Shown here: piece by piece, positions 1 through 64,000 of the stretch | Layout of the letters: each line of letters begins with the position of its first letter | Position numbering within the stretch: the first letter of the stretch is position 1 | Assembly: GCF_030973515.1 (NCBI RefSeq) | Contig: NZ_JARGZA010000005.1 | Coordinates: forward strand, 124,001-188,000 | Direction of reading: 5' to 3' | Length of the DNA stretch: 64,000 bases | From: Jannaschia maritima | Lineage (GTDB): Bacteria; Pseudomonadota; Alphaproteobacteria; Rhodobacterales; Rhodobacteraceae | Made by a program: the position numbers and the translations under genes | Notes under the pieces: model-generated | The model's database searches: none | What the model saw: the letters and a program-made list of their open reading frames with translations, nothing else | What the model was told of the DNA's origin: nothing

Positions 1-940
1 CCTCGCCGTCGGCCAGCGCGGCACGGCGGGCGGGCTGCCAGACCTGCATCAGCAGGTCGCGCACGGCGCCCGGCGTGCGGGCCATCTGGGTTTCCAGCTT
101 GTAGTCGGCGAAGCTGTCGTAGCCCAGGAGCTTGGCGCGTTCCTCGCGCAGGGCCAGGATCTCGGCGGCCAGGCGACGGTTGTCGGTCTCGCCCCCGTTC
201 GCGCCCCGCGACGTCCACGCCTCGAACGCGCGGCGGCGCAGGTCGCGGTCGGGATGGTTCGCCAGGAACGGGGTGATGTGGCTGCGGTTCAACGTCACCA
301 CGGCGCCGGGGCGGTCGCGGTCGCGCCCCGCCCGGCGCAGCGCGTCGGCCGCGCTGGGTGGCAGGGCCGCGACCTGTTCGTCGGTCAGGTCCATGTACCA
401 GTCGCGCTCGTCCGCCAGCAGGTTCTGGGTGAACTGCGTTCCCAGCACGGCCAGACGCGCCTTGATCTCGGTCAGACGTTCCGCTTCGGCCCCCTTCAGG
501 GCGGCGCCCGCACGGACGAAGTTGCGATGCGTCAGATGCAGCACGCGGGCCTGTTCGGGCGTCAGGTCCAGGCTGTCGCGGCGGTCGTGCAGGTCGTCGA
601 TGCGCGCGAACAGGGCGGCATCGTTGACGATCTCGGAGGAATAGGCGGACAGCTTCGGCGCCATGTCGCGTTGCAGCGCGTTGCGCGCGTCGTTCGCGTC
701 GGCGCCGGTCAGGTTGTAGAACACGCCGGCGACCCGGTTCAGGTCCGCATCCGCCAGTTCCAGCGCGTCGATCGTATTCTCGAAGGTCGGCGGTTCCGCG
801 TCGCCCGAGATGGCGCGGATGGCGGCGCGGCCACGGTCCATCGCCGCGTCGAAGGCGGGGGCGAAATGCGCGTCCTCGATCGCGTCGAAGGGCGGCAGGG
901 CGTGGGGGCCAGTCCAGTCGGACAGCAGCGGGTTGGTCAT
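1..940 (-). CDS. M3 family metallopeptidase (Dcp/oligopeptidase A-like), N-terminal part
   Basis: Cytoplasmic zinc peptidase of the M3 family that degrades short peptides. Only about 313 N-terminal residues are in the window; the gene runs off the left edge, so the HExxH zinc site cannot be checked. The visible part begins MTNPLLSDWTGPHALPPFD and continues with the helical N-terminal region typical of Dcp/OpdA, including PTFENTIDALE and NLTGADANDARN. The ATG at 940 has a good ribosome site, GGAGACGACC, directly upstream. The family assignment rests on this N-terminal similarity; whether it is a dipeptidyl carboxypeptidase or an oligopeptidase cannot be decided. Confidence 0.85.
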   Translation of the reverse strand, partial: MTNPLLSDWTGPHALPPFDAIEDAHFAPAFDAAMDRGRAAIRAISGDAEPPTFENTIDALELADADLNRVAGVFYNLTGADANDARNALQRDMAPKLSAYSSEIVNDAALFARIDDLHDRRDSLDLTPEQARVLHLTHRNFVRAGAALKGAEAERLTEIKARLAVLGTQFTQNLLADERDWYMDLTDEQVAALPPSAADALRRAGRDRDRPGAVVTLNRSHITPFLANHPDRDLRRRAFEAWTSRGANGGETDNRRLAAEILALREERAKLLGYDSFADYKLETQMARTPGAVRDLLMQVWQPARRAALADGE

Positions 941-995
941 GGTCGTCTCCTCGGGCTCCCCCGGAGGTAGGGGGCCCGAGGGGGCGTCGCCAGGG

Positions 996-1514
996 TCAGG
1001 TCGTCGTCCGCGTCACCGTGGTGCCGCCGCCCATGCGGCTGACGACGCCGTCGCGCTTGATCGCGTGCCACATGGCGCCCGCCACGTGCAGCACGGCCAG
1101 GCCCAGAACGACATAGGCCGCGATCCCGTGGACCTGCCCCAGCCAACCGGCCTTGACCCACAGGGCGGCCATGCCGAACAGCGGCATCGCGATCAGAAGC
1201 CCGTAGAACGCGAAATGCGTGGCGCGCGACAGGATCTGGATGGGTTTGGGTTCGTTGTCGGGGGGCGGCGGCGCGCCGTGCTTCAAGCGCAGGTACAGGC
1301 GGACCAGCATGGCGATGAGGATGCAGGTGCCGATGATCCCGTGGACGTAGAGGACCCCGTCCATGGGCAGGACCCCGTATTCCACCCCATACAGGTACGC
1401 CTGCTCCATCCGGCCGCCGGTGGCATACTGGAACAGGACCAGGAAGACGACCGTCCAGTGCATGGCGATATGGCGGACGTGATAGGCGCCGACGGGGCGG
1501 GCGGCTTGGGCCAT
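996..1514 (-). CDS. Cytochrome b561 family protein
   Basis: A 172-residue inner-membrane di-haem cytochrome b expected to pass electrons between quinol and an unidentified partner. Four membrane segments are visible, with histidines in the expected places: HIAMHWTVVFLVLFQ in helix 1, YVHGIIGTCILIAMLVR in helix 2, THFAFYGLLIAMPLFG in helix 3, and VHGIAAYVVLGLAVLHVAG followed by MWHAIKRDG in helix 4. An in-frame ATG 42 codons upstream would add a proline-rich stretch unlike the family. The ATG at 1514, with GAGG about 8 bases before it, is preferred. It is divergent from the lipoprotein pair that starts at 1655. Substrate unknown. Confidence 0.9.
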   Translation of the reverse strand: MAQAARPVGAYHVRHIAMHWTVVFLVLFQYATGGRMEQAYLYGVEYGVLPMDGVLYVHGIIGTCILIAMLVRLYLRLKHGAPPPPDNEPKPIQILSRATHFAFYGLLIAMPLFGMAALWVKAGWLGQVHGIAAYVVLGLAVLHVAGAMWHAIKRDGVVSRMGGGTTVTRTTT

Positions 1515-1654
1515 GGCGGGAACCTCAGGGAGCAAAGGGGTATCGTGGGTCGCAACGCCGCCCGGCGGGCGCGTGTTCCCCGAGACCGGGGGGAACCGGG
1601 GGGCGGGGGGACCGGTTGTCGCAGTGTGAACCGTCCCCAACCGGAGAGACCACG

Positions 1655-1792
1655 ATGACCCGTTTCCTTAAGATCGCCGCCCTGCTGGCCCTGCCCTTCG
1701 CCGTGTCCGGCTGCGCCGCCGCCGCCCTGGGCGCGGGCGGGGCCATCGCCGCCGACGAGTTGGCGGAGAACGAAGGCGGGAACCTGTTCTGA
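1655..1792 (+). CDS. Small lipoprotein (45 aa)
   Basis: A 45-residue protein with a signal peptide ending in a lipobox, FAVSGC, so Cys20 would be lipidated and the short mature part held in a membrane. The mature part is AAAALGAGGAIAADELAENE plus a few residues, with no recognisable domain. GGAGAGACCACG precedes the ATG. Its stop TGA overlaps the ATG of the next small lipoprotein gene (TGATG), so the two are probably co-translated. Role unknown; cell-envelope stress is a guess based only on the entericidin-like neighbour. Confidence 0.75.
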   Translation: MTRFLKIAALLALPFAVSGCAAAALGAGGAIAADELAENEGGNLF

Positions 1793-1911
1793 TGGCACGC
1801 TTTTTCCTGATCCTGACGCTGCTCGGCGGGCTGTCCGCCTGCGGCACGGTGGGCGGCTTCGTGGACGACAGCGAGGCCGTGGGCGACGCGGTCAGCGACG
1901 CCCTGGACTGA
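1792..1911 (+). CDS. Entericidin-like small lipoprotein (39 aa)
   Basis: A 39-residue lipoprotein. The signal segment MARFFLILTLLGGLSAC ends in a clear lipobox, with lipidated Cys17, followed by GTVGGFVDDSEAVGDAVSDA. The pattern of a short N-terminal anchor, Gly-Val pairs and then an acidic/alanine amphipathic stretch ending in D-A resembles the entericidin A/B family, small lipoproteins linked to stress and cell lysis in E. coli. The resemblance is short and could be convergent. The start codon overlaps the preceding stop codon. Confidence 0.7.
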   Translation: MARFFLILTLLGGLSACGTVGGFVDDSEAVGDAVSDALD

Positions 1912-1922
1912 TAATTGTTGTC

Positions 1923-1966
1923 GTACACCCCCCGTACACCCCCTGTGCACCCCCCGTACATACGCG
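1923..1966 (+). repeat. Tandem 11-bp repeat, copy A (GTRCACCCCCY x3 plus tail)
   Basis: Three head-to-tail 11-bp units, GTACACCCCCC, GTACACCCCCT and GTGCACCCCCC, are followed by GTACATACGCG. The same array with the same tail occurs in opposite orientation near 30714-30756. The unit length is about one turn of DNA. It lies 65-108 bases before the start of the VOC gene. Function unknown. Confidence 0.85.
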
Positions 1967-2030
1967 GGGGCACACCGGGGCTCGGGGGGAAAGGACCGCT
2001 TGACGGCTATGGCCGCTCCGTGCGGGGCGG

Positions 2031-2468
2031 ATGTTGACCGACTGGTCGATCCATCACGTCAACCTGCAGGCCCGCGACGTGCGCCGCGCGGCGGCCTTCT
2101 ATACCGCCGTCCTGGGGTTGGCGGAACGGCCCTGGGCGTTTCCCGCCACCCGCGGTTATCTGCCCGGCGACCCCGACAAGCTGGCGCTGCTGGGCGACGG
2201 GCGGGACGGGCATTCGGGGTTGCACCTGATCGCGCCGGACGACGACTTCGCCCGAAAGAACGACCTGCTGTTCAACCCGTCGAAGGGCGGCCACGTGGCC
2301 ATCCGCGTTCCCGACCTCGACGCCGTGATCGCGCGCCTGCGGGACGCGGGCATCCCCCATTCGGTCACGGGCGAGTTCGCCATTCCCGGTTTGCGCCACG
2401 TGTACCTGGAGGACCCCGAAGGGAACCTGCTGGAATTGAACGGGCCGGTCCGAGGGTCCGCCGGGTAG
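2031..2468 (+). CDS. VOC superfamily protein (glyoxalase/fosfomycin-resistance fold)
   Basis: A 145-residue single VOC module. It has the beta-alpha-beta-beta-beta pattern twice: IHHVNLQARDVRRAAAFYTA at about 7-26, then GGHVAIRVPDLDAVIARLRD at about 86-105, and the closing strand VYLEDPEGNLLEL near the C terminus. The metal-binding positions of the family are plausibly His8 or 9, His in the central strand (HSGLHLIAP) and Glu in NLLEL. Members bind a divalent metal and isomerise, open epoxides or cleave rings on diverse substrates; the substrate is not predictable here. It stands alone in its unit, with the 11-bp repeat array upstream. Confidence 0.85.
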   Translation: MLTDWSIHHVNLQARDVRRAAAFYTAVLGLAERPWAFPATRGYLPGDPDKLALLGDGRDGHSGLHLIAPDDDFARKNDLLFNPSKGGHVAIRVPDLDAVIARLRDAGIPHSVTGEFAIPGLRHVYLEDPEGNLLELNGPVRGSAG

Positions 2469-2553
2469 GACAAGACCCCGATACATGCGCGCGCCCCGGG
2501 GGACGCGCGACCGTTCGGTTTGAAAGTGGATCGGGCCGGGCGGAGGGGCGCGG

Positions 2554-2811
2554 TCAGCAGCGGTACTGGTTGCCGAACCGGTCCTGGCAGACCCGCCCCC
2601 GGTTCGCGCCCACGACGGCCGCGCCGACCGCGGCCCCGGCCAGCGCGCCGGACAGGGTGGAGCCCCCGTCGCGGCCGATCGCCTGGCCCAGCGCGGCCCC
2701 GCCCGCGGCACCCACCAGCGCGCCGTCGGCGGTGTTGTTCCCGGTCTGCGGCACACAGGCGGACAGGGCGAGGGCGGCGGCGAGGGGCAGGGCGAGGATG
2801 GGGGCGCGCAT
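2554..2811 (-). CDS. Glycine-zipper lipoprotein (85 aa)
   Basis: A small envelope protein. The signal sequence ends in the lipobox ALSAC (Cys19). Two glycine-zipper segments follow: GALVGAAGGAALGQAIGR and, after a short linker, GALAGAAVGAAVVGANRGR. It ends CQDRFGNQYRC, with two cysteines that could pair in the periplasm. Glycine-zipper segments of this sort insert in or associate with membranes (as in SlyB/17 kDa antigen-like proteins). No partner gene is adjacent. Exact role unknown. Confidence 0.8.
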   Translation of the reverse strand: MRAPILALPLAAALALSACVPQTGNNTADGALVGAAGGAALGQAIGRDGGSTLSGALAGAAVGAAVVGANRGRVCQDRFGNQYRC

Positions 2812-2961
2812 GGCGAGGCTCCGGGTCTATGGGTGGGACGATTCGGGAACCGTGCTAGCGGGCCGGGGGGCTGGGTGCAAAGGGTCCCGCGCAATATCCG
2901 ATGACACCGGCGCGTCATGGGATGCGGGCGGGTGGTCGGCGGACGGGCGCCCGCCGTTCCG

Positions 2962-3450
2962 TCAATCGTCGAGCCGCACGGTGGCGGTCTTGTCGCGGTA
3001 GTCCCGCTTCGGGTCGACGCCCAGCATCGCCTCGATCCCCGCGACCAGCGAGGATCCGTCCCGCCAGAGCCGCGCGGTGGTGGCGTCGAACCGCACGAGC
3101 CGCAGGCTGGGGTCGTCCTTGCCGTCCTCGTACCAGGCGGCGACGTCGGGGTTCCACAGCCGGTCGACCACGGCGCGGTCGGTGTCGGGGACGAGCGTGC
3201 CCTCCACCGTGGCCCAGACGTCGTGGCCCTTGGACGCGAAGGTCATCAGGCCGGGCTTCGGCCCCGCCTGCGTCGCCTGGGCCAGATCGGTGTCGCGAGC
3301 GGTGAAGAACCACAGAGGCCCCGCATCCGCGTCGCCGTCGGGGACCGCCGCCATCGGCCGGGGCGGCGCCCCGTCGCAGCCCAGCATCACGGTCATGTCG
3401 GAGCGCAGCGCCTTCCAGAAGGCGGCTTCGAGTTCGGCGGGGCTGGGCAT
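2962..3450 (-). CDS. Pyridoxamine 5'-phosphate oxidase-related, general-stress type flavin-binding protein
   Basis: A 162-residue split-barrel protein of the general stress protein 26 group within the PNPOx-like superfamily, which bind FMN or related cofactors. The N-terminal helix MPSPAELEAAFWKALRSD leads into MTVMLGCDG and RPMAAVPDGD. The core contains LWFFTARDTDLAQ and then the strand WATVEGTLVPDTDRAVVDRLW. The WNPDVAAWYEDGKDDPSLRL segment is characteristic of this subgroup. An upstream in-frame ATG would add 82 Arg/Pro-rich residues and is rejected; the ATG at 3450 fits the family. Substrate unknown. Confidence 0.85.
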   Translation of the reverse strand: MPSPAELEAAFWKALRSDMTVMLGCDGAPPRPMAAVPDGDADAGPLWFFTARDTDLAQATQAGPKPGLMTFASKGHDVWATVEGTLVPDTDRAVVDRLWNPDVAAWYEDGKDDPSLRLVRFDATTARLWRDGSSLVAGIEAMLGVDPKRDYRDKTATVRLDD

Positions 3451-3545
3451 GGGGTCTGGCCTTCGGCTGGGGGGTGTGGGCGGGCAACGCGAAGGGGGTG
3501 GGGGTGGTTGCGTGGGTGGCCCGGCGAAGGCGGGCCGCCGCCGGG

Positions 3546-3950
3546 TCAGGCGGGCCGGCGGCCGGATTCGGCGGCGGTGAAGACGGATGTCCGGCGCCGT
3601 CCCCCTGTTTCCGACCTCGCGCCGAAGGCGGGGTTCCCGACGGCGGCTACGATCTCGGCGTTGCCGTCGGCCATGTCCAGCTGCGTGTCGGACCACCCCT
3701 TCAGGATCGTGTAGCTGACCGTGAACTCCAACGGCGCGGCCACGTCCATCCAGGGGATCGCGATCGCGGCGAAGCGGCGGTGGCAGGTACCGAGGTCGCT
3801 GTCCTCGTAGAGAAGGATCCAGAACGGGATCTCGTCGTACTGGGAATGGACCGCGCCCCGCACCTCCCGCCAGAGGGTGCCCTCCTCGGCTTCGAGGGCG
3901 GCGCGAACCTTGCGGTAGGCTTGCTGAAAGGGCGGTTCGGTGCGGGGCAT
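3546..3950 (-). CDS. Hypothetical protein (134 aa)
   Basis: Not recognised. The first 105 residues look like a folded soluble protein: an amphipathic helix (FQQAYRKVRAALEAEEGTLW), then aromatic-rich strands with YDEIPFWILLYEDSDLGTC and IPWMDVAAPLEFTVSY. The last 25 residues are low-complexity and basic (SETGGRRRTSVFTAAESG), suggesting an unstructured tail or read-through. The ribosome site before the ATG is weak. A REP pair starts about 75 bases upstream of its start codon. No signal peptide or membrane segment. Confidence 0.55.
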   Translation of the reverse strand: MPRTEPPFQQAYRKVRAALEAEEGTLWREVRGAVHSQYDEIPFWILLYEDSDLGTCHRRFAAIAIPWMDVAAPLEFTVSYTILKGWSDTQLDMADGNAEIVAAVGNPAFGARSETGGRRRTSVFTAAESGRRPA

Positions 3951-4023
3951 GGGGGTCTTCGGAGCGTTGGAGGGGTCATGGGGCGAACGTGGGACGGGTG
4001 GGGGCGGTTGCGTGGGGGCCGTC

Positions 4024-4086
4024 GTAGGGCGGGGTTCACCCCGCCGTAGTGCGACCGTCGGATCGGCGGGGTGAACCCCGCCCTAC
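4024..4086. repeat. REP pair 1 (BIME-like inverted repeat)
   Basis: Two 22-base arms, 4024-4045 and 4065-4086, are perfect reverse complements of each other, and each arm is itself a palindrome (GGCGGGGTTCACCCCGCC core, with GTAG/CTAC at the outer end). The downstream arm ends 35 bases before the RAYT start codon. This layout is the usual REP-RAYT arrangement. Confidence 0.9.
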
Positions 4087-4121
4087 ACGATGCGTAAAGC
4101 ATCGACGTGGTTTGGGAGGCC

Positions 4122-4599
4122 ATGCCTAACTACCGCCGTCCCCACGTGCCGGGTTCATCGATCTTCTTCACCGTCGCATTGGCGGAGCGGGGGCGCGATA
4201 CGTTGGTACGGCATGTCGATGGATTGCGGGATGCAGTTCGCCAGACACGCGCGGAGCGGCCCTTCCGAATAGATGCGTGGGTCGTGTTGCCGGACCATCT
4301 GCACGCGGTGTGGACCCTGCCGGCGGGGGACGTGGACTATTCGGTACGGTGGGGCGCGATCAAGGCTCGGTTCTCGATGGCGATGCGTAGGGCGCAAGGG
4401 GGAGGTCGGATTGTGGCAGCCGCGGTTCTGGGAGCACCACATCCGGGACGAGGCCGACCTGCGCGCGCATGTCCGGTATTGCTGGATCAATCCGGTGAAG
4501 CACGGATTGTGCGATGTGCCGGAGGATCGGCCCCATTCGTCCGTGCATCGGGACATGACGGCCGGGCGGTACGTGCCGGGGATGGATTTGGGGTCGTAG
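4122..4599 (+). pseudogene. REP-associated tyrosine transposase (RAYT, Y1_Tnp/HUH), frameshifted
   Basis: Single-strand DNA transposase of the RAYT type, which acts on REP palindromes. It starts at ATG 4122 with GGGAGG just upstream. The first frame gives MPNYRRPHVPGSSIFFTVAL, then VVLPDHLHAVWTLPAGD, which holds the HUH pair (H-L-H), and KARFSMAMRRA. The rest of the family signature is in the +1 frame: GRKGEVGLWQPRFWEHHIRD, then HVRYCWINPVKHGL with the candidate catalytic Tyr, then CDVPEDRPHSSVHRDM. The switch is near 4390-4396 and looks like a small indel. The TAG stop is part of the next REP (GTAGGGCGGGG). The gene is probably dead unless the shift is recoded or a sequencing error. Confidence 0.85.
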
Positions 4600-4665
4600 G
4601 GCGGGGCTCACCCCGCCGCGTGGGTCGATGTGGACGGGGATGCGGCGGGGTGAACCCCGCCCTAC
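4596..4665. repeat. REP pair 2
   Basis: Arms 4596-4617 (GTAGGGCGGGGCTCACCCCGCC with the outer GTAG) and 4644-4665 form an inverted pair with one mismatch relative to pair 1. The second arm is identical to the second arm of pair 1. The left arm supplies the RAYT stop codon. Together with pair 1 it brackets the RAYT gene. Confidence 0.9.
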
Positions 4666-4682
4666 GGTCTTCGAAAACGTCC

Positions 4683-4747
4683 GGTGGGTGCGACCCACCA
4701 TGTCGGATCGTTCGCGATGTCGGGGGGTGGTGGGTGTCACCCACCCC
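4683..4747. repeat. REP-like pair 3 (GGTGGGT..ACCCACC variant)
   Basis: Two short palindromes, GGTGGGTGCGACCCACC at 4683-4699 and GGTGGGTGTCACCCACC at 4729-4745, are separated by about 29 bases. The spacer begins ATGTCGGATCGTTCG, close to the spacer of pair 4 (ATGTCGCGTCGTTCG). This is a second sequence class of REP in the same cluster. Confidence 0.75.
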
Positions 4748-4898
4748 AAGGTTCGCCGACCGTGCGAGGGGATCGGGCGGGTCGCGTCGGTGGCGGGCAA
4801 CGACCCCGGCCCGGGGCCGGGGTGCCGCGGGGCGACGTGCCGGTGGGTCGGGCATGCTCGGCGGTGCGGCGGAGCGGGCCGGAGGTGTCGGGGCTGCC

Positions 4899-4969
4899 GT
4901 AGGGTGGGTGCGGCCCACCATGTCGCGTCGTTCGATGCGTCCCGGAACGGTGGGTTCCACCCGCCCTAC
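4899..4969. repeat. REP pair 4
   Basis: Arms GTAGGGTGGGTGCGGCCCACC at 4899-4919 and GGTGGGTTCCACCCGCCCTAC at 4949-4969 form an imperfect inverted pair with GTAG/CTAC ends. The spacer resembles that of pair 3. It lies immediately before the decayed RAYT C-terminal fragment. Confidence 0.8.
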
Positions 4970-4974
4970 GGATC

Positions 4975-5047
4975 GCCGTGCGACGGGCCGGAGGATCGGC
5001 CGTATTCGTCGGTGCGCCGGGCGAAGCGGATGGGGATGTATCCGTAG
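4975..5047 (+). pseudogene. Remnant of a second RAYT C terminus
   Basis: Translation of this segment ends PCDGPEDRPYSSVRRAKRM-GMYP-stop. It aligns with the end of the upstream RAYT, LCDVPEDRPHSSVHRDM, and with the general RAYT C terminus (PEDWPWSSxHR). No N-terminal or catalytic part is present. Its TAG stop again falls in a REP arm (GTAGGGTGCGTGG at 5044). This is a fragment left from an older REP-RAYT unit or from a partial duplication. Confidence 0.6.
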
Positions 5048-5126
5048 GGTGCGTGGTCCCCACGCACCGATGCGGATGTCGGTGACGTATGGAACGGAGG
5101 CGGTGCATGACGAGCACACACCCTAC
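5044..5126. repeat. REP pair 5 (divergent)
   Basis: The left arm GTAGGGTGCGTGGTCCCCACGCACC (5044-5068) is a good palindrome. The right half is reduced to CACACACCCTAC, about 5115-5126. This is a degenerate member of the cluster. Confidence 0.6.
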
Positions 5127-5170
5127 GCGGTGCCATGTGCCGCCGACGACCCGCCCGCCGCGATGGGCCC

Positions 5171-5200
5171 GTAGGATGGGGTTCTATCCCACCGGCCTAC
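5171..5200. repeat. REP arm 6 (single)
   Basis: A palindromic unit with GTAG and CTAC ends: GTAGGATGGGG, TTC, then TATCCCACCGGCCTAC. No clear partner is nearby, except a half-match GTAGGAT read from the minus strand at 5286-5293, where the next gene ends. The 4600-5289 interval holds only REP units and RAYT debris; I see no intact gene in it. Confidence 0.6.
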
Positions 5201-5289
5201 ATCGCCGATCTCGCCAGGCCGTGAGGTCGGTGCCGGGAATGTGGGTGGGGCTTGGCGGTGACGGAGGTGCGTGTGGCGGGGGGATCATC

Positions 5290-5709
5290 CTACGCCTGCT
5301 CGGCATCTAAATTGATGATCGCCTTTCGCGTCCGTAGAATAACCCTGTTGTTGAATCTTCCCCTCATCTTCTTCAATTTTCTTAAATGCTTCTGCTGGCC
5401 TGAAACGGCTGGACACTTTGTCGCCACGACGACGGCTATTATTTCCCGTTCGCCGATGTGTTCAGGCAGGTTCTTTGATGTGGCTGCGATCTGGGAGCAC
5501 GCTTTCTCAACTCCCTCCCCCTTCAATTCGATAAGCCAGATACGTTGGTTCGAACTTACATACCCATCACATCGCTCCCTATGATCATCGATTAAACATC
5601 CATCAATTTGGCCTTTCTGATACCATCTGTTTCGCTCATTAGTAAATATAGCTTTCCTATTTCTCTCTTCGAAGACAATCATCTTCGCTCTGGTCTTCTC
5701 CACACACAT
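5290..5709 (-). CDS. Small PD-(D/E)XK nuclease-like protein, partner of the upstream ATPase
   Basis: A 139-residue protein not matched to a named family. A PD-(D/E)XK-type signature is visible: Asp48 in CDGYV, then a strand IWLIELKG carrying Glu61 and Lys63, then a helix EKACSQIAATSK with Gln73 where many such nucleases carry a conserved Gln or Glu. The start codon overlaps the ATPase stop by one base, so the two are made together. Codon use is AT-rich, as in the ATPase and unlike the rest of the window. The C terminus is basic (KHLRKLKKMRGRFNNRV) and could bind nucleic acid. The nuclease call is inferred from the motif; cleavage target unknown. Confidence 0.6.
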   Translation of the reverse strand: MCVEKTRAKMIVFEERNRKAIFTNERNRWYQKGQIDGCLIDDHRERCDGYVSSNQRIWLIELKGEGVEKACSQIAATSKNLPEHIGEREIIAVVVATKCPAVSGQQKHLRKLKKMRGRFNNRVILRTRKAIINLDAEQA

Positions 5710-6911
5710 TATCTGATCGCCTCTAGGTACTCATTCGCAATGTCTTCAGAAACTCCATCCAGGGCGTTCGTATCAATCATATTATCATCATCAACAATGT
5801 TCTCGAAGCTACCCCCCTTAGATAAATACGCAGTGATTGAAACCTCTCGGATCTGCGGTCTTGGCTCATTCTCAAGTTTCGCCATATGCACGTTAAGACA
5901 CGCAAGTACGTAAGGGGAATGAGTGGTGAAGAGAAGATCACATGATGATTCTCGCGCGGCCCTAGCCATCAAATCGAGGATGTACTTTTGCGCTTCTGGA
6001 AAGAGGTGGGCTTCTGGCTCCTCAACGATGAGAAGTTGGTTTCGATTAGCCCTCACTGGATACTCCAGTAAGGACAAGAGAAGTGGAAGAGCTTCCTGCT
6101 GTCCTGACGATGCAGATCGCAGCGGCACTCGTCCCCAGCGGGTCTCGATATAATCGCGAGACTTGACGCGAACGAAATTCCCATCGATTACTGGCTCGAT
6201 GGTCTCTCTAACCTTAAGTGTACGCTTGCGGTCAGGAATCCCGTGAAACTCTCCGCTGATCCTTCTCTTGGCAAACTCATAAAAACTACCAAATTGAGCT
6301 GTAAGCGGATCTACACGTTCATCCGATGCAAGAAAAGTAAAGAGCTCCTCACTCACAGTGGAATAGAATGACCGAGAGGCGGGAACGAAGAGTACTTGAG
6401 GTATAGACCGAAAGAAATCTTGAACTTCTTCGTGTGCTCGGCGGAACTCGTAAGTAGAAGTTACCCTTCGCTTGTCCTCATCCCCCGAAAGTTTTCCATA
6501 CCGAATGAACTCCCGCCGAAGTCTTTGACCAACCCCATCAAGAGACTTTGAATGCTTTAATCGGGGTTTTCCACCTTCACTCCGCCTTTCAATAAAAATT
6601 ACTAGATCATCTATCCGATAAGTAATACTAAAGGGAGCTGAGACGTCATCGAGACCTCCAAATATCGATAGGAATTCTTCGACCTGCCGGCGCTTGAAGG
6701 TGCGAGTATCGTACTCGTCGACGTATACCATATTAAAGTACGAGGAAAGATATGTTCTTCCAAAGTAAAAGAGCTTTGCAACAACCGACTTTCCTGACGC
6801 TTGGGGGCCGATTATAGCAGTTATGTTCGCAAGTTGCAGTGTTGCTTTCTTAATTGAGAGAAAATTATGTACTTCCAGTTCTTCGTGTGTGTCATCGATT
6901 GGCTCAATCAT
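5709..6911 (-). CDS. ABC/OLD-type AAA ATPase (AAA_15/AAA_21 group), putative defence ATPase
   Basis: A 400-residue cytoplasmic ATPase. It shows Walker A GPQASGKS at 35-42, the VPASRSFYS segment at 176-184 common in AAA_15 proteins, a signature-like SSGQQEALP at 268-276, Walker B LLIVEEPEAHLFP at 293-305, and an H-loop THSPYVL at 330-336. No TOPRIM domain follows, so it is not a full OLD nuclease; the effector would be the small PD-(D/E)XK-like protein encoded next. Similar ATPase-plus-nuclease pairs act in anti-phage defence (Septu PtuA-PtuB, PARIS AriA-AriB), but the partner here differs. Codons are strongly AT-rich. The start codon lies 1 base after the stop of a duplicated lepA 3' end. Confidence 0.85.
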   Translation of the reverse strand: MIEPIDDTHEELEVHNFLSIKKATLQLANITAIIGPQASGKSVVAKLFYFGRTYLSSYFNMVYVDEYDTRTFKRRQVEEFLSIFGGLDDVSAPFSITYRIDDLVIFIERRSEGGKPRLKHSKSLDGVGQRLRREFIRYGKLSGDEDKRRVTSTYEFRRAHEEVQDFFRSIPQVLFVPASRSFYSTVSEELFTFLASDERVDPLTAQFGSFYEFAKRRISGEFHGIPDRKRTLKVRETIEPVIDGNFVRVKSRDYIETRWGRVPLRSASSGQQEALPLLLSLLEYPVRANRNQLLIVEEPEAHLFPEAQKYILDLMARAARESSCDLLFTTHSPYVLACLNVHMAKLENEPRPQIREVSITAYLSKGGSFENIVDDDNMIDTNALDGVSEDIANEYLEAIR

Positions 6912-6912
6912 C

Positions 6913-7041
6913 TCACCCGTCCATCTTGAGCGCGGAAATAAACGCCGACTGCGGGATCTCCACCTTCCCGAACTGCCGCATCTTCTTCTTGCCGGCCTTC
7001 TGCTTCTCCAACAGCTTCTTCTTCCGCGTCATGTCCCCGCC
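6913..7041 (-). pseudogene. Duplicated 3' end of lepA (distal copy)
   Basis: This encodes [23 protein letters not shown] and continues to FISALKMDG-stop, the same as the last residues of intact LepA except for the final residue. A 68-base run (6956-7023) is identical to 7589-7656 in lepA. Outside it the copies differ mostly by base changes that keep the protein, so the copy came from a related but different lepA. Upstream, homology stops at about the GGD codons, immediately after the DUF2442 stop. The ATPase gene begins 1 base after the remnant's stop codon. It marks the old junction of an insertion behind lepA. Confidence 0.9.
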
Positions 7042-7063
7042 GTTCTCGGTCGCCCGACGGAAC

Positions 7064-7315
7064 CTACTCCGCCGCGACCTTCGTCGGCCTCGTGGCGTCC
7101 CCGCGACCCGCCAGCAGCCCCTCGACGGAGATATCCTCATCCAATTCCTCCCAGTGCAGGCCGAACGGGCCGATCTCAACGGCAAGCCGTTCCTCCGGCG
7201 TGGCGCCCAGGATGCGGGGGAACCAGACCAGCGGGACGCCGATGGTCCGCCCGTCCGACAGGGCCACCCACATGGCATCGTCGTCGAACGTCACGCGTTC
7301 AGCCGAAATGGTCAT
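7064..7315 (-). CDS. DUF2442 family protein
   Basis: An 83-residue protein with the DUF2442 pattern: [20 protein letters not shown], then [20 protein letters not shown], then [19 protein letters not shown]. The motif of a small beta sheet followed by W[13 protein letters not shown] is diagnostic of the family. It overlaps the end of the DUF4160 gene by 17 bases and is presumably co-translated with it. DUF4160/DUF2442 pairs are common as small accessory modules and are often suspected to be toxin-antitoxin-like, but their biochemical role is not established. The ATG at 7315 matches the family start; longer in-frame starts are not supported. Confidence 0.85.
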
Positions 7316-7541
7316 GCCATACCTCCGTGATCCGGTCCGCTTCATCTGACACCATCTCGGCCAGGCGTCGCAAGGTCCGGGCATCAAACCCGTCGGAGCG
7401 TGCATGTTCGACCGGCGGGCCGATCCAGAACTTCGCTTCTGCGGATCCACGCTTCACGTGGATATGAAGTGGCTCCCGCGGGTCGCCCTCGTTCGAGTAG
7501 AAGAAGAACCGAAACCCGTCCCGGCGGAGGACGGTCGGCAT
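7299..7541 (-). CDS. DUF4160 family protein
   Basis: An 80-residue protein with the DUF4160 signature: MPTVLRRDGFRFFFYSNEGD, then REPLHIHVKRGSAEAKFW, then ARTLRRLAEMVSDEADRITE and a terminal WHDHFG. The family has the invariant F-x-F/Y-S-N-E and E-P-x-H-I-H-V blocks, both present. Its ATG is 4 bases after the lepA stop (TGACGGTATG), so translation may be coupled to lepA. The next gene is its usual DUF2442 partner. It belongs to the cargo inserted between the intact lepA end and the duplicated lepA end. Confidence 0.85.
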   Translation of the reverse strand: MPTVLRRDGFRFFFYSNEGDPREPLHIHVKRGSAEAKFWIGPPVEHARSDGFDARTLRRLAEMVSDEADRITEVWHDHFG

Positions 7542-7545
7542 ACCG

Positions 7546-9345
7546 TCAGGAATCCATCTTCAACGCCGAGATGAACGCACTCTGCGGTATCTCCACCTTC
7601 CCGAACTGCCGCATCTTCTTCTTGCCGGCCTTCTGCTTCTCCAACAGCTTCTTCTTGCGGGTCATGTCGCCGCCATAGCACTTGGCCGTCACGTCCTTGC
7701 GCATGGCGGACAGGGTCTCACGCGCGACGACGCGGCCGCCGACGGCGGCCTGGATGGGGATCTTGAACATGTGGCGGGGGATCAGCTCCTTGAGCTTTTC
7801 CACCATGGCGCGGCCGCGGGCCTCCGCCCGGTCGCGGTGGACCATGACCGACAGGGCGTCGACGGGCTCCTCGTTGACGAGGATCTGCATCTTCTGAAGC
7901 GAATCCTCCCGGTACCCGGTCATCTGATAGTCGAAGGAGGCATAGCCCTTGGTCACGCTCTTGAGCCGGTCGTAGAAGTCGAACACCACCTCGTTCAACG
8001 GCAGGTCGTAGACGACCATCGCGCGGGGGCCGGCATAGGTCAGGTCCATCTGGATGCCGCGGCGGTCCTGGCACAGCTTCAAGACGTCGCCGAGATAGTC
8101 GTCGGGCACCAGGATCGTGGCCTTGATGCGCGGCTCCTCGATGTGGTCGACATGGGTCAGGTCGGGCATGTCGGCGGGGTTGTGCAGCTCGCGCACCTCG
8201 CCGTCGCGCATGTGGACGTGATAGACGACGCTGGGTGCCGTGGTGATCAGATCGATGTCGTATTCACGCTCGATCCTGTCCCGGATGACCTCCAGGTGCA
8301 GCAGACCCAGGAAGCCGCAGCGGAAGCCGAAGCCCAGGGCGGCGGACGATTCGACCTCGTGGCTGAAGCTGGCGTCGTTCAGGGCCAGCTTCTCGATCGC
8401 GTCGCGCAGATCCTCGAACTCGGCGGAATCGACGGGGAACAGGCCGCAGAACACGACCGGCTGGGACGGCTTGAAGCCCGGCAGGGGCTTGTCGGCGCCC
8501 CCCTTCTCGTGGGTGATGGTGTCGCCCACGCGGGTGTCGCGGACCTGCTTGATGCTGGCCGTCAGAAACCCGATCTCGCCCGGGCCCAGCTCCTCGGCCT
8601 GGGTCATGGCGGGGCGGAACACGCCGATGCGGTCGACGTGGTGCAGGCTGCCCGACTGCATCATGCGCACGCGGTCGCCCTTGCGCAGGACGCCGTCGAT
8701 GATGCGCACCAGGACGATCACGCCCAGATAGCTGTCGTACCAGCTGTCCACCAGCATGGCCTTCAGGGGCGCGTCGCGGTCGCCCTTGGGCGGGGGCAGG
8801 TGGTCGACGATGGCCTGCAGCGTTTCCTTGATGCCCTGGCCGGTCTTGGCGCTGACCAGGAGCGCGCCGGACGCGTCGAGGCCGATCACGTCCTCGATCT
8901 GCTCGGCCACGCGGTCGGGTTCGGAGGCCGGCAGGTCGATCTTGTTGAGGACGGGCACGATCTCGTGGTCCGCATCGATGGCCTGATAGACGTTGGCCAG
9001 GGTCTGCGCCTCGACCCCCTGGGTGCTGTCCACGACCAGGAGCGAGCCTTCGACGGCGCGCATGGAGCGCGACACCTCGTAGGCGAAGTCGACATGGCCC
9101 GGCGTGTCGATCAGGTTGAGGACATAGTCGTGACCGTCGGCCGCGGTCCAGTCGATGCGCACGGTGTTGGCCTTGATGGTGATCCCGCGCTCCCGCTCGA
9201 TGTCCATGGCGTCGAGCATCTGCTCCTTCATGTCCCGCGTGGCGACGGTGTTGGTTTCCTGGATCAACCGGTCGGCCAGCGTGGACTTGCCGTGGTCGAT
9301 ATGCGCCACGATCGAGAAGTTGCGGATGCGGGAGAGGTCGGTCAT
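7546..9345 (-). CDS. lepA: Elongation factor 4 (LepA), ribosome back-translocase
   Basis: A 599-residue translational GTPase that acts on the ribosome. G1 [15 protein letters not shown] is at about 13-27, the switch region [14 protein letters not shown] follows, G3 is [11 protein letters not shown], and G4 is NKIDLP. The EF-G-like domains and the LepA-specific C-terminal domain follow, ending in the basic [19 protein letters not shown] and [13 protein letters not shown]. Length is normal for the family. The ATG at 9345 gives [20 protein letters not shown]; a longer frame is rejected. The gene is complete, but its 3' end is the edge of an inserted DUF4160/DUF2442 pair, and a second lepA end lies 0.5 kb downstream. 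Confidence 0.97.
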
Positions 9346-9510
9346 CGGGAACGGCCCTTTGGCGTTGGTCGGGGGCAGATATCCCCTGCCCGGTTCGGCC
9401 GAAAGGGGCCGTGGTGACGCGGGCGGGCGCATTGGGCGCGATTTTCCGGGAACAAGATGCGATCACGTGCCGTTGAACCGTCACGATACACACGACACCG
9501 GAGCTTCCGC

Positions 9511-9744
9511 ATGTACCGCACCCCCCTTCGCCTGACCGCCCTGGCCGCCACCGCCATGGTCCTCGTGGCCTGTGGCTCGAACGACGACGACTTCGTCGTG
9601 GTCGACCCGGCGCCGGCGCCCATCTTCACGAAGGACGGCCGCGTGCTGGACCAGAACCGGGTCGCCAACCAGAACAGCACCTGCGCGAACGGCATGACGC
9701 GCGAGGAAGACCTGGAAGACGGCGACATCGACTGCTCGAACTGA
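9511..9744 (+). CDS. Small lipoprotein (77 aa)
   Basis: The signal peptide MYRTPLRLTALAATAMVLVAC ends in a lipobox (LVAC, Cys21). The mature part, about 56 residues, is acidic: GSNDDDFVVVDPAPAPIFTK, then NSTCANGMTREEDLEDGD and a terminal CSN. Two further cysteines could form a disulphide. GGAG sits 9 bases before the ATG at 9511; an upstream in-frame ATG would place basic residues before the signal. Divergent from lepA. No domain recognised. Confidence 0.75.
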   Translation: MYRTPLRLTALAATAMVLVACGSNDDDFVVVDPAPAPIFTKDGRVLDQNRVANQNSTCANGMTREEDLEDGDIDCSN

Positions 9745-9767
9745 GCGGTCCCACACGACGCGAATGG

Positions 9768-9793
9768 GGGGCGGTCCGCCGGGCCGCCCCTTT
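9768..9793 (+). terminator. Rho-independent terminator candidate
   Basis: A 7-bp stem GGGGCGG/CCGCCCC with a 9-base loop is followed by TTT, 24 bases after the lipoprotein stop. The U-run is short, as usual in this GC-rich genome. Between this and the next gene at 10006 I see no other feature. Confidence 0.5.
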
Positions 9794-10005
9794 CGCGTGC
9801 GGATCGGTAGCGGGTTGACAGAGGGGGCCGGGATGTCCATGTCCGGCACTCCCCGCCCTTCGGGCCGCGTGAGCCGATCGACCGTCCGGGTCGGTCCCCA
9901 CGATCGGCGGGACGCTTTCCCCAGGATCACGCCAGGGATGCGCGGGCCGTCCGGCCCCGTCCCCACCGCGTGCCGTCCGGGCACGCCCCCAAGGATACGA
10001 CCATC

Positions 10006-11340
10006 ATGGACTTCGACATGCTGGGGCTGAAGCCCCGCCTCATCGACGCGTTGCGCACGATGGGGATCACCGATCCCACCCCCATCCAGAAGCAGGCCAT
10101 CCCGCCCGCGCTGGACGGCGCCGACGTCATGGGCCTGGCCCAGACGGGCACGGGCAAGACCGCCGCCTTCGGCCTGCCGCTGGTGCAGCACCTGCTGGCC
10201 GACGACGCCCGCCCCGCGCCCAAGACGGCGCGCGCGCTGATCCTGGCGCCCACGCGCGAGCTGGTGAACCAGATCGCGGAATCCCTGTCGGGGTTCACGC
10301 AGGGCAGCCACTTGAAGGTCGCCCGCGTCATGGGCGGCGTGGGCATCGTGCCGCAGATCAAGCGGATGGAACGGGGCGTGGACCTGCTGGTCGCCACGCC
10401 GGGCCGTCTGATCGACCTGATGGACCGTGGCGCGGTGCGGCTGGACCGCTCGCACTTCCTGGTCCTGGACGAGGCCGACCAGATGCTGGACATGGGCTTC
10501 ATCCACGCCCTGCGCCAGATCGAGCCCAAGCTGCCGCGCGAGCGTCAGACGCTGCTGTTCTCGGCCACGATGCCCAAGGACATGGAGGCGCTGGCCGCCA
10601 GCTATCTGACGAACCCCATTCGCGTGCAGGTCGCCAAGTCGGGCCAGACCGCCGACAAGGTCACGCAGTCGATCCACTTCGTCGCCAAGGCCGAGAAGAA
10701 CGCCCTGCTGGTCGAGCTGCTGAACGCCCATCCGGGCGAGGCCGCGCTGGTCTTCGCGCGCACGAAGCACGGGTCCGACCGCTTGGCGAAGTTCCTGACG
10801 GGTGCGGGCATCGACGCCGTCGCGGTCCACGGCAACCGCAGCCAGGGGCAGCGCACCCGCGCGCTGGACGCGTTCACGAAGGGCGACGCCGCCGTGATGG
10901 TGGCGACCGACGTGGCGGCACGGGGGTTGGATATTCCCGTGGTCAAGCACGTCTACAACTACGAGTTGCCCAACGTGCCCGAAACCTATGTCCACCGGAT
11001 CGGCCGCACGGCGCGGGCGGGACGCGACGGGGCCGCCGTGGCGCTGGCCGCGCCCGACGAGATGGGCGAGCTGAAGGACATCGAGAAGATCCTGAAGGCC
11101 GAGATCCCCGTGGCCTCCGGCCGTCGGTGGGACCCCGTTCCGGGCGAGGCGAAGAAGTCCGGACGCGGCGGCGGGAACAACCGGCGCCGGGGCGGCGGCG
11201 GTGGCGGCGGTGGGGACCGGCGGGGCGGACCGGCGGGACAGCGCGGCGGCGCGGCGCAGGCCAAGCCCGCCCAGGCGCGTCCCGGCGGCGGTGCCAAGCC
11301 CGCGAACAAGCGCAGGCGGCCCCGGCGCAGCGCGTCCTGA
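10006..11340 (+). CDS. rhlE: DEAD-box RNA helicase, RhlE type
   Basis: A 444-residue ATP-dependent RNA helicase for RNA unwinding, ribosome assembly or decay. The Q motif region has TDPTPIQKQAIPPAL, motif I AQTGTGKTAAF, Ia PTRELVNQI, II VLDEADQMLDMGF, III SATMP, V ATDVAARGLDIP, and VI HRIGRTARAGRDG. The last 70 or so residues are a Gly/Arg/Lys/Pro-rich tail, the usual RNA-binding extension of RhlE proteins. The ATG at 10006 (MDFDMLGLKPRLID) has AAGGA 10 bases upstream. Annotated as RhlE from domain order and the basic tail rather than direct comparison. Confidence 0.92.
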   Translation: MDFDMLGLKPRLIDALRTMGITDPTPIQKQAIPPALDGADVMGLAQTGTGKTAAFGLPLVQHLLADDARPAPKTARALILAPTRELVNQIAESLSGFTQGSHLKVARVMGGVGIVPQIKRMERGVDLLVATPGRLIDLMDRGAVRLDRSHFLVLDEADQMLDMGFIHALRQIEPKLPRERQTLLFSATMPKDMEALAASYLTNPIRVQVAKSGQTADKVTQSIHFVAKAEKNALLVELLNAHPGEAALVFARTKHGSDRLAKFLTGAGIDAVAVHGNRSQGQRTRALDAFTKGDAAVMVATDVAARGLDIPVVKHVYNYELPNVPETYVHRIGRTARAGRDGAAVALAAPDEMGELKDIEKILKAEIPVASGRRWDPVPGEAKKSGRGGGNNRRRGGGGGGGGDRRGGPAGQRGGAAQAKPAQARPGGGAKPANKRRRPRRSAS

Positions 11341-11423
11341 CGCGCGGTGCGGCCCCTTGGCGCTTGCCGCCGGGAACCGCTTTTGCCATCGTCCCAGAAA
11401 ACATCGGATGGGGGCGTGGCAGT

Positions 11424-11780
11424 ATGATCCCGACGAAGACGATCCTGGCCGGCGCGCTCGTCGCCGTCCTGTCGGGCTGTGGCGGCGGCGGTCCGCCCGC
11501 GGGCGTGGCGCCGGGCCTGACTGGCGCGTCCACCCGGGGCCCGGTCGCGGATGCGTGCCTGCGGTCCGACCGGCGCGCCAGCGGTCCGGCCCTGTGCGGC
11601 TGCATCCAGCAGGCCGCGAACATCGGGTTGTCGAGGGGCGACCAGACCCGTGCGGCGGGCTTCTTCCGCGACCCGCACGAGGCGCAGGTCGTCCGCCAGT
11701 CCGACCGCGGCCGGGACGAGGCGTTCTGGCAGCGCTACAAGGGCTTCGTGGAACTGGCGGAGCGGTCCTGCCGCGCGTAG
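11424..11780 (+). CDS. Conserved lipoprotein (118 aa), misnamed 'arginine transporter' family
   Basis: The signal peptide MIPTKTILAGALVAVLSGC ends in a lipobox (Cys19). After a Gly/Pro linker, the mature domain carries CGCIQQAANIGLSRGDQTRA and FFRDPHEAQVVRQSDRGRD, then EAFWQRYKGFVELAERSC. This spaced Cys/DQ/FF-DP/RQSDR/FW-RY pattern is a small conserved domain seen in Rhodobacteraceae proteins often labelled arginine transporter with no transport evidence. No membrane helix besides the signal. Located between rhlE and a frameshifted membrane-protein gene. Function unknown. Confidence 0.75.
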   Translation: MIPTKTILAGALVAVLSGCGGGGPPAGVAPGLTGASTRGPVADACLRSDRRASGPALCGCIQQAANIGLSRGDQTRAAGFFRDPHEAQVVRQSDRGRDEAFWQRYKGFVELAERSCRA

Positions 11781-11895
11781 GGCGGGGCGGTTGACTTCCG
11801 GTTAGCGTACGCTGCCCCCCCGAAAGACCCGCCACGCTTGACGGCGTCGGCCGCTCCTTCGCATGCCCCGCGCATCGCAATCGAAGGATCGACCG

Positions 11896-12199
11896 ATGAT
11901 GCACCATGCGGATCCCATCGTGGTGGCACTGATCACGATGCTGTACCTCATCTTCGCGCTGCAGATCGTCTGCCAGATCCGCGGACGGAAGCTGGACCGC
12001 CGGACGGCGGGCGCGCTGATGCCGCTTCTGGGGCACCTTCGTCGTTTCCGGCTTCGCGGGCTATGCGACGACCCTGCTTCCCGCGACGTACTGGCCCTTG
12101 CGGGAAGCGCTGCACTGGGCGCTGGTCCCGCTGGCGGGGTGGCTGGTCCTGACCAACCAGGCCCGAATCGTGGCGGAGGTGCTTCGCTATGGAGAGTGA
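11896..12199 (+). pseudogene. Small membrane protein gene with a frameshift
   Basis: Read from ATG 11896 (AAGGA 7 bases upstream), the first frame gives DPIVVALITMLYLIFALQIV and RGRKLDRRTAGALMP. A +1 shift near 12020 continues the membrane-protein pattern: FWGTFVVSGFAGYATTLLPA, then HWALVPLAGWLVLTNQARIV, and stop at 12199. Together it would be a protein of about 100 residues with three membrane segments. The extra base could be a real mutation or a sequence error. The next gene starts inside its end (ATG 12189), indicating one operon. Family not recognised. Confidence 0.55.
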
Positions 12200-12428
12200 G
12201 ATCTGGGCTCAGCTCCTCGGCCCGAACGGGGGCGCGATGGCCGTCTGCTTCGCGGCGGGCTGCATCGCCACCTATGGCTTCTGCCAGAAGACCATGCTGC
12301 GGGAATCGAAGCTCCGCATCGGGGAGCTGAAGGGCGAGATCACGACCCTGCGCGAACAGATCAAGCAGCTGGAAACGGAGTTCCGCGTCGAGATCCGCGC
12401 TCGGGTCGAGGCCGCCAAGGCCGCCTGA
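12189..12428 (+). CDS. Small membrane-anchored coiled-coil protein (79 aa)
   Basis: MESEIWAQLLGPNGGAMAV begins a single N-terminal membrane segment (to about residue 33). After it comes a charged coiled-coil stretch with heptad character, RIGELKGEITTLREQIKQLE and then FRVEIRARVEAAKAA. It overlaps the preceding small membrane-protein gene by 11 bases. The shape (one helix, then a coiled coil) plus a small multi-helix neighbour is like phage holin/spanin pairs, but no phage genes surround them, so this is only a resemblance. Confidence 0.65.
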   Translation: MESEIWAQLLGPNGGAMAVCFAAGCIATYGFCQKTMLRESKLRIGELKGEITTLREQIKQLETEFRVEIRARVEAAKAA

Positions 12429-12500
12429 CCCGACGGGCGCCACCGTGGGGGCGGCCCGGCCGGGACGATGGGACGGCGTCGGCGATGGATGCCGCCGCGG

Positions 12501-12668
12501 TCAGCGGCAGCAGAACAGCCGACGCTCGAACCGGGCGTTGCTGGGATGCGTCATGGCCTGACGGCGCATGTAGGCGATGTACATCCCCTCCTCCGTCGGC
12601 ATCGCCGCATGGGTCGAGGCGGGAACGGACCGCGTGGCGGTGAACAGGGACTTCAGGAACGTCATCAT
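12501..12668 (-). CDS. Hypothetical small protein (55 aa)
   Basis: Translated from 12668: MMTFLKSLFTATRSVPASTH, then EEGMYIAYMRRQAMTHPSNA, ending RRLFCCR. A strong ribosome site (CCGGAGG) precedes two adjacent ATG codons. It is divergent from the LysR gene. No signal peptide or domain is recognised. Coding is supported by the ribosome site and composition only. Confidence 0.5.
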   Translation of the reverse strand: MMTFLKSLFTATRSVPASTHAAMPTEEGMYIAYMRRQAMTHPSNARFERRLFCCR

Positions 12669-12772
12669 GGCCGACCTCCGGGGCTGGTGTTCGCGTCCCC
12701 CGCTCTATGGACATTCCGTCGATCCGACGCAAAACAGTATGGCGGTGGAATTGTAAGCACAGGTATCGTGTC

Positions 12773-13645
12773 ATGGACTGGAAGGGCCTGCCGCCCTTGG
12801 CGGCCCTGCGCGCGTTCGAGGCGGCCGCGCGTCACGGCAGCTTCACCCTGGCCGCTCGGGACCTGAACGTCACCCATGCCGCGGTGGCGCAGCACGTCCG
12901 GCGGCTGGAGGACGCGCTGTCGGAACGCCTGGTGACGCGCCAAGGTCGCGGCATCGCGGTGACGCAGGCGGGCCGGGCCCTGTCGGACGGCCTGACCGAG
13001 GGGTTCGGCATCGTCGCCCGCGCGGTGGGCGATCTGCGCGATGCCACCGAAAGCCGGCCCCTGACCCTGTCGCTGACGCCGGCCTTCGCGGCGAACTGGC
13101 TGATGCCGCGCATCGGCGATTTCTGGACGCGCCATCCCGACATCCCCCTGAACGTCGCGCCCAGCACGGACGTCGTGGACATCCGTCTGGGCGACGTCGA
13201 CCTGGCGATCCGCTATGGCGACGGCACCTGGCCCGGGGTCGAGGCGGAGCTGCTGACCGACGGCGACTTCTGGGCCGTGGTCCATCCCGACCTGCCCCGC
13301 GCGCGGGACGCGACCTGCCTGCGCGACGTGGCCCACCTGCCCTGGCTTCTGGAGCATTACCTGCTGGAACGGCGCGCCATGATCGAGGCGGAGGGGATCG
13401 ACCTGTCGCGCATCACGGTCAAGCTGATGGCCACGAACGCCCTGACGCTGTCCGCCGCGCAGGCGGGCAACGGCGTCACCGTGCAGCCGAAGTCGCTGGT
13501 CGAACGTCAGGTCCGCGACGGACGCCTGACGAAGGTCTGCGCGTTGAACGGCGGGGGCCTGGGCTATCACCTGGTGTCGCTGCCGGGGCGGACGTCGCCG
13601 CGGGTCCGCACGCTGCGGCGCTGGCTGCATTCCCAGGTGGATTGA
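12773..13645 (+). CDS. LysR family transcriptional regulator (GcvA-like)
   Basis: A 290-residue DNA-binding regulator. The N-terminal winged helix-turn-helix is PLAALRAFEAAARHGSFTLA followed by LNVTHAAVAQHVRRLEDAL, the GcvA-type form. A periplasmic-binding-protein-like effector domain follows from about residue 90 (LTLSLTPAFAANWLMPRIGD). The ATG at 12773 (MDWKGLPPLAALRAF) is the natural start; the 22-residue upstream extension is not family-like. Its target may be the small divergent gene at 12501-12668 or a remote operon; the sequence does not show which. Confidence 0.9.
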   Translation: MDWKGLPPLAALRAFEAAARHGSFTLAARDLNVTHAAVAQHVRRLEDALSERLVTRQGRGIAVTQAGRALSDGLTEGFGIVARAVGDLRDATESRPLTLSLTPAFAANWLMPRIGDFWTRHPDIPLNVAPSTDVVDIRLGDVDLAIRYGDGTWPGVEAELLTDGDFWAVVHPDLPRARDATCLRDVAHLPWLLEHYLLERRAMIEAEGIDLSRITVKLMATNALTLSAAQAGNGVTVQPKSLVERQVRDGRLTKVCALNGGGLGYHLVSLPGRTSPRVRTLRRWLHSQVD

Positions 13646-13677
13646 GGGCAGCCGTCGGCGCCCGTCAGAACGACGAA

Positions 13678-13695
13678 GGGCGCCCGAAGGCGCCC
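13678..13695. terminator. Hairpin terminator between LysR and rpmB genes
   Basis: GGGCGCC-CGAA-GGCGCCC is a perfect 7-bp stem with a tetraloop (UUCG when read on the minus strand), placed between the convergent LysR and rpmB genes. On the minus strand it is followed by TTCGTCGTT. It could serve both genes. Confidence 0.7.
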
Positions 13696-13717
13696 CCCTG
13701 CCGCGCGATGCCCGCCG

Positions 13718-14020
13718 TCAGGCTTCCAGCGCGGCGGCGGTGTCGGACGACTTCGCGATGTCGCGCTTGATCTTCAGGGCACGGGCCGACAGTTCGGCGT
13801 CCTTCGACTTCGCCAGGAACGCGTCCAGGCCGCCGCGGTGGTCCACCGTGCGCAGCGCGGCCGCCGAGATGCGCAGCTTGAAGGCGCGGCCCAGGGCTTC
13901 GGACTGAAGCGTCACGTCGTTCAGGTTCGGCAGGAAGCGGCGCTTGGTCTTGTTGTTGGCGTGGCTGACGTTGTTGCCGACCATCGGGCCTTTTCCGGTA
14001 AGTTCGCAGACACGCGACAT
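13718..14020 (-). CDS. rpmB: 50S ribosomal protein L28
   Basis: A 100-residue large-subunit ribosomal protein. It has the expected start [20 protein letters not shown], then [17 protein letters not shown] and [18 protein letters not shown]. Length matches the alphaproteobacterial form with its extended C terminus. Transcribed on its own, ending at the hairpin at 13678-13695. Confidence 0.97.
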
Positions 14021-14095
14021 GGGGCACCTGTTCGGATCGAATGGTTGAATAGGGGTGCTGGGCCGATCCCGGCCCTGCGGTCGCGCGGGGTTAGG

Positions 14096-15085
14096 TCAGC
14101 GCCCCGGGGATGTCAACCGCTCCAGCATCTCGGCCGCGGCGGCCCGGGGGGCGCGTTCGCCCGCCGCCACCCGGGCCGACAGGTCGGCCATGGCGGCGCG
14201 GATGCCCGCGTCCCCTTCCAGGCGGGACAGCAGGCCGTGTCGGACCTCCTCCGCGAACCAGTGGGCGGCCTGGTCCGCGCGGTTGCGGTCCCAGTGGCCC
14301 CGTGCCCGCCGCCAGTCCGCCAGCGTCGTCATGTCGTCCCAGGCGGCGTCGAGGCCCGTGCCGTCCACCGCGCTGACTGGCCGGGCCTTGGGGAAGCCGT
14401 CCGGGTCCTGGGGCCGCGCGCGCAGCAGGTGCAGGGCGCCTGCGTAATCGGCCACGGTGCGGGTCGCGGCGGCCAGCAGGTCGCCGTCGGCCTTGTTGAC
14501 CAGGATCAGGTCGGCCAGCTCCATGATGCCGCGCTTGACGCCCTGCAGCTCGTCCCCGCCCGCGGGCGCCATCAGCAGGACGAACAGGTCGGTCATGCGC
14601 GCCACGGTCGTTTCCGACTGGCCGACGCCCACGGTCTCGACGCACACGACGTCGAAGCCCGCGGCCTCGCACAGGGTGATCGCCTCGCGCGTGCGGCGGG
14701 CCACGCCGCCCAGATGCGTGGCGGACGGCGACGGGCGGATATACGCGTTCGGATCGCGGGCGAGCCGGTCCATGCGGGTCTTGTCCCCCAGGATCGACCC
14801 GCCGGTCCGCGCGCTGCTGGGATCCACGGCCAGCACGGCGACGCGCTGGCCGCGGGCGGTCAGCCGGGTGCCGAACGCTTCGAGGAAGGTCGACTTGCCG
14901 ACGCCCGGCGTGCCGGACAGGCCGATGCGCAAGGCCTGGCGGTCCAGCCCCGCCAAGTCGTCCAGAAGCGCCGTCGCCCGGTCGCGGTGATCGGGGCGCG
15001 TGCTTTCGACCAGCGTGATCGCGCGGGCCAGCGCGCGGCGGTCGCCGGCCAGCAGGGGTTCGCGCAAGGGGTCGGAACCGTCCAT
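14096..15085 (-). CDS. meaB: Methylmalonyl-CoA mutase-associated GTPase MeaB (ArgK family)
   Basis: A 329-residue G3E GTPase chaperone that protects and reloads the B12-dependent methylmalonyl-CoA mutase in the propionate/ethylmalonyl pathways. G1 is [18 protein letters not shown], followed by [20 protein letters not shown], then [10 protein letters not shown] (switch II/G3) and [10 protein letters not shown] (G4). The ATG at 15085 is preferred to the GTG at 15088. The mutase itself is not in the window. It is divergent from hrpB, 60 bases apart. Confidence 0.93.
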
Positions 15086-15145
15086 CACCCGCGCATCGCA
15101 GAGGGGTGGTGCGCGCGCAACCGCGCGGTGCTAGGGGCCGCGCCC

Positions 15146-17506
15146 ATGGATGCCCCCCCGCCCCTGCCGATCGACGAGGCCCTGCCCGCCCTGCGGGACG
15201 CGGTGGCCACCCGGGGCGTCGCGGTCCTGCAGGCGCCCCCCGGCGCGGGCAAGACGACCCGGGTGCCCCTGGCGCTGCTGGACGGGATGACGGGCCGCAT
15301 CGTGATGTTGGAGCCACGCCGCCTGGCCACCCGCGCGGCGGCCGCGCGCATGGCCGACACGCTGGGGGAGCCGGTGGGCCGGACGGTGGGCTACCGGATG
15401 CGCGGCGATGCGGCGGTGTCGGACGCCACCCGGATCGTGGTCGTGACCGAGGGCATCCTGACGCGCATGGTCCAGGACGATCCCGACCTGCCGGGCGTGG
15501 GCTGCGTGATCTTCGACGAGTTCCACGAACGGTCGCTGAACGCCGATCTGGGCCTCGCCCTGGTGTGGGAGGCGCGGGCCGCGCTGCGCCCCGACCTGGC
15601 GGTGGTGGTCATGTCGGCCACGCTGGATGCGGACCCCGTGGCCGCGATGCTGGACGCGCCCGTCGTCACATCGGCCGGCCGGAGCTTTCCGGTGGACCGC
15701 CGCTGGCGCGACCGCCCCCCGCCCGACGGGATGCGGCCGGAGGCGCAGGTGGCGGGCTTGGTGCATCAGGCGCTGGAGGAGGTGCCGGACGGCGACGTCC
15801 TGGCCTTCCTGCCGGGGCAGGGCGAGATCGCGCGCTGCGAGACCCTCCTGGACGGGTGCGGAGCGGCGGTCATGCTGCTCTATGGGGCGATGCCCTTCGC
15901 GGCGCAGCACGCGGCGCTGACGCCCGCGCCCGGGCGCAAGGTCGTGCTGGCCACCGCCATCGCGGAAACGTCGCTGACCATCCCCGGCGTACGCGCGGTG
16001 GTCGATGGCGGCCTGGCGCGGCGCGCCCGGTTCGACCCCGGATCGGGGATGTCGCGCCTGGTGACCGAGCGCGTCACCCGGGCGGAGGCCGCGCAGCGCG
16101 CGGGCCGGGCGGGCCGCACCGCGCCGGGGGTCGCGTACGCCAACTGGACCCGCGGGGCGGAGGGCGGCCTGCCCCCCTTCCCCCCGCCCGAGATCGCGCG
16201 CGCCGACCTGACGGGCCTGGCCCTGGACCTGGCCGCCTGGGGGGCGGGGGACGCGGACGGGCTGGCCTTCCTGACCCCCCCACCCGACGGTGCGCTGGCG
16301 GAGGCGCGCGCGCTGCTGCACGACCTGGGCGCGCTGCGGGACGGGCGCATCACGGATCACGGCCGCGCGCTGGCACGCATCCCCGCCCATCCGCGCCTGG
16401 CGCACATGCTGGTGCGGGGCGGCCCGGGCGCCCCGCTGCTGGCGGCGTTGCTGGAAGGACGCCTGCCGCCCGGCCCCGTGGACCTGTCGGACGCGGTCAC
16501 CCGCCCTCCGGCGGAGGTCCGGCAGGGGGCGAAGCGCCTGCGCCGCCATGCGGGCCGCGCGGACCTGTCGCCCGCGCAGCACCTGGCGCTGGCCTATCCG
16601 GACCGCATCGGCCTGCGCCGGGCGGGCGACGCGCCCCGCTGGCTCCTGTCGGGGGGCAAGGGCGTGCGGATGGCGGCGGGCGATCCCCTGGCCGGCGCGC
16701 GCCTGCTGGTGGTCGCGGACACGGACGGCCACCCCCGAGACGCCACGATCCGCCGGGCCCTGCCCATCGCGGAGGCCGAGCTGCGCGCCGTCCACGCGGA
16801 CCGCATCGTCTGGACCGAGATCTGCGAATGGTCCGACCGCGACGGCCGCGTCCTGACCCGATGGCAGGAACGCCTGGGCGCCATCGCGCTGGACGACCGC
16901 GTTTGGCGCGACCCGCCGGCGGAGGCCGTGGCCGCCGCGGCGCTGTACGGCCTGCGCCGCCTGGGGCTGGACGTGCTGGACTGGACGCCGCGGGCGCGCC
17001 TGCTGCGGGCGCGCCTGGCCGCGTCCGGCCTGCGCGACGTGTCCGACGACGGGCTGATCGCGGCCCTGGACGCCTGGGCGCCCGCAATCCTGGCGGGGGT
17101 CCGGTCGGCGGCGGACCTGCGGCGCACGGATCCGCACGACGGGCTGCTGCATTGGCTGGACTGGGGCGAACGGCAGGACCTCGACCGGATCGCCCCCCCC
17201 GCCTACGTCACGCCGCTGGGGCGGCGCGTGCCCATCGACTATGCCGGCGACACGCCCACGGTATCCCTGCGCGTGCAGGAGGTGTTCGGCGAGAAGCGCC
17301 ACCCCACCGTAGGCGGCATGCCCCTGCGGATGGAACTGCTGTCCCCCGCCCGCCGCCCGGCCGCGGTGACGACCGACCTGCCGGGCTTCTGGACGGGGAG
17401 CTATGCCGACATGCGCAAGGACATGCGCGCCCAATACCCCAAGCACCCCTGGCCGGAGGATCCGACCAAGGCGGACCCCACGCTGCGGACGAAGTCGCGG
17501 GGCTAG
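15146..17506 (+). CDS. hrpB: ATP-dependent helicase HrpB
   Basis: A 786-residue DEAH/DExH-type helicase. Motif I is APPGAGKTTRVPLALL at about 34, Ia is LEPRRLATRAAA, II is VIFDEFHERSLNADLG with the HrpB-specific DEFH box, III is MSATLDA, V is ATAIAETSLTIPGVR, and VI is QRAGRAGRTAPG. The C-terminal HrpB domain has LRMELLSPARRPAAVTTDL and a terminal MRAQYPKHPWPEDP. Starts at ATG 15146; the frame is open much further upstream but only across antisense of meaB and rpmB. Its stop codon shares the palindrome CTAG with the stop of the convergent hydrolase gene. The cellular substrate of HrpB proteins is not well defined. Confidence 0.95.
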   Translation: MDAPPPLPIDEALPALRDAVATRGVAVLQAPPGAGKTTRVPLALLDGMTGRIVMLEPRRLATRAAAARMADTLGEPVGRTVGYRMRGDAAVSDATRIVVVTEGILTRMVQDDPDLPGVGCVIFDEFHERSLNADLGLALVWEARAALRPDLAVVVMSATLDADPVAAMLDAPVVTSAGRSFPVDRRWRDRPPPDGMRPEAQVAGLVHQALEEVPDGDVLAFLPGQGEIARCETLLDGCGAAVMLLYGAMPFAAQHAALTPAPGRKVVLATAIAETSLTIPGVRAVVDGGLARRARFDPGSGMSRLVTERVTRAEAAQRAGRAGRTAPGVAYANWTRGAEGGLPPFPPPEIARADLTGLALDLAAWGAGDADGLAFLTPPPDGALAEARALLHDLGALRDGRITDHGRALARIPAHPRLAHMLVRGGPGAPLLAALLEGRLPPGPVDLSDAVTRPPAEVRQGAKRLRRHAGRADLSPAQHLALAYPDRIGLRRAGDAPRWLLSGGKGVRMAAGDPLAGARLLVVADTDGHPRDATIRRALPIAEAELRAVHADRIVWTEICEWSDRDGRVLTRWQERLGAIALDDRVWRDPPAEAVAAAALYGLRRLGLDVLDWTPRARLLRARLAASGLRDVSDDGLIAALDAWAPAILAGVRSAADLRRTDPHDGLLHWLDWGERQDLDRIAPPAYVTPLGRRVPIDYAGDTPTVSLRVQEVFGEKRHPTVGGMPLRMELLSPARRPAAVTTDLPGFWTGSYADMRKDMRAQYPKHPWPEDPTKADPTLRTKSRG

Positions 17507-18315
17507 CCCACCAGGTCCTCCACCAGCGCCGAGCCGGCATCGGCCAGCCCGTCGATCACGTCGAAATGGTGGCGCCCCGCCGCCACGCGCAGCGGCGCGT
17601 CCCATGCCCGGGCCAGCGCCTCCGACTGCCACAGGAACGACGGGCGTTCGTCCCCGCCGACATGGATGCGGACATCCACGCCCGGGACGGGACGGCCCAG
17701 CGCCGGGCTTTCCGCCCGCGCCTCCCCTTCGTCCAGGCGCAGCACGGCGTTCATCGCCTGCGGCACCAATGGGCGCAGGTCCGCCACGGGGGACAGGGGG
17801 ACGACCCGCGCGATCCGGGTCGCGCAAGCGGGACGGGCGTCGGCCATCGCCATGCGCGCGACCAGATGGCCGCCCGCGGAATGGCCGGTCAGGTGAACGG
17901 GGCCGCCCACCAGCGCCGCCGCACGGTCGATCGCCACCGCGACCTGCCGCGTTATGTCGGCGATCCGGACGTCGGGGGCCAGGGTGTAGCCGGGCATCGC
18001 CACCGCGAAGCCCCGATCCAGCGCCCCCACCGCCAGGTGCGACCAATCCGACTTCGCGAACCTGTGCCAGTACCCGCCATGGACGAACACGACCAGGCCA
18101 CGGGGGTCGCCCGAAGGGCGGAACAGGTCCAGCCGTTCCCGTGGCGCCGGGCCATAGGCCAGGTCGAGGACCGCATGCTCGCCCAGCCGATCCCGGAATG
18201 CCCGTGCCCGGGCGGCCCATCGCGCAGGAAAGCGGTCCGAGCCGAAGATGTACGGCGCGTTTGCATAGGCGTCGTCCAACGTCGCGGGCGACAGGTGCCG
18301 CCAATCGTGGACCAT
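17503..18315 (-). CDS. Alpha/beta hydrolase, kynurenine-formamidase-like (HGGYW motif)
   Basis: A 270-residue serine hydrolase. The oxyanion-hole motif VVFVHGGYWHRFAKSDW is at about 95-111, typical of the Bna7/arylformamidase-like esterases. The nucleophile elbow is LTGHSAGGHLVARMA, an acidic residue follows in GGDERPSFLWQSEAL, and the base is the His in GRHHFDVID. Possible reaction: hydrolysis of N-formylkynurenine or a related small amide/ester. No kynurenine-pathway genes are adjacent, so the substrate is open. ATG 18315 has GGAGGG upstream. Confidence 0.85.
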   Translation of the reverse strand: MVHDWRHLSPATLDDAYANAPYIFGSDRFPARWAARARAFRDRLGEHAVLDLAYGPAPRERLDLFRPSGDPRGLVVFVHGGYWHRFAKSDWSHLAVGALDRGFAVAMPGYTLAPDVRIADITRQVAVAIDRAAALVGGPVHLTGHSAGGHLVARMAMADARPACATRIARVVPLSPVADLRPLVPQAMNAVLRLDEGEARAESPALGRPVPGVDVRIHVGGDERPSFLWQSEALARAWDAPLRVAAGRHHFDVIDGLADAGSALVEDLVG

Positions 18316-18396
18316 CCGGACCCTCCGATCCATCGAACGAGGCGCGGGGTGGACATCTCCCCCCACCCGCGATGACCGCCGCCCCCTACGAAGGAA

Positions 18397-18415
18397 GGGG
18401 CGCCCGTGGCGCCCC
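18397..18415 (-). terminator. Terminator of the F0 ATP synthase operon
   Basis: On the minus strand GGGGCGCC-ACG-GGCGCCCC is an 8-bp perfect stem followed by TTCCTTCG, about 25 bases after the atpF stop. This placement fits an operon end. Confidence 0.75.
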
Positions 18416-18440
18416 CCGTCGACCGGACGTCGCTCGACCG

Positions 18441-18995
18441 TCAGTGCAGCTTCGCGCGCACCGTGTCGATCGACCGGTCGATCATCGCGTCGGCCTTCTC
18501 GGGCGTCATCGAACCGGCGACGACCTCGGCGGCGACGGCGGTGGCGACGCTGATCGCGCGGTCGCGGACCTCGCGCACGGCGGCGTTCCGGGCGGACTTG
18601 ATCTGGTCCTCCGCGGCGGCCAGGCGGCGTTCCACGTTCGCCGCCAGATCGGCCTTGGCCTGCTCGCCCGCGGCCTGCGCCTCGGCCTTCGCGTTGGCCA
18701 CGATCTCGTCGGCCTGGTCGCGCGCCTCGCGCGTCTTGCGCTCGTAGGACGCCAGGAGGGACTGCGCCTCCTCGCGGATGGCGCGGGCCTCGTCCAGATC
18801 GGACTGGATGCCCTTCGACCGGTCGTCCAGCAAGCCCATCAGCTTGCCGGGCACCTTGAAGTAGAACAGGATGCCCAGGAAGATCAGGAAGCCGATGGTG
18901 ACGATGAAGTCGGTGTTCGCCAGGCTGAAGAAGGGCTTGTCGGCGGCGGCGAAGGCGGGGGTCGCGAGCAGCGACAGGGGCAGGACGAAACGCAT
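18441..18995 (-). CDS. atpF: ATP synthase F0 subunit b (AtpF)
   Basis: A 184-residue peripheral-stalk subunit joining membrane F0 to F1. It has a short leader (MRFVLPLSLLATPAFA), a membrane helix NTDFIVTIGFLIFLGILFYF at about 28-47, then a long charged helix rich in Ala/Glu/Arg (RAIREEAQSLLASYERKTRE onward). Last gene of the F0 operon. It pairs with the b' subunit encoded 3 bases upstream; b/b' heterodimers are normal in Rhodobacterales. Confidence 0.95.
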   Translation of the reverse strand: MRFVLPLSLLATPAFAAADKPFFSLANTDFIVTIGFLIFLGILFYFKVPGKLMGLLDDRSKGIQSDLDEARAIREEAQSLLASYERKTREARDQADEIVANAKAEAQAAGEQAKADLAANVERRLAAAEDQIKSARNAAVREVRDRAISVATAVAAEVVAGSMTPEKADAMIDRSIDTVRAKLH

Positions 18996-18998
18996 GGC

Positions 18999-19565
18999 TC
19001 AGGCCCCCTTCACGCGGCTGTCGACAGCGGCGTCGATGCGCCCCTCGTCGGCCTGACCGCCCAACGCCTGCACGATCTCGCGCGCGACGTCCTTGGCGAC
19101 CTGCGCCACGGACTCGGCGGCGCCCGCGCGGATCTCGGCGATCTGCGCCTCCGACTCGGCGGTGCGGGCGGCGATGCGATCGTCCGCATCCGCGATGGCG
19201 GCGTCCAGGTCGGCCTTTATCGCGTCGCGCGCGTCCCGCGCGATGCGGTTCGCTTCCGCGCGGGCATCGGCCAGGGCGCTCTGGTACGCCGTCTCGGCGT
19301 CCTCCGCCTGGCGCTTCAGATCCTCCGCGGCGGCGAGGTCGTTCGATATCGTGCCCTGGCGTTCGGCCAGGACGGCGCCCACGCGGGGCAGCGCCAGACG
19401 GGTCAGGATGAAGTAGATCGCGGCGAGGGCGGCGAGCAGCCAGAAGATCTGGTTGGCGAACCAGGCGTCGCACAGCTGGGGCATGCCGATGGCGTTGCCC
19501 ACCACGCTGACGCAGGATCCGATGGTGCCGCCTTCCTGCGCGACGACGACGACGGGGTCGGCCAT
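18999..19565 (-). CDS. ATP synthase F0 subunit b' (AtpG/AtpF2)
   Basis: A 188-residue second stalk subunit. A short N-terminal part with several cysteines precedes the membrane helix [20 protein letters not shown], then [20 protein letters not shown] and a long alanine-rich coiled coil. The motif [15 protein letters not shown] is typical of b' proteins in photosynthetic-type and alphaproteobacterial ATP synthases. Located between atpE and atpF in the F0 operon. The usual symbols (atpF', atpG, atpX) vary between annotations, so none is assigned. Confidence 0.94.
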
Positions 19566-19660
19566 GTCGATGCCTCTCGGGGGGTGTTCGGTGTTCGTGT
19601 CGCGGTGGCGGGCGCCCGGTCAGGCCCCCGCCCCTCGCAAGGATGGTCCGGTCGTCTGGC

Positions 19661-19906
19661 TCAGACGGCGAACATCAGCAGCAGCGACACCAGGAACGCG
19701 AAGATGCCCAGGGCTTCCGCGAAGGCGATGCCGATGAACAGGGTCGCGGTCTGTGCGCCGGCCGCAGACGGGTTGCGCAACGCGCCCGCCAGGAAGTTGC
19801 CGGCCACGTTGCCCACCCCGATGGCGGCGGCGCCGGCACCGATGGCGGCCAAACCGGCGCCGATGAACTTGCCGGTGTCGGCCAGGACGAGGATGTCACC
19901 TTCCAT
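19661..19906 (-). CDS. atpE: ATP synthase F0 subunit c (AtpE)
   Basis: An 81-residue proteolipid that forms the rotating c-ring. Two membrane helices: the first with the glycine-rich packing motif [18 protein letters not shown], the second with the ion-carrying carboxylate Glu64 in [15 protein letters not shown]. The polar loop is [11 protein letters not shown]. No Na+-binding pattern is obvious, so it is read as a proton-type ring. ATG 19906 has GGAGAATTCC just upstream. Confidence 0.97.
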
Positions 19907-19947
19907 GGGAATTCTCCTTGCGATTGGAAGAGGGGGTGATGTTGGAC

Positions 19948-20781
19948 CTAGTGGTGCGGATGCAGCGCATCCTTCAGGTACACGCAGGTCAGGATGGTGA
20001 AGACGTAGGCCTGGATCGCGGCGACCAGGACCTCGAGCCCGTAGATCGCGACCACGCCGATGATCGACAGGGGCGCGGCGATCGTCAGCGCGGCGAAGCC
20101 CGCGAACACCTTCAGCACCGCGTGGCCCGCCATGATGCTGCCCGCCAAACGGACGGAATGGCTGAGCGGGCGGACGAAGTAGCTGATGACCTCGATCACG
20201 GCTAGGACGGGGCGCAGCGCCAGCGGCGCGGACGACACCCAGAACAGGTCCAGGAACTTGGTGCCGTTCTTCACGAACCCCACGACGGTCACCGTGACGA
20301 AGACCGCCAGCGCCAGGACCGCCGTGACGGCGATGTGGCTGGTCGGGCTGAACGACATGGGGATCAGCGCCAGGAAGTTGGCGAACAGGATGAACAGGAA
20401 CAGCGTGAAGATGTACGGAAAGAACCGCAGCGCGTCCTTGCCGGCCACGTCCTCGACCATCTTGTGAATGAAGCCATAGGCCAGCTCGGCCACCGACTGC
20501 CCGCGGGATGGCACGATGTTGCGTCCGCGCGTCGCCAGCACCAGCAAGGCGAATACGCACAGGACGGCCAGCGCCATCCACAGTGTCGCGTTGGTGATCG
20601 TGTACCAATGGACCGGCGCGCCCGCGTCGCCGAACAGCGGCCTCACGATGAACTGGTCCAGCGGATGGAAGGACAGGCCGCCCCCGTGATCGGCCTCCGC
20701 CGTCACGCCGACCGCGTCCACGGCCGGGGCGTTGTCGGGCACGGGGCCCGCGGTGACGTCGTCGGTGGCGTCGTTTTCCAT
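19948..20781 (-). CDS. atpB: ATP synthase F0 subunit a (AtpB)
   Basis: A 277-residue membrane stator subunit with the proton half-channels. The N terminus is a 35-residue acidic extension. The key segment [20 protein letters not shown] carries the essential arginine, followed by [20 protein letters not shown], the conserved last helix. About six membrane helices. Sits between atpI and atpE. Confidence 0.96.
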
Positions 20782-20784
20782 CGC

Positions 20785-21138
20785 TCAGCGATCCTCGTCC
20801 TTCGTCGGGGCACCGGCCCCCGGTTCTTCCAGCGCGGCCTTCAGCGAAGCCGTGCCCTGCGCCTCCTGCGCGGAGGCGATCATTGTCTTCACCCCGGCCG
20901 CGAAGCCCAGGAACACGAAGATCACCATCAGCCACGGCGTCGTGCCCAGGAGCACGTCCAGCCCGTATCCAATGCCGAAGCCGATCCCCAGACCGGCCAC
21001 CAGCTCCACCACCATCCGCCAAGCCAACTGGGCCTGGGAATAATGCTCCTCCATGTGGGGCCTGGGCGCGTCGGGCCGAGCCGCGGCGAGGCGGGCGTTC
21101 AGCGCGCGCATCCGTTCGGCATCGGACCTGTCCGCCAT
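20785..21138 (-). CDS. atpI: AtpI-like protein, F0F1 ATP synthase assembly factor
   Basis: A 117-residue protein with a soluble N-terminal part and two membrane helices: [20 protein letters not shown] and [17 protein letters not shown], the AtpI/F0F1-ATPase_gene1 pattern. It is thought to help c-ring assembly or cation handling. First gene of the F0 operon, 3 bases before atpB. An in-frame ATG 57 codons upstream is rejected because it would add a Pro/Arg-rich stretch. Confidence 0.9.
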
Positions 21139-21320
21139 GCGACCCCCAGGGAAGACCGGGGTTCGTCTAGGCACGGGGGGTGGCGGTGTCAACGCGGGCG
21201 CACGGCCCTTGTTTCGTTGGCTCGAACAGGCTCTGAACCAGCGCAAGGCTTCCTGGCGACGTTCAACCGACCGGTTGAGGGTCTTGACCCCGAACCGGTC
21301 CGCGTCCATCGCCCGGCCCC

Positions 21321-21647
21321 ATGGCTCACACGCTCGACGCCGTCTTCGCGGCCCTGTCCGATCCCGTCCGACGCCGCATCCTGTCCATGCTGCTGGAGGA
21401 CGACATGGCGGTGACCGACGTGGCCGCCCCCTTCCCCATCAGCCTGGCCGCCATCTCCCGCCACCTGGGCGTCTTGGCCCGCGCGGGGCTGATCGCGCGG
21501 GAACGGCGGGGCCGCGTCGTCTGGTGCAAGCTGGAACCCGACGCCCTGCGCGACGCGGGCGTGTGGATGCAGGCGTTCGGACGGTTCGACGGCCCCGACC
21601 TCGACGCGATGGAACGCCTGCTGGCCGGAATGGATCGTCCGGCCTAG
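21321..21647 (+). CDS. ArsR family transcriptional regulator
   Basis: A 108-residue winged-helix repressor. DAVFAALSDPVRRRILSMLL is the classic ArsR N-terminal helix pair, and ISLAAISRHLGVLARAGLIA is the recognition helix, followed by the wing ERRGRVVWCKLEPDAL. The usual CVC metal motif is absent, so it is probably of the type that senses other signals or acts with an adjacent gene elsewhere. Its stop overlaps the stop of the convergent GntR gene by 4 bases (CTAG). Confidence 0.9.
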   Translation: MAHTLDAVFAALSDPVRRRILSMLLEDDMAVTDVAAPFPISLAAISRHLGVLARAGLIARERRGRVVWCKLEPDALRDAGVWMQAFGRFDGPDLDAMERLLAGMDRPA

Positions 21648-22429
21648 CGCCCTTCCTCCTGGGCCAGGCGCAGCCTCGCGGTCGCCTCGTGGCGGTCGGC
21701 CTCGCGCTGGTCGGTGACGCAGCGATGCACGAAGTCCATGTGCCCCTCCACCGCCGCGCGGGCGCGGGGCGCGTCACGCGCGACGAGGGCGTCGTGGATC
21801 GCGCGGTGCTGGTCCAGCAGCGCGTCGCCCGTGGTGCGCTGCCGGAACATGGCGGCGCGGTTGAAGAACACGCCCTCGCGCAGCAGGTCCATCATCGACC
21901 GCATCATGTGCAGCATGACGACGTTGTGGCTGGCCTCCACGATGCTCATGTGGAACTCCGCGTCCAGCGCGGCCTGTTCCTTGGGGTCGGACCGCCCGTG
22001 CGCGCCTTCCATCCGCCGCAGCACGGCGCCGACCACGGCCAGGTCTGTGTCCGACCCCTGCCGCGCGGCGCGGGCGGCGGCCAGTCCCTCGATGTCGCGG
22101 CGGAACGCGATGTAGTCCAGCAGCGCGTCGTCCTGCCGCGCGAACAGCGCCACCAGCGCGGGCGAGAAGGCGCTGCCCAGCACGTCGGCCACGTAGACCC
22201 CCGAGCCCGCCCGCGACGTCAGCAGCCCGCGCGCGGACAGGTCGGCCACCGCGGCGCGCAGGCTGGGGCGCGACACGCCCAGCCGTTCGGACAGGTCGCG
22301 TTCGGGCGGCAGCCGGTCGCCGGGCCGAAGGACGCCGCGCAGGATCAACCCTTCCACTTGGCGCACCACGGCGTCGGCGCGCCGCTCGGCGGAAACGGGC
22401 TGGAAGGGCATGGGCACGGGCTGCGACAT
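21644..22429 (-). CDS. GntR family regulator with FCD domain (FadR/LldR/PdhR type)
   Basis: A 261-residue regulator. N-terminal winged helix: VVRQVEGLILRGVLRPGDRL, then PPERDLSERLGVSRPSLRAA. The C-terminal FCD domain has the metal/effector histidines in EFHMSIVEASHN and HRAIHDALVARD, and the late GHMDFVHRCV. It would bind a carboxylate effector such as lactate, pyruvate or a sugar acid. ATG at 22429 chosen from the family start MSQPVPMPFQPV. Confidence 0.9.
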   Translation of the reverse strand: MSQPVPMPFQPVSAERRADAVVRQVEGLILRGVLRPGDRLPPERDLSERLGVSRPSLRAAVADLSARGLLTSRAGSGVYVADVLGSAFSPALVALFARQDDALLDYIAFRRDIEGLAAARAARQGSDTDLAVVGAVLRRMEGAHGRSDPKEQAALDAEFHMSIVEASHNVVMLHMMRSMMDLLREGVFFNRAAMFRQRTTGDALLDQHRAIHDALVARDAPRARAAVEGHMDFVHRCVTDQREADRHEATARLRLAQEEGR

Positions 22430-22527
22430 GGCTTCGACGATATGACCGATCCCGCCGCTGGGGCAAAGGCCGTTCGGCCGGACCGGGAGGGGCGCGGGCG
22501 ACGACCGCAGCGGTGCCAACGAGAAAT

Positions 22528-22551
22528 GGGCGCCCGCGACGGCGGACGCCC
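22528..22551 (-). terminator. Terminator of the OmpA-like lipoprotein gene
   Basis: On the minus strand GGGCGTCCGC-CGTC-GCGGGCGCCC is a 10-bp stem with one G-T pair, followed by ATTTCTCGTTG, about 45 bases after the stop at 22598. Confidence 0.65.
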
Positions 22552-22597
22552 GAGGCCCCCGTAACCGTGGGGACCTACGCCATGCGTGCTGCGGTGT

Positions 22598-23242
22598 TCA
22601 GCGGTTGGGCACGATGACGATCTCGACGCGGCGGTTCTGGGCACGCCCGTCCGCGGTCTGGTTCGTGGCGATGGGGTCCGATTCCCCCCGGCCGATGGCC
22701 GACACACGGGCGGGCGACACGCCCTCCTCGTACATGATGCCGGCGACGGCACGGGCGCGGCGCTCGGACAGGTCCTGGTTGTAGGCCGCCGACCCGGTGT
22801 TGTCGGTGTGCCCGACCACCTGCACCCGGCTGTTGGGATAGTTCAGCAGGCTGCGCGCGATGGTGCGGATCTGGCCCGGCGCGCGGACCGCCGCGCTGTC
22901 GGTCGCGAACAGGATGCTTTCGGGCGCGTTCACGCGGATCGAATCGCCCGTGTTCACGACGTCGATGTTGCCGTCCAGGTCGCGCCGCAGCTCCGCCGCC
23001 TGGCGGTCCAGCACCTGGCCGATCCCGGCGCCCGCCGCGCCGCCGATGACGGCGCCAGCCAGGATCTCGTCCCGGCGGCTGCCTTCGCCCGTGGCCGCGC
23101 CGATCAGGCCGCCCGCGATGGCGCCGGTGATGGCGCCCTGCCTGGTGCGGTTGGGCTCGCCCGGGGGGGCCTGCACGCAGCCGGCCAGGATGGCGGTGAC
23201 GCCGAGCGCGGCGAACAGGGGTGTCTTCTTCAAGTGGGCCAT
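22598..23242 (-). CDS. OmpA family outer-membrane lipoprotein with glycine zipper
   Basis: A 214-residue protein. Signal and lipobox LAGC (Cys22), a glycine-zipper segment GAITGAIAGGLIGAATGEGS and [18 protein letters not shown], then the peptidoglycan-binding OmpA domain from about residue 105: ILFATDSAAVRAPGQ, VQVVGHTDNTGSAAYNQDLS, ERRARAVAGIMYEEG and NRRVEIVIVP. It would link the outer membrane to peptidoglycan (YiaD-like). The conserved Asp and Arg of the diaminopimelate site are present in GHTDNTG and the NRRVE segment. Confidence 0.93.
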   Translation of the reverse strand: MAHLKKTPLFAALGVTAILAGCVQAPPGEPNRTRQGAITGAIAGGLIGAATGEGSRRDEILAGAVIGGAAGAGIGQVLDRQAAELRRDLDGNIDVVNTGDSIRVNAPESILFATDSAAVRAPGQIRTIARSLLNYPNSRVQVVGHTDNTGSAAYNQDLSERRARAVAGIMYEEGVSPARVSAIGRGESDPIATNQTADGRAQNRRVEIVIVPNR

Positions 23243-23463
23243 GTCTCTCTCTTCTTCGTTGTCGATGCCGTCGTGACGGAGGGCACTTAGCCCGTTCCGC
23301 CGCGCTTGTCCGCGACGAATGGCGAATGCGGGAACGAACGCGCGCCGGACCGCCGCCATGGACCGGCGTCGGACAGGGCGCAGATGGGGCGGGGGCGCCG
23401 TGATAGGCAATGACAGGGGGGTGTCAGGCGATGGCGCGCGGGGTCCGCGGGCCCCGCGGGCGG

Positions 23464-24339
23464 TCAGGGGCCCGCGGGGGCGCCGGCATCGGCGGCGTCC
23501 AGGCGCCCCGCCTCCCAGGCCAGCAGGGCGCGCTTCACGGGCAGGCCCCAATGGTATCCGCCCAGGCCCCCCGACCGGCGCAGCGCGCGGTGGCACGGGA
23601 TCAGATAGCTGACGGGGTTGCGCCCCACCGCCGTGCCCACGGCCCGCACGGCGCGGGGGTTGCCGATGGCGCGCGCGATCTCGCCATAGGTCGTGACGTG
23701 GCCCGACGGGATGCGCATCAGCGCCTCCCATACCTTGATCTGGAACGGGCCCCCCAGCAGGTGCAGCCGCGCCTCGCCCCGCCCGAACACGTCGCGCACG
23801 AAGGGCGCCACCGCCGCCGGGTCGTGGCGGTGGTCCGCGCGCGGCCAGCGCGCGGTCATGTCGGCCATCGCCGCGTCCCGCCCGCCCTCCTCCGCGAAGG
23901 CCAGGCCGCACAGGCCCCGGTCGGTGGCCATGGCCAGCATCGCGCCGAAGGGGCTGTCGAACCAGCCGTGCCGGATCCGCAACCCCGCCCCGCCCCGGGC
24001 ATAGTCGCCGGGCGACATCGCCTCCCAGCGCAGGAACAGGTCGTGCAGCCGCGACGTCCCCGACAAGCCCACGTCGAGCGACGTCTCCAGCAGGGTGAAC
24101 CGGTTCGCCAGAAGGGTCTTGGCATGGCCCAACGCCAAATATTGTTGCAGCCGCTTGGGGCTGACCCCGGCCCAGGCGCTGAACACGCGCTGGAAGTGCG
24201 CGGGGCTCAGCCCGACCCGGGCGGCCAGGTCGTCCAGCGTCGCCCCGGGCCCTGCCGCGTCCACCGCCTCGATGGCGCGCCGCATGACGTGGTAGTGATA
24301 GCGGCCCTCGTCCGCCGCGATGGGGGTGGAATCGTCCAT
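23464..24339 (-). CDS. AraC HTH / O6-methylguanine-DNA methyltransferase fusion (Ada-like)
   Basis: A 291-residue DNA repair protein and possible regulator. Residues about 25-115 form an AraC-type DNA-binding domain (LSPAHFQRVFSAWAGVSPKR). Residues about 185-280 form the alkyltransferase domain, with GHVTTYGEIARAIGNPRAVR and the acceptor cysteine in VSYLIPCHRALRRSGGLGG. The N-terminal zinc Ada domain of E. coli Ada is missing, so phosphotriester repair and methyl-switch activation are not expected. It is divergent from nth, a base-excision gene, across a 112-base gap. Confidence 0.92.
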   Translation of the reverse strand: MDDSTPIAADEGRYHYHVMRRAIEAVDAAGPGATLDDLAARVGLSPAHFQRVFSAWAGVSPKRLQQYLALGHAKTLLANRFTLLETSLDVGLSGTSRLHDLFLRWEAMSPGDYARGGAGLRIRHGWFDSPFGAMLAMATDRGLCGLAFAEEGGRDAAMADMTARWPRADHRHDPAAVAPFVRDVFGRGEARLHLLGGPFQIKVWEALMRIPSGHVTTYGEIARAIGNPRAVRAVGTAVGRNPVSYLIPCHRALRRSGGLGGYHWGLPVKRALLAWEAGRLDAADAGAPAGP

Positions 24340-24451
24340 GGGGGCGGGATAGCGCAGGCACGGCCCCCCGCGCGACCCGGTTCTTGCGGGATGGGCGCCC
24401 GCCCGGGCCGGAACCTTGCCCCCGAAGCCATGCCATGCCACCCCGCGGCCC

Positions 24452-25108
24452 ATGGCCAAGATCCCCCCGCCCCTGCCCTACGCCGATCAGGTCGCGGTGT
24501 TCGAACGCTTGAAGGCCCGGAACCCCGCGCCCCGGTGCGAGCTGGAGCATACCAACGCCTTCACCCTGCTGGTCGCCGTCGCCCTTTCTGCGCAGGCCAC
24601 CGATGCGGGCGTGAACCGGGCCACGCGCGACCTGTTCCCCCTGGCCGACACGCCGGAGCGGATGCTGGCGCTGGGCCTCGACGGGGTGACCGAACGCATC
24701 AAGTCCATCGGCCTGTATCGCAACAAGGCCAAGAACGTCCTGAAGCTGTCGCAGATCCTCGTGGACGAGCACGGCGGCCGGGTGCCGTCCAGCCGCGCCG
24801 CCCTGCAGGCCCTGCCCGGCGTGGGGCGCAAGACGGCGAACGTGGTGCTGAACATCTGGTGGGGCCACCCCGCGCAAGCGGTGGACACGCACATCTTTCG
24901 CGTTGGCAACCGCACCCGCGTGGCGCCGGGCCGCGACGTCGAGGCCGTGGAGCGCGCGATCGAGGACAACTGCCCCGCCCCCTATCAGACGCTGGCGCAT
25001 CACTGGCTGATCCTGCACGGCCGCTACACCTGCGTCGCGCGCAAGCCCAAATGCGGCGCCTGCCCCATCGCCGACCTGTGCCCCTGGCCGGACAAGCCGA
25101 TCGCATGA
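24452..25108 (+). CDS. nth: Endonuclease III (DNA glycosylase/AP lyase)
   Basis: A 218-residue base-excision repair enzyme for oxidised pyrimidines. The helix-hairpin-helix LPGVGRKTANVVLNIWWG holds the catalytic Lys, VDTHIFRVGNR holds the catalytic Asp, and the C-terminal 4Fe-4S cluster is CVARKPKCGACPIADLC (C-x6-C-x2-C-x5-C). Start ATG 24452 (MAKIPPPLPYADQ); a longer frame starting 12 codons upstream is less likely. Probably independent of the downstream kinase gene (67-base gap). Confidence 0.96.
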   Translation: MAKIPPPLPYADQVAVFERLKARNPAPRCELEHTNAFTLLVAVALSAQATDAGVNRATRDLFPLADTPERMLALGLDGVTERIKSIGLYRNKAKNVLKLSQILVDEHGGRVPSSRAALQALPGVGRKTANVVLNIWWGHPAQAVDTHIFRVGNRTRVAPGRDVEAVERAIEDNCPAPYQTLAHHWLILHGRYTCVARKPKCGACPIADLCPWPDKPIA

Positions 25109-25175
25109 CCCGCCCCAAGGGCACCCGCAGGGCGGGGACCGCCCCGCCGCCCATCCCACCGAAGGACTCCGCCCC

Positions 25176-26168
25176 ATGAGCCAGCGCGCCTACGACGTCA
25201 TCGGCATCGGCAACGCCATCGTGGACGTGATCGCCCACGGCAGCGACACGTTCCTGGACCAGATGGGGATCGAGAAGGGCATCATGCAGCTGGTGGAGCG
25301 CGAGCGGGCCGAACTGCTGTATGCTGCGATGTCCGACCGGACCGAAGCGCCGGGCGGGTCCGTCGCCAACACGCTGGCGGGGATCGGCGCGCTGGGCCTG
25401 TCCACCGCCTTCATCGGCAAGGTGAAGGACGACGCGCTGGGGCGCTTCTACGCCGACGCGATGGAGGCCAGCGGGACCGCGTTCCCCCTACCGCCGCAAC
25501 CCACCGACCTGCCCACGTCGCGCAGCATGATCTTCGTCACCCCCGACGGCGAGCGCTCGATGAACACCTATCTGGGCGCGGGCGCCGACATCGCGTCCCG
25601 CGACGTGGACGACGGCGTGTTCGCCGGCGGCGGCATCCTGTTCCTCGAAGGCTACCTTTTCGACAAGGACGACGGGAAGACGGCCTTCGCGCGGGCCGCG
25701 GCAGCGATGAAGCGCGCGGGCGGGCGGTCCGCGATCACCATCTCGGACCCGTTCTGCGCCGAGCGCCACCGCGCCGACTTCCAGCGCCTGATCGCGGACG
25801 ACATGGACATCGCCATCGGAAACGCCGCCGAATGGACCACCCTGTACGAGACCGACGATCTCGACGCGGCACTCGACCGCGCCGCCGCCGTGTGCGGCAT
25901 CGTCGCCTGCACCAGGTCGGGCGCCGACGTCTGGGTGCGCGCGGGGGGCGAGCGCTTCGCCGCCCCCGTCACCCCGGCCCGTGTGGTGGACGCCACCGGC
26001 GCCGGCGACCAGTTCGCGGCCGGCTTCCTTCACGGCCTCGCCACCGGGCGCGACCCCGGCACCGCCGCCCGCATGGGCGTCGTCTGCGCCGCGGAGGTCA
26101 TAGGCCATATGGGCCCCCGCCCCCAAACCGACGTGACGGCCCTGTTCCGCGAGGCGGGGCTGGTCTAG
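25176..26168 (+). CDS. PfkB family carbohydrate/adenosine kinase
   Basis: A 330-residue ribokinase-fold sugar or nucleoside kinase. The N-terminal substrate signature is YDVIGIGNAIVDVIAHG with the later GGSVANTLAGIGALG. The C-terminal PfkB signature VVDATGAGDQFAAGFLHGL has the anion hole and catalytic Asp. The sequence type (MGIEKGIMQLVERERAELLY) is the group often annotated as adenosine kinase in alphaproteobacteria, which would fit the purine genes elsewhere in the window, but the substrate is not proven. Confidence 0.92.
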   Translation: MSQRAYDVIGIGNAIVDVIAHGSDTFLDQMGIEKGIMQLVERERAELLYAAMSDRTEAPGGSVANTLAGIGALGLSTAFIGKVKDDALGRFYADAMEASGTAFPLPPQPTDLPTSRSMIFVTPDGERSMNTYLGAGADIASRDVDDGVFAGGGILFLEGYLFDKDDGKTAFARAAAAMKRAGGRSAITISDPFCAERHRADFQRLIADDMDIAIGNAAEWTTLYETDDLDAALDRAAAVCGIVACTRSGADVWVRAGGERFAAPVTPARVVDATGAGDQFAAGFLHGLATGRDPGTAARMGVVCAAEVIGHMGPRPQTDVTALFREAGLV

Positions 26169-26410
26169 GGCCCGCCGGCCCCCGTCGGCACGGGACCCCG
26201 GGCGCGTCGACGCCTCCCGCCCGTCCCACCCGAATCGGACGTCGGCTGTCCGGTTCGGTCGGGAGGTGCGTCATCAGTCGTTCCGGACGGCACGATCAAT
26301 CCTCGAGGAACGAAATGGACATGGATAAGGAAACGTGCGTCGAAACCGCTTCCTAACCCGATCGAGATTCTGATGATGCATGGGACACGCGGCCGGCCTA
26401 GTCTCACCGA

Positions 26411-26815
26411 ATGCGTTTGTTTCCCACGCGACCCGGCGAAAGGCTGCCGACGCTCAAACCCCGACTCCGACGTCTGCTCATCGCCGTGGGAGTGGGGGTG
26501 CTGATCGTGCGCTTCGGAATGGCCCTGCATTCCCTTCGACAAGGGGACGAGACCGCGCTGCTGACACTTCCGCTGGGAGCAGTGCTGCCCGGACTGCTGA
26601 TCGTGGCGTTGCTGGCGATGCCACCCGCGCATACGGTCGAAGGGGTGTTGATGCGCCTTGGTACCGCAATTCACCTGCTTCTGATCCTCGCCCTCCCACC
26701 GCTCGCGCTGCACCTCGCGCTTGGACTGCCGGTCGTCTTCCTCGTGGTCGAGCTGTTCCAGACACGGGTACCGGCCCGCATCCGCGGTCCCCTCACGCGG
26801 GTGGTGCTCGCATGA
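26411..26815 (+). CDS. Small integral membrane protein (134 aa)
   Basis: Not recognised. Three or four membrane segments: RRLLIAVGVGVLIVRFGMAL, TALLTLPLGAVLPGLLIVAL, AIHLLLILALPPLALHLALG and LPVVFLVVELFQ. Its stop TGA overlaps the ATG of the next gene (ATGA), so it is the first gene of a three-gene unit ending in a cytochrome P450. Role presumably linked to the membrane enzyme that follows. The 242 bases upstream (26169-26410) show no other gene. Confidence 0.7.
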   Translation: MRLFPTRPGERLPTLKPRLRRLLIAVGVGVLIVRFGMALHSLRQGDETALLTLPLGAVLPGLLIVALLAMPPAHTVEGVLMRLGTAIHLLLILALPPLALHLALGLPVVFLVVELFQTRVPARIRGPLTRVVLA

Positions 26816-28071
26816 TCTCACCGCTCCTGCCCGAGGGGCTCCTGCCCGAACCCCTCCTTTGGGCACTTCGTTGGGTGCTGTTCCTCGGGCCGCTCGGGGC
26901 GTCAGCCTGGCTTATGGCACGGGAGCCCGATCCCCGGCGTCGAGTGGGAGCGCTCTTTGCAGGGCTCTATGGGCTCGGGACGATCTTCGTCACGCATCAG
27001 ATCGCGCTGGCCGCGGGCTGGTGGCGCTTTGGCGGGGAAGCGTTGATGCTCGTGGGAATGCCTGCCGATATCCTGGTGGGCGGGGCCCTCTTGTTCGGAC
27101 CCGTGCTTCACTTGGCGGCGCCGCGCGCGAACCCGTTTCTGATCGCAGGCGCGATCGTGATGTTCCTTCACGTGCCGTTCTTCGCCTCGCTCCCGCCGTT
27201 CGTGCAGCCGGGACCGGGCTGGCTCGCAGGCGTGGCCTTCGTGTTTCTCGTCGCGCACGTGCCCGCCCTGTGGCTCGCGCGCTGGACGTCGGAGAATAGA
27301 AAGCTAGGGCCGCGCGCGACGCTCCTGGCCTTCGGCTTCGGCTGGCTCGCCTTCGGACTGCTGCCCTCGGCGGTGATGCGCGCGATGGGCGGGGGATGGG
27401 GCGACCTGCCGACCGCCTGGTCCGTGCTTGGGGCCGCCGCCGTCGTCCTGGCGCCGATCCAGTTGGTCGGACTGGCGGGGGTACAGATGTTCGTTCTCCG
27501 GGGGAACGGGACGCCGGTGCCGCTCGACCCGACCGACCGGCTCGTTCGGGCAGGGATCTACGCCTATGTCACGAACCCGATGCAACTCTGCACGGCGGCG
27601 ACCTGGGTGGTGATGGGTCTCGTCCTGGGTAATGTCTGGATCGCCCTGATGGCGGGAATGGCTTGGGTCTTCGTGCGCGGGATGGTGCGTTGGCATCACC
27701 GCCACGACCTGCTGGTCCGCTTCCCGGACGGCTGGCCAGAATACCGCGCGAACGTGCCCGAATGGCTGCCTCGCTGGCGTCCCTGGATGCCCGTGCCCGC
27801 CACGCTGACCTATGACCCGTCGCGCCTCGGGCCTCGCCATCTCGCCGAATGGCTCGACACGTGCGCCATCGGCTTGACACTGCGTGCGGCAACCGGCCCC
27901 GCTATCTATCGCGACGGCGACTTCACTGCGCAGGGACCGGCGGCCTGGACCTGGGCGCTGGGCCACGTCAACTTCGCGACGATGCTGGTTGGCGCGGGGC
28001 TACACTTGATGCTGGAGGGAGTCTTGCTCCTGCGCCGCCCGTTCGCACGCTCCGAGACCCGTCATGCCTGA
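26812..28071 (+). CDS. Polytopic membrane protein with ICMT/PEMT-like methyltransferase motif
   Basis: A 419-residue membrane protein. The N-terminal half has several helices (LLWALRWVLFLGPLGASAWL, PFLIAGAIVMFLHVPFF, WLAGVAFVFLVAHVPALWLA). From about 240 on is an isoprenylcysteine carboxyl methyltransferase/phospholipid methyltransferase-like segment: LVRAGIYAYVTNPMQL, then TWVVMGLVLGNVWIALMAG and HHRHDLLVRFPDGWPEYRAN, which match the G-x-Y-x-Y-V-x-N-P-M and late R-x-Y/E patterns. The C-terminal 80 residues include DTCAIGLTLRAATG and a final membrane helix. It may methylate a lipid or other hydrophobic substrate. It overlaps the P450 gene by 8 bases. Confidence 0.65.
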   Translation: MISPLLPEGLLPEPLLWALRWVLFLGPLGASAWLMAREPDPRRRVGALFAGLYGLGTIFVTHQIALAAGWWRFGGEALMLVGMPADILVGGALLFGPVLHLAAPRANPFLIAGAIVMFLHVPFFASLPPFVQPGPGWLAGVAFVFLVAHVPALWLARWTSENRKLGPRATLLAFGFGWLAFGLLPSAVMRAMGGGWGDLPTAWSVLGAAAVVLAPIQLVGLAGVQMFVLRGNGTPVPLDPTDRLVRAGIYAYVTNPMQLCTAATWVVMGLVLGNVWIALMAGMAWVFVRGMVRWHHRHDLLVRFPDGWPEYRANVPEWLPRWRPWMPVPATLTYDPSRLGPRHLAEWLDTCAIGLTLRAATGPAIYRDGDFTAQGPAAWTWALGHVNFATMLVGAGLHLMLEGVLLLRRPFARSETRHA

Positions 28072-29389
28072 GGCCGCGCCCCTCAACCTCACCCTCGGCA
28101 CCGACCACCTGCTGCGCCTGCGCCGCGACCCGCTGGGCTTCTACGAGGACATGCAGGCGCGCCATGGTGACGCCGTGCGTTTGCGGCTCGGACCCTACCG
28201 ATTGTGGCTCCTGTTCCACCCTGGACATGTCGAGGCGGTGATGGCCCGACAGGCAGGCGACTTCATCCGCTTCGAGCGACTGATGCGCATTCTGCGGCAA
28301 TGGAACGGTGAGAACGTCCTCACCGCGGACGGGCCCACCTGGCACGCGCGCCGCCGCCACGTCCTACCGGTGTTCGCCACGCGCCATCTGCCCGACTACG
28401 CCGCGATTATCGCCGCCCGGAGCGATGCGTTCGACGCGAGGCTCCGGGCGCGGGGCGAGGCGGTCGCCCTCGACGTCGATGCCGAGATGGGGGAGTTCAT
28501 GCTCGACGTAGCGCTGACGACCATGTTCGGCGCGACGCCCCCGCGCCCGACCCTGGACGCCGTCGGGGTCGCCGTGCGCAGCCTGTCCGAGATCGCCTAT
28601 GCCGAAGCGACGTCCCCCTTGATCCTGCCCGACGTGATGCCGCTGCCGGCCAAGCGGCGCAAACGTTGGGCCCTGGAGACCTTCGACACCTTCGTGCGGG
28701 ACCTCGTGACCCGGCGTCTCGATGGCGGTGCGCCCGAGGGGCGGCGCGACCTGCTCGCCACCCTCGTGGAAGGTCGAGAGGACCAGCCGGACGCCATTCG
28801 CGACGACGTGGTGGGTCTGCTCATCGCGGGACACGAGACCTCCGGCGCGGCGCTTTCCTGGGCCTTCGCGCTGCTCGCGCAACGACCCGATCTGGTCGCG
28901 TCGCTGCGCGCCGAAATCGCGGTGGCCTGCAACGACGGGCCGGTCGGGACGGAGCACCTTCGATCCCTGCCCCGCTTGGCTGGCTTTGTGCGCGAGGTGC
29001 TGCGGCTCTATCCGCCGGCCTACACGATGTTCCTGCGCCGAGCCGTCCGCGACGTGGCGGTGGACGATCTGCGCATCCGCGCGCGCGACGTGGTGCAACT
29101 GGTCCCTTGGGTCACGCATCGCGACGCGCGGTGGTTCCCGGATCCCCTTGCTGCCGATCCCGACCGTTGGCGGACCGAGCCGCAGCCCTTCACCTGGTTC
29201 CCCTTCGGTGCCGGGCCGCGGGTCTGCATTGGTCAGAGCTTCGGCATGCTCGAATTGACCGTGGCGCTCGCCACCCTGCTGCGGGGCTGGACGCCGCGCG
29301 CTACCGGGCCCGTACCCAAGCCGGTGGCGCGCTTCTCGCTACGCCCCGAGGGCGGACTGCCGCAGGTCTGGGAGCGGGTCAGCCGATGA
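28064..29389 (+). CDS. Cytochrome P450
   Basis: A 441-residue haem-thiolate monooxygenase. I-helix oxygen-binding AGHETS at 255-260, ExxR as EVLR at 311-314, the PERF-like region PLAADPDRW at 361-369, and the haem-binding FPFGAGPRVCIG at 379-390 with ligand Cys388. No reductase or ferredoxin domain is fused and none is adjacent, so redox partners are elsewhere. The overlap with the upstream membrane methyltransferase-like gene suggests one hydrophobic substrate modified by both. The stop overlaps the convergent DCC gene by 11 bases. CYP family not assigned. Confidence 0.93.
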   Translation: MPEAAPLNLTLGTDHLLRLRRDPLGFYEDMQARHGDAVRLRLGPYRLWLLFHPGHVEAVMARQAGDFIRFERLMRILRQWNGENVLTADGPTWHARRRHVLPVFATRHLPDYAAIIAARSDAFDARLRARGEAVALDVDAEMGEFMLDVALTTMFGATPPRPTLDAVGVAVRSLSEIAYAEATSPLILPDVMPLPAKRRKRWALETFDTFVRDLVTRRLDGGAPEGRRDLLATLVEGREDQPDAIRDDVVGLLIAGHETSGAALSWAFALLAQRPDLVASLRAEIAVACNDGPVGTEHLRSLPRLAGFVREVLRLYPPAYTMFLRRAVRDVAVDDLRIRARDVVQLVPWVTHRDARWFPDPLAADPDRWRTEPQPFTWFPFGAGPRVCIGQSFGMLELTVALATLLRGWTPRATGPVPKPVARFSLRPEGGLPQVWERVSR

Positions 29390-29783
29390 AGCGATGTGCC
29401 ATGCCTGGCGGGGGAAGCGGGCAAACGTCGTAGCTTCCGAACCAGCGATATCGGTTGCGCGCCACGAGGTCGTACACCGTATCCCGCACGGGCCTGGGTA
29501 CCACGCGCAGGACGCGCAACCAGCGGATCGGCGCGCGGGCGTGCCCCAAGATCGCGATCCACGCATCCGACCGTGTCCAGGCTTGCCCGTCCTCCACGAA
29601 GAGATAGGTGCGATCCAAATCTTCGACGCTCAATCCATACGCCGCAGCCGCCGTGCGACCCGCCTCGGAGGCGGTCGTTGCGAACTGGATCACGGGAGCC
29701 CGTTCCCACCGAAGCACGGCGCGGGCGAAGCCGTGGCACAGGACGCAATGGCCGTCGAAGACGATGAGTGGGTGGGTGGACAT
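29379..29783 (-). CDS. DCC family thiol-disulphide oxidoreductase (DUF393)
   Basis: A 134-residue thioredoxin-fold-like protein with the eponymous motif: IVFDGHCVLCHGFARAVLRW, where FDGHCVLC gives D-x-x-C-x-x-C. Then TYLFVEDGQAWTRSDAWIAI and LRVVPRPVRDTVYDLVARNR, ending YDVCPLPPPG with a further Cys. Likely reduces or oxidises disulphides. Start at ATG 29783 (MSTHPLIVFDG). It is convergent and slightly overlapping with the P450 gene. The 29784-30092 stretch shows no supportable gene. Confidence 0.88.
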   Translation of the reverse strand: MSTHPLIVFDGHCVLCHGFARAVLRWERAPVIQFATTASEAGRTAAAAYGLSVEDLDRTYLFVEDGQAWTRSDAWIAILGHARAPIRWLRVLRVVPRPVRDTVYDLVARNRYRWFGSYDVCPLPPPGMAHRFIG

Positions 29784-30161
29784 GACATCTGGATAGCAGT
29801 TCCGTCGTTCCACGACATCCAGAAGGACAGGGAATGGGAGGAACGTCTTTCGAGGACATGTTCAGGCGTGACCGACGCGGAGCCGGAACTGAAACGAATT
29901 CTCGCCCGATCCGTCGGAACCGCCCACGTACGGCGCCGAACCTCCCGACCCGTTCGGGCGTAGCGCGGATGTTGGGGAAAGACGATAACGGGACGTGGGT
30001 TCCGTGATGCGTCGACGCATGCGTCCCGCTCGGCCCATGCCAAATGGCCCCCCCATCGCCGTAGCCCCCCGTCCCATCCCCGAGCTGCCCCCCTGACCCC
30101 CCTTGCCGCCCTCTTCGCCACCGCCTTCGCCGCCGCCACCCTCCTGCCCGCGGGGTCGGAG

Positions 30162-30515
30162 GTGGCGCTCGCGGTCCTCGTGCGGTCGGGGGAGCATCCG
30201 GTTCCCCTGCTGCTGGCGGTGGCGACGGTGGGGAACGTCGGGGGGTCCGCCCTCAACTATGCGTTGGGCCGCGCCGCCGCCCGCCTGTCGGGCCGCCGCT
30301 GGTTCCCCGTGGGGCCCCGGGCGCTGGCCCGCGCGCAGGGGTGGTACCGCCGCTGGGGTCGCTGGTCGCTGCTGTTGTCCTGGGTCCCCTTGATCGGCGA
30401 CCCGCTGACCGTCGCGGCGGGCGTGCTGCGCGAACGGCTGGTCTGGTTCCTGGCCCTCGTCACGGTCGCGAAGCTGGCCCGCTACGCCGTCGTCGCCGCC
30501 CTGGCCGCGCCCTGA
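30162..30515 (+). CDS. YqaA family (DedA/SNARE-associated-like) membrane protein
   Basis: Inner-membrane protein of the YqaA branch of the DedA-like superfamily. Visible: AVLVRSGEHPVPLLLAVAT, the conserved NVGGSALNYALGRAAARL, YRRWGRWSLLLSWVPLIGDP, then LTVAAGVLRERLVWFLALVT and a last helix. The first standard start codon is GTG 30162 (117 residues). However, the frame is open upstream to CTG 30093 and encodes a hydrophobic, family-like LTPLAALFATAFAAATLLPA. The true protein is probably about 140 residues and starts at a non-standard codon, or the 5' region has a sequence change. Likely role in lipid handling. Confidence 0.75.
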   Translation: MALAVLVRSGEHPVPLLLAVATVGNVGGSALNYALGRAAARLSGRRWFPVGPRALARAQGWYRRWGRWSLLLSWVPLIGDPLTVAAGVLRERLVWFLALVTVAKLARYAVVAALAAP

Positions 30516-30713
30516 CGGACCGGCCCGGCATCACGTTACGACAACCCGAGACGGTGCCGTTCGCATGTGCGGGGGGGCTGTACGGGGAGGGGCGAAGGAC
30601 CGGTCCCGCGGGGATGGGTCGATCCGGGGAATCGGGCCGGGGTCCGCAGCGCGGTCCGCCCCCCGATTGGAATGGCCCGGCATACCGCAGCGCCGACCAC
30701 AGACGGTGCCTCC

Positions 30714-30756
30714 GCGTATGCACGGGGGGTGTACGGGGGGTGTACGGGGGGTGCAC
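30714..30756 (-). repeat. Tandem 11-bp repeat, copy B
   Basis: On the plus strand three 11-bp units: GGGGGGTGTAC (30724-30734), GGGGGGTGTAC (30735-30745) and GGGGGGTGCAC (30746-30756). Read on the minus strand these are GTRCACCCCCC units followed by GTGCATACGCGG, the same array and tail as copy A at 1923. It lies 87-130 bases before denD. The remainder of 30516-30842 has no gene that I can support. Confidence 0.85.
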
Positions 30757-30842
30757 GCCCGCGCGGTGGGGTGGAACGCCTCGTTTGCCCCCCGTCGCGC
30801 CGCGCCCTAGGCTGGCCCGGACACCATCATCGGGGGACCGTC

Positions 30843-31805
30843 ATGCACATTCTCATCACCGGCGCGGGGGGCATGATCGGGCGCAAGCTGACCGACGCGC
30901 TGGTCGCGAAGGGCGCCCTGGGCGGCACCGACATCACGGCCCTGACCCTCGTGGACCTGACCGCGCCCCCCGTCCCCGTGGGCGTGCCCGCCGCCGCCCT
31001 GGCCGCCGACCTGTCGGCGCCGGAGGCCGCGCAGGCGCTGGTCGAATCGCGTCCCGACGTGATCTTCCACCTCGCCGCGATAGTGTCGGGCGAGGCGGAG
31101 GCCGACCTCGCCAAGGGCTATGCGGTCAACCTGCACGGAACCACCGCGCTGCTGGAAGCCATCGCCGCGCAACGGGATTATCGCCCCCGCTTCGTGTTCA
31201 CGTCGTCCATCGCGGTGTTCGGAAGCCCCCTGCCCGACCGGATCCCCGACGACCAGCCGCCCTCCCCCCTGACCTCCTACGGGGCGCAGAAGGCGATGGG
31301 CGAGCTGATGGTCGACGACCTGTCGCGCCGCGGGCTGATCGACGGGATCTCGCTGCGCCTGCCGACGATCTGCATCCGTCCCGGCAAGCCCAACAAGGCG
31401 GCGTCGGGCTTCTACAGCGGCATCCTGCGCGAACCCCTGAACGGACAGGAGGCGGTGCTGCCCGTCCCCGACGACATCCGCCACTGGTTCGCCAGCCCTC
31501 GCTCCGCCGTGGGCTTCCTGATGCATGCCGCCCAGATCGACCTCGCCCCCCTCGGCCCCCGCCGCGCCCTGTCCCTCCCCGGCGTGTCCGCCACGATCGC
31601 CGACGAGCTGGCCGCCCTCGAACGCGCCGCGGGCCCGGATGCCTTGAAGCTGATCCGCCGCGAACCCGACGAGACGGTGCTGCGCATCGTCGCCGACTGG
31701 CCCCGCGGCTTCGCCCCCGAACGCGCCCTGTCGCTGGGGTTCCGCGCCGAGACAGACATGGACGAGATCATCGCGGTGTACCGCGAGGACGAGATGGGGG
31801 GCTGA
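30843..31805 (+). CDS. denD: D-erythronate dehydrogenase-like NAD-dependent epimerase/dehydratase
   Basis: A 320-residue SDR (extended type). NAD-binding MHILITGAGGMIGRKLTDAL with G-x-x-G-x-x-G, VIFHLAAIVSGEAEADLAKG, catalytic serine in VFTSSIAVFG and Y-x-x-x-K in SYGAQKAMGELMV. The tetronate-group motif LPTICIRPGKPNKAASGFYS is characteristic of DenD, which oxidises D-erythronate at C2. Other genes of the erythronate pathway are not adjacent, so the substrate is inferred from sequence type only. The start is at ATG 30843 with GGGGGA upstream. Confidence 0.85.
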   Translation: MHILITGAGGMIGRKLTDALVAKGALGGTDITALTLVDLTAPPVPVGVPAAALAADLSAPEAAQALVESRPDVIFHLAAIVSGEAEADLAKGYAVNLHGTTALLEAIAAQRDYRPRFVFTSSIAVFGSPLPDRIPDDQPPSPLTSYGAQKAMGELMVDDLSRRGLIDGISLRLPTICIRPGKPNKAASGFYSGILREPLNGQEAVLPVPDDIRHWFASPRSAVGFLMHAAQIDLAPLGPRRALSLPGVSATIADELAALERAAGPDALKLIRREPDETVLRIVADWPRGFAPERALSLGFRAETDMDEIIAVYREDEMGG

Positions 31806-31829
31806 CGGGCCGCGTCCCGAACGCGGATC

Positions 31830-31855
31830 GGGCGGCGCCGACGAGGGCGCCGCCC
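31830..31855. terminator. Hairpin between denD and the EF-hand gene
   Basis: GGGCGGCGCC-GACGAG-GGCGCCGCCC, a perfect 10-bp stem between convergent genes. There is no U-run on either side, so it may act by stalling or protect the transcript ends. Confidence 0.55.
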
Positions 31856-31893
31856 GGGCGGGGGCCGCGATGCCCCCTGGCGCTATGGTCGGC

Positions 31894-32133
31894 TCAGCCC
31901 GGCAGGGTGCCCGCGTCGATGGCCGCCTGCACCTCGGCCGCGCTGAGGACGCCGTCCCCGTCGCCGTCGAGCGAGGCGAACGTGTCGGCCGTCTCGTCCG
32001 GATAGGCCGCCTGGAACTCCTCCAGGGTGACGTTGCCGTCCGCGTCGGCATCCAGCGTCTGGGCCAGGGCCGGCGCGGCCATGGCGAGGGCCGCGATCGC
32101 CGCGACGATGGGGCGGATGATGATGTTGGTCAT
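31894..32133 (-). CDS. Exported EF-hand protein (79 aa)
   Basis: Signal peptide MTNIIIRPIVAAIAALAMAA with an A-x-A cut (PALAQ), then two calcium-binding loops: DADADGNVTLEEFQ and DGDGDGVLSAAE. Both have the D-x-D-x-D-G-x-(I/V)-x-x-x-E spacing. A small periplasmic or secreted calcium-binding protein; partner unknown. Start at ATG 32133 with GGAGAGACC upstream. The 242 bases before it (32134-32375) hold only a terminator hairpin. Confidence 0.88.
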   Translation of the reverse strand: MTNIIIRPIVAAIAALAMAAPALAQTLDADADGNVTLEEFQAAYPDETADTFASLDGDGDGVLSAAEVQAAIDAGTLPG

Positions 32134-32335
32134 GGTCTCTCCTACTCGTTCGGGACCAGCCCGTTCGCTGGCCCGAGACAAAGGTGGGCCCACTCGGCGG
32201 GACCCGTCAGGGGTGCCGCGCCGGCCCGTCGGATCCGTGCGGGATGCTGCCAGTATCATGGTATTCGATGCGCTCGGCTCCGCGGACGCGTGGCGGACTT
32301 CCGCCCTTGCGCGGAAGACCGTGCAGCCGCCCCAC

Positions 32336-32363
32336 CCCGATCGGCCTTCCCCCGCCGATCGGG
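32336..32363 (-). terminator. Hairpin downstream of the DinB-like gene
   Basis: CCCGATCGGC-CTTCCCCC-GCCGATCGGG, a perfect 10-bp stem 12 bases past the DinB-like stop on the minus strand. It lacks a U-run. Confidence 0.55.
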
Positions 32364-32375
32364 CGGTCCGCGCCG

Positions 32376-32885
32376 TCAGCCCAGTTCCGCGAGCCGTTGC
32401 AGGTCCGTGGGGCCCGGAGGCGCGCCCGCCTCGCACAGCATGGCATGGACCTGCCCCCGGTGCTGCGTCTGATGGTTGAACAGATGCACGACGTTGAATC
32501 CGAAGCCCGTACGCACCGCGGCCTCGCCCCGGGTCCAGGCCACGGACCCGCCCAGATCGGTGCGCGTCAGGTGGTCGGCCCATTCCACGATGACGCCGTC
32601 CAGCGCGGCCCGCGCGGCCTTGTAAGCGTCCCAGTCCCGCGGCCCGTCCGTATAGGGGTGGCGCGCCCCGATCGCCCGCGCCGTGGCGTCGTCGTCCGCC
32701 AGCCGGGCCAGCCACGCGCGGTCGTCCCACAGGACGTGGTTCAGCGTCTCGGCGATGGACCGGAACACCGCGCCGCGATCCTCCCAGCGGGCCACGTCGT
32801 CCAGGGCATCCGCTGCGTCCATCAGGGACCGGTTCTGCCACCGGTTGTAGCGCGCCATCGTGCGGGCATAGGCGGGTTCGATCAT
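32376..32885 (-). CDS. DinB family protein
   Basis: A 169-residue four-helix-bundle protein of the DinB/YfiT-like putative metalloenzyme superfamily. Metal-site histidines are visible in FRSIAETLNHVLWDDRAW and in VVHLFNHQTQHRGQVHAML. N-terminal MIEPAYARTMARYNRWQNRS is typical of this subgroup. Some members use bacillithiol or mycothiol, or act as maleylpyruvate isomerases; here the reaction is unknown. ATG at 32885. Confidence 0.9.
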   Translation of the reverse strand: MIEPAYARTMARYNRWQNRSLMDAADALDDVARWEDRGAVFRSIAETLNHVLWDDRAWLARLADDDATARAIGARHPYTDGPRDWDAYKAARAALDGVIVEWADHLTRTDLGGSVAWTRGEAAVRTGFGFNVVHLFNHQTQHRGQVHAMLCEAGAPPGPTDLQRLAELG

Positions 32886-32993
32886 GGCGGGCCAACGAGC
32901 GGGGGAGTCCGCGGTTCCAGGCAGGCGTCGTCGCGACTGCGCACCGGACCCCGCCGGACGTCGCGCCTGGGTCCGATCCGCTGAATCGAACCC

Positions 32994-33013
32994 TTCCCGG
33001 CTGGCGCCGGGAA
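32994..33013 (-). terminator. Terminator of the ABC importer operon
   Basis: On the minus strand TTCCCGGC-GCCA-GCCGGGAA is an 8-bp perfect stem, 6 bases after the permease stop and followed by GGGTTCG. It ends the binding-protein/permease operon. Confidence 0.65.
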
Positions 33014-33019
33014 TTGGCG

Positions 33020-33907
33020 CTAGCCCTTCACCGCCCCCGCCGTCAGGCCGCTGACGATCTGACGCTGGAAGAACAGGATCAGCACGAAGAGCGGCGCGGT
33101 GATGCTGACCACGGCCGCCACGGCGAACATGACGTTCCCCGCCTCGAAGGTGGAGCCCAGGAACGACACGATGCGGGGCACCATGGTCTGGTTCTCGCGG
33201 CTCAGCAGCAGGGCGGTCACCGTGAAGTCGTTGTAGGCGAGGAGGAAGCTGAACAGGCCCGTCGTGATGACGCCCGGCCACATCACCGGAACGATCACGC
33301 GCCAGAACGCCTCGAACCGGTTGCAGCCGTCGACCATGGCCGATTCGTCCAGATCCTTGGGGATCTGCAGGAAGAAGCTGTGCAGCATCCACAAGGTGAA
33401 GGGCTGGTTGATGGCCACCAGCACGATGATCGTGGTCGGCAGGTGCCCCCAAAGGTTCCATTCGAAGAACGGCAGCAGATAGCCCGACACCAGCGTGATG
33501 TGGGGCATCGCGCGGAACACCAGGGCGATCATCAGAAGCCAGAACGCGTAGCGGAACCCCGACCGCGCCAACGCATAGCCCCCCAGCGTGCCCAAGGTCA
33601 GGCTGATGACCACGGTCGAGGTCACGACGATGGCGGTGTTCATGGCGTTGCGCCAGAAGTCCTGGTCAATCCAGGCGCCGGAATAGCCGTTGGTCGTGAA
33701 GGGACCGCCCGTCTCGATGGTGGTGCGGGTTCCGTTCAGCGCGTTGGTCCAATCGGTGCGGCTGAAGAAGTCGCTCTCGACCTTGAAGGACCCCCATAGG
33801 GTCCACAGGAACGGGAAGGAGGCCACGACCACCCACAGCAGGACCAGCACGGAGGACACGACCACCAGGCCCGTGGATCGTCTCTGCGACGTGACGTCGG
33901 CGCTCAT
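33020..33907 (-). CDS. Carbohydrate ABC transporter permease (MalG type)
   Basis: A 295-residue inner-membrane permease with six membrane helices. The EAA loop that docks to the ATPase is DESAMVDGCNRFEAFWRVIV at about 195-215. Also visible: FLWTLWGSFKVESDFFSRTD after helix 1 and the QPFTLWMLHSFFLQIPKDLD region. Third gene of the importer operon, 1 base after the other permease gene. Substrate probably a sugar or polyol. No ATP-binding gene follows; the operon ends at a hairpin. Confidence 0.92.
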   Translation of the reverse strand: MSADVTSQRRSTGLVVVSSVLVLLWVVVASFPFLWTLWGSFKVESDFFSRTDWTNALNGTRTTIETGGPFTTNGYSGAWIDQDFWRNAMNTAIVVTSTVVISLTLGTLGGYALARSGFRYAFWLLMIALVFRAMPHITLVSGYLLPFFEWNLWGHLPTTIIVLVAINQPFTLWMLHSFFLQIPKDLDESAMVDGCNRFEAFWRVIVPVMWPGVITTGLFSFLLAYNDFTVTALLLSRENQTMVPRIVSFLGSTFEAGNVMFAVAAVVSITAPLFVLILFFQRQIVSGLTAGAVKG

Positions 33908-33908
33908 G

Positions 33909-34940
33909 TCAGTGCCCCCCCTTCGTGGTGAAGTCCCGCCATGTGCGCAGCAGCACGGGGGTCAGCAGGATCACGACGCCCAGGATCGTCAGCACGCTGG
34001 TCGCCGCGGCGGAGTTGAACAGCGTGATCTCGCCCCGCAGATCGTTGTAGATGTTGTAGCTCAGCGACGGGGCGACCGCGCCGGCGTTGAAGCTGACGAT
34101 GGGCTCGAAGACGCGGAAGTTGTCCATCAGCTGGATCAGCGCGATGAACACGGTCAGCGGCGCCAGATGCGGGATGACCACGTAGCGGATCCGCTCCCAC
34201 CGGGACGCGCCATCGACCATCGCGGCTTCCAACGGTTCCTGCGGAACGGTCTGGAGCCCTGCGTAGTAGACGATGAAGGCGAAGGGGGCCGAGGACCAGA
34301 CCCCGTAGATGTAGAGCGTGATCCATGTCAGCGGGGCGGACGCCCGCAGCGAAAGGGTCGGATCGCCCGTGATCGCCTGCAGGGCCGATCCCAGGATGCC
34401 GTTCTGCTCCATCATCCAGTACAGGACCAGCGCGCCGACCACCGGAGTCACGATCATCGGCAGCAGCGACACGAAGATCGTGGGGCCCTTGAAGACCTTG
34501 GGCAACCCGTTGACCCCCAGCGCGATGGCCAGGCCCAACACGATGGTCAGCGGCGTGACGATGGCGACGTAGGACAGGGTGAAGATCAGCGCGCGGTAGA
34601 AGGGCAGGTTCATCAGCCGGGACACGAAGTCGCCGAGCCCGGTCGAGGCGGCCCAGATCGCTCCGACCTCGTCGGCGGCGAGATGGGCGCGGTCGGTGTA
34701 GACCGACAGGCCCGCGAACCGGCCCAGCGGCTCCGCCTCGCGCAGGGCGCGCGTGGCGTCCTGGTCGATGGTCGTCTCCTCCGTGCAGCCGAAGGGGCCG
34801 CAGTTCTCCGACACGACCACGACCTGCTCGTGCTCGACGTAGAGCGACTGGAACACGACCGACACGATGGGGACGAAGATGAACAGGGTCATCGCCACCA
34901 GCGAGGGCAGGATGAACCAGAAGAACGTGCGATGCGGCAT
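33909..34940 (-). CDS. Carbohydrate ABC transporter permease (MalF type)
   Basis: A 343-residue permease. Membrane helix 1 is FILPSLVAMTLFIFVPIVSV. A large periplasmic loop of about 75 residues follows, containing CGPFGC (two Cys, possible disulphide). The EAA loop is EAAMVDGASRWERIRYVVIP. It pairs with the MalG-type permease to form the channel. Start at ATG 34940 (MPHRTFFWFILPSLV); a 19-residue longer frame is rejected. Confidence 0.92.
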   Translation of the reverse strand: MPHRTFFWFILPSLVAMTLFIFVPIVSVVFQSLYVEHEQVVVVSENCGPFGCTEETTIDQDATRALREAEPLGRFAGLSVYTDRAHLAADEVGAIWAASTGLGDFVSRLMNLPFYRALIFTLSYVAIVTPLTIVLGLAIALGVNGLPKVFKGPTIFVSLLPMIVTPVVGALVLYWMMEQNGILGSALQAITGDPTLSLRASAPLTWITLYIYGVWSSAPFAFIVYYAGLQTVPQEPLEAAMVDGASRWERIRYVVIPHLAPLTVFIALIQLMDNFRVFEPIVSFNAGAVAPSLSYNIYNDLRGEITLFNSAAATSVLTILGVVILLTPVLLRTWRDFTTKGGH

Positions 34941-35043
34941 CAGGCGCCCCCCGTTTGTCCGATGGGCGGCCCGGCATCGCGCCGGATCGCCCCGCATCGG
35001 GCGGGCGGGCGCGGCCCCCCGGCCGCCCCCGCCCGGACGGCCG

Positions 35044-36285
35044 TCAGTTCACGAAGCCCTGCTCGCGCGCGGCGGTCGTGTAGGCCGCCTCGACGTCGGC
35101 CAGCGCCTGCTCCGCCGATTCGCGGCCCTGCATGAAGTCGGACAGCTCGTTGCCCAGCGCCGTGTGCAGCAGGCCGGCATAGGGCAGCATCGGGTAGGGG
35201 ATCGCCCCGCCCTGCGCCGACGCGGCCACGCCGGCGGCGGCGGGCGTGGGCTGGTAGCCCTCGATCAGCCAGACCGCGGCCTCCTCGTTGCCCTCCATCA
35301 CCTCGGGCTGGATGCCGTGGACCATCGCCTGGAAGGACGCGGCCGCGTCCTCGTCGCTGATGTTGCGCGCGATGGTGAACCCGTCCCACCACAGCGTCGT
35401 CGCGGGGATCGAGCCGCCGTCGACCGTGGGCGCCGCGGCGAGGACGGTGTTGGACGTCACCTCCTCCGTGGAGCCCTCGTCGTCCAGGATGCCGCCCCCG
35501 CGGGAGCCCCACATCATCGCCAGCGCGGCGTCGCCCGCTTCCCAGATGGCGCCGGTCGCGTTCGAATCGTAGGTCAGGAAGTCGGGGTTCGACAGCTCGG
35601 CCAGCGCCTTGAGCGTCTCGAGCGCCTTGACGCCCGTCTCGTTGTTGATCGCGACCTGGGCGGTGCCCGGCTCGAAGAACGAGCCGCCCAGCCCCAGGTA
35701 CATGTTGTTGAACTCCTGCCCCAGGTTCCAACCCGTCATCGTGTTGGAGATGTAGGGGTGATCCATGATGCCCTGGTCGCGGATGGCCTGACCGGCGGCG
35801 ATGACCTCCTCCCAGGTGGTCGGGACCTCCAGGCCGGCCTGCTCCAGGATGTCCTCGCGGTAGAACAGGTGCTGCGCGTTCGCCATGAACCCGATGGCCA
35901 TCACCTGCCCGCCGACGGAGATCTGCTGCGTCGGGAGCAGGTCCTGGCCGTATTCGGCGATCAGGTCGTCCAGGGGCCGGATTAGGTCGTCGTTCAGCAG
36001 CGGCACGATGGACGAGTTCGCCACGATCGCCACGGTGTATTGCGCGGGGTCGGCCGTCAGCGCCGCGACCTGAAGCTCCTTGTGCTCCGTGGTCAGGTTG
36101 GCCGACATGTCGCCCGAGGTTGTGCATTCCATCGCGCGGTCGACGACGGCCTGGATGGCCCCGAACTCGTTGCCCAGGATGCGGACGTTGCCCTCGCCCA
36201 GGTCGCAGCCGTGGGCATCGGCCCAGGCGGCACCGGCCAAGAGCGTGGCGGCGCCAGCCAGAAGGGCGGTCTTGGTGATCGTCAT
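35044..36285 (-). CDS. ABC transporter sugar-binding protein
   Basis: A 413-residue periplasmic receptor (family 1 extracellular solute-binding protein). Signal peptide MTITKTALLAGAATLLAGAA with an A-x-A cut (AWADA). The mature domain has GNVRILGNEFGAIQAVVDRA, YGQDLLPTQQISVGGQVMAI, GFMANAQHLFYREDILEQAG and VPTTWEEVIAAGQAI, the standard class I pattern. Two cysteines near the N terminus (HGCDLG and MECTTSG) may pair. First gene of the operon; ligand unknown. Confidence 0.92.
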   Translation of the reverse strand: MTITKTALLAGAATLLAGAAWADAHGCDLGEGNVRILGNEFGAIQAVVDRAMECTTSGDMSANLTTEHKELQVAALTADPAQYTVAIVANSSIVPLLNDDLIRPLDDLIAEYGQDLLPTQQISVGGQVMAIGFMANAQHLFYREDILEQAGLEVPTTWEEVIAAGQAIRDQGIMDHPYISNTMTGWNLGQEFNNMYLGLGGSFFEPGTAQVAINNETGVKALETLKALAELSNPDFLTYDSNATGAIWEAGDAALAMMWGSRGGGILDDEGSTEEVTSNTVLAAAPTVDGGSIPATTLWWDGFTIARNISDEDAAASFQAMVHGIQPEVMEGNEEAAVWLIEGYQPTPAAAGVAASAQGGAIPYPMLPYAGLLHTALGNELSDFMQGRESAEQALADVEAAYTTAAREQGFVN

Positions 36286-36410
36286 GGTTCTCTCCCCTGT
36301 CGTTGCGGCCCCGCGTGGGGACCCCCGATCCCTTGCGTATCGGCCGGGGGGGATTAACGGGGCTCCGGGGCCGGATTGCAAGGGGTTTGGTGGCCCGACG
36401 TCCGCCGCCG

Positions 36411-36605
36411 TCACCAATGCGGGGGCCGTTCGTCCCCCAGCGTCACGCCGCCCGATCCCGCCTGTTCCGCCTCCGCGGCGCGCTGCAGCAGTGCGGCGAC
36501 CCGCCGTTCCAGCGCGGCGATCCGGCCCGCCTGGTCAGCCACGACCTCGGACAGGTCGTCGGCGATCCGCTCCAGATGGGCGATGCGCTCCTGATCGGGG
36601 TCCAT
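36411..36605 (-). CDS. SlyX family protein
   Basis: A 64-residue coiled-coil protein: [20 protein letters not shown], then [20 protein letters not shown], ending in the conserved ERPPHW tail of SlyX. Function of the family is unknown. ATG 36605; divergent from hisS. The 125 bases between it and the downstream binding-protein gene probably hold that gene's promoter. Confidence 0.88.
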
Positions 36606-36675
36606 GGGCCTCTCCGTCGGTTGCGGCCCGGGGGCGGGCGGCGTTATGGGGCGTTCCGACCAGGATAGGTGGGAC

Positions 36676-38364
36676 ATGGCGAAGAAAGACAAGGTCCGCC
36701 GGCCGCGCGCCGACACCCCCCGGGGCTTCCGCGACTACTTCGGCGCCGACGTCACCGCCCGCGCCGCCATGCTGGGGAAGATCGCCGCCGTGTACCACCG
36801 CTACGGCTTCGACGCACTGGAAACGTCGGCTGTGGAGACGGTGGAGGCGCTGGGCTCCTTCCTGCCCGACGTGGACCGCCCCAACGCGGGCGTCTTCGCG
36901 TGGCAGGAAGGGGGCGAGGGCGAAGAGGCCAAGCCCGGCGACTGGCTGGCGTTGCGATACGACATGACGGCGCCCCTGGCCCGCGTGTACGCACAGCACC
37001 GCAACGACCTGCCCACGCCGTACCGGCGCTATGCGATGGGCCCCGTCTGGCGCAACGAGAAGCCCGGCCCGGGGCGGTTCCGCCAGTTCTACCAATGCGA
37101 CGCCGACACGGTGGGCACGGCGAGCGTGGCAGCGGACGCAGAGATGGCCGCGATGCTGTGTGACGTCCTGGAGGCCGTGGGGATCGACCGTGGCGATTAC
37201 GTCGTGCGGATCAACAACCGCAAGGTGCTGAACGGCGTGATGGAGAATGCGGGTTTGGTCGAAAATGAGGAAGCTTGGGGAGTAGTCCTTAGAGCAATCG
37301 ACAAGGTCGACCGCCTGGGAAAACACGGAATCAAAGAGTTGTTCGGCTCCGGGCGAACAGATGAAAGTGGTGATTTCACAAAGGGTGCAAACCTGAGCCG
37401 GGATCAAACGACTACTATTATCAAGTTCGTCGAGACCAATGAGCAGGTCGCATCGGTTCTCCGCAACATCGAGGAGACCAAGGAGTGGGACGATGTCGTC
37501 AGCGAAGCTAACGGAACTGATCTAGGACGCACCTACGAAACAGCTAACGGGGTGAGACTCCGACTGAATAGTCGCGGCCACGCATCCAAGCGGAACTGGG
37601 CGACACTTCAATATCTACAAGCCATTGCAGAAGACTCGTCCGATGCAGCCGAAGGCGTGACAGAACTTCGCATGATGGCCGACCTCCTCGCCGCCCAAGG
37701 CTACGGCCCCGACCGCATCGTCATCGACCCCTCCGTCGTGCGCGGCCTCGGCTACTACACCGGCCCCGTCGTGGAAGCCGAACTGACCTTCGAGATCACC
37801 GACGACAAGGGACGCCCCCAGCGGTTCGGCTCCGTCGCGGGCGGGGGCCGCTACGACGACCTCGTGACGCGGTTCACCGGCCAGGCCGTGCCCGCCACCG
37901 GCATCTCCATCGGCGTGGACCGCCTGCTGGCCGCCCTGCGCCTGAAGGAGGCCGAACGCGCGCGAGCGGCGGGTGCCACCGCGACGCGCCTAGACGGCCC
38001 CGTCGTCGTCACCGTTATGGACCGCGACCGCATGGCCGACTACCAGTCCATCTGCGCCGCGCTGCGGGACGCCGGCATCCGGGCGGAGGTCTATCTGGGC
38101 AATCCGAAAAACTTCGGCAACCAGCTGAAGTACGCCGACCGCCGCAACAGCCCGGCCGCGATCATCCAAGGCAGCGACGAGGCCGCGCGCAGCGTCGTCC
38201 AGGTCAAGGACCTGGCCCTGGGCGCGAAGATCGCCGAAGGCGCCAGTCTGGACGAGTGGAAGTCGCACGAGGCGCAGAAGACCGTAACCATACGAGACCC
38301 GAAGACGGGTAAAGCCGATTTCACCAAGTTGATCGACACGATTTGGGCGATCACCGAACGATGA
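36676..38364 (+). CDS. hisS: Histidyl-tRNA synthetase with AT-rich mosaic segment and insertion
   Basis: A 562-residue class II synthetase that charges tRNA-His. Motif 2 region: [20 protein letters not shown]. HisA-type motif: [10 protein letters not shown] at about 354-363. Motif 3: [16 protein letters not shown] at about 406. The C-terminal anticodon-binding domain has [20 protein letters not shown]. Most HisS proteins are 420-500 residues. Here about residues 190-333 are encoded by AT-rich DNA, and about residues 266-312 (from TKEWDDVV to ATLQYLQ) look like an insertion in the HisS-specific insertion domain. The reading frame and all core motifs are intact, so the enzyme is probably active. 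Start ATG 36676 ([20 protein letters not shown]). Confidence 0.93.
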
Positions 38365-38385
38365 CCGCCGCAGAAGGGACGTCCC

Positions 38386-38404
38386 GCCCGGCGGCACGCC
38401 GGGC
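38386..38404 (+). terminator. Hairpin after hisS
   Basis: GCCCGGCG-GCA-CGCCGGGC, an 8-bp perfect stem, 22 bases after the hisS stop. More GC-rich palindromes follow before hisZ (for example GCGGGGGCTTTGCCCCC near 38450). No U-run. Confidence 0.45.
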
Positions 38405-38506
38405 TGCCCCCGCCCGCCCCGTCACGCCGGAGGCGTGCTTGCAGCACGACGGCGGGGGCTTTGCCCCCACCTCGGTCGGGGGCCGCCCTCCGAGCGTGGC
38501 AGGACC

Positions 38507-39532
38507 ATGATCCCCCCCGCCACCCGCACGCGGGCCATCGCCCTGCTGGACCGCTTCGCCGCCACGGGCGCGCAGGTCGTCCAACCCCCCATCCTCGTCC
38601 CCGCAGGACCGCTCCTGGATCTCTACGGTGAGGACATCCGCGCGCGTGCCTTCGTCACCCAGGACCCCCTGCGGGGCGAAGCGATGCTGCGGCCCGACTT
38701 CACCGTCGCCATCGCCCAGGCCCACTTGGACGCGGCCGATGGCCCCGCCGCCTATGCCTATCTGGGCGAGGTGTTCCGGCGGCAGGAGGACGATCCCGAC
38801 CGGCCGCGCGAATACCTGCAGGTCGGCCTGGAACGGCTTGGCGACGCCGACCGCGCCGCGGCGGATGCGGACGTCCTCGCCTCCATCGCGGCGGCGCTGC
38901 GCGATGCGGACACGGCCCCCGCCACGGGCGACCTGGGCCTCCTGATCGCGGCGGTGGACACGCTGGACACCACGCCCCGCCGCCGCGCGGCCCTGCGCCG
39001 CCACATCTGGCGGCCCATGCGCTTCCGCCGGCTGCTGGACCGCTTCGGCACCGCCGTCGTCCCCCGCCCGACACCCGCCACGACGGCCCCCCTGGTCGGT
39101 CTGCGCGGCGCGGCCGAGATCGCGGCCCGCCACGACGCGCTGGCGCAGGACGCCGCGACGCCCCCGCTGCCGGGACAGCAGGTCCAGGCGTTGCAGGCCC
39201 TGCTGGATCTGTCGCTGCCGATGGATGCCGCCGCGGACCGCTTGGCCGCCCTGACCGCGGCGCTGCCGGGCCTGCTCCCTGCGGTGGAACGGTTCGACGC
39301 CCGCCGCCGCGCCCTCGCGGCCCGGGGCATCGACACCGCCGCCCTGCCCTTCGCCCCCGCCCGCGGGCGCAGCGCCATGGAGTACTACGACGGGTTCACC
39401 TTCACCTTCGCCCGCCGCGACGGCGGCGTGGTCGCCACCGGGGGCCGGTACGACGCGCTGACCACGGCCCTCGGCGGGGGCCACGGCGTGCCCGCCGTGG
39501 GGGGCGTGATTCGACCGGGGATGCTGCCGTGA
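38507..39532 (+). CDS. hisZ: ATP phosphoribosyltransferase regulatory subunit HisZ
   Basis: A 341-residue catalytically dead paralogue of HisS that pairs with short HisG and gives feedback control of histidine synthesis. HisS-like regions: PATRTRAIALLDRFAATGAQ, FVTQDPLRGEAMLRPDFTVA, YAYLGEVFRRQEDDPDRPRE, and late SAMEYYDGFTFTFARRDGGV plus VVATGGRYDALTTALGGG. Ends VPAVGGVIRPGMLP. Its last codons overlap the hisG start (GTGA). Confidence 0.93.
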   Translation: MIPPATRTRAIALLDRFAATGAQVVQPPILVPAGPLLDLYGEDIRARAFVTQDPLRGEAMLRPDFTVAIAQAHLDAADGPAAYAYLGEVFRRQEDDPDRPREYLQVGLERLGDADRAAADADVLASIAAALRDADTAPATGDLGLLIAAVDTLDTTPRRRAALRRHIWRPMRFRRLLDRFGTAVVPRPTPATTAPLVGLRGAAEIAARHDALAQDAATPPLPGQQVQALQALLDLSLPMDAAADRLAALTAALPGLLPAVERFDARRRALAARGIDTAALPFAPARGRSAMEYYDGFTFTFARRDGGVVATGGRYDALTTALGGGHGVPAVGGVIRPGMLP

Positions 39533-40215
39533 TCCGTTTGGGCGTGCCGTCCAAGGGGCGGTTGATGGACAAGACCTTCGACTGGTTCGCCGACCGCGGC
39601 CTGACGTTGTCGCGCACCGGATCGGACCGCGAATACGCGGGCGCCGTGGACGGGGCCGACATGGCCCTCGTCCTGCTTTCGGCCTCCGAGATCCCGCGCG
39701 AGCTGGCCGCCGGGCGCCTGCACCTGGGCGTGACCGGCTCGGACCTGGTGCGCGAAGGTGTCGTCAACTGGGACAGCCGCTTGGACGTCGTGGCGCGGAT
39801 GGGCTTCGGACAGGCCGACCTCGTGCTGGCCGTGCCCGCCGCCTGGACCGACTGCGACACGCTGGACGACCTCGACGCCGTGGCGGCCGCCTTCCGCGCG
39901 GAACACGGCCACCGGTTGCGCATCGCCACGAAGTATCACCGCCAGGTCCGCGACTTCCTGCGCGCCGCCCAGGTCGCCGATTATGCGTTGGTGGACAGCC
40001 AGGGCGCGACGGAGGGCACCGTGCTGAACCGCACCGCGGAGGCCATCGCCGACATCACCTCGACCGGCGAGACCCTGCGCGCCAACCACCTGAAGGTCCT
40101 GTCCGATGGGCTGATCCACGCCAGCCAGGCCACCCTGTGGCGGTCGAAGACGGCCGGTTGGTCGGAGGCGGAGCAGGCCGAGATGAGGCGTCTGGCCGAC
40201 CGCCTGGCGTCCTGA
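39529..40215 (+). CDS. hisG: ATP phosphoribosyltransferase, short form HisG
   Basis: A 228-residue catalytic subunit for the first step of histidine synthesis (ATP plus PRPP to phosphoribosyl-ATP). It lacks the C-terminal regulatory ACT-like domain of long HisG and needs HisZ, which is just upstream. It starts at GTG 39529 (IRLGVPSKGRLMDKTFDWFA). The substrate-binding region includes LHLGVTGSDLVREGVVNWDS, and the PRPP loop region is in ALVDSQGATEGTVLNRTAEA. Confidence 0.95.
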   Translation: MIRLGVPSKGRLMDKTFDWFADRGLTLSRTGSDREYAGAVDGADMALVLLSASEIPRELAAGRLHLGVTGSDLVREGVVNWDSRLDVVARMGFGQADLVLAVPAAWTDCDTLDDLDAVAAAFRAEHGHRLRIATKYHRQVRDFLRAAQVADYALVDSQGATEGTVLNRTAEAIADITSTGETLRANHLKVLSDGLIHASQATLWRSKTAGWSEAEQAEMRRLADRLAS

Positions 40216-40231
40216 CCCGGCGGGGGGAGGG

Positions 40232-40831
40232 TCAGCGCCGCTCCACGTCGCGCAGGCGAGGCTCGTGGACGCGGGTGCGGATCAGGACCGCCGCCGCCGC
40301 GCCCGCCAGGAACCCGAAGAGGTGCGCCTCCCAGGACACGCCGGCCCGACCGGGCAGGACGCCCCAGATCAGCGCGCCATAGAGGACGCCGACCAGGGCC
40401 GCAGCCCCCAGCGTCACGGCGGACCGGTCTACCAGCCCCCGCGCGACGAGGAACCCGAACCAGCCGAACACCAGCCCCGACGCGCCGACATGCACCGCCG
40501 GGGTGCCGAACAGCCAGACCAGTGCGCCGCCCGCGCCGACGATGACCGCGTTCACCGCGATCAACGCGCGCGTGGCCGTCGCCGCCAGCAGCCCGCCCAT
40601 CACCAGGAGCGGCGCGGTGTTCGACATCAGATGCGGGAAGCTGCCATGGAGGAACGGCATCCCCAACACGCCGTCCAGGCCACCCACCCGACGCGGGATC
40701 AGGCCGAAGGCGAAGTTCATCCAATACCCCGTGGCCCAGTTCACCGCCTGGATCACCCACAGGAGGCCGACGAAGGCCCCAAGGGCCACGAGGCGCAGCA
40801 GCAGAACGCGCGTGTGTCGGGTACCGATCAT
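40232..40831 (-). CDS. Rhomboid family intramembrane serine protease
   Basis: A 199-residue integral membrane protease with six helices. Catalytic Ser in VHVGASGLVFGWFGFL (GxSG), catalytic His in WEAHLFGFLAGAAAAVL, and the oxyanion His/Asn pair in MPFLHGSFPHLMSNTAPLLV. All rhomboid signatures are present. ATG 40831 chosen because the upstream frame is a shadow of the divergent intergenic DNA. Ends 16 bases from the hisG stop (convergent). Confidence 0.92.
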   Translation of the reverse strand: MIGTRHTRVLLLRLVALGAFVGLLWVIQAVNWATGYWMNFAFGLIPRRVGGLDGVLGMPFLHGSFPHLMSNTAPLLVMGGLLAATATRALIAVNAVIVGAGGALVWLFGTPAVHVGASGLVFGWFGFLVARGLVDRSAVTLGAAALVGVLYGALIWGVLPGRAGVSWEAHLFGFLAGAAAAVLIRTRVHEPRLRDVERR

Positions 40832-41002
40832 GCGCGGGACCCTAGACGGACCATGCCCGGCGGCAAGGTCCCCTGCGGCCACCGCCCAAGGAACGGGCAT
40901 TCGGGCGACGGGTCCCCCGATTCCGGTCAGCGGCACCGCGAATCCGCTTGGGGCTCCCCCCGCGGTCAGCCTAGGGTCGCGCGGAAGGGGGACGCGGGGG
41001 CC

Positions 41003-42301
41003 ATGTTCGACACGATCGTCAGGAACGCGCGTCTGCCGGACGGCAGGGCGGGCGTGGACGTCGCCTGCCGCGACGGGCGCATCGTCCGCATCGCCCCGGC
41101 CATCGAAGGCGACAGCGGCACCGTCGTCGACGCGGGCGGTCACCTGGTCGCGCCGCCCTTCGTGGACCCACACTTCCACATGGACGCCACCCTATCGCTC
41201 GGCCTGCCGCGGCTGAACGTGTCGGGCACCCTGTTGGAAGGCATCGCGCTGTGGGGCGAGTTGAAGCCCCGGCTCACTGCCGACGCCGTGATCGAACGGG
41301 CCCTGCGCTATTGCGATCTGGCCGTTGCGCAGGGCCTGTTGGCGATCCGGAGCCACGTCGACGTCTCCACCGCCCCCCTGGTGGGGGTGGAGGCCCTGCT
41401 GGAGGTGCGCCGCCGCGTCGCGCCCCATATCGACCTGCAGCTGGTGGCCTTTCCGCAGGACGGCCTGTTCCGCGCTCCGGAAGCGGAGGCGAACCTGATC
41501 CGCGCGCTGGACATGGGCGTGGACGTCGTGGGCGGCATCCCCCATTTCGAACGGACCATGGCCGACGGCGCGGCGTCCGTCGTCCGCTTGTGCGAGATCG
41601 CGGCAGACCGGGGGCTGCCCGTGGACCTGCACTGCGACGAGACCGACGACCCCCTGTCCCGCCACGTCGAGACCCTGGCCGCGGAAACGACCCGCCTGGG
41701 CCTAGGGAGCCGCGTCGTCGCCAGCCATGTCACGGCGATGCATTCATACGACAACTACTATGCAACGAAGCTGATCCCCCTGATCGCGGAATCGGGGATG
41801 CACGTGGTCCCCAACCCGCTGATCAACATCACGCTGCAGGGCCGGTCCGACACCTATCCGCGCCGGCGCGGCCTGACCCGCGTGGCGGAACTGCGCGCCG
41901 CCGGCGTCAACGTGGCGTTCGGGCAGGATTGCACGATGGATCCGTGGTATCCGCTCGGCGGCGCTGACATGCTGGACGTGGCCCACATGGCGGTCCATGC
42001 CGTGCCCATGACCTCGCGCGAGGCGATGGAATGGGCGTTCCACAGCGTCACGCTGGGGGGCGCGGCGGCGATGGGCCTGCCGGATCCGACGCTGCGCGAA
42101 GGGGGGCCCGCGTCGATGGTCGTCCTGCAGGCCCGCGACCCGATCGAGGCCGTGCGCCTGCGCGCCACCCGCCTGGCCGTGATCCGCGACGGGCGGATCC
42201 TGTCTCGCACGCCGCCCCGCATCGCGGCCCTGTCCCTGCCGGACCGCCCCGGCACCCTGGACCCCGCCACCTATTCCCCACCCACAGGAGAGACGACATG
42301 A
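41003..42301 (+). CDS. Amidohydrolase, cytosine deaminase-like
   Basis: A 432-residue zinc/iron hydrolase of the CodA group. Metal ligands: His in FVDPHFHMDATLSLG, then HVDVSTAPLVG, HCDETDDPLSRHVETL, SHVTAMHSYDNYYATKL, and Asp in FGQDCTMDPWYPLG. The E-T-D motif HCDETDD matches cytosine deaminases. It could deaminate cytosine, isoguanine or a related base. First gene of a six-gene operon with a BMP-type binding protein and ABC transporter, so it likely acts on the imported base or nucleoside. Its stop overlaps the next start (ATGA). Confidence 0.9.
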   Translation: MFDTIVRNARLPDGRAGVDVACRDGRIVRIAPAIEGDSGTVVDAGGHLVAPPFVDPHFHMDATLSLGLPRLNVSGTLLEGIALWGELKPRLTADAVIERALRYCDLAVAQGLLAIRSHVDVSTAPLVGVEALLEVRRRVAPHIDLQLVAFPQDGLFRAPEAEANLIRALDMGVDVVGGIPHFERTMADGAASVVRLCEIAADRGLPVDLHCDETDDPLSRHVETLAAETTRLGLGSRVVASHVTAMHSYDNYYATKLIPLIAESGMHVVPNPLINITLQGRSDTYPRRRGLTRVAELRAAGVNVAFGQDCTMDPWYPLGGADMLDVAHMAVHAVPMTSREAMEWAFHSVTLGGAAAMGLPDPTLREGGPASMVVLQARDPIEAVRLRATRLAVIRDGRILSRTPPRIAALSLPDRPGTLDPATYSPPTGETT

Positions 42302-43272
42302 CCACCCGCCGCACGCTGCTGACCACGGGCGCCGCCGCCCTGGCCCTGCCCGCCCTGATCCGTCCGGCCCGCGCGCAGGACGCCGCCCGCGTCGCCTGCG
42401 TCCATGCCAGCCCGGTCGAGAACGCATGGAACAGCCGCATCCACCTGGCGATGCAGCAGGCCGACGCGGCCGGGACCATCGCCTACGAGTTCTCCGAAGG
42501 GGTCGCGGCGACCGACTATCCCCGCGCGATGCGGGAATACGCGGAGGCGGGCGTCGACTTGGTCTGGGGCGAGGCCTATGCCGTCGAGCGCGAGGCGCGG
42601 GAGGTCGCGGCCGACTATCCCGATACCGCCTTCCTGATGGGGTCTTCGGGCGGACCGGCAGGCGACAACTTCGGCGTCTTCGGCACCCGCAACCACGAGG
42701 CGGCGTACCTGGCCGGGATGCTGGCCGCGCCCCTGTCCGAGACGGGGACGTTCGGATCGGTCGGCGGCTATCCGATCCCGGAGGTCAACCTGCTCATCAA
42801 CGCCTTCCGCGCGGGCGTGCGCGAGGTGCGCCCCGACGCGACCTTCCTGAACGGCTTCATCGGCGCCTGGTTCGACCCCGCGCGCGCGCAGGAGATGGCC
42901 ATCGCGCAGATCGACGGGGGGGCCGACATCCTGTTCGGGGAGCGGATCGGAACGGCGGACGGCGCGCAGGCCCGCGGCGTGAAGGCCATCGGCTCGCTGA
43001 TCGACTATACCCCCCGCTATCCCGAAACGGTGTTCGCCAACGCGATCTGGAACTTCGGCCCGACCATCGACGCCATCCTCTCGGACATCCGGAGCGGAAC
43101 CCCCGTGGGCCGGGACTATACGGAATATTCCTTCATGGCCCATGGCGGCAACGAACTGGCCTTCGTCGAGGCGATGGTCCCCGCGGACGCCATCCCCGCG
43201 ATGGAGGAACGCCGCGCGGCCATCCGGTCCGGCGCCTTCACCGTCCCGATCGAGGCCGATGAACCCGCCTGA
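42298..43272 (+). CDS. BMP family ABC transporter substrate-binding protein
   Basis: A 324-residue periplasmic receptor of the basic membrane protein (Bmp/PnrA) family, which bind purine nucleosides or related bases. A twin-arginine type signal MTTRRTLLTTGAAALALPAL ends at ARAQ. Family motifs: VACVHASPVENAWNSRIHLA, VDLVWGEAYAVEREAREVAA, FGTRNHEAAYLAGMLAAP and GADILFGERIGTADGAQARG. It overlaps the deaminase-like and amidase genes. Confidence 0.92.
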   Translation: MTTRRTLLTTGAAALALPALIRPARAQDAARVACVHASPVENAWNSRIHLAMQQADAAGTIAYEFSEGVAATDYPRAMREYAEAGVDLVWGEAYAVEREAREVAADYPDTAFLMGSSGGPAGDNFGVFGTRNHEAAYLAGMLAAPLSETGTFGSVGGYPIPEVNLLINAFRAGVREVRPDATFLNGFIGAWFDPARAQEMAIAQIDGGADILFGERIGTADGAQARGVKAIGSLIDYTPRYPETVFANAIWNFGPTIDAILSDIRSGTPVGRDYTEYSFMAHGGNELAFVEAMVPADAIPAMEERRAAIRSGAFTVPIEADEPA

Positions 43273-44530
43273 CGCGACCGGACATGCCGCCGCCATCGCG
43301 ATCGGGCGCATGACCCCCCGCGCCGCCGCCGATGCCGCCCGGGCCGCCTGCGGCGGCGACCCGGCCGTGGTGCGCCTGCTGCCGCGCGACGACGTCCTGG
43401 CGGCGGCGGACGCGGCTCCGGCCGGACCCCTGCGCGGCGTGCCGGTGCTGGCCAAGGACCTGGGATCGGCGGCACGCGGCCTGGCGCCTGCCGCCGGATG
43501 CGACGCGATGCGCGCCGCCACGTCGGATCCAGACGAGGATTCGGCTTGGTTCGCCCGCCTGCGTGCCGCGGGCGCGGTGCCCATCGGGCTGTCAGCGGTG
43601 CCGCCCTTCGGCTTCGCCCTGACCACCGACCCCGTGCCAAACCCGTTCGACGACGCCCGGAGCCCCGGCGGCTCGTCGGGTGGGGCCGCCAGCGCCGTGG
43701 CGCGGGGGCTGGTCCCGCTGGCTCATGCGACCGACGCCGCGGGTTCGATCCGCGTACCGGCCGCGTGCTGCGGCCTGTGGGGGCTGAAGGCGTCGCGCGG
43801 GGCGCTGGTGCGCGGGCCTCGCTTCGACAACCACCTGATGGGGCTGGCAGGTGACGGGGTGGTGGCCCGCAGCCTGCGCGACGTGGCCCTCGTCCACGCC
43901 CTGACCGCGTCGGACGCGCCGGTTCGGCCCCTGCCCGGACGTGTCCGCGTCGGAATGGCCCTGCCGGACCGCGCGGACGACGCGGGGCGGGACGCCGTGC
44001 GTGCGGTCGCGGACCGGTTCGCCGCCGCGGGCTGTTCCGTCTCGCCCGTTCCGGCCCCCGACGATCTTGGCGCAAAGTGCCACGCGGTCGCGGGCGACGT
44101 GCTCTGCGTGTCGCTGGCCGAATGGCTGGACGCCACCTGGGTGGCGGACGTGCCGCCCCTGATCGCCGCGGCCGCCGACCGGGGCCGCGCCCTGTCCGGG
44201 CCCGAAGTCTTCGCCCTGACGCGCGAGGTGGCCTGCCTGACCCACGCCGCGGGAGCGTCGTTCGATGCCTGCGACGTCCTGCTGATGCCCGTGCTGTCCG
44301 GCCCCCCGCCCCGCCCGGGGCATTTCGACTTCGCTGCGACCGACGTGGATGCCCATCTGGCCGCCATGGAGGCGGTGGCCCCAAACGCCGCGGTGGCCAA
44401 CGTCTGCGGACTGCCCGCCCTTGCGATGCCCGCGGGGCGGCGTGACGGCCTTCCGGTCGGCGTTCAGGTCCTGGCCCCCGCGGGGACGGACGCCACGCTC
44501 CTGTCGCTCGCCGCCCGGATCGCCGCATGA
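43259..44530 (+). CDS. Amidase (amidase-signature family)
   Basis: A 423-residue serine hydrolase with the Ser-cisSer-Lys triad: Lys in GVPVLAKDLGSAARGL, the Gly/Ser-rich RSPGGSSGGAASAVARGL, and nucleophile Ser in ATDAAGSIRVPAACCG. It is inside the BMP transporter operon, overlapping both neighbours by a few bases. It may hydrolyse an amide of a base-derived compound (for example a ureido product), but the substrate is not shown by sequence. Confidence 0.9.
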   Translation: MNPPDATGHAAAIAIGRMTPRAAADAARAACGGDPAVVRLLPRDDVLAAADAAPAGPLRGVPVLAKDLGSAARGLAPAAGCDAMRAATSDPDEDSAWFARLRAAGAVPIGLSAVPPFGFALTTDPVPNPFDDARSPGGSSGGAASAVARGLVPLAHATDAAGSIRVPAACCGLWGLKASRGALVRGPRFDNHLMGLAGDGVVARSLRDVALVHALTASDAPVRPLPGRVRVGMALPDRADDAGRDAVRAVADRFAAAGCSVSPVPAPDDLGAKCHAVAGDVLCVSLAEWLDATWVADVPPLIAAAADRGRALSGPEVFALTREVACLTHAAGASFDACDVLLMPVLSGPPPRPGHFDFAATDVDAHLAAMEAVAPNAAVANVCGLPALAMPAGRRDGLPVGVQVLAPAGTDATLLSLAARIAA

Positions 44531-46014
44531 CGGAGGTCCTGGCGCTGGAGGGCATCACGAAGCGGTTCGGCCCCATCGCGGCGAACGAGGACGTGACCCT
44601 GCATCTGGACCGCGGCGAGGTGCTGGCCCTGTTGGGCGAGAACGGGGCCGGGAAGACCACCTTGATGAACATCCTCTTCGGCCACTACGCCGCCGATGCG
44701 GGAGAGGTCCGCGTCATGGGCCGTCCGTTGCCCCCCGGACGGCCGCGCGCCGCGATCGATGCGGGCGTGGGCATGGTCCACCAGCACTTCGCCCTGGCGG
44801 CGAACCTGACCGTCCTGGACAACGTCGTCCTGGGATCGGAATCCCTTTGGCGCCCCCGGTCCGACCGCACGGCCGCGCGGGCCAGGCTGCTGGACCTGTC
44901 GGACCGCTTCGGCCTGCCGGTGGACCCCGACGCGAGGGTAGCGCGCCTGTCGGTGGGCGAACGCCAGCGGGTCGAGATCCTCAAGGCGCTCTACCGCGAT
45001 GCCCGCATCCTGATCCTGGACGAGCCGACCGCCGTGCTGGCCCGGCCGGAGGCCGCGCGGTTGTTCGAAACGCTGCGTGGCATGGCGCGGGGCGGCCTGT
45101 CGGTCGTGTTCATCAGCCACAAGCTGCACGAGGTCATGGCGGGCGCCGACCGGGTCGCGGTCCTGCGCGGGGGCCGCAAGGTGGCGGAACGCGCCACCGC
45201 CGACACCACGCCCGCGGAGCTGGCCGAACTGATGGTGGGCCGCCGGGTCGAGCGTCCCGTCCGACGCGGCCGCCGGCCGGGCGCGCCGATGCTCGTCGCG
45301 CGGGACGTGCGGACCGACGGGCTGGACGGCGTGTCGCTGACGATCCGGTCGGGCGAGATCCTGGGCATCGTCGGCGTCTCGGGCAACGGGCAGGCGGCCC
45401 TGGGGGCGCTGCTGTCGGGCCTGTCGCCGCCCCGGCATGGCACCGTGACCCTGGACGGGCGCGACGTGACCCGCCACGGCCCGCGCGACATGATCCGCGC
45501 GGGCGCCGCTCGCATCCCCGAGGACCGCAACGCCGAAGGCGTCATAGGCGAGATGACCGTGTGGGAGAACGCCGTCCTGGAACGGCTGGCCGACTTCTCC
45601 GTCGGGGGGTTCGTGCGGCAGCGCACGGCGCGGCGTCATGCCGACGCGCTGATCGAACGGTTCGACCTGCGCGGGGCCGCCTCCGGGACGCGCACGCGGC
45701 TTTTGTCGGGGGGGAACATCCAGAAGCTGATCGTCGGGCGCGGCCTGACCACGGATCCGCGCTTCCTGCTGGCGGCGCAGCCGACCCGCGGCCTGGACGA
45801 GGGCGCCATCGCGGCCGTCCACGCCGCCCTGCTGGCGGCCCGCGACGCGGGTGCGGCCATCCTGCTGATCACCGAGGAGCTGGACGAGGCGCTGGCCCTG
45901 GCCGACCGGATGCAGGCCATCGTGAAGGGCCGCCTGTCCGATCCCGTCGCGGCTCGCGACGCCGATGCGGGGCGACTGGGTTTGATGATGGCGGGGGACT
46001 GGGATGCGGTTTGA
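44527..46014 (+). CDS. ABC transporter ATP-binding protein, two nucleotide-binding domains (nucleoside/BMP type)
   Basis: A 495-residue cytoplasmic ATPase with two ABC modules, as in RbsA-like and NupO/BmpB-like nucleoside importers. First module: Walker A LLGENGAGKTTLMNILFG, signature LSVGERQRVEILKALY, Walker B ILILDEPTAVL. Second: GVSGNGQAALGALLSG (degenerate Walker A), signature LLSGGNIQKLIVGRGL and LAAQPTRGLDEGAIA. It powers the two permeases encoded next. Confidence 0.94.
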   Translation: MTEVLALEGITKRFGPIAANEDVTLHLDRGEVLALLGENGAGKTTLMNILFGHYAADAGEVRVMGRPLPPGRPRAAIDAGVGMVHQHFALAANLTVLDNVVLGSESLWRPRSDRTAARARLLDLSDRFGLPVDPDARVARLSVGERQRVEILKALYRDARILILDEPTAVLARPEAARLFETLRGMARGGLSVVFISHKLHEVMAGADRVAVLRGGRKVAERATADTTPAELAELMVGRRVERPVRRGRRPGAPMLVARDVRTDGLDGVSLTIRSGEILGIVGVSGNGQAALGALLSGLSPPRHGTVTLDGRDVTRHGPRDMIRAGAARIPEDRNAEGVIGEMTVWENAVLERLADFSVGGFVRQRTARRHADALIERFDLRGAASGTRTRLLSGGNIQKLIVGRGLTTDPRFLLAAQPTRGLDEGAIAAVHAALLAARDAGAAILLITEELDEALALADRMQAIVKGRLSDPVAARDADAGRLGLMMAGDWDAV

Positions 46015-47047
46015 GCGACGCGCCCACGTCCCCCTGCACCTCGCGGTCGCGGCCCCCCTCGGCGCGGTCGCGGCCGCGCTGGTCCTGGCCGCGGGCCTGA
46101 TCGGCGCGGCGGGCGTCGGTCCGCTCGACGCCTATGCGGCCATGCTGCGCGGCGCGCTCGGGTCGCGACTGGCCGTGACCGAGATGCTGACCCGCGCCAC
46201 GCCCCTGATCCTGACCGGGCTGGCTGCGGCGACGGCCTTCCGCGCGCGGTTGTGGAACATCGGAGGGGAAGGGCAATTCTATCTCGGGGCGCTGACGACG
46301 GCCTGGATCGGCCACGCCCTTCCCCTGCCCGGACCCGTGGGCGTGCCCGTGCTGATGCTGTGCGGCATGGCCGCGGGCGCGGCCCTGCTGGCGGGTCCCG
46401 CGTTCCTGCGCCTGCGCTTCGGCGTGGACGAGGTGGTGACGACGCTTCTGCTGAACTTCGTCGTGATCCTGTTCGTCGGCATGATGATCGAAGGCCCCCT
46501 GCGCGACCCTCTCGCCTTCGGCTGGCCGCAATCGGTCCCCGTCGACGGCGCGTTCCGCCTGCCCGATCTCGTCCCGCGCACCCGTCTGCACCTCGGGCTG
46601 TTGGTCGCGGTCGCCACGGCCGGCGTCGTCTGGCTGGTCCTGGCGCGCACGACCTGGGGGCTGGAAGCACGCGCCGCGGGCCTGAACCCGCGGGCCGCCG
46701 CCTTCGCGGGCGTGTCCCTGCCCGCCACGATCATGGGCGTGGCCTGCCTGTCGGGCGGGCTGGCGGGGCTGGCCGGGGCGATCGAGGTCATGGGCGTCAC
46801 GGGCGGCGTCACCACCACCATGTCGCCGGGCTTCGGATATGCCGGCATCGTCGTCGCGATGCTGGCCGCGCTCCACCCGGCGGGCGTGGTCGCCGCGGCG
46901 GTGTTCGTGGCGACCGTGTTCGTGGGCGCGGACGCCATGGGTCGCGCGACGGGCGTGCCGTCCTTCATCGCGGACGTCATCGTCGCGCTGTCGTTGCTGA
47001 CGATGCTGGTGGCGCTGCTGTTCACGACCCATAGGGTCCGGCGATGA
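46004..47047 (+). CDS. ABC transporter permease (BPD_transp_2, nucleoside type), subunit 1
   Basis: A 347-residue inner-membrane permease: GLAAATAFRARLWNIGGEGQ, GVDEVVTTLLLNFVVILFVG, GLNPRAAAFAGVSLPATIMG. The motif F-R-A-x-L-W-N-I-G-x-E-G-Q is typical of the NupP/YufP type. It overlaps the ATPase gene by 11 bases and the next permease gene by 4. About nine membrane helices. Confidence 0.93.
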   Translation: MRFERRAHVPLHLAVAAPLGAVAAALVLAAGLIGAAGVGPLDAYAAMLRGALGSRLAVTEMLTRATPLILTGLAAATAFRARLWNIGGEGQFYLGALTTAWIGHALPLPGPVGVPVLMLCGMAAGAALLAGPAFLRLRFGVDEVVTTLLLNFVVILFVGMMIEGPLRDPLAFGWPQSVPVDGAFRLPDLVPRTRLHLGLLVAVATAGVVWLVLARTTWGLEARAAGLNPRAAAFAGVSLPATIMGVACLSGGLAGLAGAIEVMGVTGGVTTTMSPGFGYAGIVVAMLAALHPAGVVAAAVFVATVFVGADAMGRATGVPSFIADVIVALSLLTMLVALLFTTHRVRR

Positions 47048-47985
47048 TCGACGCGCTCGACCTGTTGACCAACGCGTCGCTGTGGGCCGCGGTCCTGCGC
47101 ATCGCCACGCCGCTGATCTTCGGCGTGCTGGGCGCGCTTCTCTGCGAGCGGGCGGGCGTGCTGAACCTCGGGATCGAGGGGATCATGACGATGGGGGCCA
47201 TGGCGGGCTGGCTGACGGTCCACGGGGGCGGCGACCTTTGGGCCGGCCTTGCGGTGGCCGCGGTGTCGGGTGCGCTGATGGGCCTGATCCATGCGATGCT
47301 GACCGTGCCCCTGGGCCTGTCGCAGCACGTGTCGGGGCTGGGGATCACGCTGTTCGCGTCCGCACTGGCCTACTACCTCTACCGCCTGATCGTGACCGTG
47401 GGCGAAAGCCCCCCCACCATAGAACCCTTCCGCCCCCTGGACCTGGGTCCGCTGTCCGACGTGCCGTTCCTGGGCCAGGTCCTGTTCGCGCAGACCGCGC
47501 CCACCTATCTCGCGCTGGCGACGGCGCTGCTGCTGGCCTGGGGCCTGGCCCGCACGCCGCTGGGCCTGGCCATCCGCATGACCGGCGAGAACCCCCACGC
47601 GGTCGAGGCGCAGGGCCTGGACCCGATCGCCATCCGCATCGGCGCGGTCGTGGCCGGATCCGCTCTGATGGGCGTGGGCGGGGCGTTCCTGACCATGGCG
47701 GCCTTCAACTCGTTCTTTCCCGAGATGGTGCAGGGCCGCGGGTGGATCTGCATCGCCCTCGTCGTCTTCGCCTCCTGGCGACCGGGCAAGGCGCTTCTCG
47801 GGGCGCTGCTGTTCGCGTTCTTCGACGCCTACCAGCTTCGCCTGCAGACGGCGGTCGAGGGGGTTCCCTATCAGGTCTTCCTGATGGCGCCCTACCTGCT
47901 GTCCATCGCCGCCCTGATCCTCGTCGCCCGCCGCGCGGAGGTGCCGGAGGCCCTGATGACCCCCTATCGCCGCGGCGAACGGTGA
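47044..47985 (+). CDS. ABC transporter permease (BPD_transp_2, nucleoside type), subunit 2
   Basis: A 313-residue permease: LLCERAGVLNLGIEGIMTMG, GLSQHVSGLGITLFASALAY, AGSALMGVGGAFLTMAAFNS. The E-R-A-G-V-L-N-L-G-x-E-G motif is the signature of the NupQ/YufQ subunit, the same as in the partial permease at the right end. Last gene of the first BMP-type operon. Confidence 0.93.
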   Translation: MIDALDLLTNASLWAAVLRIATPLIFGVLGALLCERAGVLNLGIEGIMTMGAMAGWLTVHGGGDLWAGLAVAAVSGALMGLIHAMLTVPLGLSQHVSGLGITLFASALAYYLYRLIVTVGESPPTIEPFRPLDLGPLSDVPFLGQVLFAQTAPTYLALATALLLAWGLARTPLGLAIRMTGENPHAVEAQGLDPIAIRIGAVVAGSALMGVGGAFLTMAAFNSFFPEMVQGRGWICIALVVFASWRPGKALLGALLFAFFDAYQLRLQTAVEGVPYQVFLMAPYLLSIAALILVARRAEVPEALMTPYRRGER

Positions 47986-48082
47986 CGCCTCCAACCCGTT
48001 GACGTGGAATAACTCTGGCCGCCCGAAGCGCCGTCGCTATGTCCCACCGCAGCATCAAAGCGAACGGCAAGGGAGCCGCCCC

Positions 48083-49261
48083 ATGCGCGCCGTCACCTAT
48101 CACGGGACCGGAGACTTCCGCGTCGACACCCATCCCGACCCTGGCATCGAGCATCCGCGCGATGCGGTGATCCGGGTCACGTCCACCGCGATCTGCGGCA
48201 GCGACCTGCACATGTTCGACGGCTTCATCCCGGAGATGCGCAAGGGCGACATCATCGGACACGAGTTCATGGGCATCGTGGAGGATGTCGGACCGGACGC
48301 CGCGGCGAACGGCGACCTGAAGAAGGGCGATCGTATCCTCATCCCCTTCACCATCGCCTGCGGTTCCTGCCTGTGGTGCCGCAACGAGGAATACTCGCTC
48401 TGCGACGAATCCAACCGCGACGCGGAGAAGCTGGCCACGCTGAACGGTCAGGCCTCCGCCGGGCTCTTCGGCTATTCCCACCTCTATGGCGGCTACGACG
48501 GGGGGCAGGCGGAATACGTCCGCGTGCCCTTCGCCGATACCACGCACATGAAGGTCCCCGACGGCATGTCGGACGAGCAGGTCCTGTTCCTGACCGACAT
48601 CTTCCCCACCGGTTGGCAGGCCGCCGTGAACGCGGAGGTCGGCTCCGGCGACACGGTCGCCATCTGGGGCGCAGGCCCCGTGGGTCTGTTCGCGCTGAAG
48701 TCGTGCCTGCTCCTGGGGGCCGATCGCGTCTTCGTCATCGACGACGTTCCCGAACGGCTGGCCTTGGCCGCCCAGCACGGGGGCATTCCCATCGACCGGT
48801 CGCAGATCAAGCCCTACGACGCGCTGATGGACGCCACGCAGGGCCGCCTGCCGGGCAAGGTCATCGATGCCGTCGGCCTGGAAGCGCACGGCGCGGGCGT
48901 CATCGACACGGTCCACGACCGGGTCAAGACAGCGACGATGCAGATGACCGACCGGGCGCACGCGCTGCGCGAGGCGATCCTGTGCTGCTCGAAGGGCGGG
49001 ATCGTCAGCCTGCCCGGGGTCTATGCGGGGATCGTGGACAAGTTTCCCATCGGCGCGGCCTTCGGCAAGGCGCTGACCTTCCGCATGGGGCAGACGCACG
49101 TGCTGCAGCACACCGACGTCCTCCTGGACCACATCCGCGAAGGGCGGATCGATCCCACGTTCCTGATCACCCATCGCGGTCGCCTGGCCGACGCGCCCGA
49201 CCTGTACGAGACGTTCCGGGACAAGAAGGACGATTGCATCAAGGTGGTGCTGACGCCGTGA
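48083..49261 (+). CDS. Zinc-dependent alcohol dehydrogenase, glutathione-independent formaldehyde dehydrogenase-like
   Basis: A 392-residue medium-chain dehydrogenase. Catalytic zinc region ICGSDLHMFDGFIPEMRKGD and GHEFMGIVEDVG; structural zinc cysteines in FTIACGSCLWCRNEEYSLCD; Rossmann GXGXXG in VAIWGAGPVGLFALKS followed by the NAD Asp in VFVIDDVPERLAL. The sequence layout matches the FdhA/Psp-type group that acts on aldehydes or alcohols. Start ATG 48083, AAGGGAG upstream. Likely cotranscribed with nothing upstream (98-base gap). Confidence 0.9.
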   Translation: MRAVTYHGTGDFRVDTHPDPGIEHPRDAVIRVTSTAICGSDLHMFDGFIPEMRKGDIIGHEFMGIVEDVGPDAAANGDLKKGDRILIPFTIACGSCLWCRNEEYSLCDESNRDAEKLATLNGQASAGLFGYSHLYGGYDGGQAEYVRVPFADTTHMKVPDGMSDEQVLFLTDIFPTGWQAAVNAEVGSGDTVAIWGAGPVGLFALKSCLLLGADRVFVIDDVPERLALAAQHGGIPIDRSQIKPYDALMDATQGRLPGKVIDAVGLEAHGAGVIDTVHDRVKTATMQMTDRAHALREAILCCSKGGIVSLPGVYAGIVDKFPIGAAFGKALTFRMGQTHVLQHTDVLLDHIREGRIDPTFLITHRGRLADAPDLYETFRDKKDDCIKVVLTP

Positions 49262-49339
49262 GACCGGCATCGGCACCATCGGCGGACCCGCGCCGTGGAT
49301 CTCCCCGCCATCGGGACCCTCGGGCCACGCCCGGGGAGA

Positions 49340-49453
49340 ATGGGTGATCCGCCCGTGTTCGTCTTCTTCTCCAACAGGCTCGGATGCCTGGGGTCCATCC
49401 TCGTCAGCCTGTTGCTGACGGGCGGCCTGCTTCTCTTCCTCGGCATCCTTTGA
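49340..49453 (+). CDS. Very small membrane protein (37 aa)
   Basis: Reads MGDPPVFVFFSNRLGCLGSI then LVSLLLTGGLLLFLGIL, stop TGA at 49451. One membrane helix. An alternative GTG start at 49355 (VFVFFSNRLGC) is possible, with GGGTGA 7 bases before it. Tiny proteins of this shape (FFSNRLGCLGS plus helix) occur in Rhodobacteraceae. It is 13 bases before the SDR gene. Role unknown. Confidence 0.55.
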   Translation: MGDPPVFVFFSNRLGCLGSILVSLLLTGGLLLFLGIL

Positions 49454-49466
49454 CGAAGGCTTCGAC

Positions 49467-50462
49467 ATGACCGACTTCCGCCCCCTCTCCGATCAGGTCG
49501 TGCTCCTGACGGGTGCCACGTCCGGCATCGGCCTCGCCACGGCGCGCCTGCTAGCCGGTCGCGGTGCCAAGCTGATCCTCGTCGCGCGCGGCGCGGGCGA
49601 TCTGGATCGGCTGGCCGCCGAGTTGCCCAGCGCCATCGCGGCCCCCGCCGACGTGACCGACCGCGACGCGCTGCGCGCCGCGGCGCAGACGGGCCTTGAT
49701 CGCTGGGGGCGCATCGACACGTGGATCAACGATGCGGGCGTCGCGATCTACGGGACCGTCGAGCAGGTGCCCCTGGATGACCAGCGCCGCCTGTTCGAGA
49801 CGAACTATTGGGGCGCGCTTCACGGCATGCTGGAGGCGGTGGCCCTGCACCGCCGCGGCCTGTGCCGCAAGATCGTCACGGTCGGCAGTCAACTGTCCGA
49901 CCGCGCGATGATCCTGCAGGGGCCGTATTCGGCGTCGAAGCACGCGCTGAAGGCCGTTACCGACGCCCTGCGCATGGAGTGCCGGGAGGACGGTCTCGAC
50001 CTGTCGATCACCCTGATCAAGCCCGGCTCGGTCGATACCCCATACATGGAGCATGCGCGCGACTTCACGGGTGCTGCGGGAACGAAGAACCCGCCCCGCG
50101 CCTATGCGCCGGAGGTCGTGGCCGATGCGATCGCCCATGCCTGCACGCGCGACGCGCGCGACCTGGACGTGGGCGGGGCGGGCTGGCTGACCGCCAAGGC
50201 GGGGCGCGTGGCCCCGCAGCTGACCGATCTGGGGATGGAGCTGCTGGGCCGGTTCCTGCAGACGTCCGACACGCCGCCGCGGGCGGGGATGCGCGACAAC
50301 CTGTGGTCCAGCGCGCGGGGCCTGCGGGAACGGTCGAACCAGCCCGGCCCGCCGCCGCGCGGCGGATCCACCTTCCTCATGGCGCAGAAGCATCCCGTCG
50401 CGGCGGCGGCCCTGCTGGGCGCGGGCGCCCTGCTGCTGGCCGCGGCCCGCCCCCGCCGGTGA
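49467..50462 (+). CDS. SDR family oxidoreductase with C-terminal membrane tail
   Basis: A 331-residue classical short-chain dehydrogenase. NAD(P)-binding VLLTGATSGIGLATARLLAG, N in TWINDAGVAIYGTVEQVPLD, catalytic Ser/Tyr/Lys around KIVTVGSQLSDRAM and GPYSASKHALKAVTDALRME. After about residue 290 there is a linker and a hydrophobic segment AAAALLGAGALLLAAARPRR that would anchor the protein in the membrane. Substrate unknown. It follows the aldehyde-type dehydrogenase and the tiny membrane protein. Confidence 0.88.
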   Translation: MTDFRPLSDQVVLLTGATSGIGLATARLLAGRGAKLILVARGAGDLDRLAAELPSAIAAPADVTDRDALRAAAQTGLDRWGRIDTWINDAGVAIYGTVEQVPLDDQRRLFETNYWGALHGMLEAVALHRRGLCRKIVTVGSQLSDRAMILQGPYSASKHALKAVTDALRMECREDGLDLSITLIKPGSVDTPYMEHARDFTGAAGTKNPPRAYAPEVVADAIAHACTRDARDLDVGGAGWLTAKAGRVAPQLTDLGMELLGRFLQTSDTPPRAGMRDNLWSSARGLRERSNQPGPPPRGGSTFLMAQKHPVAAAALLGAGALLLAAARPRR

Positions 50463-50469
50463 CGTCCCC

Positions 50470-51006
50470 GTGATCCCCGCCGACCCGCGGGAGACGACGC
50501 CCGGCTATCGCCCGCCGGAAGCCCCGGAAGAGGACGCGTGGTGGGTCCTCGCCGCGAAGTTCGCGGTCGCCCTGACCGCCTCCGCCGGACTGTGCCGCAT
50601 GCTCGGCTTGACGGGCGTGTCGACGGCGGTGATCGCGGCCAGCTTCCTCGTGGCCTCCGCCCCCGTGGCGGCGCTGCGCGCGACGGTGCTGCGCGTCCTG
50701 GCCCTGGCGATGGGCGCGGCCCTCGGGGTCGTGGGCGGGGTCCTGGGACAGGGGGCGGACGGGGTCGTGCCGGTCTGGTACTTCGTGGTCGTGGGCGGCG
50801 TCGTGGGCGTCATGGCCAGCCACAACGCGACCCTGATCTATACGGCCGCCATCGCCGCGGTGGTGGCCGGCGCCGGCGCGACGCGCACGGATCCCCTGGC
50901 GACGATCGTATGGGAAACGTCTCTGCAGCTGACCCTCGGCACCATCGTCGCCCTGGCCGTCGTTTGGCTGTTCGAAGGCGCGCGAGCGTTGCTTCGGACG
51001 GACTGA
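50470..51006 (+). CDS. Membrane protein (178 aa), possibly FUSC/aromatic-acid exporter-like
   Basis: Soluble N-terminal 25 residues, then about five helices: AAKFAVALTASAGLCRMLGL, VIAASFLVASAPVAALRATV, LAMGAALGVVGGVLG, YFVVVGGVVGVMASHN and TLGTIVALAVVWLFEGARAL. The pattern of helices with a V-G-A-x-x-G-V-V-G segment is reminiscent of the membrane half of FUSC-like proteins, but I cannot confirm it. Starts 8 bases after the SDR stop, so likely same transcript. Confidence 0.6.
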   Translation: MIPADPRETTPGYRPPEAPEEDAWWVLAAKFAVALTASAGLCRMLGLTGVSTAVIAASFLVASAPVAALRATVLRVLALAMGAALGVVGGVLGQGADGVVPVWYFVVVGGVVGVMASHNATLIYTAAIAAVVAGAGATRTDPLATIVWETSLQLTLGTIVALAVVWLFEGARALLRTD

Positions 51007-51081
51007 CCCCACCGTCATCCCGACGCGTCGCGCGTTCCGGAACGGGGTCGCGGCGGCCCCGATGTCGGTTAGGATGGGTCC

Positions 51082-52092
51082 ATGCCGATGTTGCCCGTCC
51101 CCGCCTTCGCGGCCGCCGTGCTGGCCTGGCTCGCGATCCGAAGCGCGTCGTCGGGCGGCCGGCCCTGGCTGACCGCGCTGCTGGCGGCCTGCGCGGCGCA
51201 ATCGCTGGCCTTGGCGCTTGCGGGGGGATGGGGCGTCGGGGCCCTGCGACCCGTCCTGCCCGTCGGCGCGGCCGTCGTGCCGCCCTTGGTCTGGATCACG
51301 TTCCGCGACGCGATGATCGGACGCCTGTCCCCGCGCGCGGCCGCCCCCCATGCCGCGGCCCCCGCCTTCGCCCTCTTCGCGAGCGTCTTCGCGCCCGCGA
51401 CCGTCGACGTCGTCACGGCCGGGTTGTTCGTCGGATACGGCAGCGCTGTCCTGTTGCGGTTGCGCGGTTCGGGCAACATGCCGCTCGCCCGCCTGGGATC
51501 GGGACCGTTGCCCACCGGGCTCTGGCAAACGGCGGGCTGGGCCCTCATCGCCTCCGCATTGGGGGACGCCTCGATCGCCTTCGCCCATGCCGCTGGCCGG
51601 ACGGACTGGGCCGGGTGGCTGACGACGATCGCATCCTGTGCGTTCCTGCTGGTGATCGGACTGGTCGGCGTGCAGCCCGCCGCCGCGGGGGACGGGGCGG
51701 ACGTGGCCTCCGCGGAGCCACTACCGGAACCGACCGTCGAGGATGCCGAGATCGTCGCCCGCCTGGACGCGCTGCTGTCGCGCGAGCCGCTGCATCTGGA
51801 CCCGGGCCTGACGCTCGCACGGCTGGCCCGCCGCCTGCACTTGCCGGAAAAGCGGCTGTCGGCCGCCGTGAACCGCACGACCGGTGCCAACGTGTCGCGC
51901 CACGTGAACGGCTGGCGCGTCCGACATGCATGCGACCGGCTGGCGAACGGCGCCACGGCGACCGATGCCATGCTGGAAAGCGGGTTCAACACCAAGTCGA
52001 ACTTCCACCGCGAATTCGGACGCGTCACGGGAACCACCCCGACCAGGTGGCGCGCGGACCAGGCTCGGACCGACGATCCGGCCCCGCCCTGA
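51082..52092 (+). CDS. AraC family regulator with membrane N-terminal domain
   Basis: A 336-residue protein. The N-terminal 200 residues carry about six or seven membrane segments (FAAAVLAWLAIRSASSGG, LLAACAAQSLALALAGGWGV, AAPAFALFASVFAPATVDVV). The C-terminal AraC DNA-binding domain has LDPGLTLARLARRLHLPEKR, then GANVSRHVNGWRVRHACDRL and ATDAMLESGFNTKSNFHREF. This architecture senses a membrane signal and binds DNA directly. It is convergent with dnaE. Confidence 0.87.
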   Translation: MPMLPVPAFAAAVLAWLAIRSASSGGRPWLTALLAACAAQSLALALAGGWGVGALRPVLPVGAAVVPPLVWITFRDAMIGRLSPRAAAPHAAAPAFALFASVFAPATVDVVTAGLFVGYGSAVLLRLRGSGNMPLARLGSGPLPTGLWQTAGWALIASALGDASIAFAHAAGRTDWAGWLTTIASCAFLLVIGLVGVQPAAAGDGADVASAEPLPEPTVEDAEIVARLDALLSREPLHLDPGLTLARLARRLHLPEKRLSAAVNRTTGANVSRHVNGWRVRHACDRLANGATATDAMLESGFNTKSNFHREFGRVTGTTPTRWRADQARTDDPAPP

Positions 52093-52106
52093 CCTGGCCC
52101 TTCCCG

Positions 52107-55100
52107 TCAGACCTCCTCGACCATCGCGACGCCGGGCAGCGAAGCCAGCGCGCCCTTGACCTGCGGGTTGACCGGCCAAAGGCCCGGCAGCGCCATCTCG
52201 ACCTCGCCGGGCAGCGCGTCGTCCAGCAGGCAGATGTGCAGCGGCCCGCGCCCACGGGGCCCATCCGTTCCGCCCAGGCGGGTCAGAAGGCCGGACAGGG
52301 CGGGCAAGGCGTCGCGCGTGTCCACGAAGACCCGAAGGCCCGCCTGCACCGCGGCGTCGACGACATCGTCCAGCGGGCGCACGTCCTTTGCGAGCAGCTT
52401 CAGCTGCTCCGCCTCCTGCGTGGCCTCGACCTGCAGGACGATCTTGCTGCCCGCGTCGAGCAGGTCGCGCTTGGCTTCCAGCAACTCGCTGAACACCATG
52501 AACTCGAAGTTGCCCGTCGTGTCGGACGCCTGCACGAAGGCGAAGCGATTGCCGCGGGCCGACTTGCGCTCCTGCCGGCCGGCCACGATGACGCCGATCT
52601 GCGCCACCATCGGCCCCTTCGCCGTCGCCTCCTGCACTTCGGCCAGGGTGAGGATCTTCTTGCGCGCCAGCGCGACCTTGTAGTCGTCCAGGGGGTGCCC
52701 GGAAAGATAGAAGCCGATGGCGGCGAACTCCTCCGCCAAACGTTCGGTGGGCAGCCATTCGTCCACCTCGGGCAGACGGGGCTCGCGCAGGTCGTCGCCC
52801 GCCTCGCCGAAAAGGCTGACCTGCGCGCTGCGCTTCTGGTCGTGGATGGCGGCGGAATAGCCCGTCAGCCGGTCCAAGCTGGCCAGCACCCGCGCCCGGT
52901 TCGGATCCAGCTGGTCGAACGCGCCCGAACGGGCCAGCATCTCCAGCGACCGCTTGCCCACCAGCTTCAGGTCCACGCGTCGGGCCAGGTCGAACAGGGT
53001 CGCGAAGGGCCGATCCGCCCGCCCCCCGACGATCAGCTCCATCGCCTCGACGCCCACGTTCTTCAACGCGCCCAGCCCATAGACCAACGCGCCGTCCCGC
53101 ACCCCGAACCGCGCGCCCGACCGGTTCACGCAGGGCGGCACGACCTCCAGGCCCAGCCCACCCCGACCGCGCGGCTTTCGGACCTCCTCCGCATAGACAG
53201 CCAGCTTGTCGGTCAGGTGGATGTCGCTGTTCATGATGCCGGCCATGAACTCGACCGGATGGTTCGCCTTCAGCCAAGCGGTCTGATAGCTGACGACGGC
53301 ATAGGCCGCGGCATGGGACTTGTTGAAGCCATAGTTGGCGAACTTGTCCAGCAGCGCCCAGACCTCGTTCGCCTTGTCCTTGCCCACCCCGTTTGCGGCG
53401 CAGCCATCCAGGAAGATCGGCTTCTGGGCGTCCATCTCCGCCTGGATCTTCTTGCCCATCGCGCGCCGCAGCAGGTCCGCGCCGCCCAGCGAATAGCCGG
53501 CCATCTTGCGCGCGATCTCCATCACCTGCTCCTGATAGACGATGATGCCCTGCGTCTCGTCCAGGATGTCGTCGATCAGGGGATGCAGCCGGTCGCGCGC
53601 GGACAGGCCGTTCTTGACCTCGCAGTACTTGGGGATGTTCTCCATCGGGCCGGGCCGGTACAGCGCCACCAGCGCCACGATGTCCTCGATGCAGGTGGGC
53701 TTCATGCGGCGCAGCGCGTCCATCATGCCCGTCGATTCCACCTGGAACACCGCGACCGTGCAGGCGGAGGCATAGACGCGGTACGCCCCCTCGTCGTCCA
53801 GGGGGATCGCGTTCACGTCGTTCAGCGTACCGTCCGCCGGCTCGTAGATGACCCGCCCGTCTGCGGCGACGTGCAGGTCGCGGCCCTGCGCGCGGATCAG
53901 ATCCACGGCGTTCTGGATCTGCGTCAACGTCTTCAGGCCCAGGAAGTCGAACTTGACCAGGCCCGCCTTCTCGACCCACTTCATGTTGAACTGGGTGGCC
54001 GGCATGTCCGACCGGGGATCCTTGTAGATCGGGACGAGGCGGTCCAGCGGCCGGTCCCCGATGACCACGCCGGCCGCATGGGTGGACGCGTTGCGCAGCA
54101 ATCCTTCCAGCTTCTCGGCATAGTCCATCAATCGACGTACCGGGTTGGTCCGCCCTTCGCGACGGTCCTGCTCCGTTTCGGCGGCGGCCTCGCGCAGGCG
54201 CGGCTCCTCCGCCATGGCCTTGGTGATGGAGACGGGCTTCACCCCCTCGACGGGGATCATCTTCGACAACTGGTCGCACTGGCCATAGGGCATGCCCAGG
54301 ACGCGGCCCACGTCGCGCACGGCGGCCTTCGACAGCAGGCCGCCGAAGGTGATGATCTGACCGACCCTGTCGGCGCCGTACTTGTTCTGGACGTAGCGGA
54401 TGACCTCCTCGCGGCGGTCCATGCAGAAGTCGATGTCGAAGTCGGGCATCGAGACGCGGTCGGGATTCAGGAACCGCTCGAACAGCAGGTTGTAGCGCAG
54501 GGGGTCCAGATCCGTGATCGTCAGCGCATAGGCGACCAGCGACCCCGCGCCCGACCCCCGACCGGGACCCACGGGAATGGACTGATCCTTGGCCCATTTG
54601 ATGAAGTCGGCCACGATCAGGAAGTAGCCGGGGAACCCCATTCCCTCGATCACGCCCAACTCGTAATCCAGCCGCGTCTCGTACTCGGCGACCGGGGCGG
54701 CATGGGGGATCACGGCCAGCCGTGCCTTCAGCCCGTCCACCGACTGCCGCCGCAACTCCGCGACCTCGTCCTGGGCGAATCGGGGCAGGATCGGGTCGCG
54801 CCCATAGGCGGCGAAGGCGCAGCGGCGCGCGATCTCGACGGTGCTGTCCAGCGCCTCGGGCAGGTCGGCGAACAGGGTCGCCATCTCGGCCGGGGTCTTC
54901 AGATAGTGCTGCGCCGTCACGCGCCGCCGCGGCGCCTGCTGATCGACATACGCCCCCTCGGCGATGCACAGGAACGCGTCGTGCGCGGCATGCATCTCGG
55001 GTCGGTCGAAATACACGTCGTTCGTCGCGACCAGCGGGATGCCGCGGGCATAGGCTTCCTCCACGTGGAACCGCTCCGTCGGTTCGACTTCGCCGTGACG

Positions 55101-55628
55101 TTGCAGCTCGACATAGAGCCTGTCGCCGAAGATCGTCCCCAGGCGGTCCAGCAGCGCCCGCGCCTTCGCCTCCTGCCCGGCGGCCACCAGCCGTCCCACC
55201 GCGCCGTCCGGGCCGCCCGTCAGGCAGATCAGGCCGTCGCCGTGATCCGCCAGCTCGTCCAGCGTCACCTGCGGCTCCATGTCCGGGCGATGCATGTAGA
55301 GGGCGGTGTTCAGCCGCATCAGGTTCTCGTATCCGGCCTCGTCCTTGGCCAGCAGGACGACCGGGGCGGGACGGCGGGGCCGTTCGCCCGGCCGCGCGGG
55401 GTCGTGCATCACCGCGACCTGGCATCCCATGACCGGCTGCACGCCCGCCGCCTTCAGCCCGTTCGCGGCCTCCAGGGCGGCGAACATGTTGTTCGTGTCG
55501 GTGACCGCCACCGCGGGCATGCCCGCCCCGGCCACCAGGCGCGGCAGCGTCTTCAGGCGAATCGCGCCTTCCAGCAGGGAATATTCCGTATGCAGGCGCA
55601 GATGGACGAATCTGGGGGGCGTGGGCAT
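52107..55628 (-). CDS. dnaE: DNA polymerase III subunit alpha
   Basis: The replicative polymerase, 1173 residues. N-terminal PHP domain (FVHLRLHTEYSLLEGAIRLK, AVAVTDTNNMFAALEAANG). Catalytic core with the Asp pair in MPDFDIDFCMDRREEVIRYV and RGSGAGSLVAYALTITDLDP. Tail with HhH and OB-fold regions (GFNKSHAAAYAVVSYQTAWL; RFAFVQASDTTGNFEFMVFS). The length is normal for alphaproteobacterial DnaE (not PolC or ImuC). Start ATG 55628. Transcribed alone. Confidence 0.97.
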   Translation of the reverse strand: MPTPPRFVHLRLHTEYSLLEGAIRLKTLPRLVAGAGMPAVAVTDTNNMFAALEAANGLKAAGVQPVMGCQVAVMHDPARPGERPRRPAPVVLLAKDEAGYENLMRLNTALYMHRPDMEPQVTLDELADHGDGLICLTGGPDGAVGRLVAAGQEAKARALLDRLGTIFGDRLYVELQRHGEVEPTERFHVEEAYARGIPLVATNDVYFDRPEMHAAHDAFLCIAEGAYVDQQAPRRRVTAQHYLKTPAEMATLFADLPEALDSTVEIARRCAFAAYGRDPILPRFAQDEVAELRRQSVDGLKARLAVIPHAAPVAEYETRLDYELGVIEGMGFPGYFLIVADFIKWAKDQSIPVGPGRGSGAGSLVAYALTITDLDPLRYNLLFERFLNPDRVSMPDFDIDFCMDRREEVIRYVQNKYGADRVGQIITFGGLLSKAAVRDVGRVLGMPYGQCDQLSKMIPVEGVKPVSITKAMAEEPRLREAAAETEQDRREGRTNPVRRLMDYAEKLEGLLRNASTHAAGVVIGDRPLDRLVPIYKDPRSDMPATQFNMKWVEKAGLVKFDFLGLKTLTQIQNAVDLIRAQGRDLHVAADGRVIYEPADGTLNDVNAIPLDDEGAYRVYASACTVAVFQVESTGMMDALRRMKPTCIEDIVALVALYRPGPMENIPKYCEVKNGLSARDRLHPLIDDILDETQGIIVYQEQVMEIARKMAGYSLGGADLLRRAMGKKIQAEMDAQKPIFLDGCAANGVGKDKANEVWALLDKFANYGFNKSHAAAYAVVSYQTAWLKANHPVEFMAGIMNSDIHLTDKLAVYAEEVRKPRGRGGLGLEVVPPCVNRSGARFGVRDGALVYGLGALKNVGVEAMELIVGGRADRPFATLFDLARRVDLKLVGKRSLEMLARSGAFDQLDPNRARVLASLDRLTGYSAAIHDQKRSAQVSLFGEAGDDLREPRLPEVDEWLPTERLAEEFAAIGFYLSGHPLDDYKVALARKKILTLAEVQEATAKGPMVAQIGVIVAGRQERKSARGNRFAFVQASDTTGNFEFMVFSELLEAKRDLLDAGSKIVLQVEATQEAEQLKLLAKDVRPLDDVVDAAVQAGLRVFVDTRDALPALSGLLTRLGGTDGPRGRGPLHICLLDDALPGEVEMALPGLWPVNPQVKGALASLPGVAMVEEV

Positions 55629-55730
55629 GCGTTCGATATAGCGCGCCGGGAACGGGGGCAGAAGGCGGCCGGGGGCGATACGCGATCACGTTGCGCGACC
55701 GCCGCATCGGATGCCGGGACGCCCCGACCC

Positions 55731-56144
55731 TCAACCCACCAGCGAAAGGTACACCGCGTTCACCGCGACCCCGATCAGCAGGCTGCCGATCACGTACACG
55801 AAGGCCATCGACCAGCCGCAGGCCTTCAGCATCAGGCCGCGGTCCACGAACCGGAAGCGCAAGGCCCGCAATGCGGCGAAGCCCACCCAGATGTTCGCCG
55901 CATAGAGCGCGACCCCCAGCACCAGCAGAAGCGCGCCCACCATCTGCAATCCCAGCGTCACGGGCCCCAGCCAGACCGGATCGGCCATGTCCATGGGTAG
56001 GCGTCCCAGCGTGGAGCCCATGCCGCCGCCCATCGAACCGCCCGTGTTCGCCGCGACGTCCACGCCGACCGCCACCAGCGTTCCGGCATACAGATACACC
56101 TTCAGGTGCTCCGTCGTGGCTTCGATCATCTTCGCGAGTCGCAT
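55731..56144 (-). CDS. Hypothetical membrane protein (137 aa)
   Basis: Not recognised. About three helices: YLYAGTLVAVGVDVAANTGG (first, with a Gly/Met-rich segment following), WLGPVTLGLQMVGALLLVLG, and MLKACGWSMAFVYVIGSLLI. ATG 56144 gives MRLAKMIEATTEHLKVYLYA; the start could instead be the second Met (MIEATTEHLK). Divergent from xdhA. The 166-base gap to xdhA shows no clear regulatory site. Confidence 0.65.
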   Translation of the reverse strand: MRLAKMIEATTEHLKVYLYAGTLVAVGVDVAANTGGSMGGGMGSTLGRLPMDMADPVWLGPVTLGLQMVGALLLVLGVALYAANIWVGFAALRALRFRFVDRGLMLKACGWSMAFVYVIGSLLIGVAVNAVYLSLVG

Positions 56145-56310
56145 GGCGTCACACAAGCCTGGACGGCCGGGAAACGCAAAGCCTCGTGGCCTGCGACGCC
56201 GCGGCCCTTGCCAAAGCCCGCCGCCGGCCCGAGTATCCTTCAAACGCCGCCCCCCTACGCCGCATCGGGGGGATGTCCGGCGCAACCCCGGTATCGCGGC
56301 CTGCATTCCC

Positions 56311-57687
56311 ATGGAGATAACGTTCCGCCTGAACGGCGACGACGTCACCGTCGCGACCGACGATCCGACCCTGACCCTGCTGGACTGGCTGCGCGAGGAT
56401 CGCGGCCTTCGCGGCACCAAGGAAGGGTGCAACGAAGGCGATTGCGGCGCCTGTTCCGTCGTCGTCACGTCCCGGGACGGCGTGCGCGCGCTCAACGCGT
56501 GCATCCTGTTTCTGCCCCAGCTGCACGGCAAGGTCGTGCGCACCGTCGAGGGCATCGCCGCCCCCGATGGCACGCTGCACCCCGTCCAGGCCGCGATGGT
56601 GGAGCGTCATGGGTCGCAATGCGGCTTCTGCACCCCGGGGTTCGTCACGACGATGGCCGCGGCGCACCTAGCCGGGGCCACGGACCATGCCGACCAGGTC
56701 GCGGGCAACCTGTGCCGCTGCACCGGCTACGCCCCCATCCTGGCCGCCTGCGTCGATGCCGCGGAAGCCCCCGTTCCCGACCACATGCACGACGAGCCGC
56801 CCGCCACGCCGGCCATGGTGGGAACTGGCGCCTTCGCCCCCCGCGATGGGAACGATCTGGCGGAATGGTACGTCGATCACCCCGACGCCACGCTGGTCGC
56901 GGGCGCGACCGATGTGGGCCTTTGGGTGACCAAGCAGTTCCGCGACCTGGGCGACGTCGCCTTCCTCGCGGGATGCGAGGATCTGAAGGTCATCGAGCAG
57001 GATGCCGACGTCATCCGCATCGGCGCGATGGTGGACATGGAACGCCTGCGCCATGCGGTCGCGCCCCTGCACCCTCAATTCGCCGAGATGCTGCGCCGCT
57101 ACGGGTCCGTGCAGGTGCGCAACGCGGCCACGGTCGGGGGCAACATCGCCAATGGCTCGCCCATCGGGGACAGCCCCCCGCCGCTGATCGCGCTGGGCGC
57201 GCGCCTGCACCTGCGCCGCGGCGGCGAACGTCGCGATATCGCCTTGGAGGACTTCTTCCTCGATTACGGGCGTCAGGACCGTCGACCGGGCGAGTTCGTC
57301 GAGGCCGTCACGATCCCGCGCCAGCCGGACCGCCTGCACGTCGCGAAGCTGTCGAAGCGGTTTGATCAGGACATCAGCGCCGTCTGCGGGGCGTTCAACC
57401 TGCCCACCACGGACGGCGTGCTGTCGGGCGTGCGCGTGGCCTTCGGCGGCATGGCCGGCGTGCCGAAGCGGGCCCGCGCGGTGGAGTCTGCGCTGGAAGG
57501 GCGGGCATTGACCGCCGACGTGCTGCGCGCCGCAGCCGACCGCTTCGCGGACGACTTCCAGCCCCTGTCGGACATGCGGGCCAGCGCGGCCTATCGCCTG
57601 GCAGCCTGCCGTGGGATGCTGATGCGCCTCGGCACCGGATCGGCCCGGTCCGTGATGGACCTGGACGCGGCGGGGGTCGCGCGATGA
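56311..57687 (+). CDS. xdhA: Xanthine dehydrogenase small subunit XdhA (2Fe-2S and FAD)
   Basis: A 458-residue electron-transfer subunit. Plant-type 2Fe-2S cluster at GCNEGDCGACSVVVTS, second cluster in QCGFCTPGFVTTM and GNLCRCTGYAPILAAC. The FAD domain from about residue 185 has TLVAGATDVGLWVTKQF and ATVGGNIANGSPIGDSPPPL. It passes electrons from the molybdenum site to NAD+. First gene of the xdhABC operon; overlaps xdhB by 4 bases. Start ATG 56311. Confidence 0.96.
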   Translation: MEITFRLNGDDVTVATDDPTLTLLDWLREDRGLRGTKEGCNEGDCGACSVVVTSRDGVRALNACILFLPQLHGKVVRTVEGIAAPDGTLHPVQAAMVERHGSQCGFCTPGFVTTMAAAHLAGATDHADQVAGNLCRCTGYAPILAACVDAAEAPVPDHMHDEPPATPAMVGTGAFAPRDGNDLAEWYVDHPDATLVAGATDVGLWVTKQFRDLGDVAFLAGCEDLKVIEQDADVIRIGAMVDMERLRHAVAPLHPQFAEMLRRYGSVQVRNAATVGGNIANGSPIGDSPPPLIALGARLHLRRGGERRDIALEDFFLDYGRQDRRPGEFVEAVTIPRQPDRLHVAKLSKRFDQDISAVCGAFNLPTTDGVLSGVRVAFGGMAGVPKRARAVESALEGRALTADVLRAAADRFADDFQPLSDMRASAAYRLAACRGMLMRLGTGSARSVMDLDAAGVAR

Positions 57688-60002
57688 CCGTCGCCAAGCC
57701 CCTCCCCCACGAAAGCGCCATCCTGCACGTGACGGGTGCCGCGCGTTATGCCGACGACGTCCCGGCGCCCGCGGGCTGCCTGCACCTCGCCTTCGGCGTG
57801 GCGGAGGTCGCGGCGGGCCGATTGTCCGCCCTGGACGTCGAAGCCGTCCGAACGGCACCCGGCGTGGTCGCCGTGATCACGCCGGACGACCTCGACCCCA
57901 TGCCCGATTGCAGCCCCAGCCTGCACGACGAGCCGTTGCTCTGCACGGGCGACGTCCAATACGCCGGCCAACCCCTCTATCTGGTGATCGCGACCTCCCA
58001 CCGCGCCGCGCGGCGCGCCGCCCGCCTGCACGTCGCGGAGGTGGAGGAGGCGCGGCCCATCCTGACCATCGACGATGCGCTGGAAGCGGAAGCCTGGTTC
58101 GACGGCGGTCCGCGCGTCTGGTCCGACGGCGACGTGGACGCGGCGTTGGCGAACGCGCCCCGCACCCTGTCCGGCACCATCGAGATCGGGGGCCAGGAAC
58201 ACTTCTACCTCGAAGGTCAGGCGGCCTTGGCCCTGCCGGGCGAGGACGGATCGTGCCACGTGATCACGTCCACGCAGCACCCGACGGAGATCCAGCACAA
58301 GGTCGCCGATGCCCTGGGCGTGCCGATGCACGCCGTCCGCTCGGAGGTCCGGCGCATGGGCGGCGGCTTCGGCGGCAAGGAAAGCCAGGGCAACGCGCTG
58401 GCCATCGCCTGCGCCGTGGCCGCCGACCGCACCGGCCGGGCCTGCCGGATGCGCTACGACCGGGACGACGACTTCGTCATAACGGGCAAGCGCCACGACT
58501 TCCGCATCGGCTACGACGTGGGTCACGACGACGACGGGCGCGTGCTGGGCGTCCGGTTCCGGCATTGGGTCCGATGCGGCTGGGCGCAGGACCTGTCGCT
58601 GCCCGTCGCCGACCGGGCGATGCTGCATGCCGACAATGCCTACGACATTCCCGCGATGCGGATCGAATCGTGGCGGTTGCGGACGAACACGCAGTCGGCC
58701 ACCGCCTTCCGCGGCTTTGGCGGCCCGCAGGGGATGCTGGGGATCGAGCGCGTCCTCGATCACGTGGCGGACGCCGTCGGACGCGACCCGTTGGCGGTGC
58801 GACGGCTGAACTACTATCCCGATCGACGTCATGACGGACGTCACGACGTAGGGGGCGACGTACGGGGCGACGTCGTCCCCACCACCCATTACGGCCAGCC
58901 GGTTGACGATTTCTGCCTGGGCGCGCTGACCGACGCCTTGGCGGAACGCTGCGACTACGCCCACCGCCGCGACGCTATCCGCGCCGCGAACGCGGGGTCC
59001 GACCACATCCTGCGCGGCATCGCGCTGACCCCGGTGAAGTTCGGAATATCCTTTACGCTCACGCACTTGAACCAGGCCGGAGCACTGGTCCACGTCTATG
59101 CCGACGGCTCGATCCACCTCAATCACGGCGGCACGGAGATGGGCCAGGGCCTGCATTCCAAGGTGGCTCAGATCGCCGCTCACCGCTTCGGCTGCGACCC
59201 CGCCCGCATCCGCATCACCGCCACCGACACCGGCAAGGTCCCCAACACCTCCGCCACCGCCGCCTCCAGCGGCGCGGATCTAAATGGCATGGCGGTCGCA
59301 AATGCTTGTGACGAAATACGAAATCGGATCGGGGCGTTCCTGGCCGAACGGCACCAGACCACCCCCGACGCCGTCACCTTCGCGGACGATGCGGTCGCCG
59401 TCGGGGGTGCCGAATACCCCTTCCACGACGCCGACGCTCAGGCCTATGCCGCCCGCATATCATTGTCGGCCACGGGCTTCTACGCCACGCCCGACATCCG
59501 CTGGGACCGCGACAAGGGGCAGGGCCGACCATTCTACTACTACGCATACGGCGCATCGTGTTCGGAGGTCGCGGTCGACCGATTCACGGGCGAGTACCGC
59601 ATCCTGCGGACCGACATCCTGCACGATGCGGGCAATTCCCTGAACCCCGCCCTGGACCGCGGCCAGATCGAGGGCGGCTTCGTGCAGGGCGCGGGCTGGC
59701 TGACCGTGGAGGAACTGGTCTGGGACGATCGCGGCCGCCTGCGCACCCACGCGCCCAGCACCTACAAGATCCCCTGCGCCTCCGACGTGCCGCCCGTGTT
59801 CAACGTCGATCTGTGGGACGGGTCGAACCGGCAGGACACGATCTATCGGTCCAAGGCCGTGGGCGAGCCGCCGTTCATGCACGGGATCGGGGTGTTCCTG
59901 GCCTTGTCGGATGCGGTGACGCAAAGGACGGGTCGATATGCTCATCTGGACGCCCCCGCCACGCCGGAACGGATGCTGCGGGCGCTGAACGGAACGTCAT
60001 GA
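57684..60002 (+). CDS. xdhB: Xanthine dehydrogenase large subunit XdhB (molybdopterin)
   Basis: A 772-residue catalytic subunit that oxidises hypoxanthine and xanthine to urate. Mo-cofactor region: RMGGGFGGKESQGNALAIA, TAFRGFGGPQGMLGIERVLD, HGGTEMGQGLHSKVAQIAAH. The catalytic glutamate is in SKAVGEPPFMHGIGVFLALS. Length normal. Overlaps xdhA (4 bases) and xdhC (4 bases). The segment 58825-58880 has a short run of repeated GACGT/TACG-type codons encoding DRRHDGRHDVGGDVRGDVV, a small hydrophilic loop not typical of the family. Confidence 0.96.
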   Translation: MTVAKPLPHESAILHVTGAARYADDVPAPAGCLHLAFGVAEVAAGRLSALDVEAVRTAPGVVAVITPDDLDPMPDCSPSLHDEPLLCTGDVQYAGQPLYLVIATSHRAARRAARLHVAEVEEARPILTIDDALEAEAWFDGGPRVWSDGDVDAALANAPRTLSGTIEIGGQEHFYLEGQAALALPGEDGSCHVITSTQHPTEIQHKVADALGVPMHAVRSEVRRMGGGFGGKESQGNALAIACAVAADRTGRACRMRYDRDDDFVITGKRHDFRIGYDVGHDDDGRVLGVRFRHWVRCGWAQDLSLPVADRAMLHADNAYDIPAMRIESWRLRTNTQSATAFRGFGGPQGMLGIERVLDHVADAVGRDPLAVRRLNYYPDRRHDGRHDVGGDVRGDVVPTTHYGQPVDDFCLGALTDALAERCDYAHRRDAIRAANAGSDHILRGIALTPVKFGISFTLTHLNQAGALVHVYADGSIHLNHGGTEMGQGLHSKVAQIAAHRFGCDPARIRITATDTGKVPNTSATAASSGADLNGMAVANACDEIRNRIGAFLAERHQTTPDAVTFADDAVAVGGAEYPFHDADAQAYAARISLSATGFYATPDIRWDRDKGQGRPFYYYAYGASCSEVAVDRFTGEYRILRTDILHDAGNSLNPALDRGQIEGGFVQGAGWLTVEELVWDDRGRLRTHAPSTYKIPCASDVPPVFNVDLWDGSNRQDTIYRSKAVGEPPFMHGIGVFLALSDAVTQRTGRYAHLDAPATPERMLRALNGTS

Positions 60003-60844
60003 GCTTGGACGTCACGCGGCTCGCCCGCGCGCTGGACCGGCACGGCCCGGTCGCCCGTATCGTCGTGGCGCAGGCCCGGGGGTCCGTCCCCCGCGGCGCG
60101 GGCACCGAGATGCTGGTCTGGGACGGCGGCAGCGACGGCACGATCGGCGGAGGCGCCCTGGAATGGCGCGCGATGGCGATGGCGCGCGACGTGCTGCGCA
60201 GCGGCACCGCCCGCGTCGAGCGCTTGGCCCTCGGGCCCGCGTTGGGGCAGTGCTGCGGCGGATCGACCACCTTGGTGATCGAACGCCTCGATGCCGTGCC
60301 GCCCCTGCCCTGGGCACGGCGCCTGGAAGGGAACGCCCCCCCTCCGCCAGACGGAACGATCGGATGGCAGGACGGCTGGATGGTCGACGATGCGGCGCGA
60401 CCCCATCGGCACGTCTGGATCTGGGGTGCGGGCCATGTCGGTCGGGCGATCGTGGACGTCCTGTCGCCGTTGCCGGGCTTCGCGGTGACCTGGATCGACA
60501 TGGCGGCCGATCGGTTTCCCGAAGGGGACGCACCCGACCGCCTGATCGCCATCGATCCACCGCAGGCGATGCCCCACGCACCGGCGGACGCGGACCATCT
60601 GATCCTGACGCATAGCCACGATCTGGACTTCGGCCTGTGCCATGCCGCCCTGACACGGGGGTTCGGATCATGCGGCCTGATCGGATCGGCGACGAAATGG
60701 GCGCGCTTCCGCAAGCGCCTCGTCGCCATGGGACATTCCGTCGACGCCGTGGATCGGATCGCGTGTCCCATCGGTGACCCGAAACTGGGGAAGCATCCAC
60801 AGGCCATTGCCGTCGGCGTCGTTCGGTGTCTATTGTCGGCCTGA
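59999..60844 (+). CDS. xdhC: Xanthine dehydrogenase accessory protein XdhC
   Basis: A 281-residue chaperone that binds the molybdenum cofactor, promotes its sulfuration and inserts it in XdhB. N-terminal GPVARIVVAQARGSVPRGAG with TIGGGALEWRAMAMARDV, then GQCCGGSTTLVIER, then the Rossmann-like HVWIWGAGHVGRAIVDVLSP. The C-terminal LIGSATKWARFRKRLVAMGH is family-typical. It ends 39 bases before the ABC ATPase gene. Confidence 0.94.
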   Translation: MSLDVTRLARALDRHGPVARIVVAQARGSVPRGAGTEMLVWDGGSDGTIGGGALEWRAMAMARDVLRSGTARVERLALGPALGQCCGGSTTLVIERLDAVPPLPWARRLEGNAPPPPDGTIGWQDGWMVDDAARPHRHVWIWGAGHVGRAIVDVLSPLPGFAVTWIDMAADRFPEGDAPDRLIAIDPPQAMPHAPADADHLILTHSHDLDFGLCHAALTRGFGSCGLIGSATKWARFRKRLVAMGHSVDAVDRIACPIGDPKLGKHPQAIAVGVVRCLLSA

Positions 60845-60883
60845 CGGCTATGTAAAACCGTCCTTGCGGAAATATAGCCGGCG

Positions 60884-62401
60884 ATGCTGTTGTCGATCGA
60901 AGGCCTGACCAAGCGGTATCCCGGCGTCGTCGCGAACGACGACGTCTCGTTCCAGATCGCCGCCGGCAGCCTTCATGCGCTGTTGGGCGAGAACGGCGCC
61001 GGCAAGTCCACCTTGGTCAAGGCGGTCTACGGTCTCGTCCGGCCGGACGAGGGACGCATGCTCCTCGACGGCGAACCCTACGCCCCCGACGATCCACGGG
61101 CCGCGCGGGCCGCGGGCGTGACGATGGTGTTCCAGCATTTCTCGCTCTTCGATGCACTTACGGTGGCCGAGAACGTAGGTCTGGGCATGACCGAACGGGT
61201 CCGTCAGCGCGACCTGTCGGAGCGCATACGGACGGTATCGCGGGACTATGGCCTGCCACTGGATCCCGACGCGCGCGTCGGCGACCTGTCCGCGGGAGAA
61301 CGCCAGCGGGTGGAGATCGTGCGTTGCCTGCTGCAGGACCCGCGTCTGCTGATCATGGACGAACCCACCAGCGTGCTGACCCCGCAGGAGGCGCAGATCC
61401 TGTTCGCGACTCTGCGCAAGCTGTCTGCGCACGGCACGGCGGTCCTGTACATCAGCCACAAGCTGGACGAGATCCGTGCCCTGTGCAGCCGCGCCACCAT
61501 CCTGCGTGGTGGGCGCTTGGTGGACGAATGCGACCCGCGCACGACGTCGTCACGCGAACTGGCGGAGCGCATGGTCGGTGGTACGCTCGCCACGCCGCAG
61601 CTGCGCAAGCGCGACGTCGGTGCCACGGCGCTGGCGGTCGACGTGCTCGACCAGCCGCCCGCCAGCCCGTTCGGCGTCGCGCTGCGTGCCGTGTCGTTCG
61701 AGGTCCGCGCGGGGGAGGTCCTGGGCGTCGGTGGCGTCGCGGGCAACGGTCAGGACGAATTGCTGTCGATCCTGTCGGGCGAGGTCCGCAGCCGCATCGG
61801 GTGCGTCCGGTTGGGCGATCGCGACGTGTCGCGCCTGGGTCCCACGGCGCGCCGCACCCTGGGTCTGTCCACCGCGCCAGAGGAAAGGTTGGGCCACGCC
61901 GCCGCCCCCGACATGACCCTGACCGAGAACACGATCGTCACGGGCGCGCGACGCATGGGGCTGGTCCGGGGCGGGCTGATCGACTGGAAGCGGGCGGCGA
62001 TCGCCGCGGCCGGGGTGATCCGGTCCTTCGACGTCCGCACGTCCGGCCCCCATGCCGCCGCGCGCAGCCTGTCCGGGGGCAACCTCCAGAAGTTCGTCGT
62101 CGGTCGGGAGATCGCGCAGAAGCCGGACGTCTTCGCCGTCAACCAGCCCACCTGGGGGGTCGACGCCGCGGCGGCCGCCGCCATACGGCAGGCTCTGGTC
62201 GACTTGGCAGCGCAAGGGACCGCGGTGGTCGTAATCAGCCAGGATCTCGACGAGTTGCTCGAAGTATCCGATCGTTTCGTCGCGCTGAACGAGGGGCGGT
62301 TGTCCGACCCCGTCCCCACCGCCGAGCTGACGGTGGAACGGATCGGCCTGATGCTGGGCGGCGCTGCGGGCGGGCCGATGCCCGAGGCGGCCGTCGCGTG
62401 A
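60884..62401 (+). CDS. ABC transporter ATP-binding protein, two domains (nucleoside/BMP type), second copy
   Basis: A 505-residue double ABC ATPase like the one at 44527. Module 1: LLGENGAGKSTLVKAVYG, LSAGERQRVEIVRCLL, LLIMDEPTSVLTPQEA. Module 2: GVAGNGQDELLSILSG, LSGGNLQKFVVGREIAQ and FAVNQPTWGVDAAAAA. Placement directly after xdhABC suggests import of a purine for the dehydrogenase. Its stop overlaps the GTG of the next permease gene. Confidence 0.94.
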   Translation: MLLSIEGLTKRYPGVVANDDVSFQIAAGSLHALLGENGAGKSTLVKAVYGLVRPDEGRMLLDGEPYAPDDPRAARAAGVTMVFQHFSLFDALTVAENVGLGMTERVRQRDLSERIRTVSRDYGLPLDPDARVGDLSAGERQRVEIVRCLLQDPRLLIMDEPTSVLTPQEAQILFATLRKLSAHGTAVLYISHKLDEIRALCSRATILRGGRLVDECDPRTTSSRELAERMVGGTLATPQLRKRDVGATALAVDVLDQPPASPFGVALRAVSFEVRAGEVLGVGGVAGNGQDELLSILSGEVRSRIGCVRLGDRDVSRLGPTARRTLGLSTAPEERLGHAAAPDMTLTENTIVTGARRMGLVRGGLIDWKRAAIAAAGVIRSFDVRTSGPHAAARSLSGGNLQKFVVGREIAQKPDVFAVNQPTWGVDAAAAAAIRQALVDLAAQGTAVVVISQDLDELLEVSDRFVALNEGRLSDPVPTAELTVERIGLMLGGAAGGPMPEAAVA

Positions 62402-63483
62402 TCGTGCTGGAACGTCGCCCTGCGCCGTCCACCGCATGGCAGGGCCTGTCGCCCGTCCTGGCCGTCGCGCTGACGCTGGTGGCGGGGGGCCTGATGTTCG
62501 CCGCACTGGGCAACGACCCGTTCGCGGCGCTGCGGGCCATCTTTTGGGACCCCCTGTTCGGCGAATTCGCCTTCTTCTTTCGTGGTCAACTTCTGATCAA
62601 GGCAGCCCCCCTGATCCTGATCGCGGTCGGACTGGCCCTGGGCTTCCGGGCAGGCGTCTGGAACATCGGCGCGGAGGGTCAGTATATCGTGGGTGCCCTG
62701 GCGGGCGCGGCGGCGGGGCTGGCTTTCTATCCCGCCGACTCGCGGCTGATCCTTCCCATGATGATCGCCGCGGGCGCCGCGGGCGGCATCGCGTGGGCGA
62801 TGATTCCCGCATTGCTGCGCGTCCGCTTCGGCACCAACGAGATCCTTGTATCGCTGATGCTGGTTTATGTGGCGGAGAACCTGTTGGCTTCGGCCGCCGT
62901 GGGATGGCTGCGCAACCCCGACGCGGTGGGCTTCCCCGGTTCGCGTGACCTGTCGCGTTGGGGCAGCAGCGCGAACCCCGAACTGATCGCCGGGACCGGC
63001 GCGCATTGGGGCGTGGCGGCTGCGCTGTTCGCCGTCGTCGCAGCACATGTCCTGCTGACCCGCCACATCACCGGGTTCCACATCCGCCTGACCGGGGCGG
63101 CCCCGCGGGCTGCGGCCTTCGCGGGCGTGAACGGAGGACGGCTGATCGTCTTCTGCTTCGCCGTGTCGGGGGGCCTGGCAGGCATGGCAGGTCTGTTCGA
63201 GGTGACGGGTCCCGCCGGGCAGATCAGCATCGACTTCGCATCCGGATACGGGTTCACCGCGATCATCGTCGCGTTCCTGGGTCGGCTGCACCCGATCGGC
63301 ATCCTGCTCGCGGGACTGCTGATGGCGCTCACCTACGTGGGAGGCGACAACGCCGCGACATCGTTGGGCCTGCCGGTGGCCGCGATCTCGGCGTTCCAGG
63401 GGATGCTGCTGTTCTTCCTCCTGGCCGTGGACGTGCTGACGCATTTCCGCCTGCGCTGGCGTCCCAGGGGGGTCGCCGCGTGA
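62398..63483 (+). CDS. ABC transporter permease (BPD_transp_2, nucleoside type), second system
   Basis: A 361-residue permease, partner of the preceding ATPase. ALGFRAGVWNIGAEGQYIVG carries the F-R-x-x-V-W-N-I-G-x-E-G-Q motif; FGTNEILVSLMLVYVAENLL and AAPRAAAFAGVNGGRLIVFC are further family blocks. It probably starts at GTG 62398 (GTGATC, overlapping the ATPase stop); GTG 62404 is another possibility. Confidence 0.92.
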   Translation: MIVLERRPAPSTAWQGLSPVLAVALTLVAGGLMFAALGNDPFAALRAIFWDPLFGEFAFFFRGQLLIKAAPLILIAVGLALGFRAGVWNIGAEGQYIVGALAGAAAGLAFYPADSRLILPMMIAAGAAGGIAWAMIPALLRVRFGTNEILVSLMLVYVAENLLASAAVGWLRNPDAVGFPGSRDLSRWGSSANPELIAGTGAHWGVAAALFAVVAAHVLLTRHITGFHIRLTGAAPRAAAFAGVNGGRLIVFCFAVSGGLAGMAGLFEVTGPAGQISIDFASGYGFTAIIVAFLGRLHPIGILLAGLLMALTYVGGDNAATSLGLPVAAISAFQGMLLFFLLAVDVLTHFRLRWRPRGVAA

Positions 63484-63514
63484 CCGGTACCGGATCCATC
63501 GGACGGGCGGTGCC

Positions 63515-64000
63515 ATGAACGGCATCGACCCCGCCCTGCTGATTGCCGCCTTGATGGTGGCGTCCACACCCATCCTGCTGGCTGCGTTGGGTGAAATGGT
63601 GGTCGAGCGTGCCGGCGTCCTCAACCTGGGCGTCGAGGGCATGATGATCGTCGGTGCCGTCAGCGGTTTCATCGCAGCCTATGGCGCAGGCAACGCTTGG
63701 GCAGGGTTCGGTGCGGCGATCCTGGCGGGCGCCGCCCTGGCCCTGATCTTCGGCGTCCTGACGCAGGGGTTGGTCAGCAACCAAGTCGCCACCGGCTTGG
63801 CCTTGACGCTGTTCGGCCTGGGGTTGGCATCGCTGCTGGGGCAGGGCTGGGTCGGCCTGAAGGGCCCCGGCCTGGGGCGAATGGACCTGGGTCCGCTGGC
63901 GGACCTTCCGTTCCTGGGCAGGGCTGTGTTCCGGCACGACCTGGTGGTGTACCTGTCGCTCGGGCTGGTCATCGTCCTGAACCTGTTCCTGTTCCGCAGC
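63515..64000 (+). CDS. ABC transporter permease (BPD_transp_2, nucleoside type), partial
   Basis: The first 162 residues of the second permease of this system: IAALMVASTPILLAALGEMV, VVERAGVLNLGVEGMMIVG and QVATGLALTLFGLGLASLLG. It continues past the right edge. Start ATG 63515, 31 bases after the previous stop. The binding protein expected for this system is not in the window and may follow. Confidence 0.9.
   Translation, partial: MNGIDPALLIAALMVASTPILLAALGEMVVERAGVLNLGVEGMMIVGAVSGFIAAYGAGNAWAGFGAAILAGAALALIFGVLTQGLVSNQVATGLALTLFGLGLASLLGQGWVGLKGPGLGRMDLGPLADLPFLGRAVFRHDLVVYLSLGLVIVLNLFLFRS

Follow-up and report, generated by a model that had tools for sequence, protein, structure and literature searches.

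Small toxin-antitoxin and defence-like genes have apparently been inserted repeatedly behind lepA in relatives of Jannaschia, by ordinary recombination and without a dedicated insertion enzyme

Why should an intact lepA gene be followed, a few hundred nucleotides downstream, by a second copy of its own 3' end, with different genes set directly against each of the two ends? The question is raised by a locus in a Jannaschia genome (G000, 3.67 Mb, contig 41), of which a stretch of 64,000 nt, referred to here as the window, was analysed. The features on which the argument depends are the following.

7546 to 9345, reverse strand: intact lepA (elongation factor 4), 599 aa (TIGR01393, E 1e-286, and alignments)
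7299 to 7541, reverse strand: DUF4160 gene, DhiT-type toxin candidate (PF13711, 6e-19)
7064 to 7315, reverse strand: DUF2442 gene, DhiA-type antitoxin candidate (PF10387, 3e-23)
6913 to 7041, reverse strand: displaced second lepA 3' end, 41 codons plus Gly plus stop (direct repeat, protein and nhmmer matches)
5709 to 6911, reverse strand: AAA ATPase (PF13175, 4e-22; PF13304, 2e-21; PADLOC AriA, 1e-25, and PDC-M29A, 5e-22)
5290 to 5709, reverse strand: partner of the ATPase, candidate defence protein (PADLOC PDC-M29B, 2.4e-7)
2962 to 3696, reverse strand: pyridoxamine-phosphate-oxidase-like gene, start codon uncertain (PF16242, 1.4e-25)

An earlier note on this DNA had described the order lepA, 4 nt, a DUF4160/DUF2442 pair, a second lepA 3' end and, 1 nt further on, an ATPase/nuclease pair. 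The coordinates and spacing up to the second end are correct: the DUF4160 gene starts (at 7541) 4 nt past the intact lepA stop and overlaps the DUF2442 gene (7541-7299 and 7315-7064), with the toxin-type gene first. The ATPase also stands, its ATG (6911) lying 1 nt past the stop codon of the displaced end (TGA 6915-6913). The nuclease does not, as the partner protein (5290-5709) gave no Pfam match and only the PADLOC match to PDC-M29B. Scored against individual PADLOC models, without system rules, the ATPase matched AriA better than PDC-M29A, and the two proteins together resemble PDC-M29, making them a candidate defence pair. That the ATPase starts 1 nt past the displaced stop codon suggests that this pair may be a separate unit that arrived earlier.

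Precedent for the other pair comes from dhiTA of Dickeya dadantii, a tested toxin-antitoxin system of DUF4160 and DUF2442 proteins which, like the pair in the window, has overlapping genes with that for the toxin first (PMC8198452). Unlike dhiTA, the window pair sits behind lepA, and its DUF4160 protein scores only 14 bits (E 0.057) with the DhiT NCBIfam model, whose cut-off is 100 bits, so that it is a candidate by domains only.

On its far side the locus appears to be bordered by a conserved neighbour, the pyridoxamine-oxidase-like gene. In the window its tblastn match (3462-3157) begins 4,084 nt past the lepA stop; of 20 other Jannaschia loci, 14 have the gene at 219-4844 nt past lepA, and in the other six, one of which has just 793 nt of flank, it was not found. 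Between these two conserved borders the content varies. A tRNA or tmRNA gene was considered as a target for insertion and rejected, the sole ARAGORN match in the window being 11 kb away and inside a reading frame.

The two lepA ends form a direct repeat of 122 nt with 90% identity (6920-7041 and 7553-7674). Aligning them, as the earlier note had proposed, fixed the start of the homology at GGCGG(C/G)GACATGAC, 22 nt past the DUF2442 stop. The displaced end matches the LepA end at 41 of 41 residues (protein E 7.7e-22) and was recovered at 7e-36 by an nhmmer profile of the lepA end searched against 850 kb of lepA flanks; the reversed flanks gave no profile match at E 0.1, and chance resemblance is thereby excluded. 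An assembly error in the window genome is excluded only indirectly, through the presence of the same arrangement in other genomes.

The earlier note had also argued that a second tail with silent differences could not be a simple recent duplication, and here it holds up well. Of 42 sense codons, 11 differ between the ends, and 10 of these 11 differences are silent. A drifting free gene copy would mostly change amino acids; the silent differences thus indicate that both ends evolved inside working lepA genes. As judged from these codons, the two ends appear to stem from different lepA genes. An in-place tandem duplication of the lepA end, with cargo splitting the copies later, would account for the same gene end occurring twice in one orientation. 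We rejected it because nearly all of the differences are silent, and it is further contradicted by the codons outside a central core, which are as divergent as between species; we give it next to no credence.

The core is a run of 22 consecutive codons that are identical in the two ends. Since it was picked after the fact, comparison with the lepA ends of 20 other Jannaschia species is the fairer test. Over the same 22 codons these species differ from the intact end of the window at 3 to 8 codons (mean 5.35), and identical runs between the intact end and these species reach 12 codons at most. Across the remaining codons the window ends differ from each other at 11 places, and the 20 other species differ from the intact end at 6 to 14. 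The ends are therefore species-distant outside the core and identical within it, i.e. a mosaic, which points to a recombination or conversion tract; such a pattern would speak for homologous recombination.

Which of the two ends is the newcomer is harder to say. The earlier note proposed that one tail came from another species' lepA. Different lepA origins are well borne out, whereas a foreign source for the last part of the intact gene is indicated only weakly: its last 66 nt are nearest to J. formosa (identity 0.91, rank 1 of 20 species; next 0.88), a species which has the same gene pair directly behind lepA and is not outstanding in similarity further upstream in lepA. The similarity hints, if weakly, that cargo and intact end arrived together. 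The displaced end is perhaps best read as the older one, the intact gene carrying the newer 3' end.

We also found that the arrangement recurs. When 394 genomes of the family (393 genera) were searched with the LepA end, 361 matched and ten had two matches. In seven genomes besides that of the window (G302, G057, G364, G250, G120, G126 and G293) the second end follows lepA in the same orientation at a distance of about 99-606 nt; in G067 and G384 it lies elsewhere. Displaced ends are thus rare (about 2% of family genomes), most sampled lepA genes having no second end. Among 20 genomes of the genus, searched with a 42-residue LepA end, only the window's genome had two significant matches, and two weaker remnants of the lepA end are present in G015. 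In a class-wide sample 360 of 385 genomes matched and, beyond G000, second matches occurred in G418, G581 (on another contig with the same flanking sequence) and G732. The last belongs to another family; there lepA is followed by an AAA_16 ATPase gene and then, 1.34 kb downstream of lepA, by a lepA end that is identical at 140 of 142 nt.

The 850 kb behind 155 lepA genes, a set that takes in loci chosen for scars and loci chosen for DUF4160, were also scanned with a profile built from the final 180 nt of lepA. Its 15 matches, three of them weak (E 0.025-0.075), all share the strand of lepA and come from 13 genomes or records, two of the latter (Rhodobacteraceae bacterium CCMM004 and G364) being one genome counted twice. 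In the 119 flanks that were fetched regardless of scars, further ends were seen only in G015, and weakly. The prediction of extra lepA ends at cargo boundaries is largely borne out, in seven other family genomes plus others.

Is this peculiar to lepA? As a control the GyrB end was searched in the same 394 genomes: 378 matched and four had a second match, none shown to be adjacent. In three of these the second match is a second gyrB-like gene or a weak paralogue; the fourth, in G311, is a lone gyrB end cut by a contig edge, so that its placement is ambiguous. With the window set aside, lepA at 7 of 360 compares with gyrB at 0 of 378 (Fisher p 0.006) or, if the G311 fragment is counted, at 1 of 378 (p 0.034), which is only mildly significant. 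A repeat scan of 365 other gene ends in the fetched loci found a single case, in what we read as a REP-associated transposase-like gene; the lepA count from that scan is not a rate, because loci chosen for scars were included.

The cargo between lepA and the displaced end varies, as the earlier note had anticipated, and ranges over DUF4160/2442, ParE, DUF4258/DUF2283, GIY-YIG and AAA_16 ATPase genes. The DUF4160/DUF2442 pair occupies this position in the window, in CCMM004 (G364), in the MAG ZH-Jul18-90 and in J. formosa, where the scar has decayed (40 of 51 nt, z 10.6). G293 carries a ParE-like toxin with a small upstream gene, the MAG T3Sed10_182R1 carries DUF4258/DUF2283 and G250 a GIY-YIG protein. 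The 65 to about 280 nt between the two ends of G302, G057, G120 and G126 hold no gene that was recognised. The first ORFs behind lepA were also tallied against Pfam and PADLOC (91 of 96 listed ORFs from 120 loci, five being omitted and one start changed); the tallies give a hint of defence and toxin-antitoxin content and no more, since a large number of the ORFs are unlikely to be genes. Judging from the protein families, such cargo is probably retained through addiction or phage defence. One side observation concerns the last codon of lepA, which is TCC in five of nine loci with directly abutting cargo and in 4 of 117 others (Fisher 6e-5; counted by eye); we keep this as a hint only, because it was chosen after the fact.

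Could the pair behind lepA be an old, vertically inherited trait of the family that was lost many times, the second end being an ancient duplication? The lepA-linked DUF4160/2442 pairs do cluster in the pair tree (9 label changes compared with 25.5 in shuffles, G069 being scored as 'other' by the cut-off despite lying near lepA), as such a history would predict. However, DUF4160 has a clear match (E up to 3.4e-14) in only 18 of 394 family genomes, belonging to few genera. Of these 18, 13 have it no more than 1.5 kb from the lepA end, a linkage that favors insertion at lepA; they include G069, with a 16-residue match at the locus edge and the pair in opposite orientation; Wenxinia marina has a pair identical to that of G069, likewise in opposite orientation. 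In a wider collection lepA is nearby in 22 of the 80 closest DUF4160 loci (23 by score, with one dropped as a distant EF-type match). Vertical inheritance also fails to explain why the same type of scar accompanies different cargo, and the predominance of silent changes in the window scar is not what would be expected of an old free copy. We therefore consider it very improbable.

The scars themselves are informative as to how the DNA came in. At scar loci the lepA end is regenerated and the old end displaced, the latter forming a partial direct repeat of variable length that continues past the stop codon into other downstream DNA, presumably the DNA that originally lay downstream of lepA. At the 3' side, 11 of 12 stronger profile matches reach position 178-179 of 180 and one stops at 169; the 5' edges range from position 3 to 127. 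Taken from the profile search together with the DUF-locus comparison, and with some edges blurred by decay, the distance of the 5' edges from the stop overall ranges from about 68 nt to 178 nt or more, those in four DUF4160/2442 loci being at -129, -97, -96 and -70 nt. The crossover position in lepA is thus not constant, scar edges differing by over 100 nt, and no shared motif was evident in the seven junctions inspected.

These data bear on the choice, left undecided in the earlier note, between homologous exchange and a site-specific enzyme. Tyrosine integrases typically insert at the 3' ends of genes and regenerate the gene, so it is conceivable that a recombinase targets the lepA 3' end, that the cassettes are integrase-less passengers or remnants, possibly served by an enzyme in trans, and that the displaced end represents the distal attachment site. 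A lepA-specific integrase can be envisaged, since in Latilactobacillus curvatus lepA is reported as a phage integration site that prophages use (PMC10688831). On the other side, (i) the scar edges vary by over 100 nt; (ii) the two Phage_integrase genes of the window's genome are, in our reading, both Xer-like; (iii) in 10 related genomes, the lepA-bearing contig showed no integrase up to 50 kb from the gene (this contig being 29 kb long in G293 and 94 kb in G302, less than the span searched), in line with the earlier note, which saw none; (iv) a profile seeded by two Xer proteins, a weak detector, found none near a whole lepA in the lepA flanks, its four matches all being at loci that have no whole lepA gene (L159 twice, L165 and L103); (v) no tyrosine-recombinase gene, the type searched for, was found in or beside the lepA cassettes; and (vi) no viral contig with a lone lepA tail was detected by an exact short-peptide scan, the three confirmed viral loci all being whole lepA. 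Of 11 matched phage records the two that are annotated are both lepA, as are all 8 annotated among the 20 plasmid matches listed (of 41), the rest in each case being unannotated. Variable edges, junctions with no evident shared motif, Xer-like integrases only and none found near lepA argue against a fixed-site enzyme. The variable edges and the lack of an evident motif, together with the mosaic ends, lead us to favor homologous exchange, while an enzyme acting in trans is kept at lower weight and the site-specific explanation as a whole seems to us improbable.

A closer competitor is an event involving linear DNA, in which homologous recombination at the lepA end is combined with an illegitimate join of the other end into the resident lepA tail, with no circle being formed (homology-facilitated illegitimate recombination, or break repair in the tail). 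Such joins would produce variable scar edges and junctions with no evident motif. They would also explain insertions that left no scar, when the second join falls behind lepA. Most lepA cassettes in fact have no scar: 20 of 24 distinct DUF4160/2442 loci are scarless, as is the ParE pair directly behind lepA in G403, and this counts against the explanation that we favor. The linear-DNA route does not explain why the cargo stops 3-22 nt short of the scar in four loci, a gap that is also tighter than random breakage of donor DNA suggests and is therefore a difficulty for our own model as well. In a comparable E. coli experiment, the PCR product of a partially duplicated gene end was obtained from 56 of 60 clones, and only four clones were illegitimate joins with deletion (PMC3240628). 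We regard the linear-DNA route as rather unlikely.

We favor, as somewhat better than an even bet, the recurrent RecA-type integration of DNA consisting of a lepA end plus cargo, most simply by a single crossover of circularised fragments. In this working model, small gene cassettes would land repeatedly at the lepA 3' end in Rhodobacteraceae. The incoming DNA would comprise the last part of a foreign lepA and the genes behind it, and homologous recombination of the ordinary RecA type would take place between its lepA part and the end of the resident gene, in the simplest form after the fragment had been closed into a circle, so that one crossover suffices. By acquiring the incoming 3' end, lepA would remain whole. 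Its former 3' end, starting at a variable point and running to the stop codon, would persist as a scar and then decay, with the cargo between the new lepA end and the scar. We infer the direction of the exchange (the intact end as newcomer), the circular intermediate, the participation of RecA and the vehicle, which may have been a gene transfer agent, transformation or conjugation. Gene transfer agents have been reported in Rhodobacteraceae (PMC8224337).

The E. coli experiment provides the nearest parallel. DNA with the 3' end of lacZ was linearised in the cell, recircularised and, in most cases, integrated by a single crossover; the integrated circle had lost part of the gene end, leaving duplicated ends of 109-950 bp in the 14 sequenced clones, which confirmed the duplications ascribed to single crossovers, and these were recA-dependent (PMC3240628). 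As at lepA, cargo came to lie between a gene end and a partial duplicate of variable length, with no integrase. The E. coli case is, however, that of a laboratory plasmid in one species, whereas the lepA cassettes are natural and recurrent across genera, and at lepA a foreign end would keep the gene whole.

Two further observations sit less easily with integration by single crossover. The distances that point to a foreign source of the intact end are weak, and there are many non-silent changes in scars other than that of the window (5 of 9 differing codons in L101, 14 of 33 in L096, 12 of 21 in L094 and 20 of 31 in L100). Compared with 10 of 11 in the window, the silent differences number 7 of 10 in CCMM004, 8 of 13 in G302, 5 of 8 in the MAG T3Sed10_182R1 and 5 of 9 in ZH-Jul18-90, the share in these other scars falling to 11 of 31 in G126.

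The lepA cassettes resemble two kinds of known locus in part. As in core-gene-flanked hotspots driven by homologous recombination, variable genes lie between conserved borders with no mobility genes found near lepA, and the signal of recombination, the 22-codon core identical between otherwise diverged ends, falls inside the border gene. That model, as described, exchanges cargo through a recombination event in each of the two borders, and its description does not include a duplicated, displaced end of the border gene. Integrase islands at gene 3' ends regenerate the target gene and leave the old end as a repeat. Like these (e.g. SGI1 at trmE), the lepA cassettes insert at a gene 3' end; unlike SGI1-type islands as described, they have no integrase found near them, no constant crossover point and a cargo of only one to three small genes. 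Open-access literature searches revealed no report of the lepA-end arrangement in these bacteria among the matches listed; one lead, PMC4494060, was set aside, as lepA serves there as a marker only.

A more speculative possibility, which we hold to be doubtful though worth stating, is that lepA-armed cassettes are integrase-free mobile units: cargo between two lepA ends would loop out as a circle with one end and re-enter the lepA ends of relatives by homologous recombination. If this were true, a conserved host gene, lepA, would itself be the attachment site, its tail would act as the common vehicle of different cargo, and toxin-antitoxin cargo would pay for the ride.

Many variable loci are reported to have no recognisable integrases (PMC5635113), and how such loci exchange their cargo is not settled. 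In Jannaschia relatives, small toxin-antitoxin and defence-like genes have apparently been inserted behind lepA repeatedly, by ordinary recombination and without a dedicated insertion enzyme, and some of these insertions apparently gave lepA a new tail, with the old one remaining as a scar. The displaced lepA ends would then be countable scars of single insertion events, from which the location of the crossover can be read, for which no dedicated enzyme is needed and whose decay can be followed. If the same scars occur at other conserved genes, they would offer a direct measure, from sequence only, of integrase-free gene capture.

Recurrent material behind lepA includes one ORF family that we found repeatedly, 0-1.8 kb downstream of the gene, at 10 loci (L248, L276, L297, L088, L089, L090, L073, L131, L221 and L213, with L131 and L221 belonging to one genome). 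The L297 ORF, the sole family member scanned, resembles IS200-like Y1 transposases (PF01797) at an E value of 0.006, which falls short of the cut-off, and is probably REP-associated. Palindromic repeats are also present behind lepA in the window:

Window 4509-5163: palindromic repeats, part of them bearing GTAGGGTGGGTG-like arms, in the gap that separates the gene for the ATPase partner from its neighbour.

We read these palindromes as REP-like, and GTAGGGTGGGTG-like arms were found within 3 kb behind lepA at 11 of 120 loci, the window's own locus being counted among the 11. A different ORF family has an open frame starting 0-129 nt past the lepA stop codon in three Jannaschia genomes (L081, L088 and L084, from G017, G018 and G003, respectively), and its relatives lie close to other lepA cassettes too.

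In Thetidibacter halocola (L050 and L146), an inverted copy of the final lepA bases immediately follows the stop codon, forming a hairpin that spans it (arms CTCTCAAAATGGA and TCCATTTTGAGAG).

Partial lepA and gyrB sequences were seen as well, the lepA one being a larger fragment that lies apart from the lepA gene itself:

G067 contig 17, 22423-22521 (L098): an additional, incomplete lepA with a match over residues 432-584, located on a contig other than that of lepA.
G311 contig 43, 55647-55739 (L347): lone 3' end of the control gene gyrB, truncated at the contig edge.

This gyrB end may have been displaced or may belong to another gyrB gene.

Elsewhere in the window, ARAGORN called one tRNA:

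Window 20405-20500, minus strand: tRNA-Cys, anticodon aca.

This is probably a false call; it lies within a 277-aa reading frame.

Directly behind lepA in J. seohaensis (G010, L082), the DUF4160 frame contains a single internal stop codon, and the toxin half of this candidate toxin-antitoxin pair therefore seems to have been inactivated, with DUF2442 retained.
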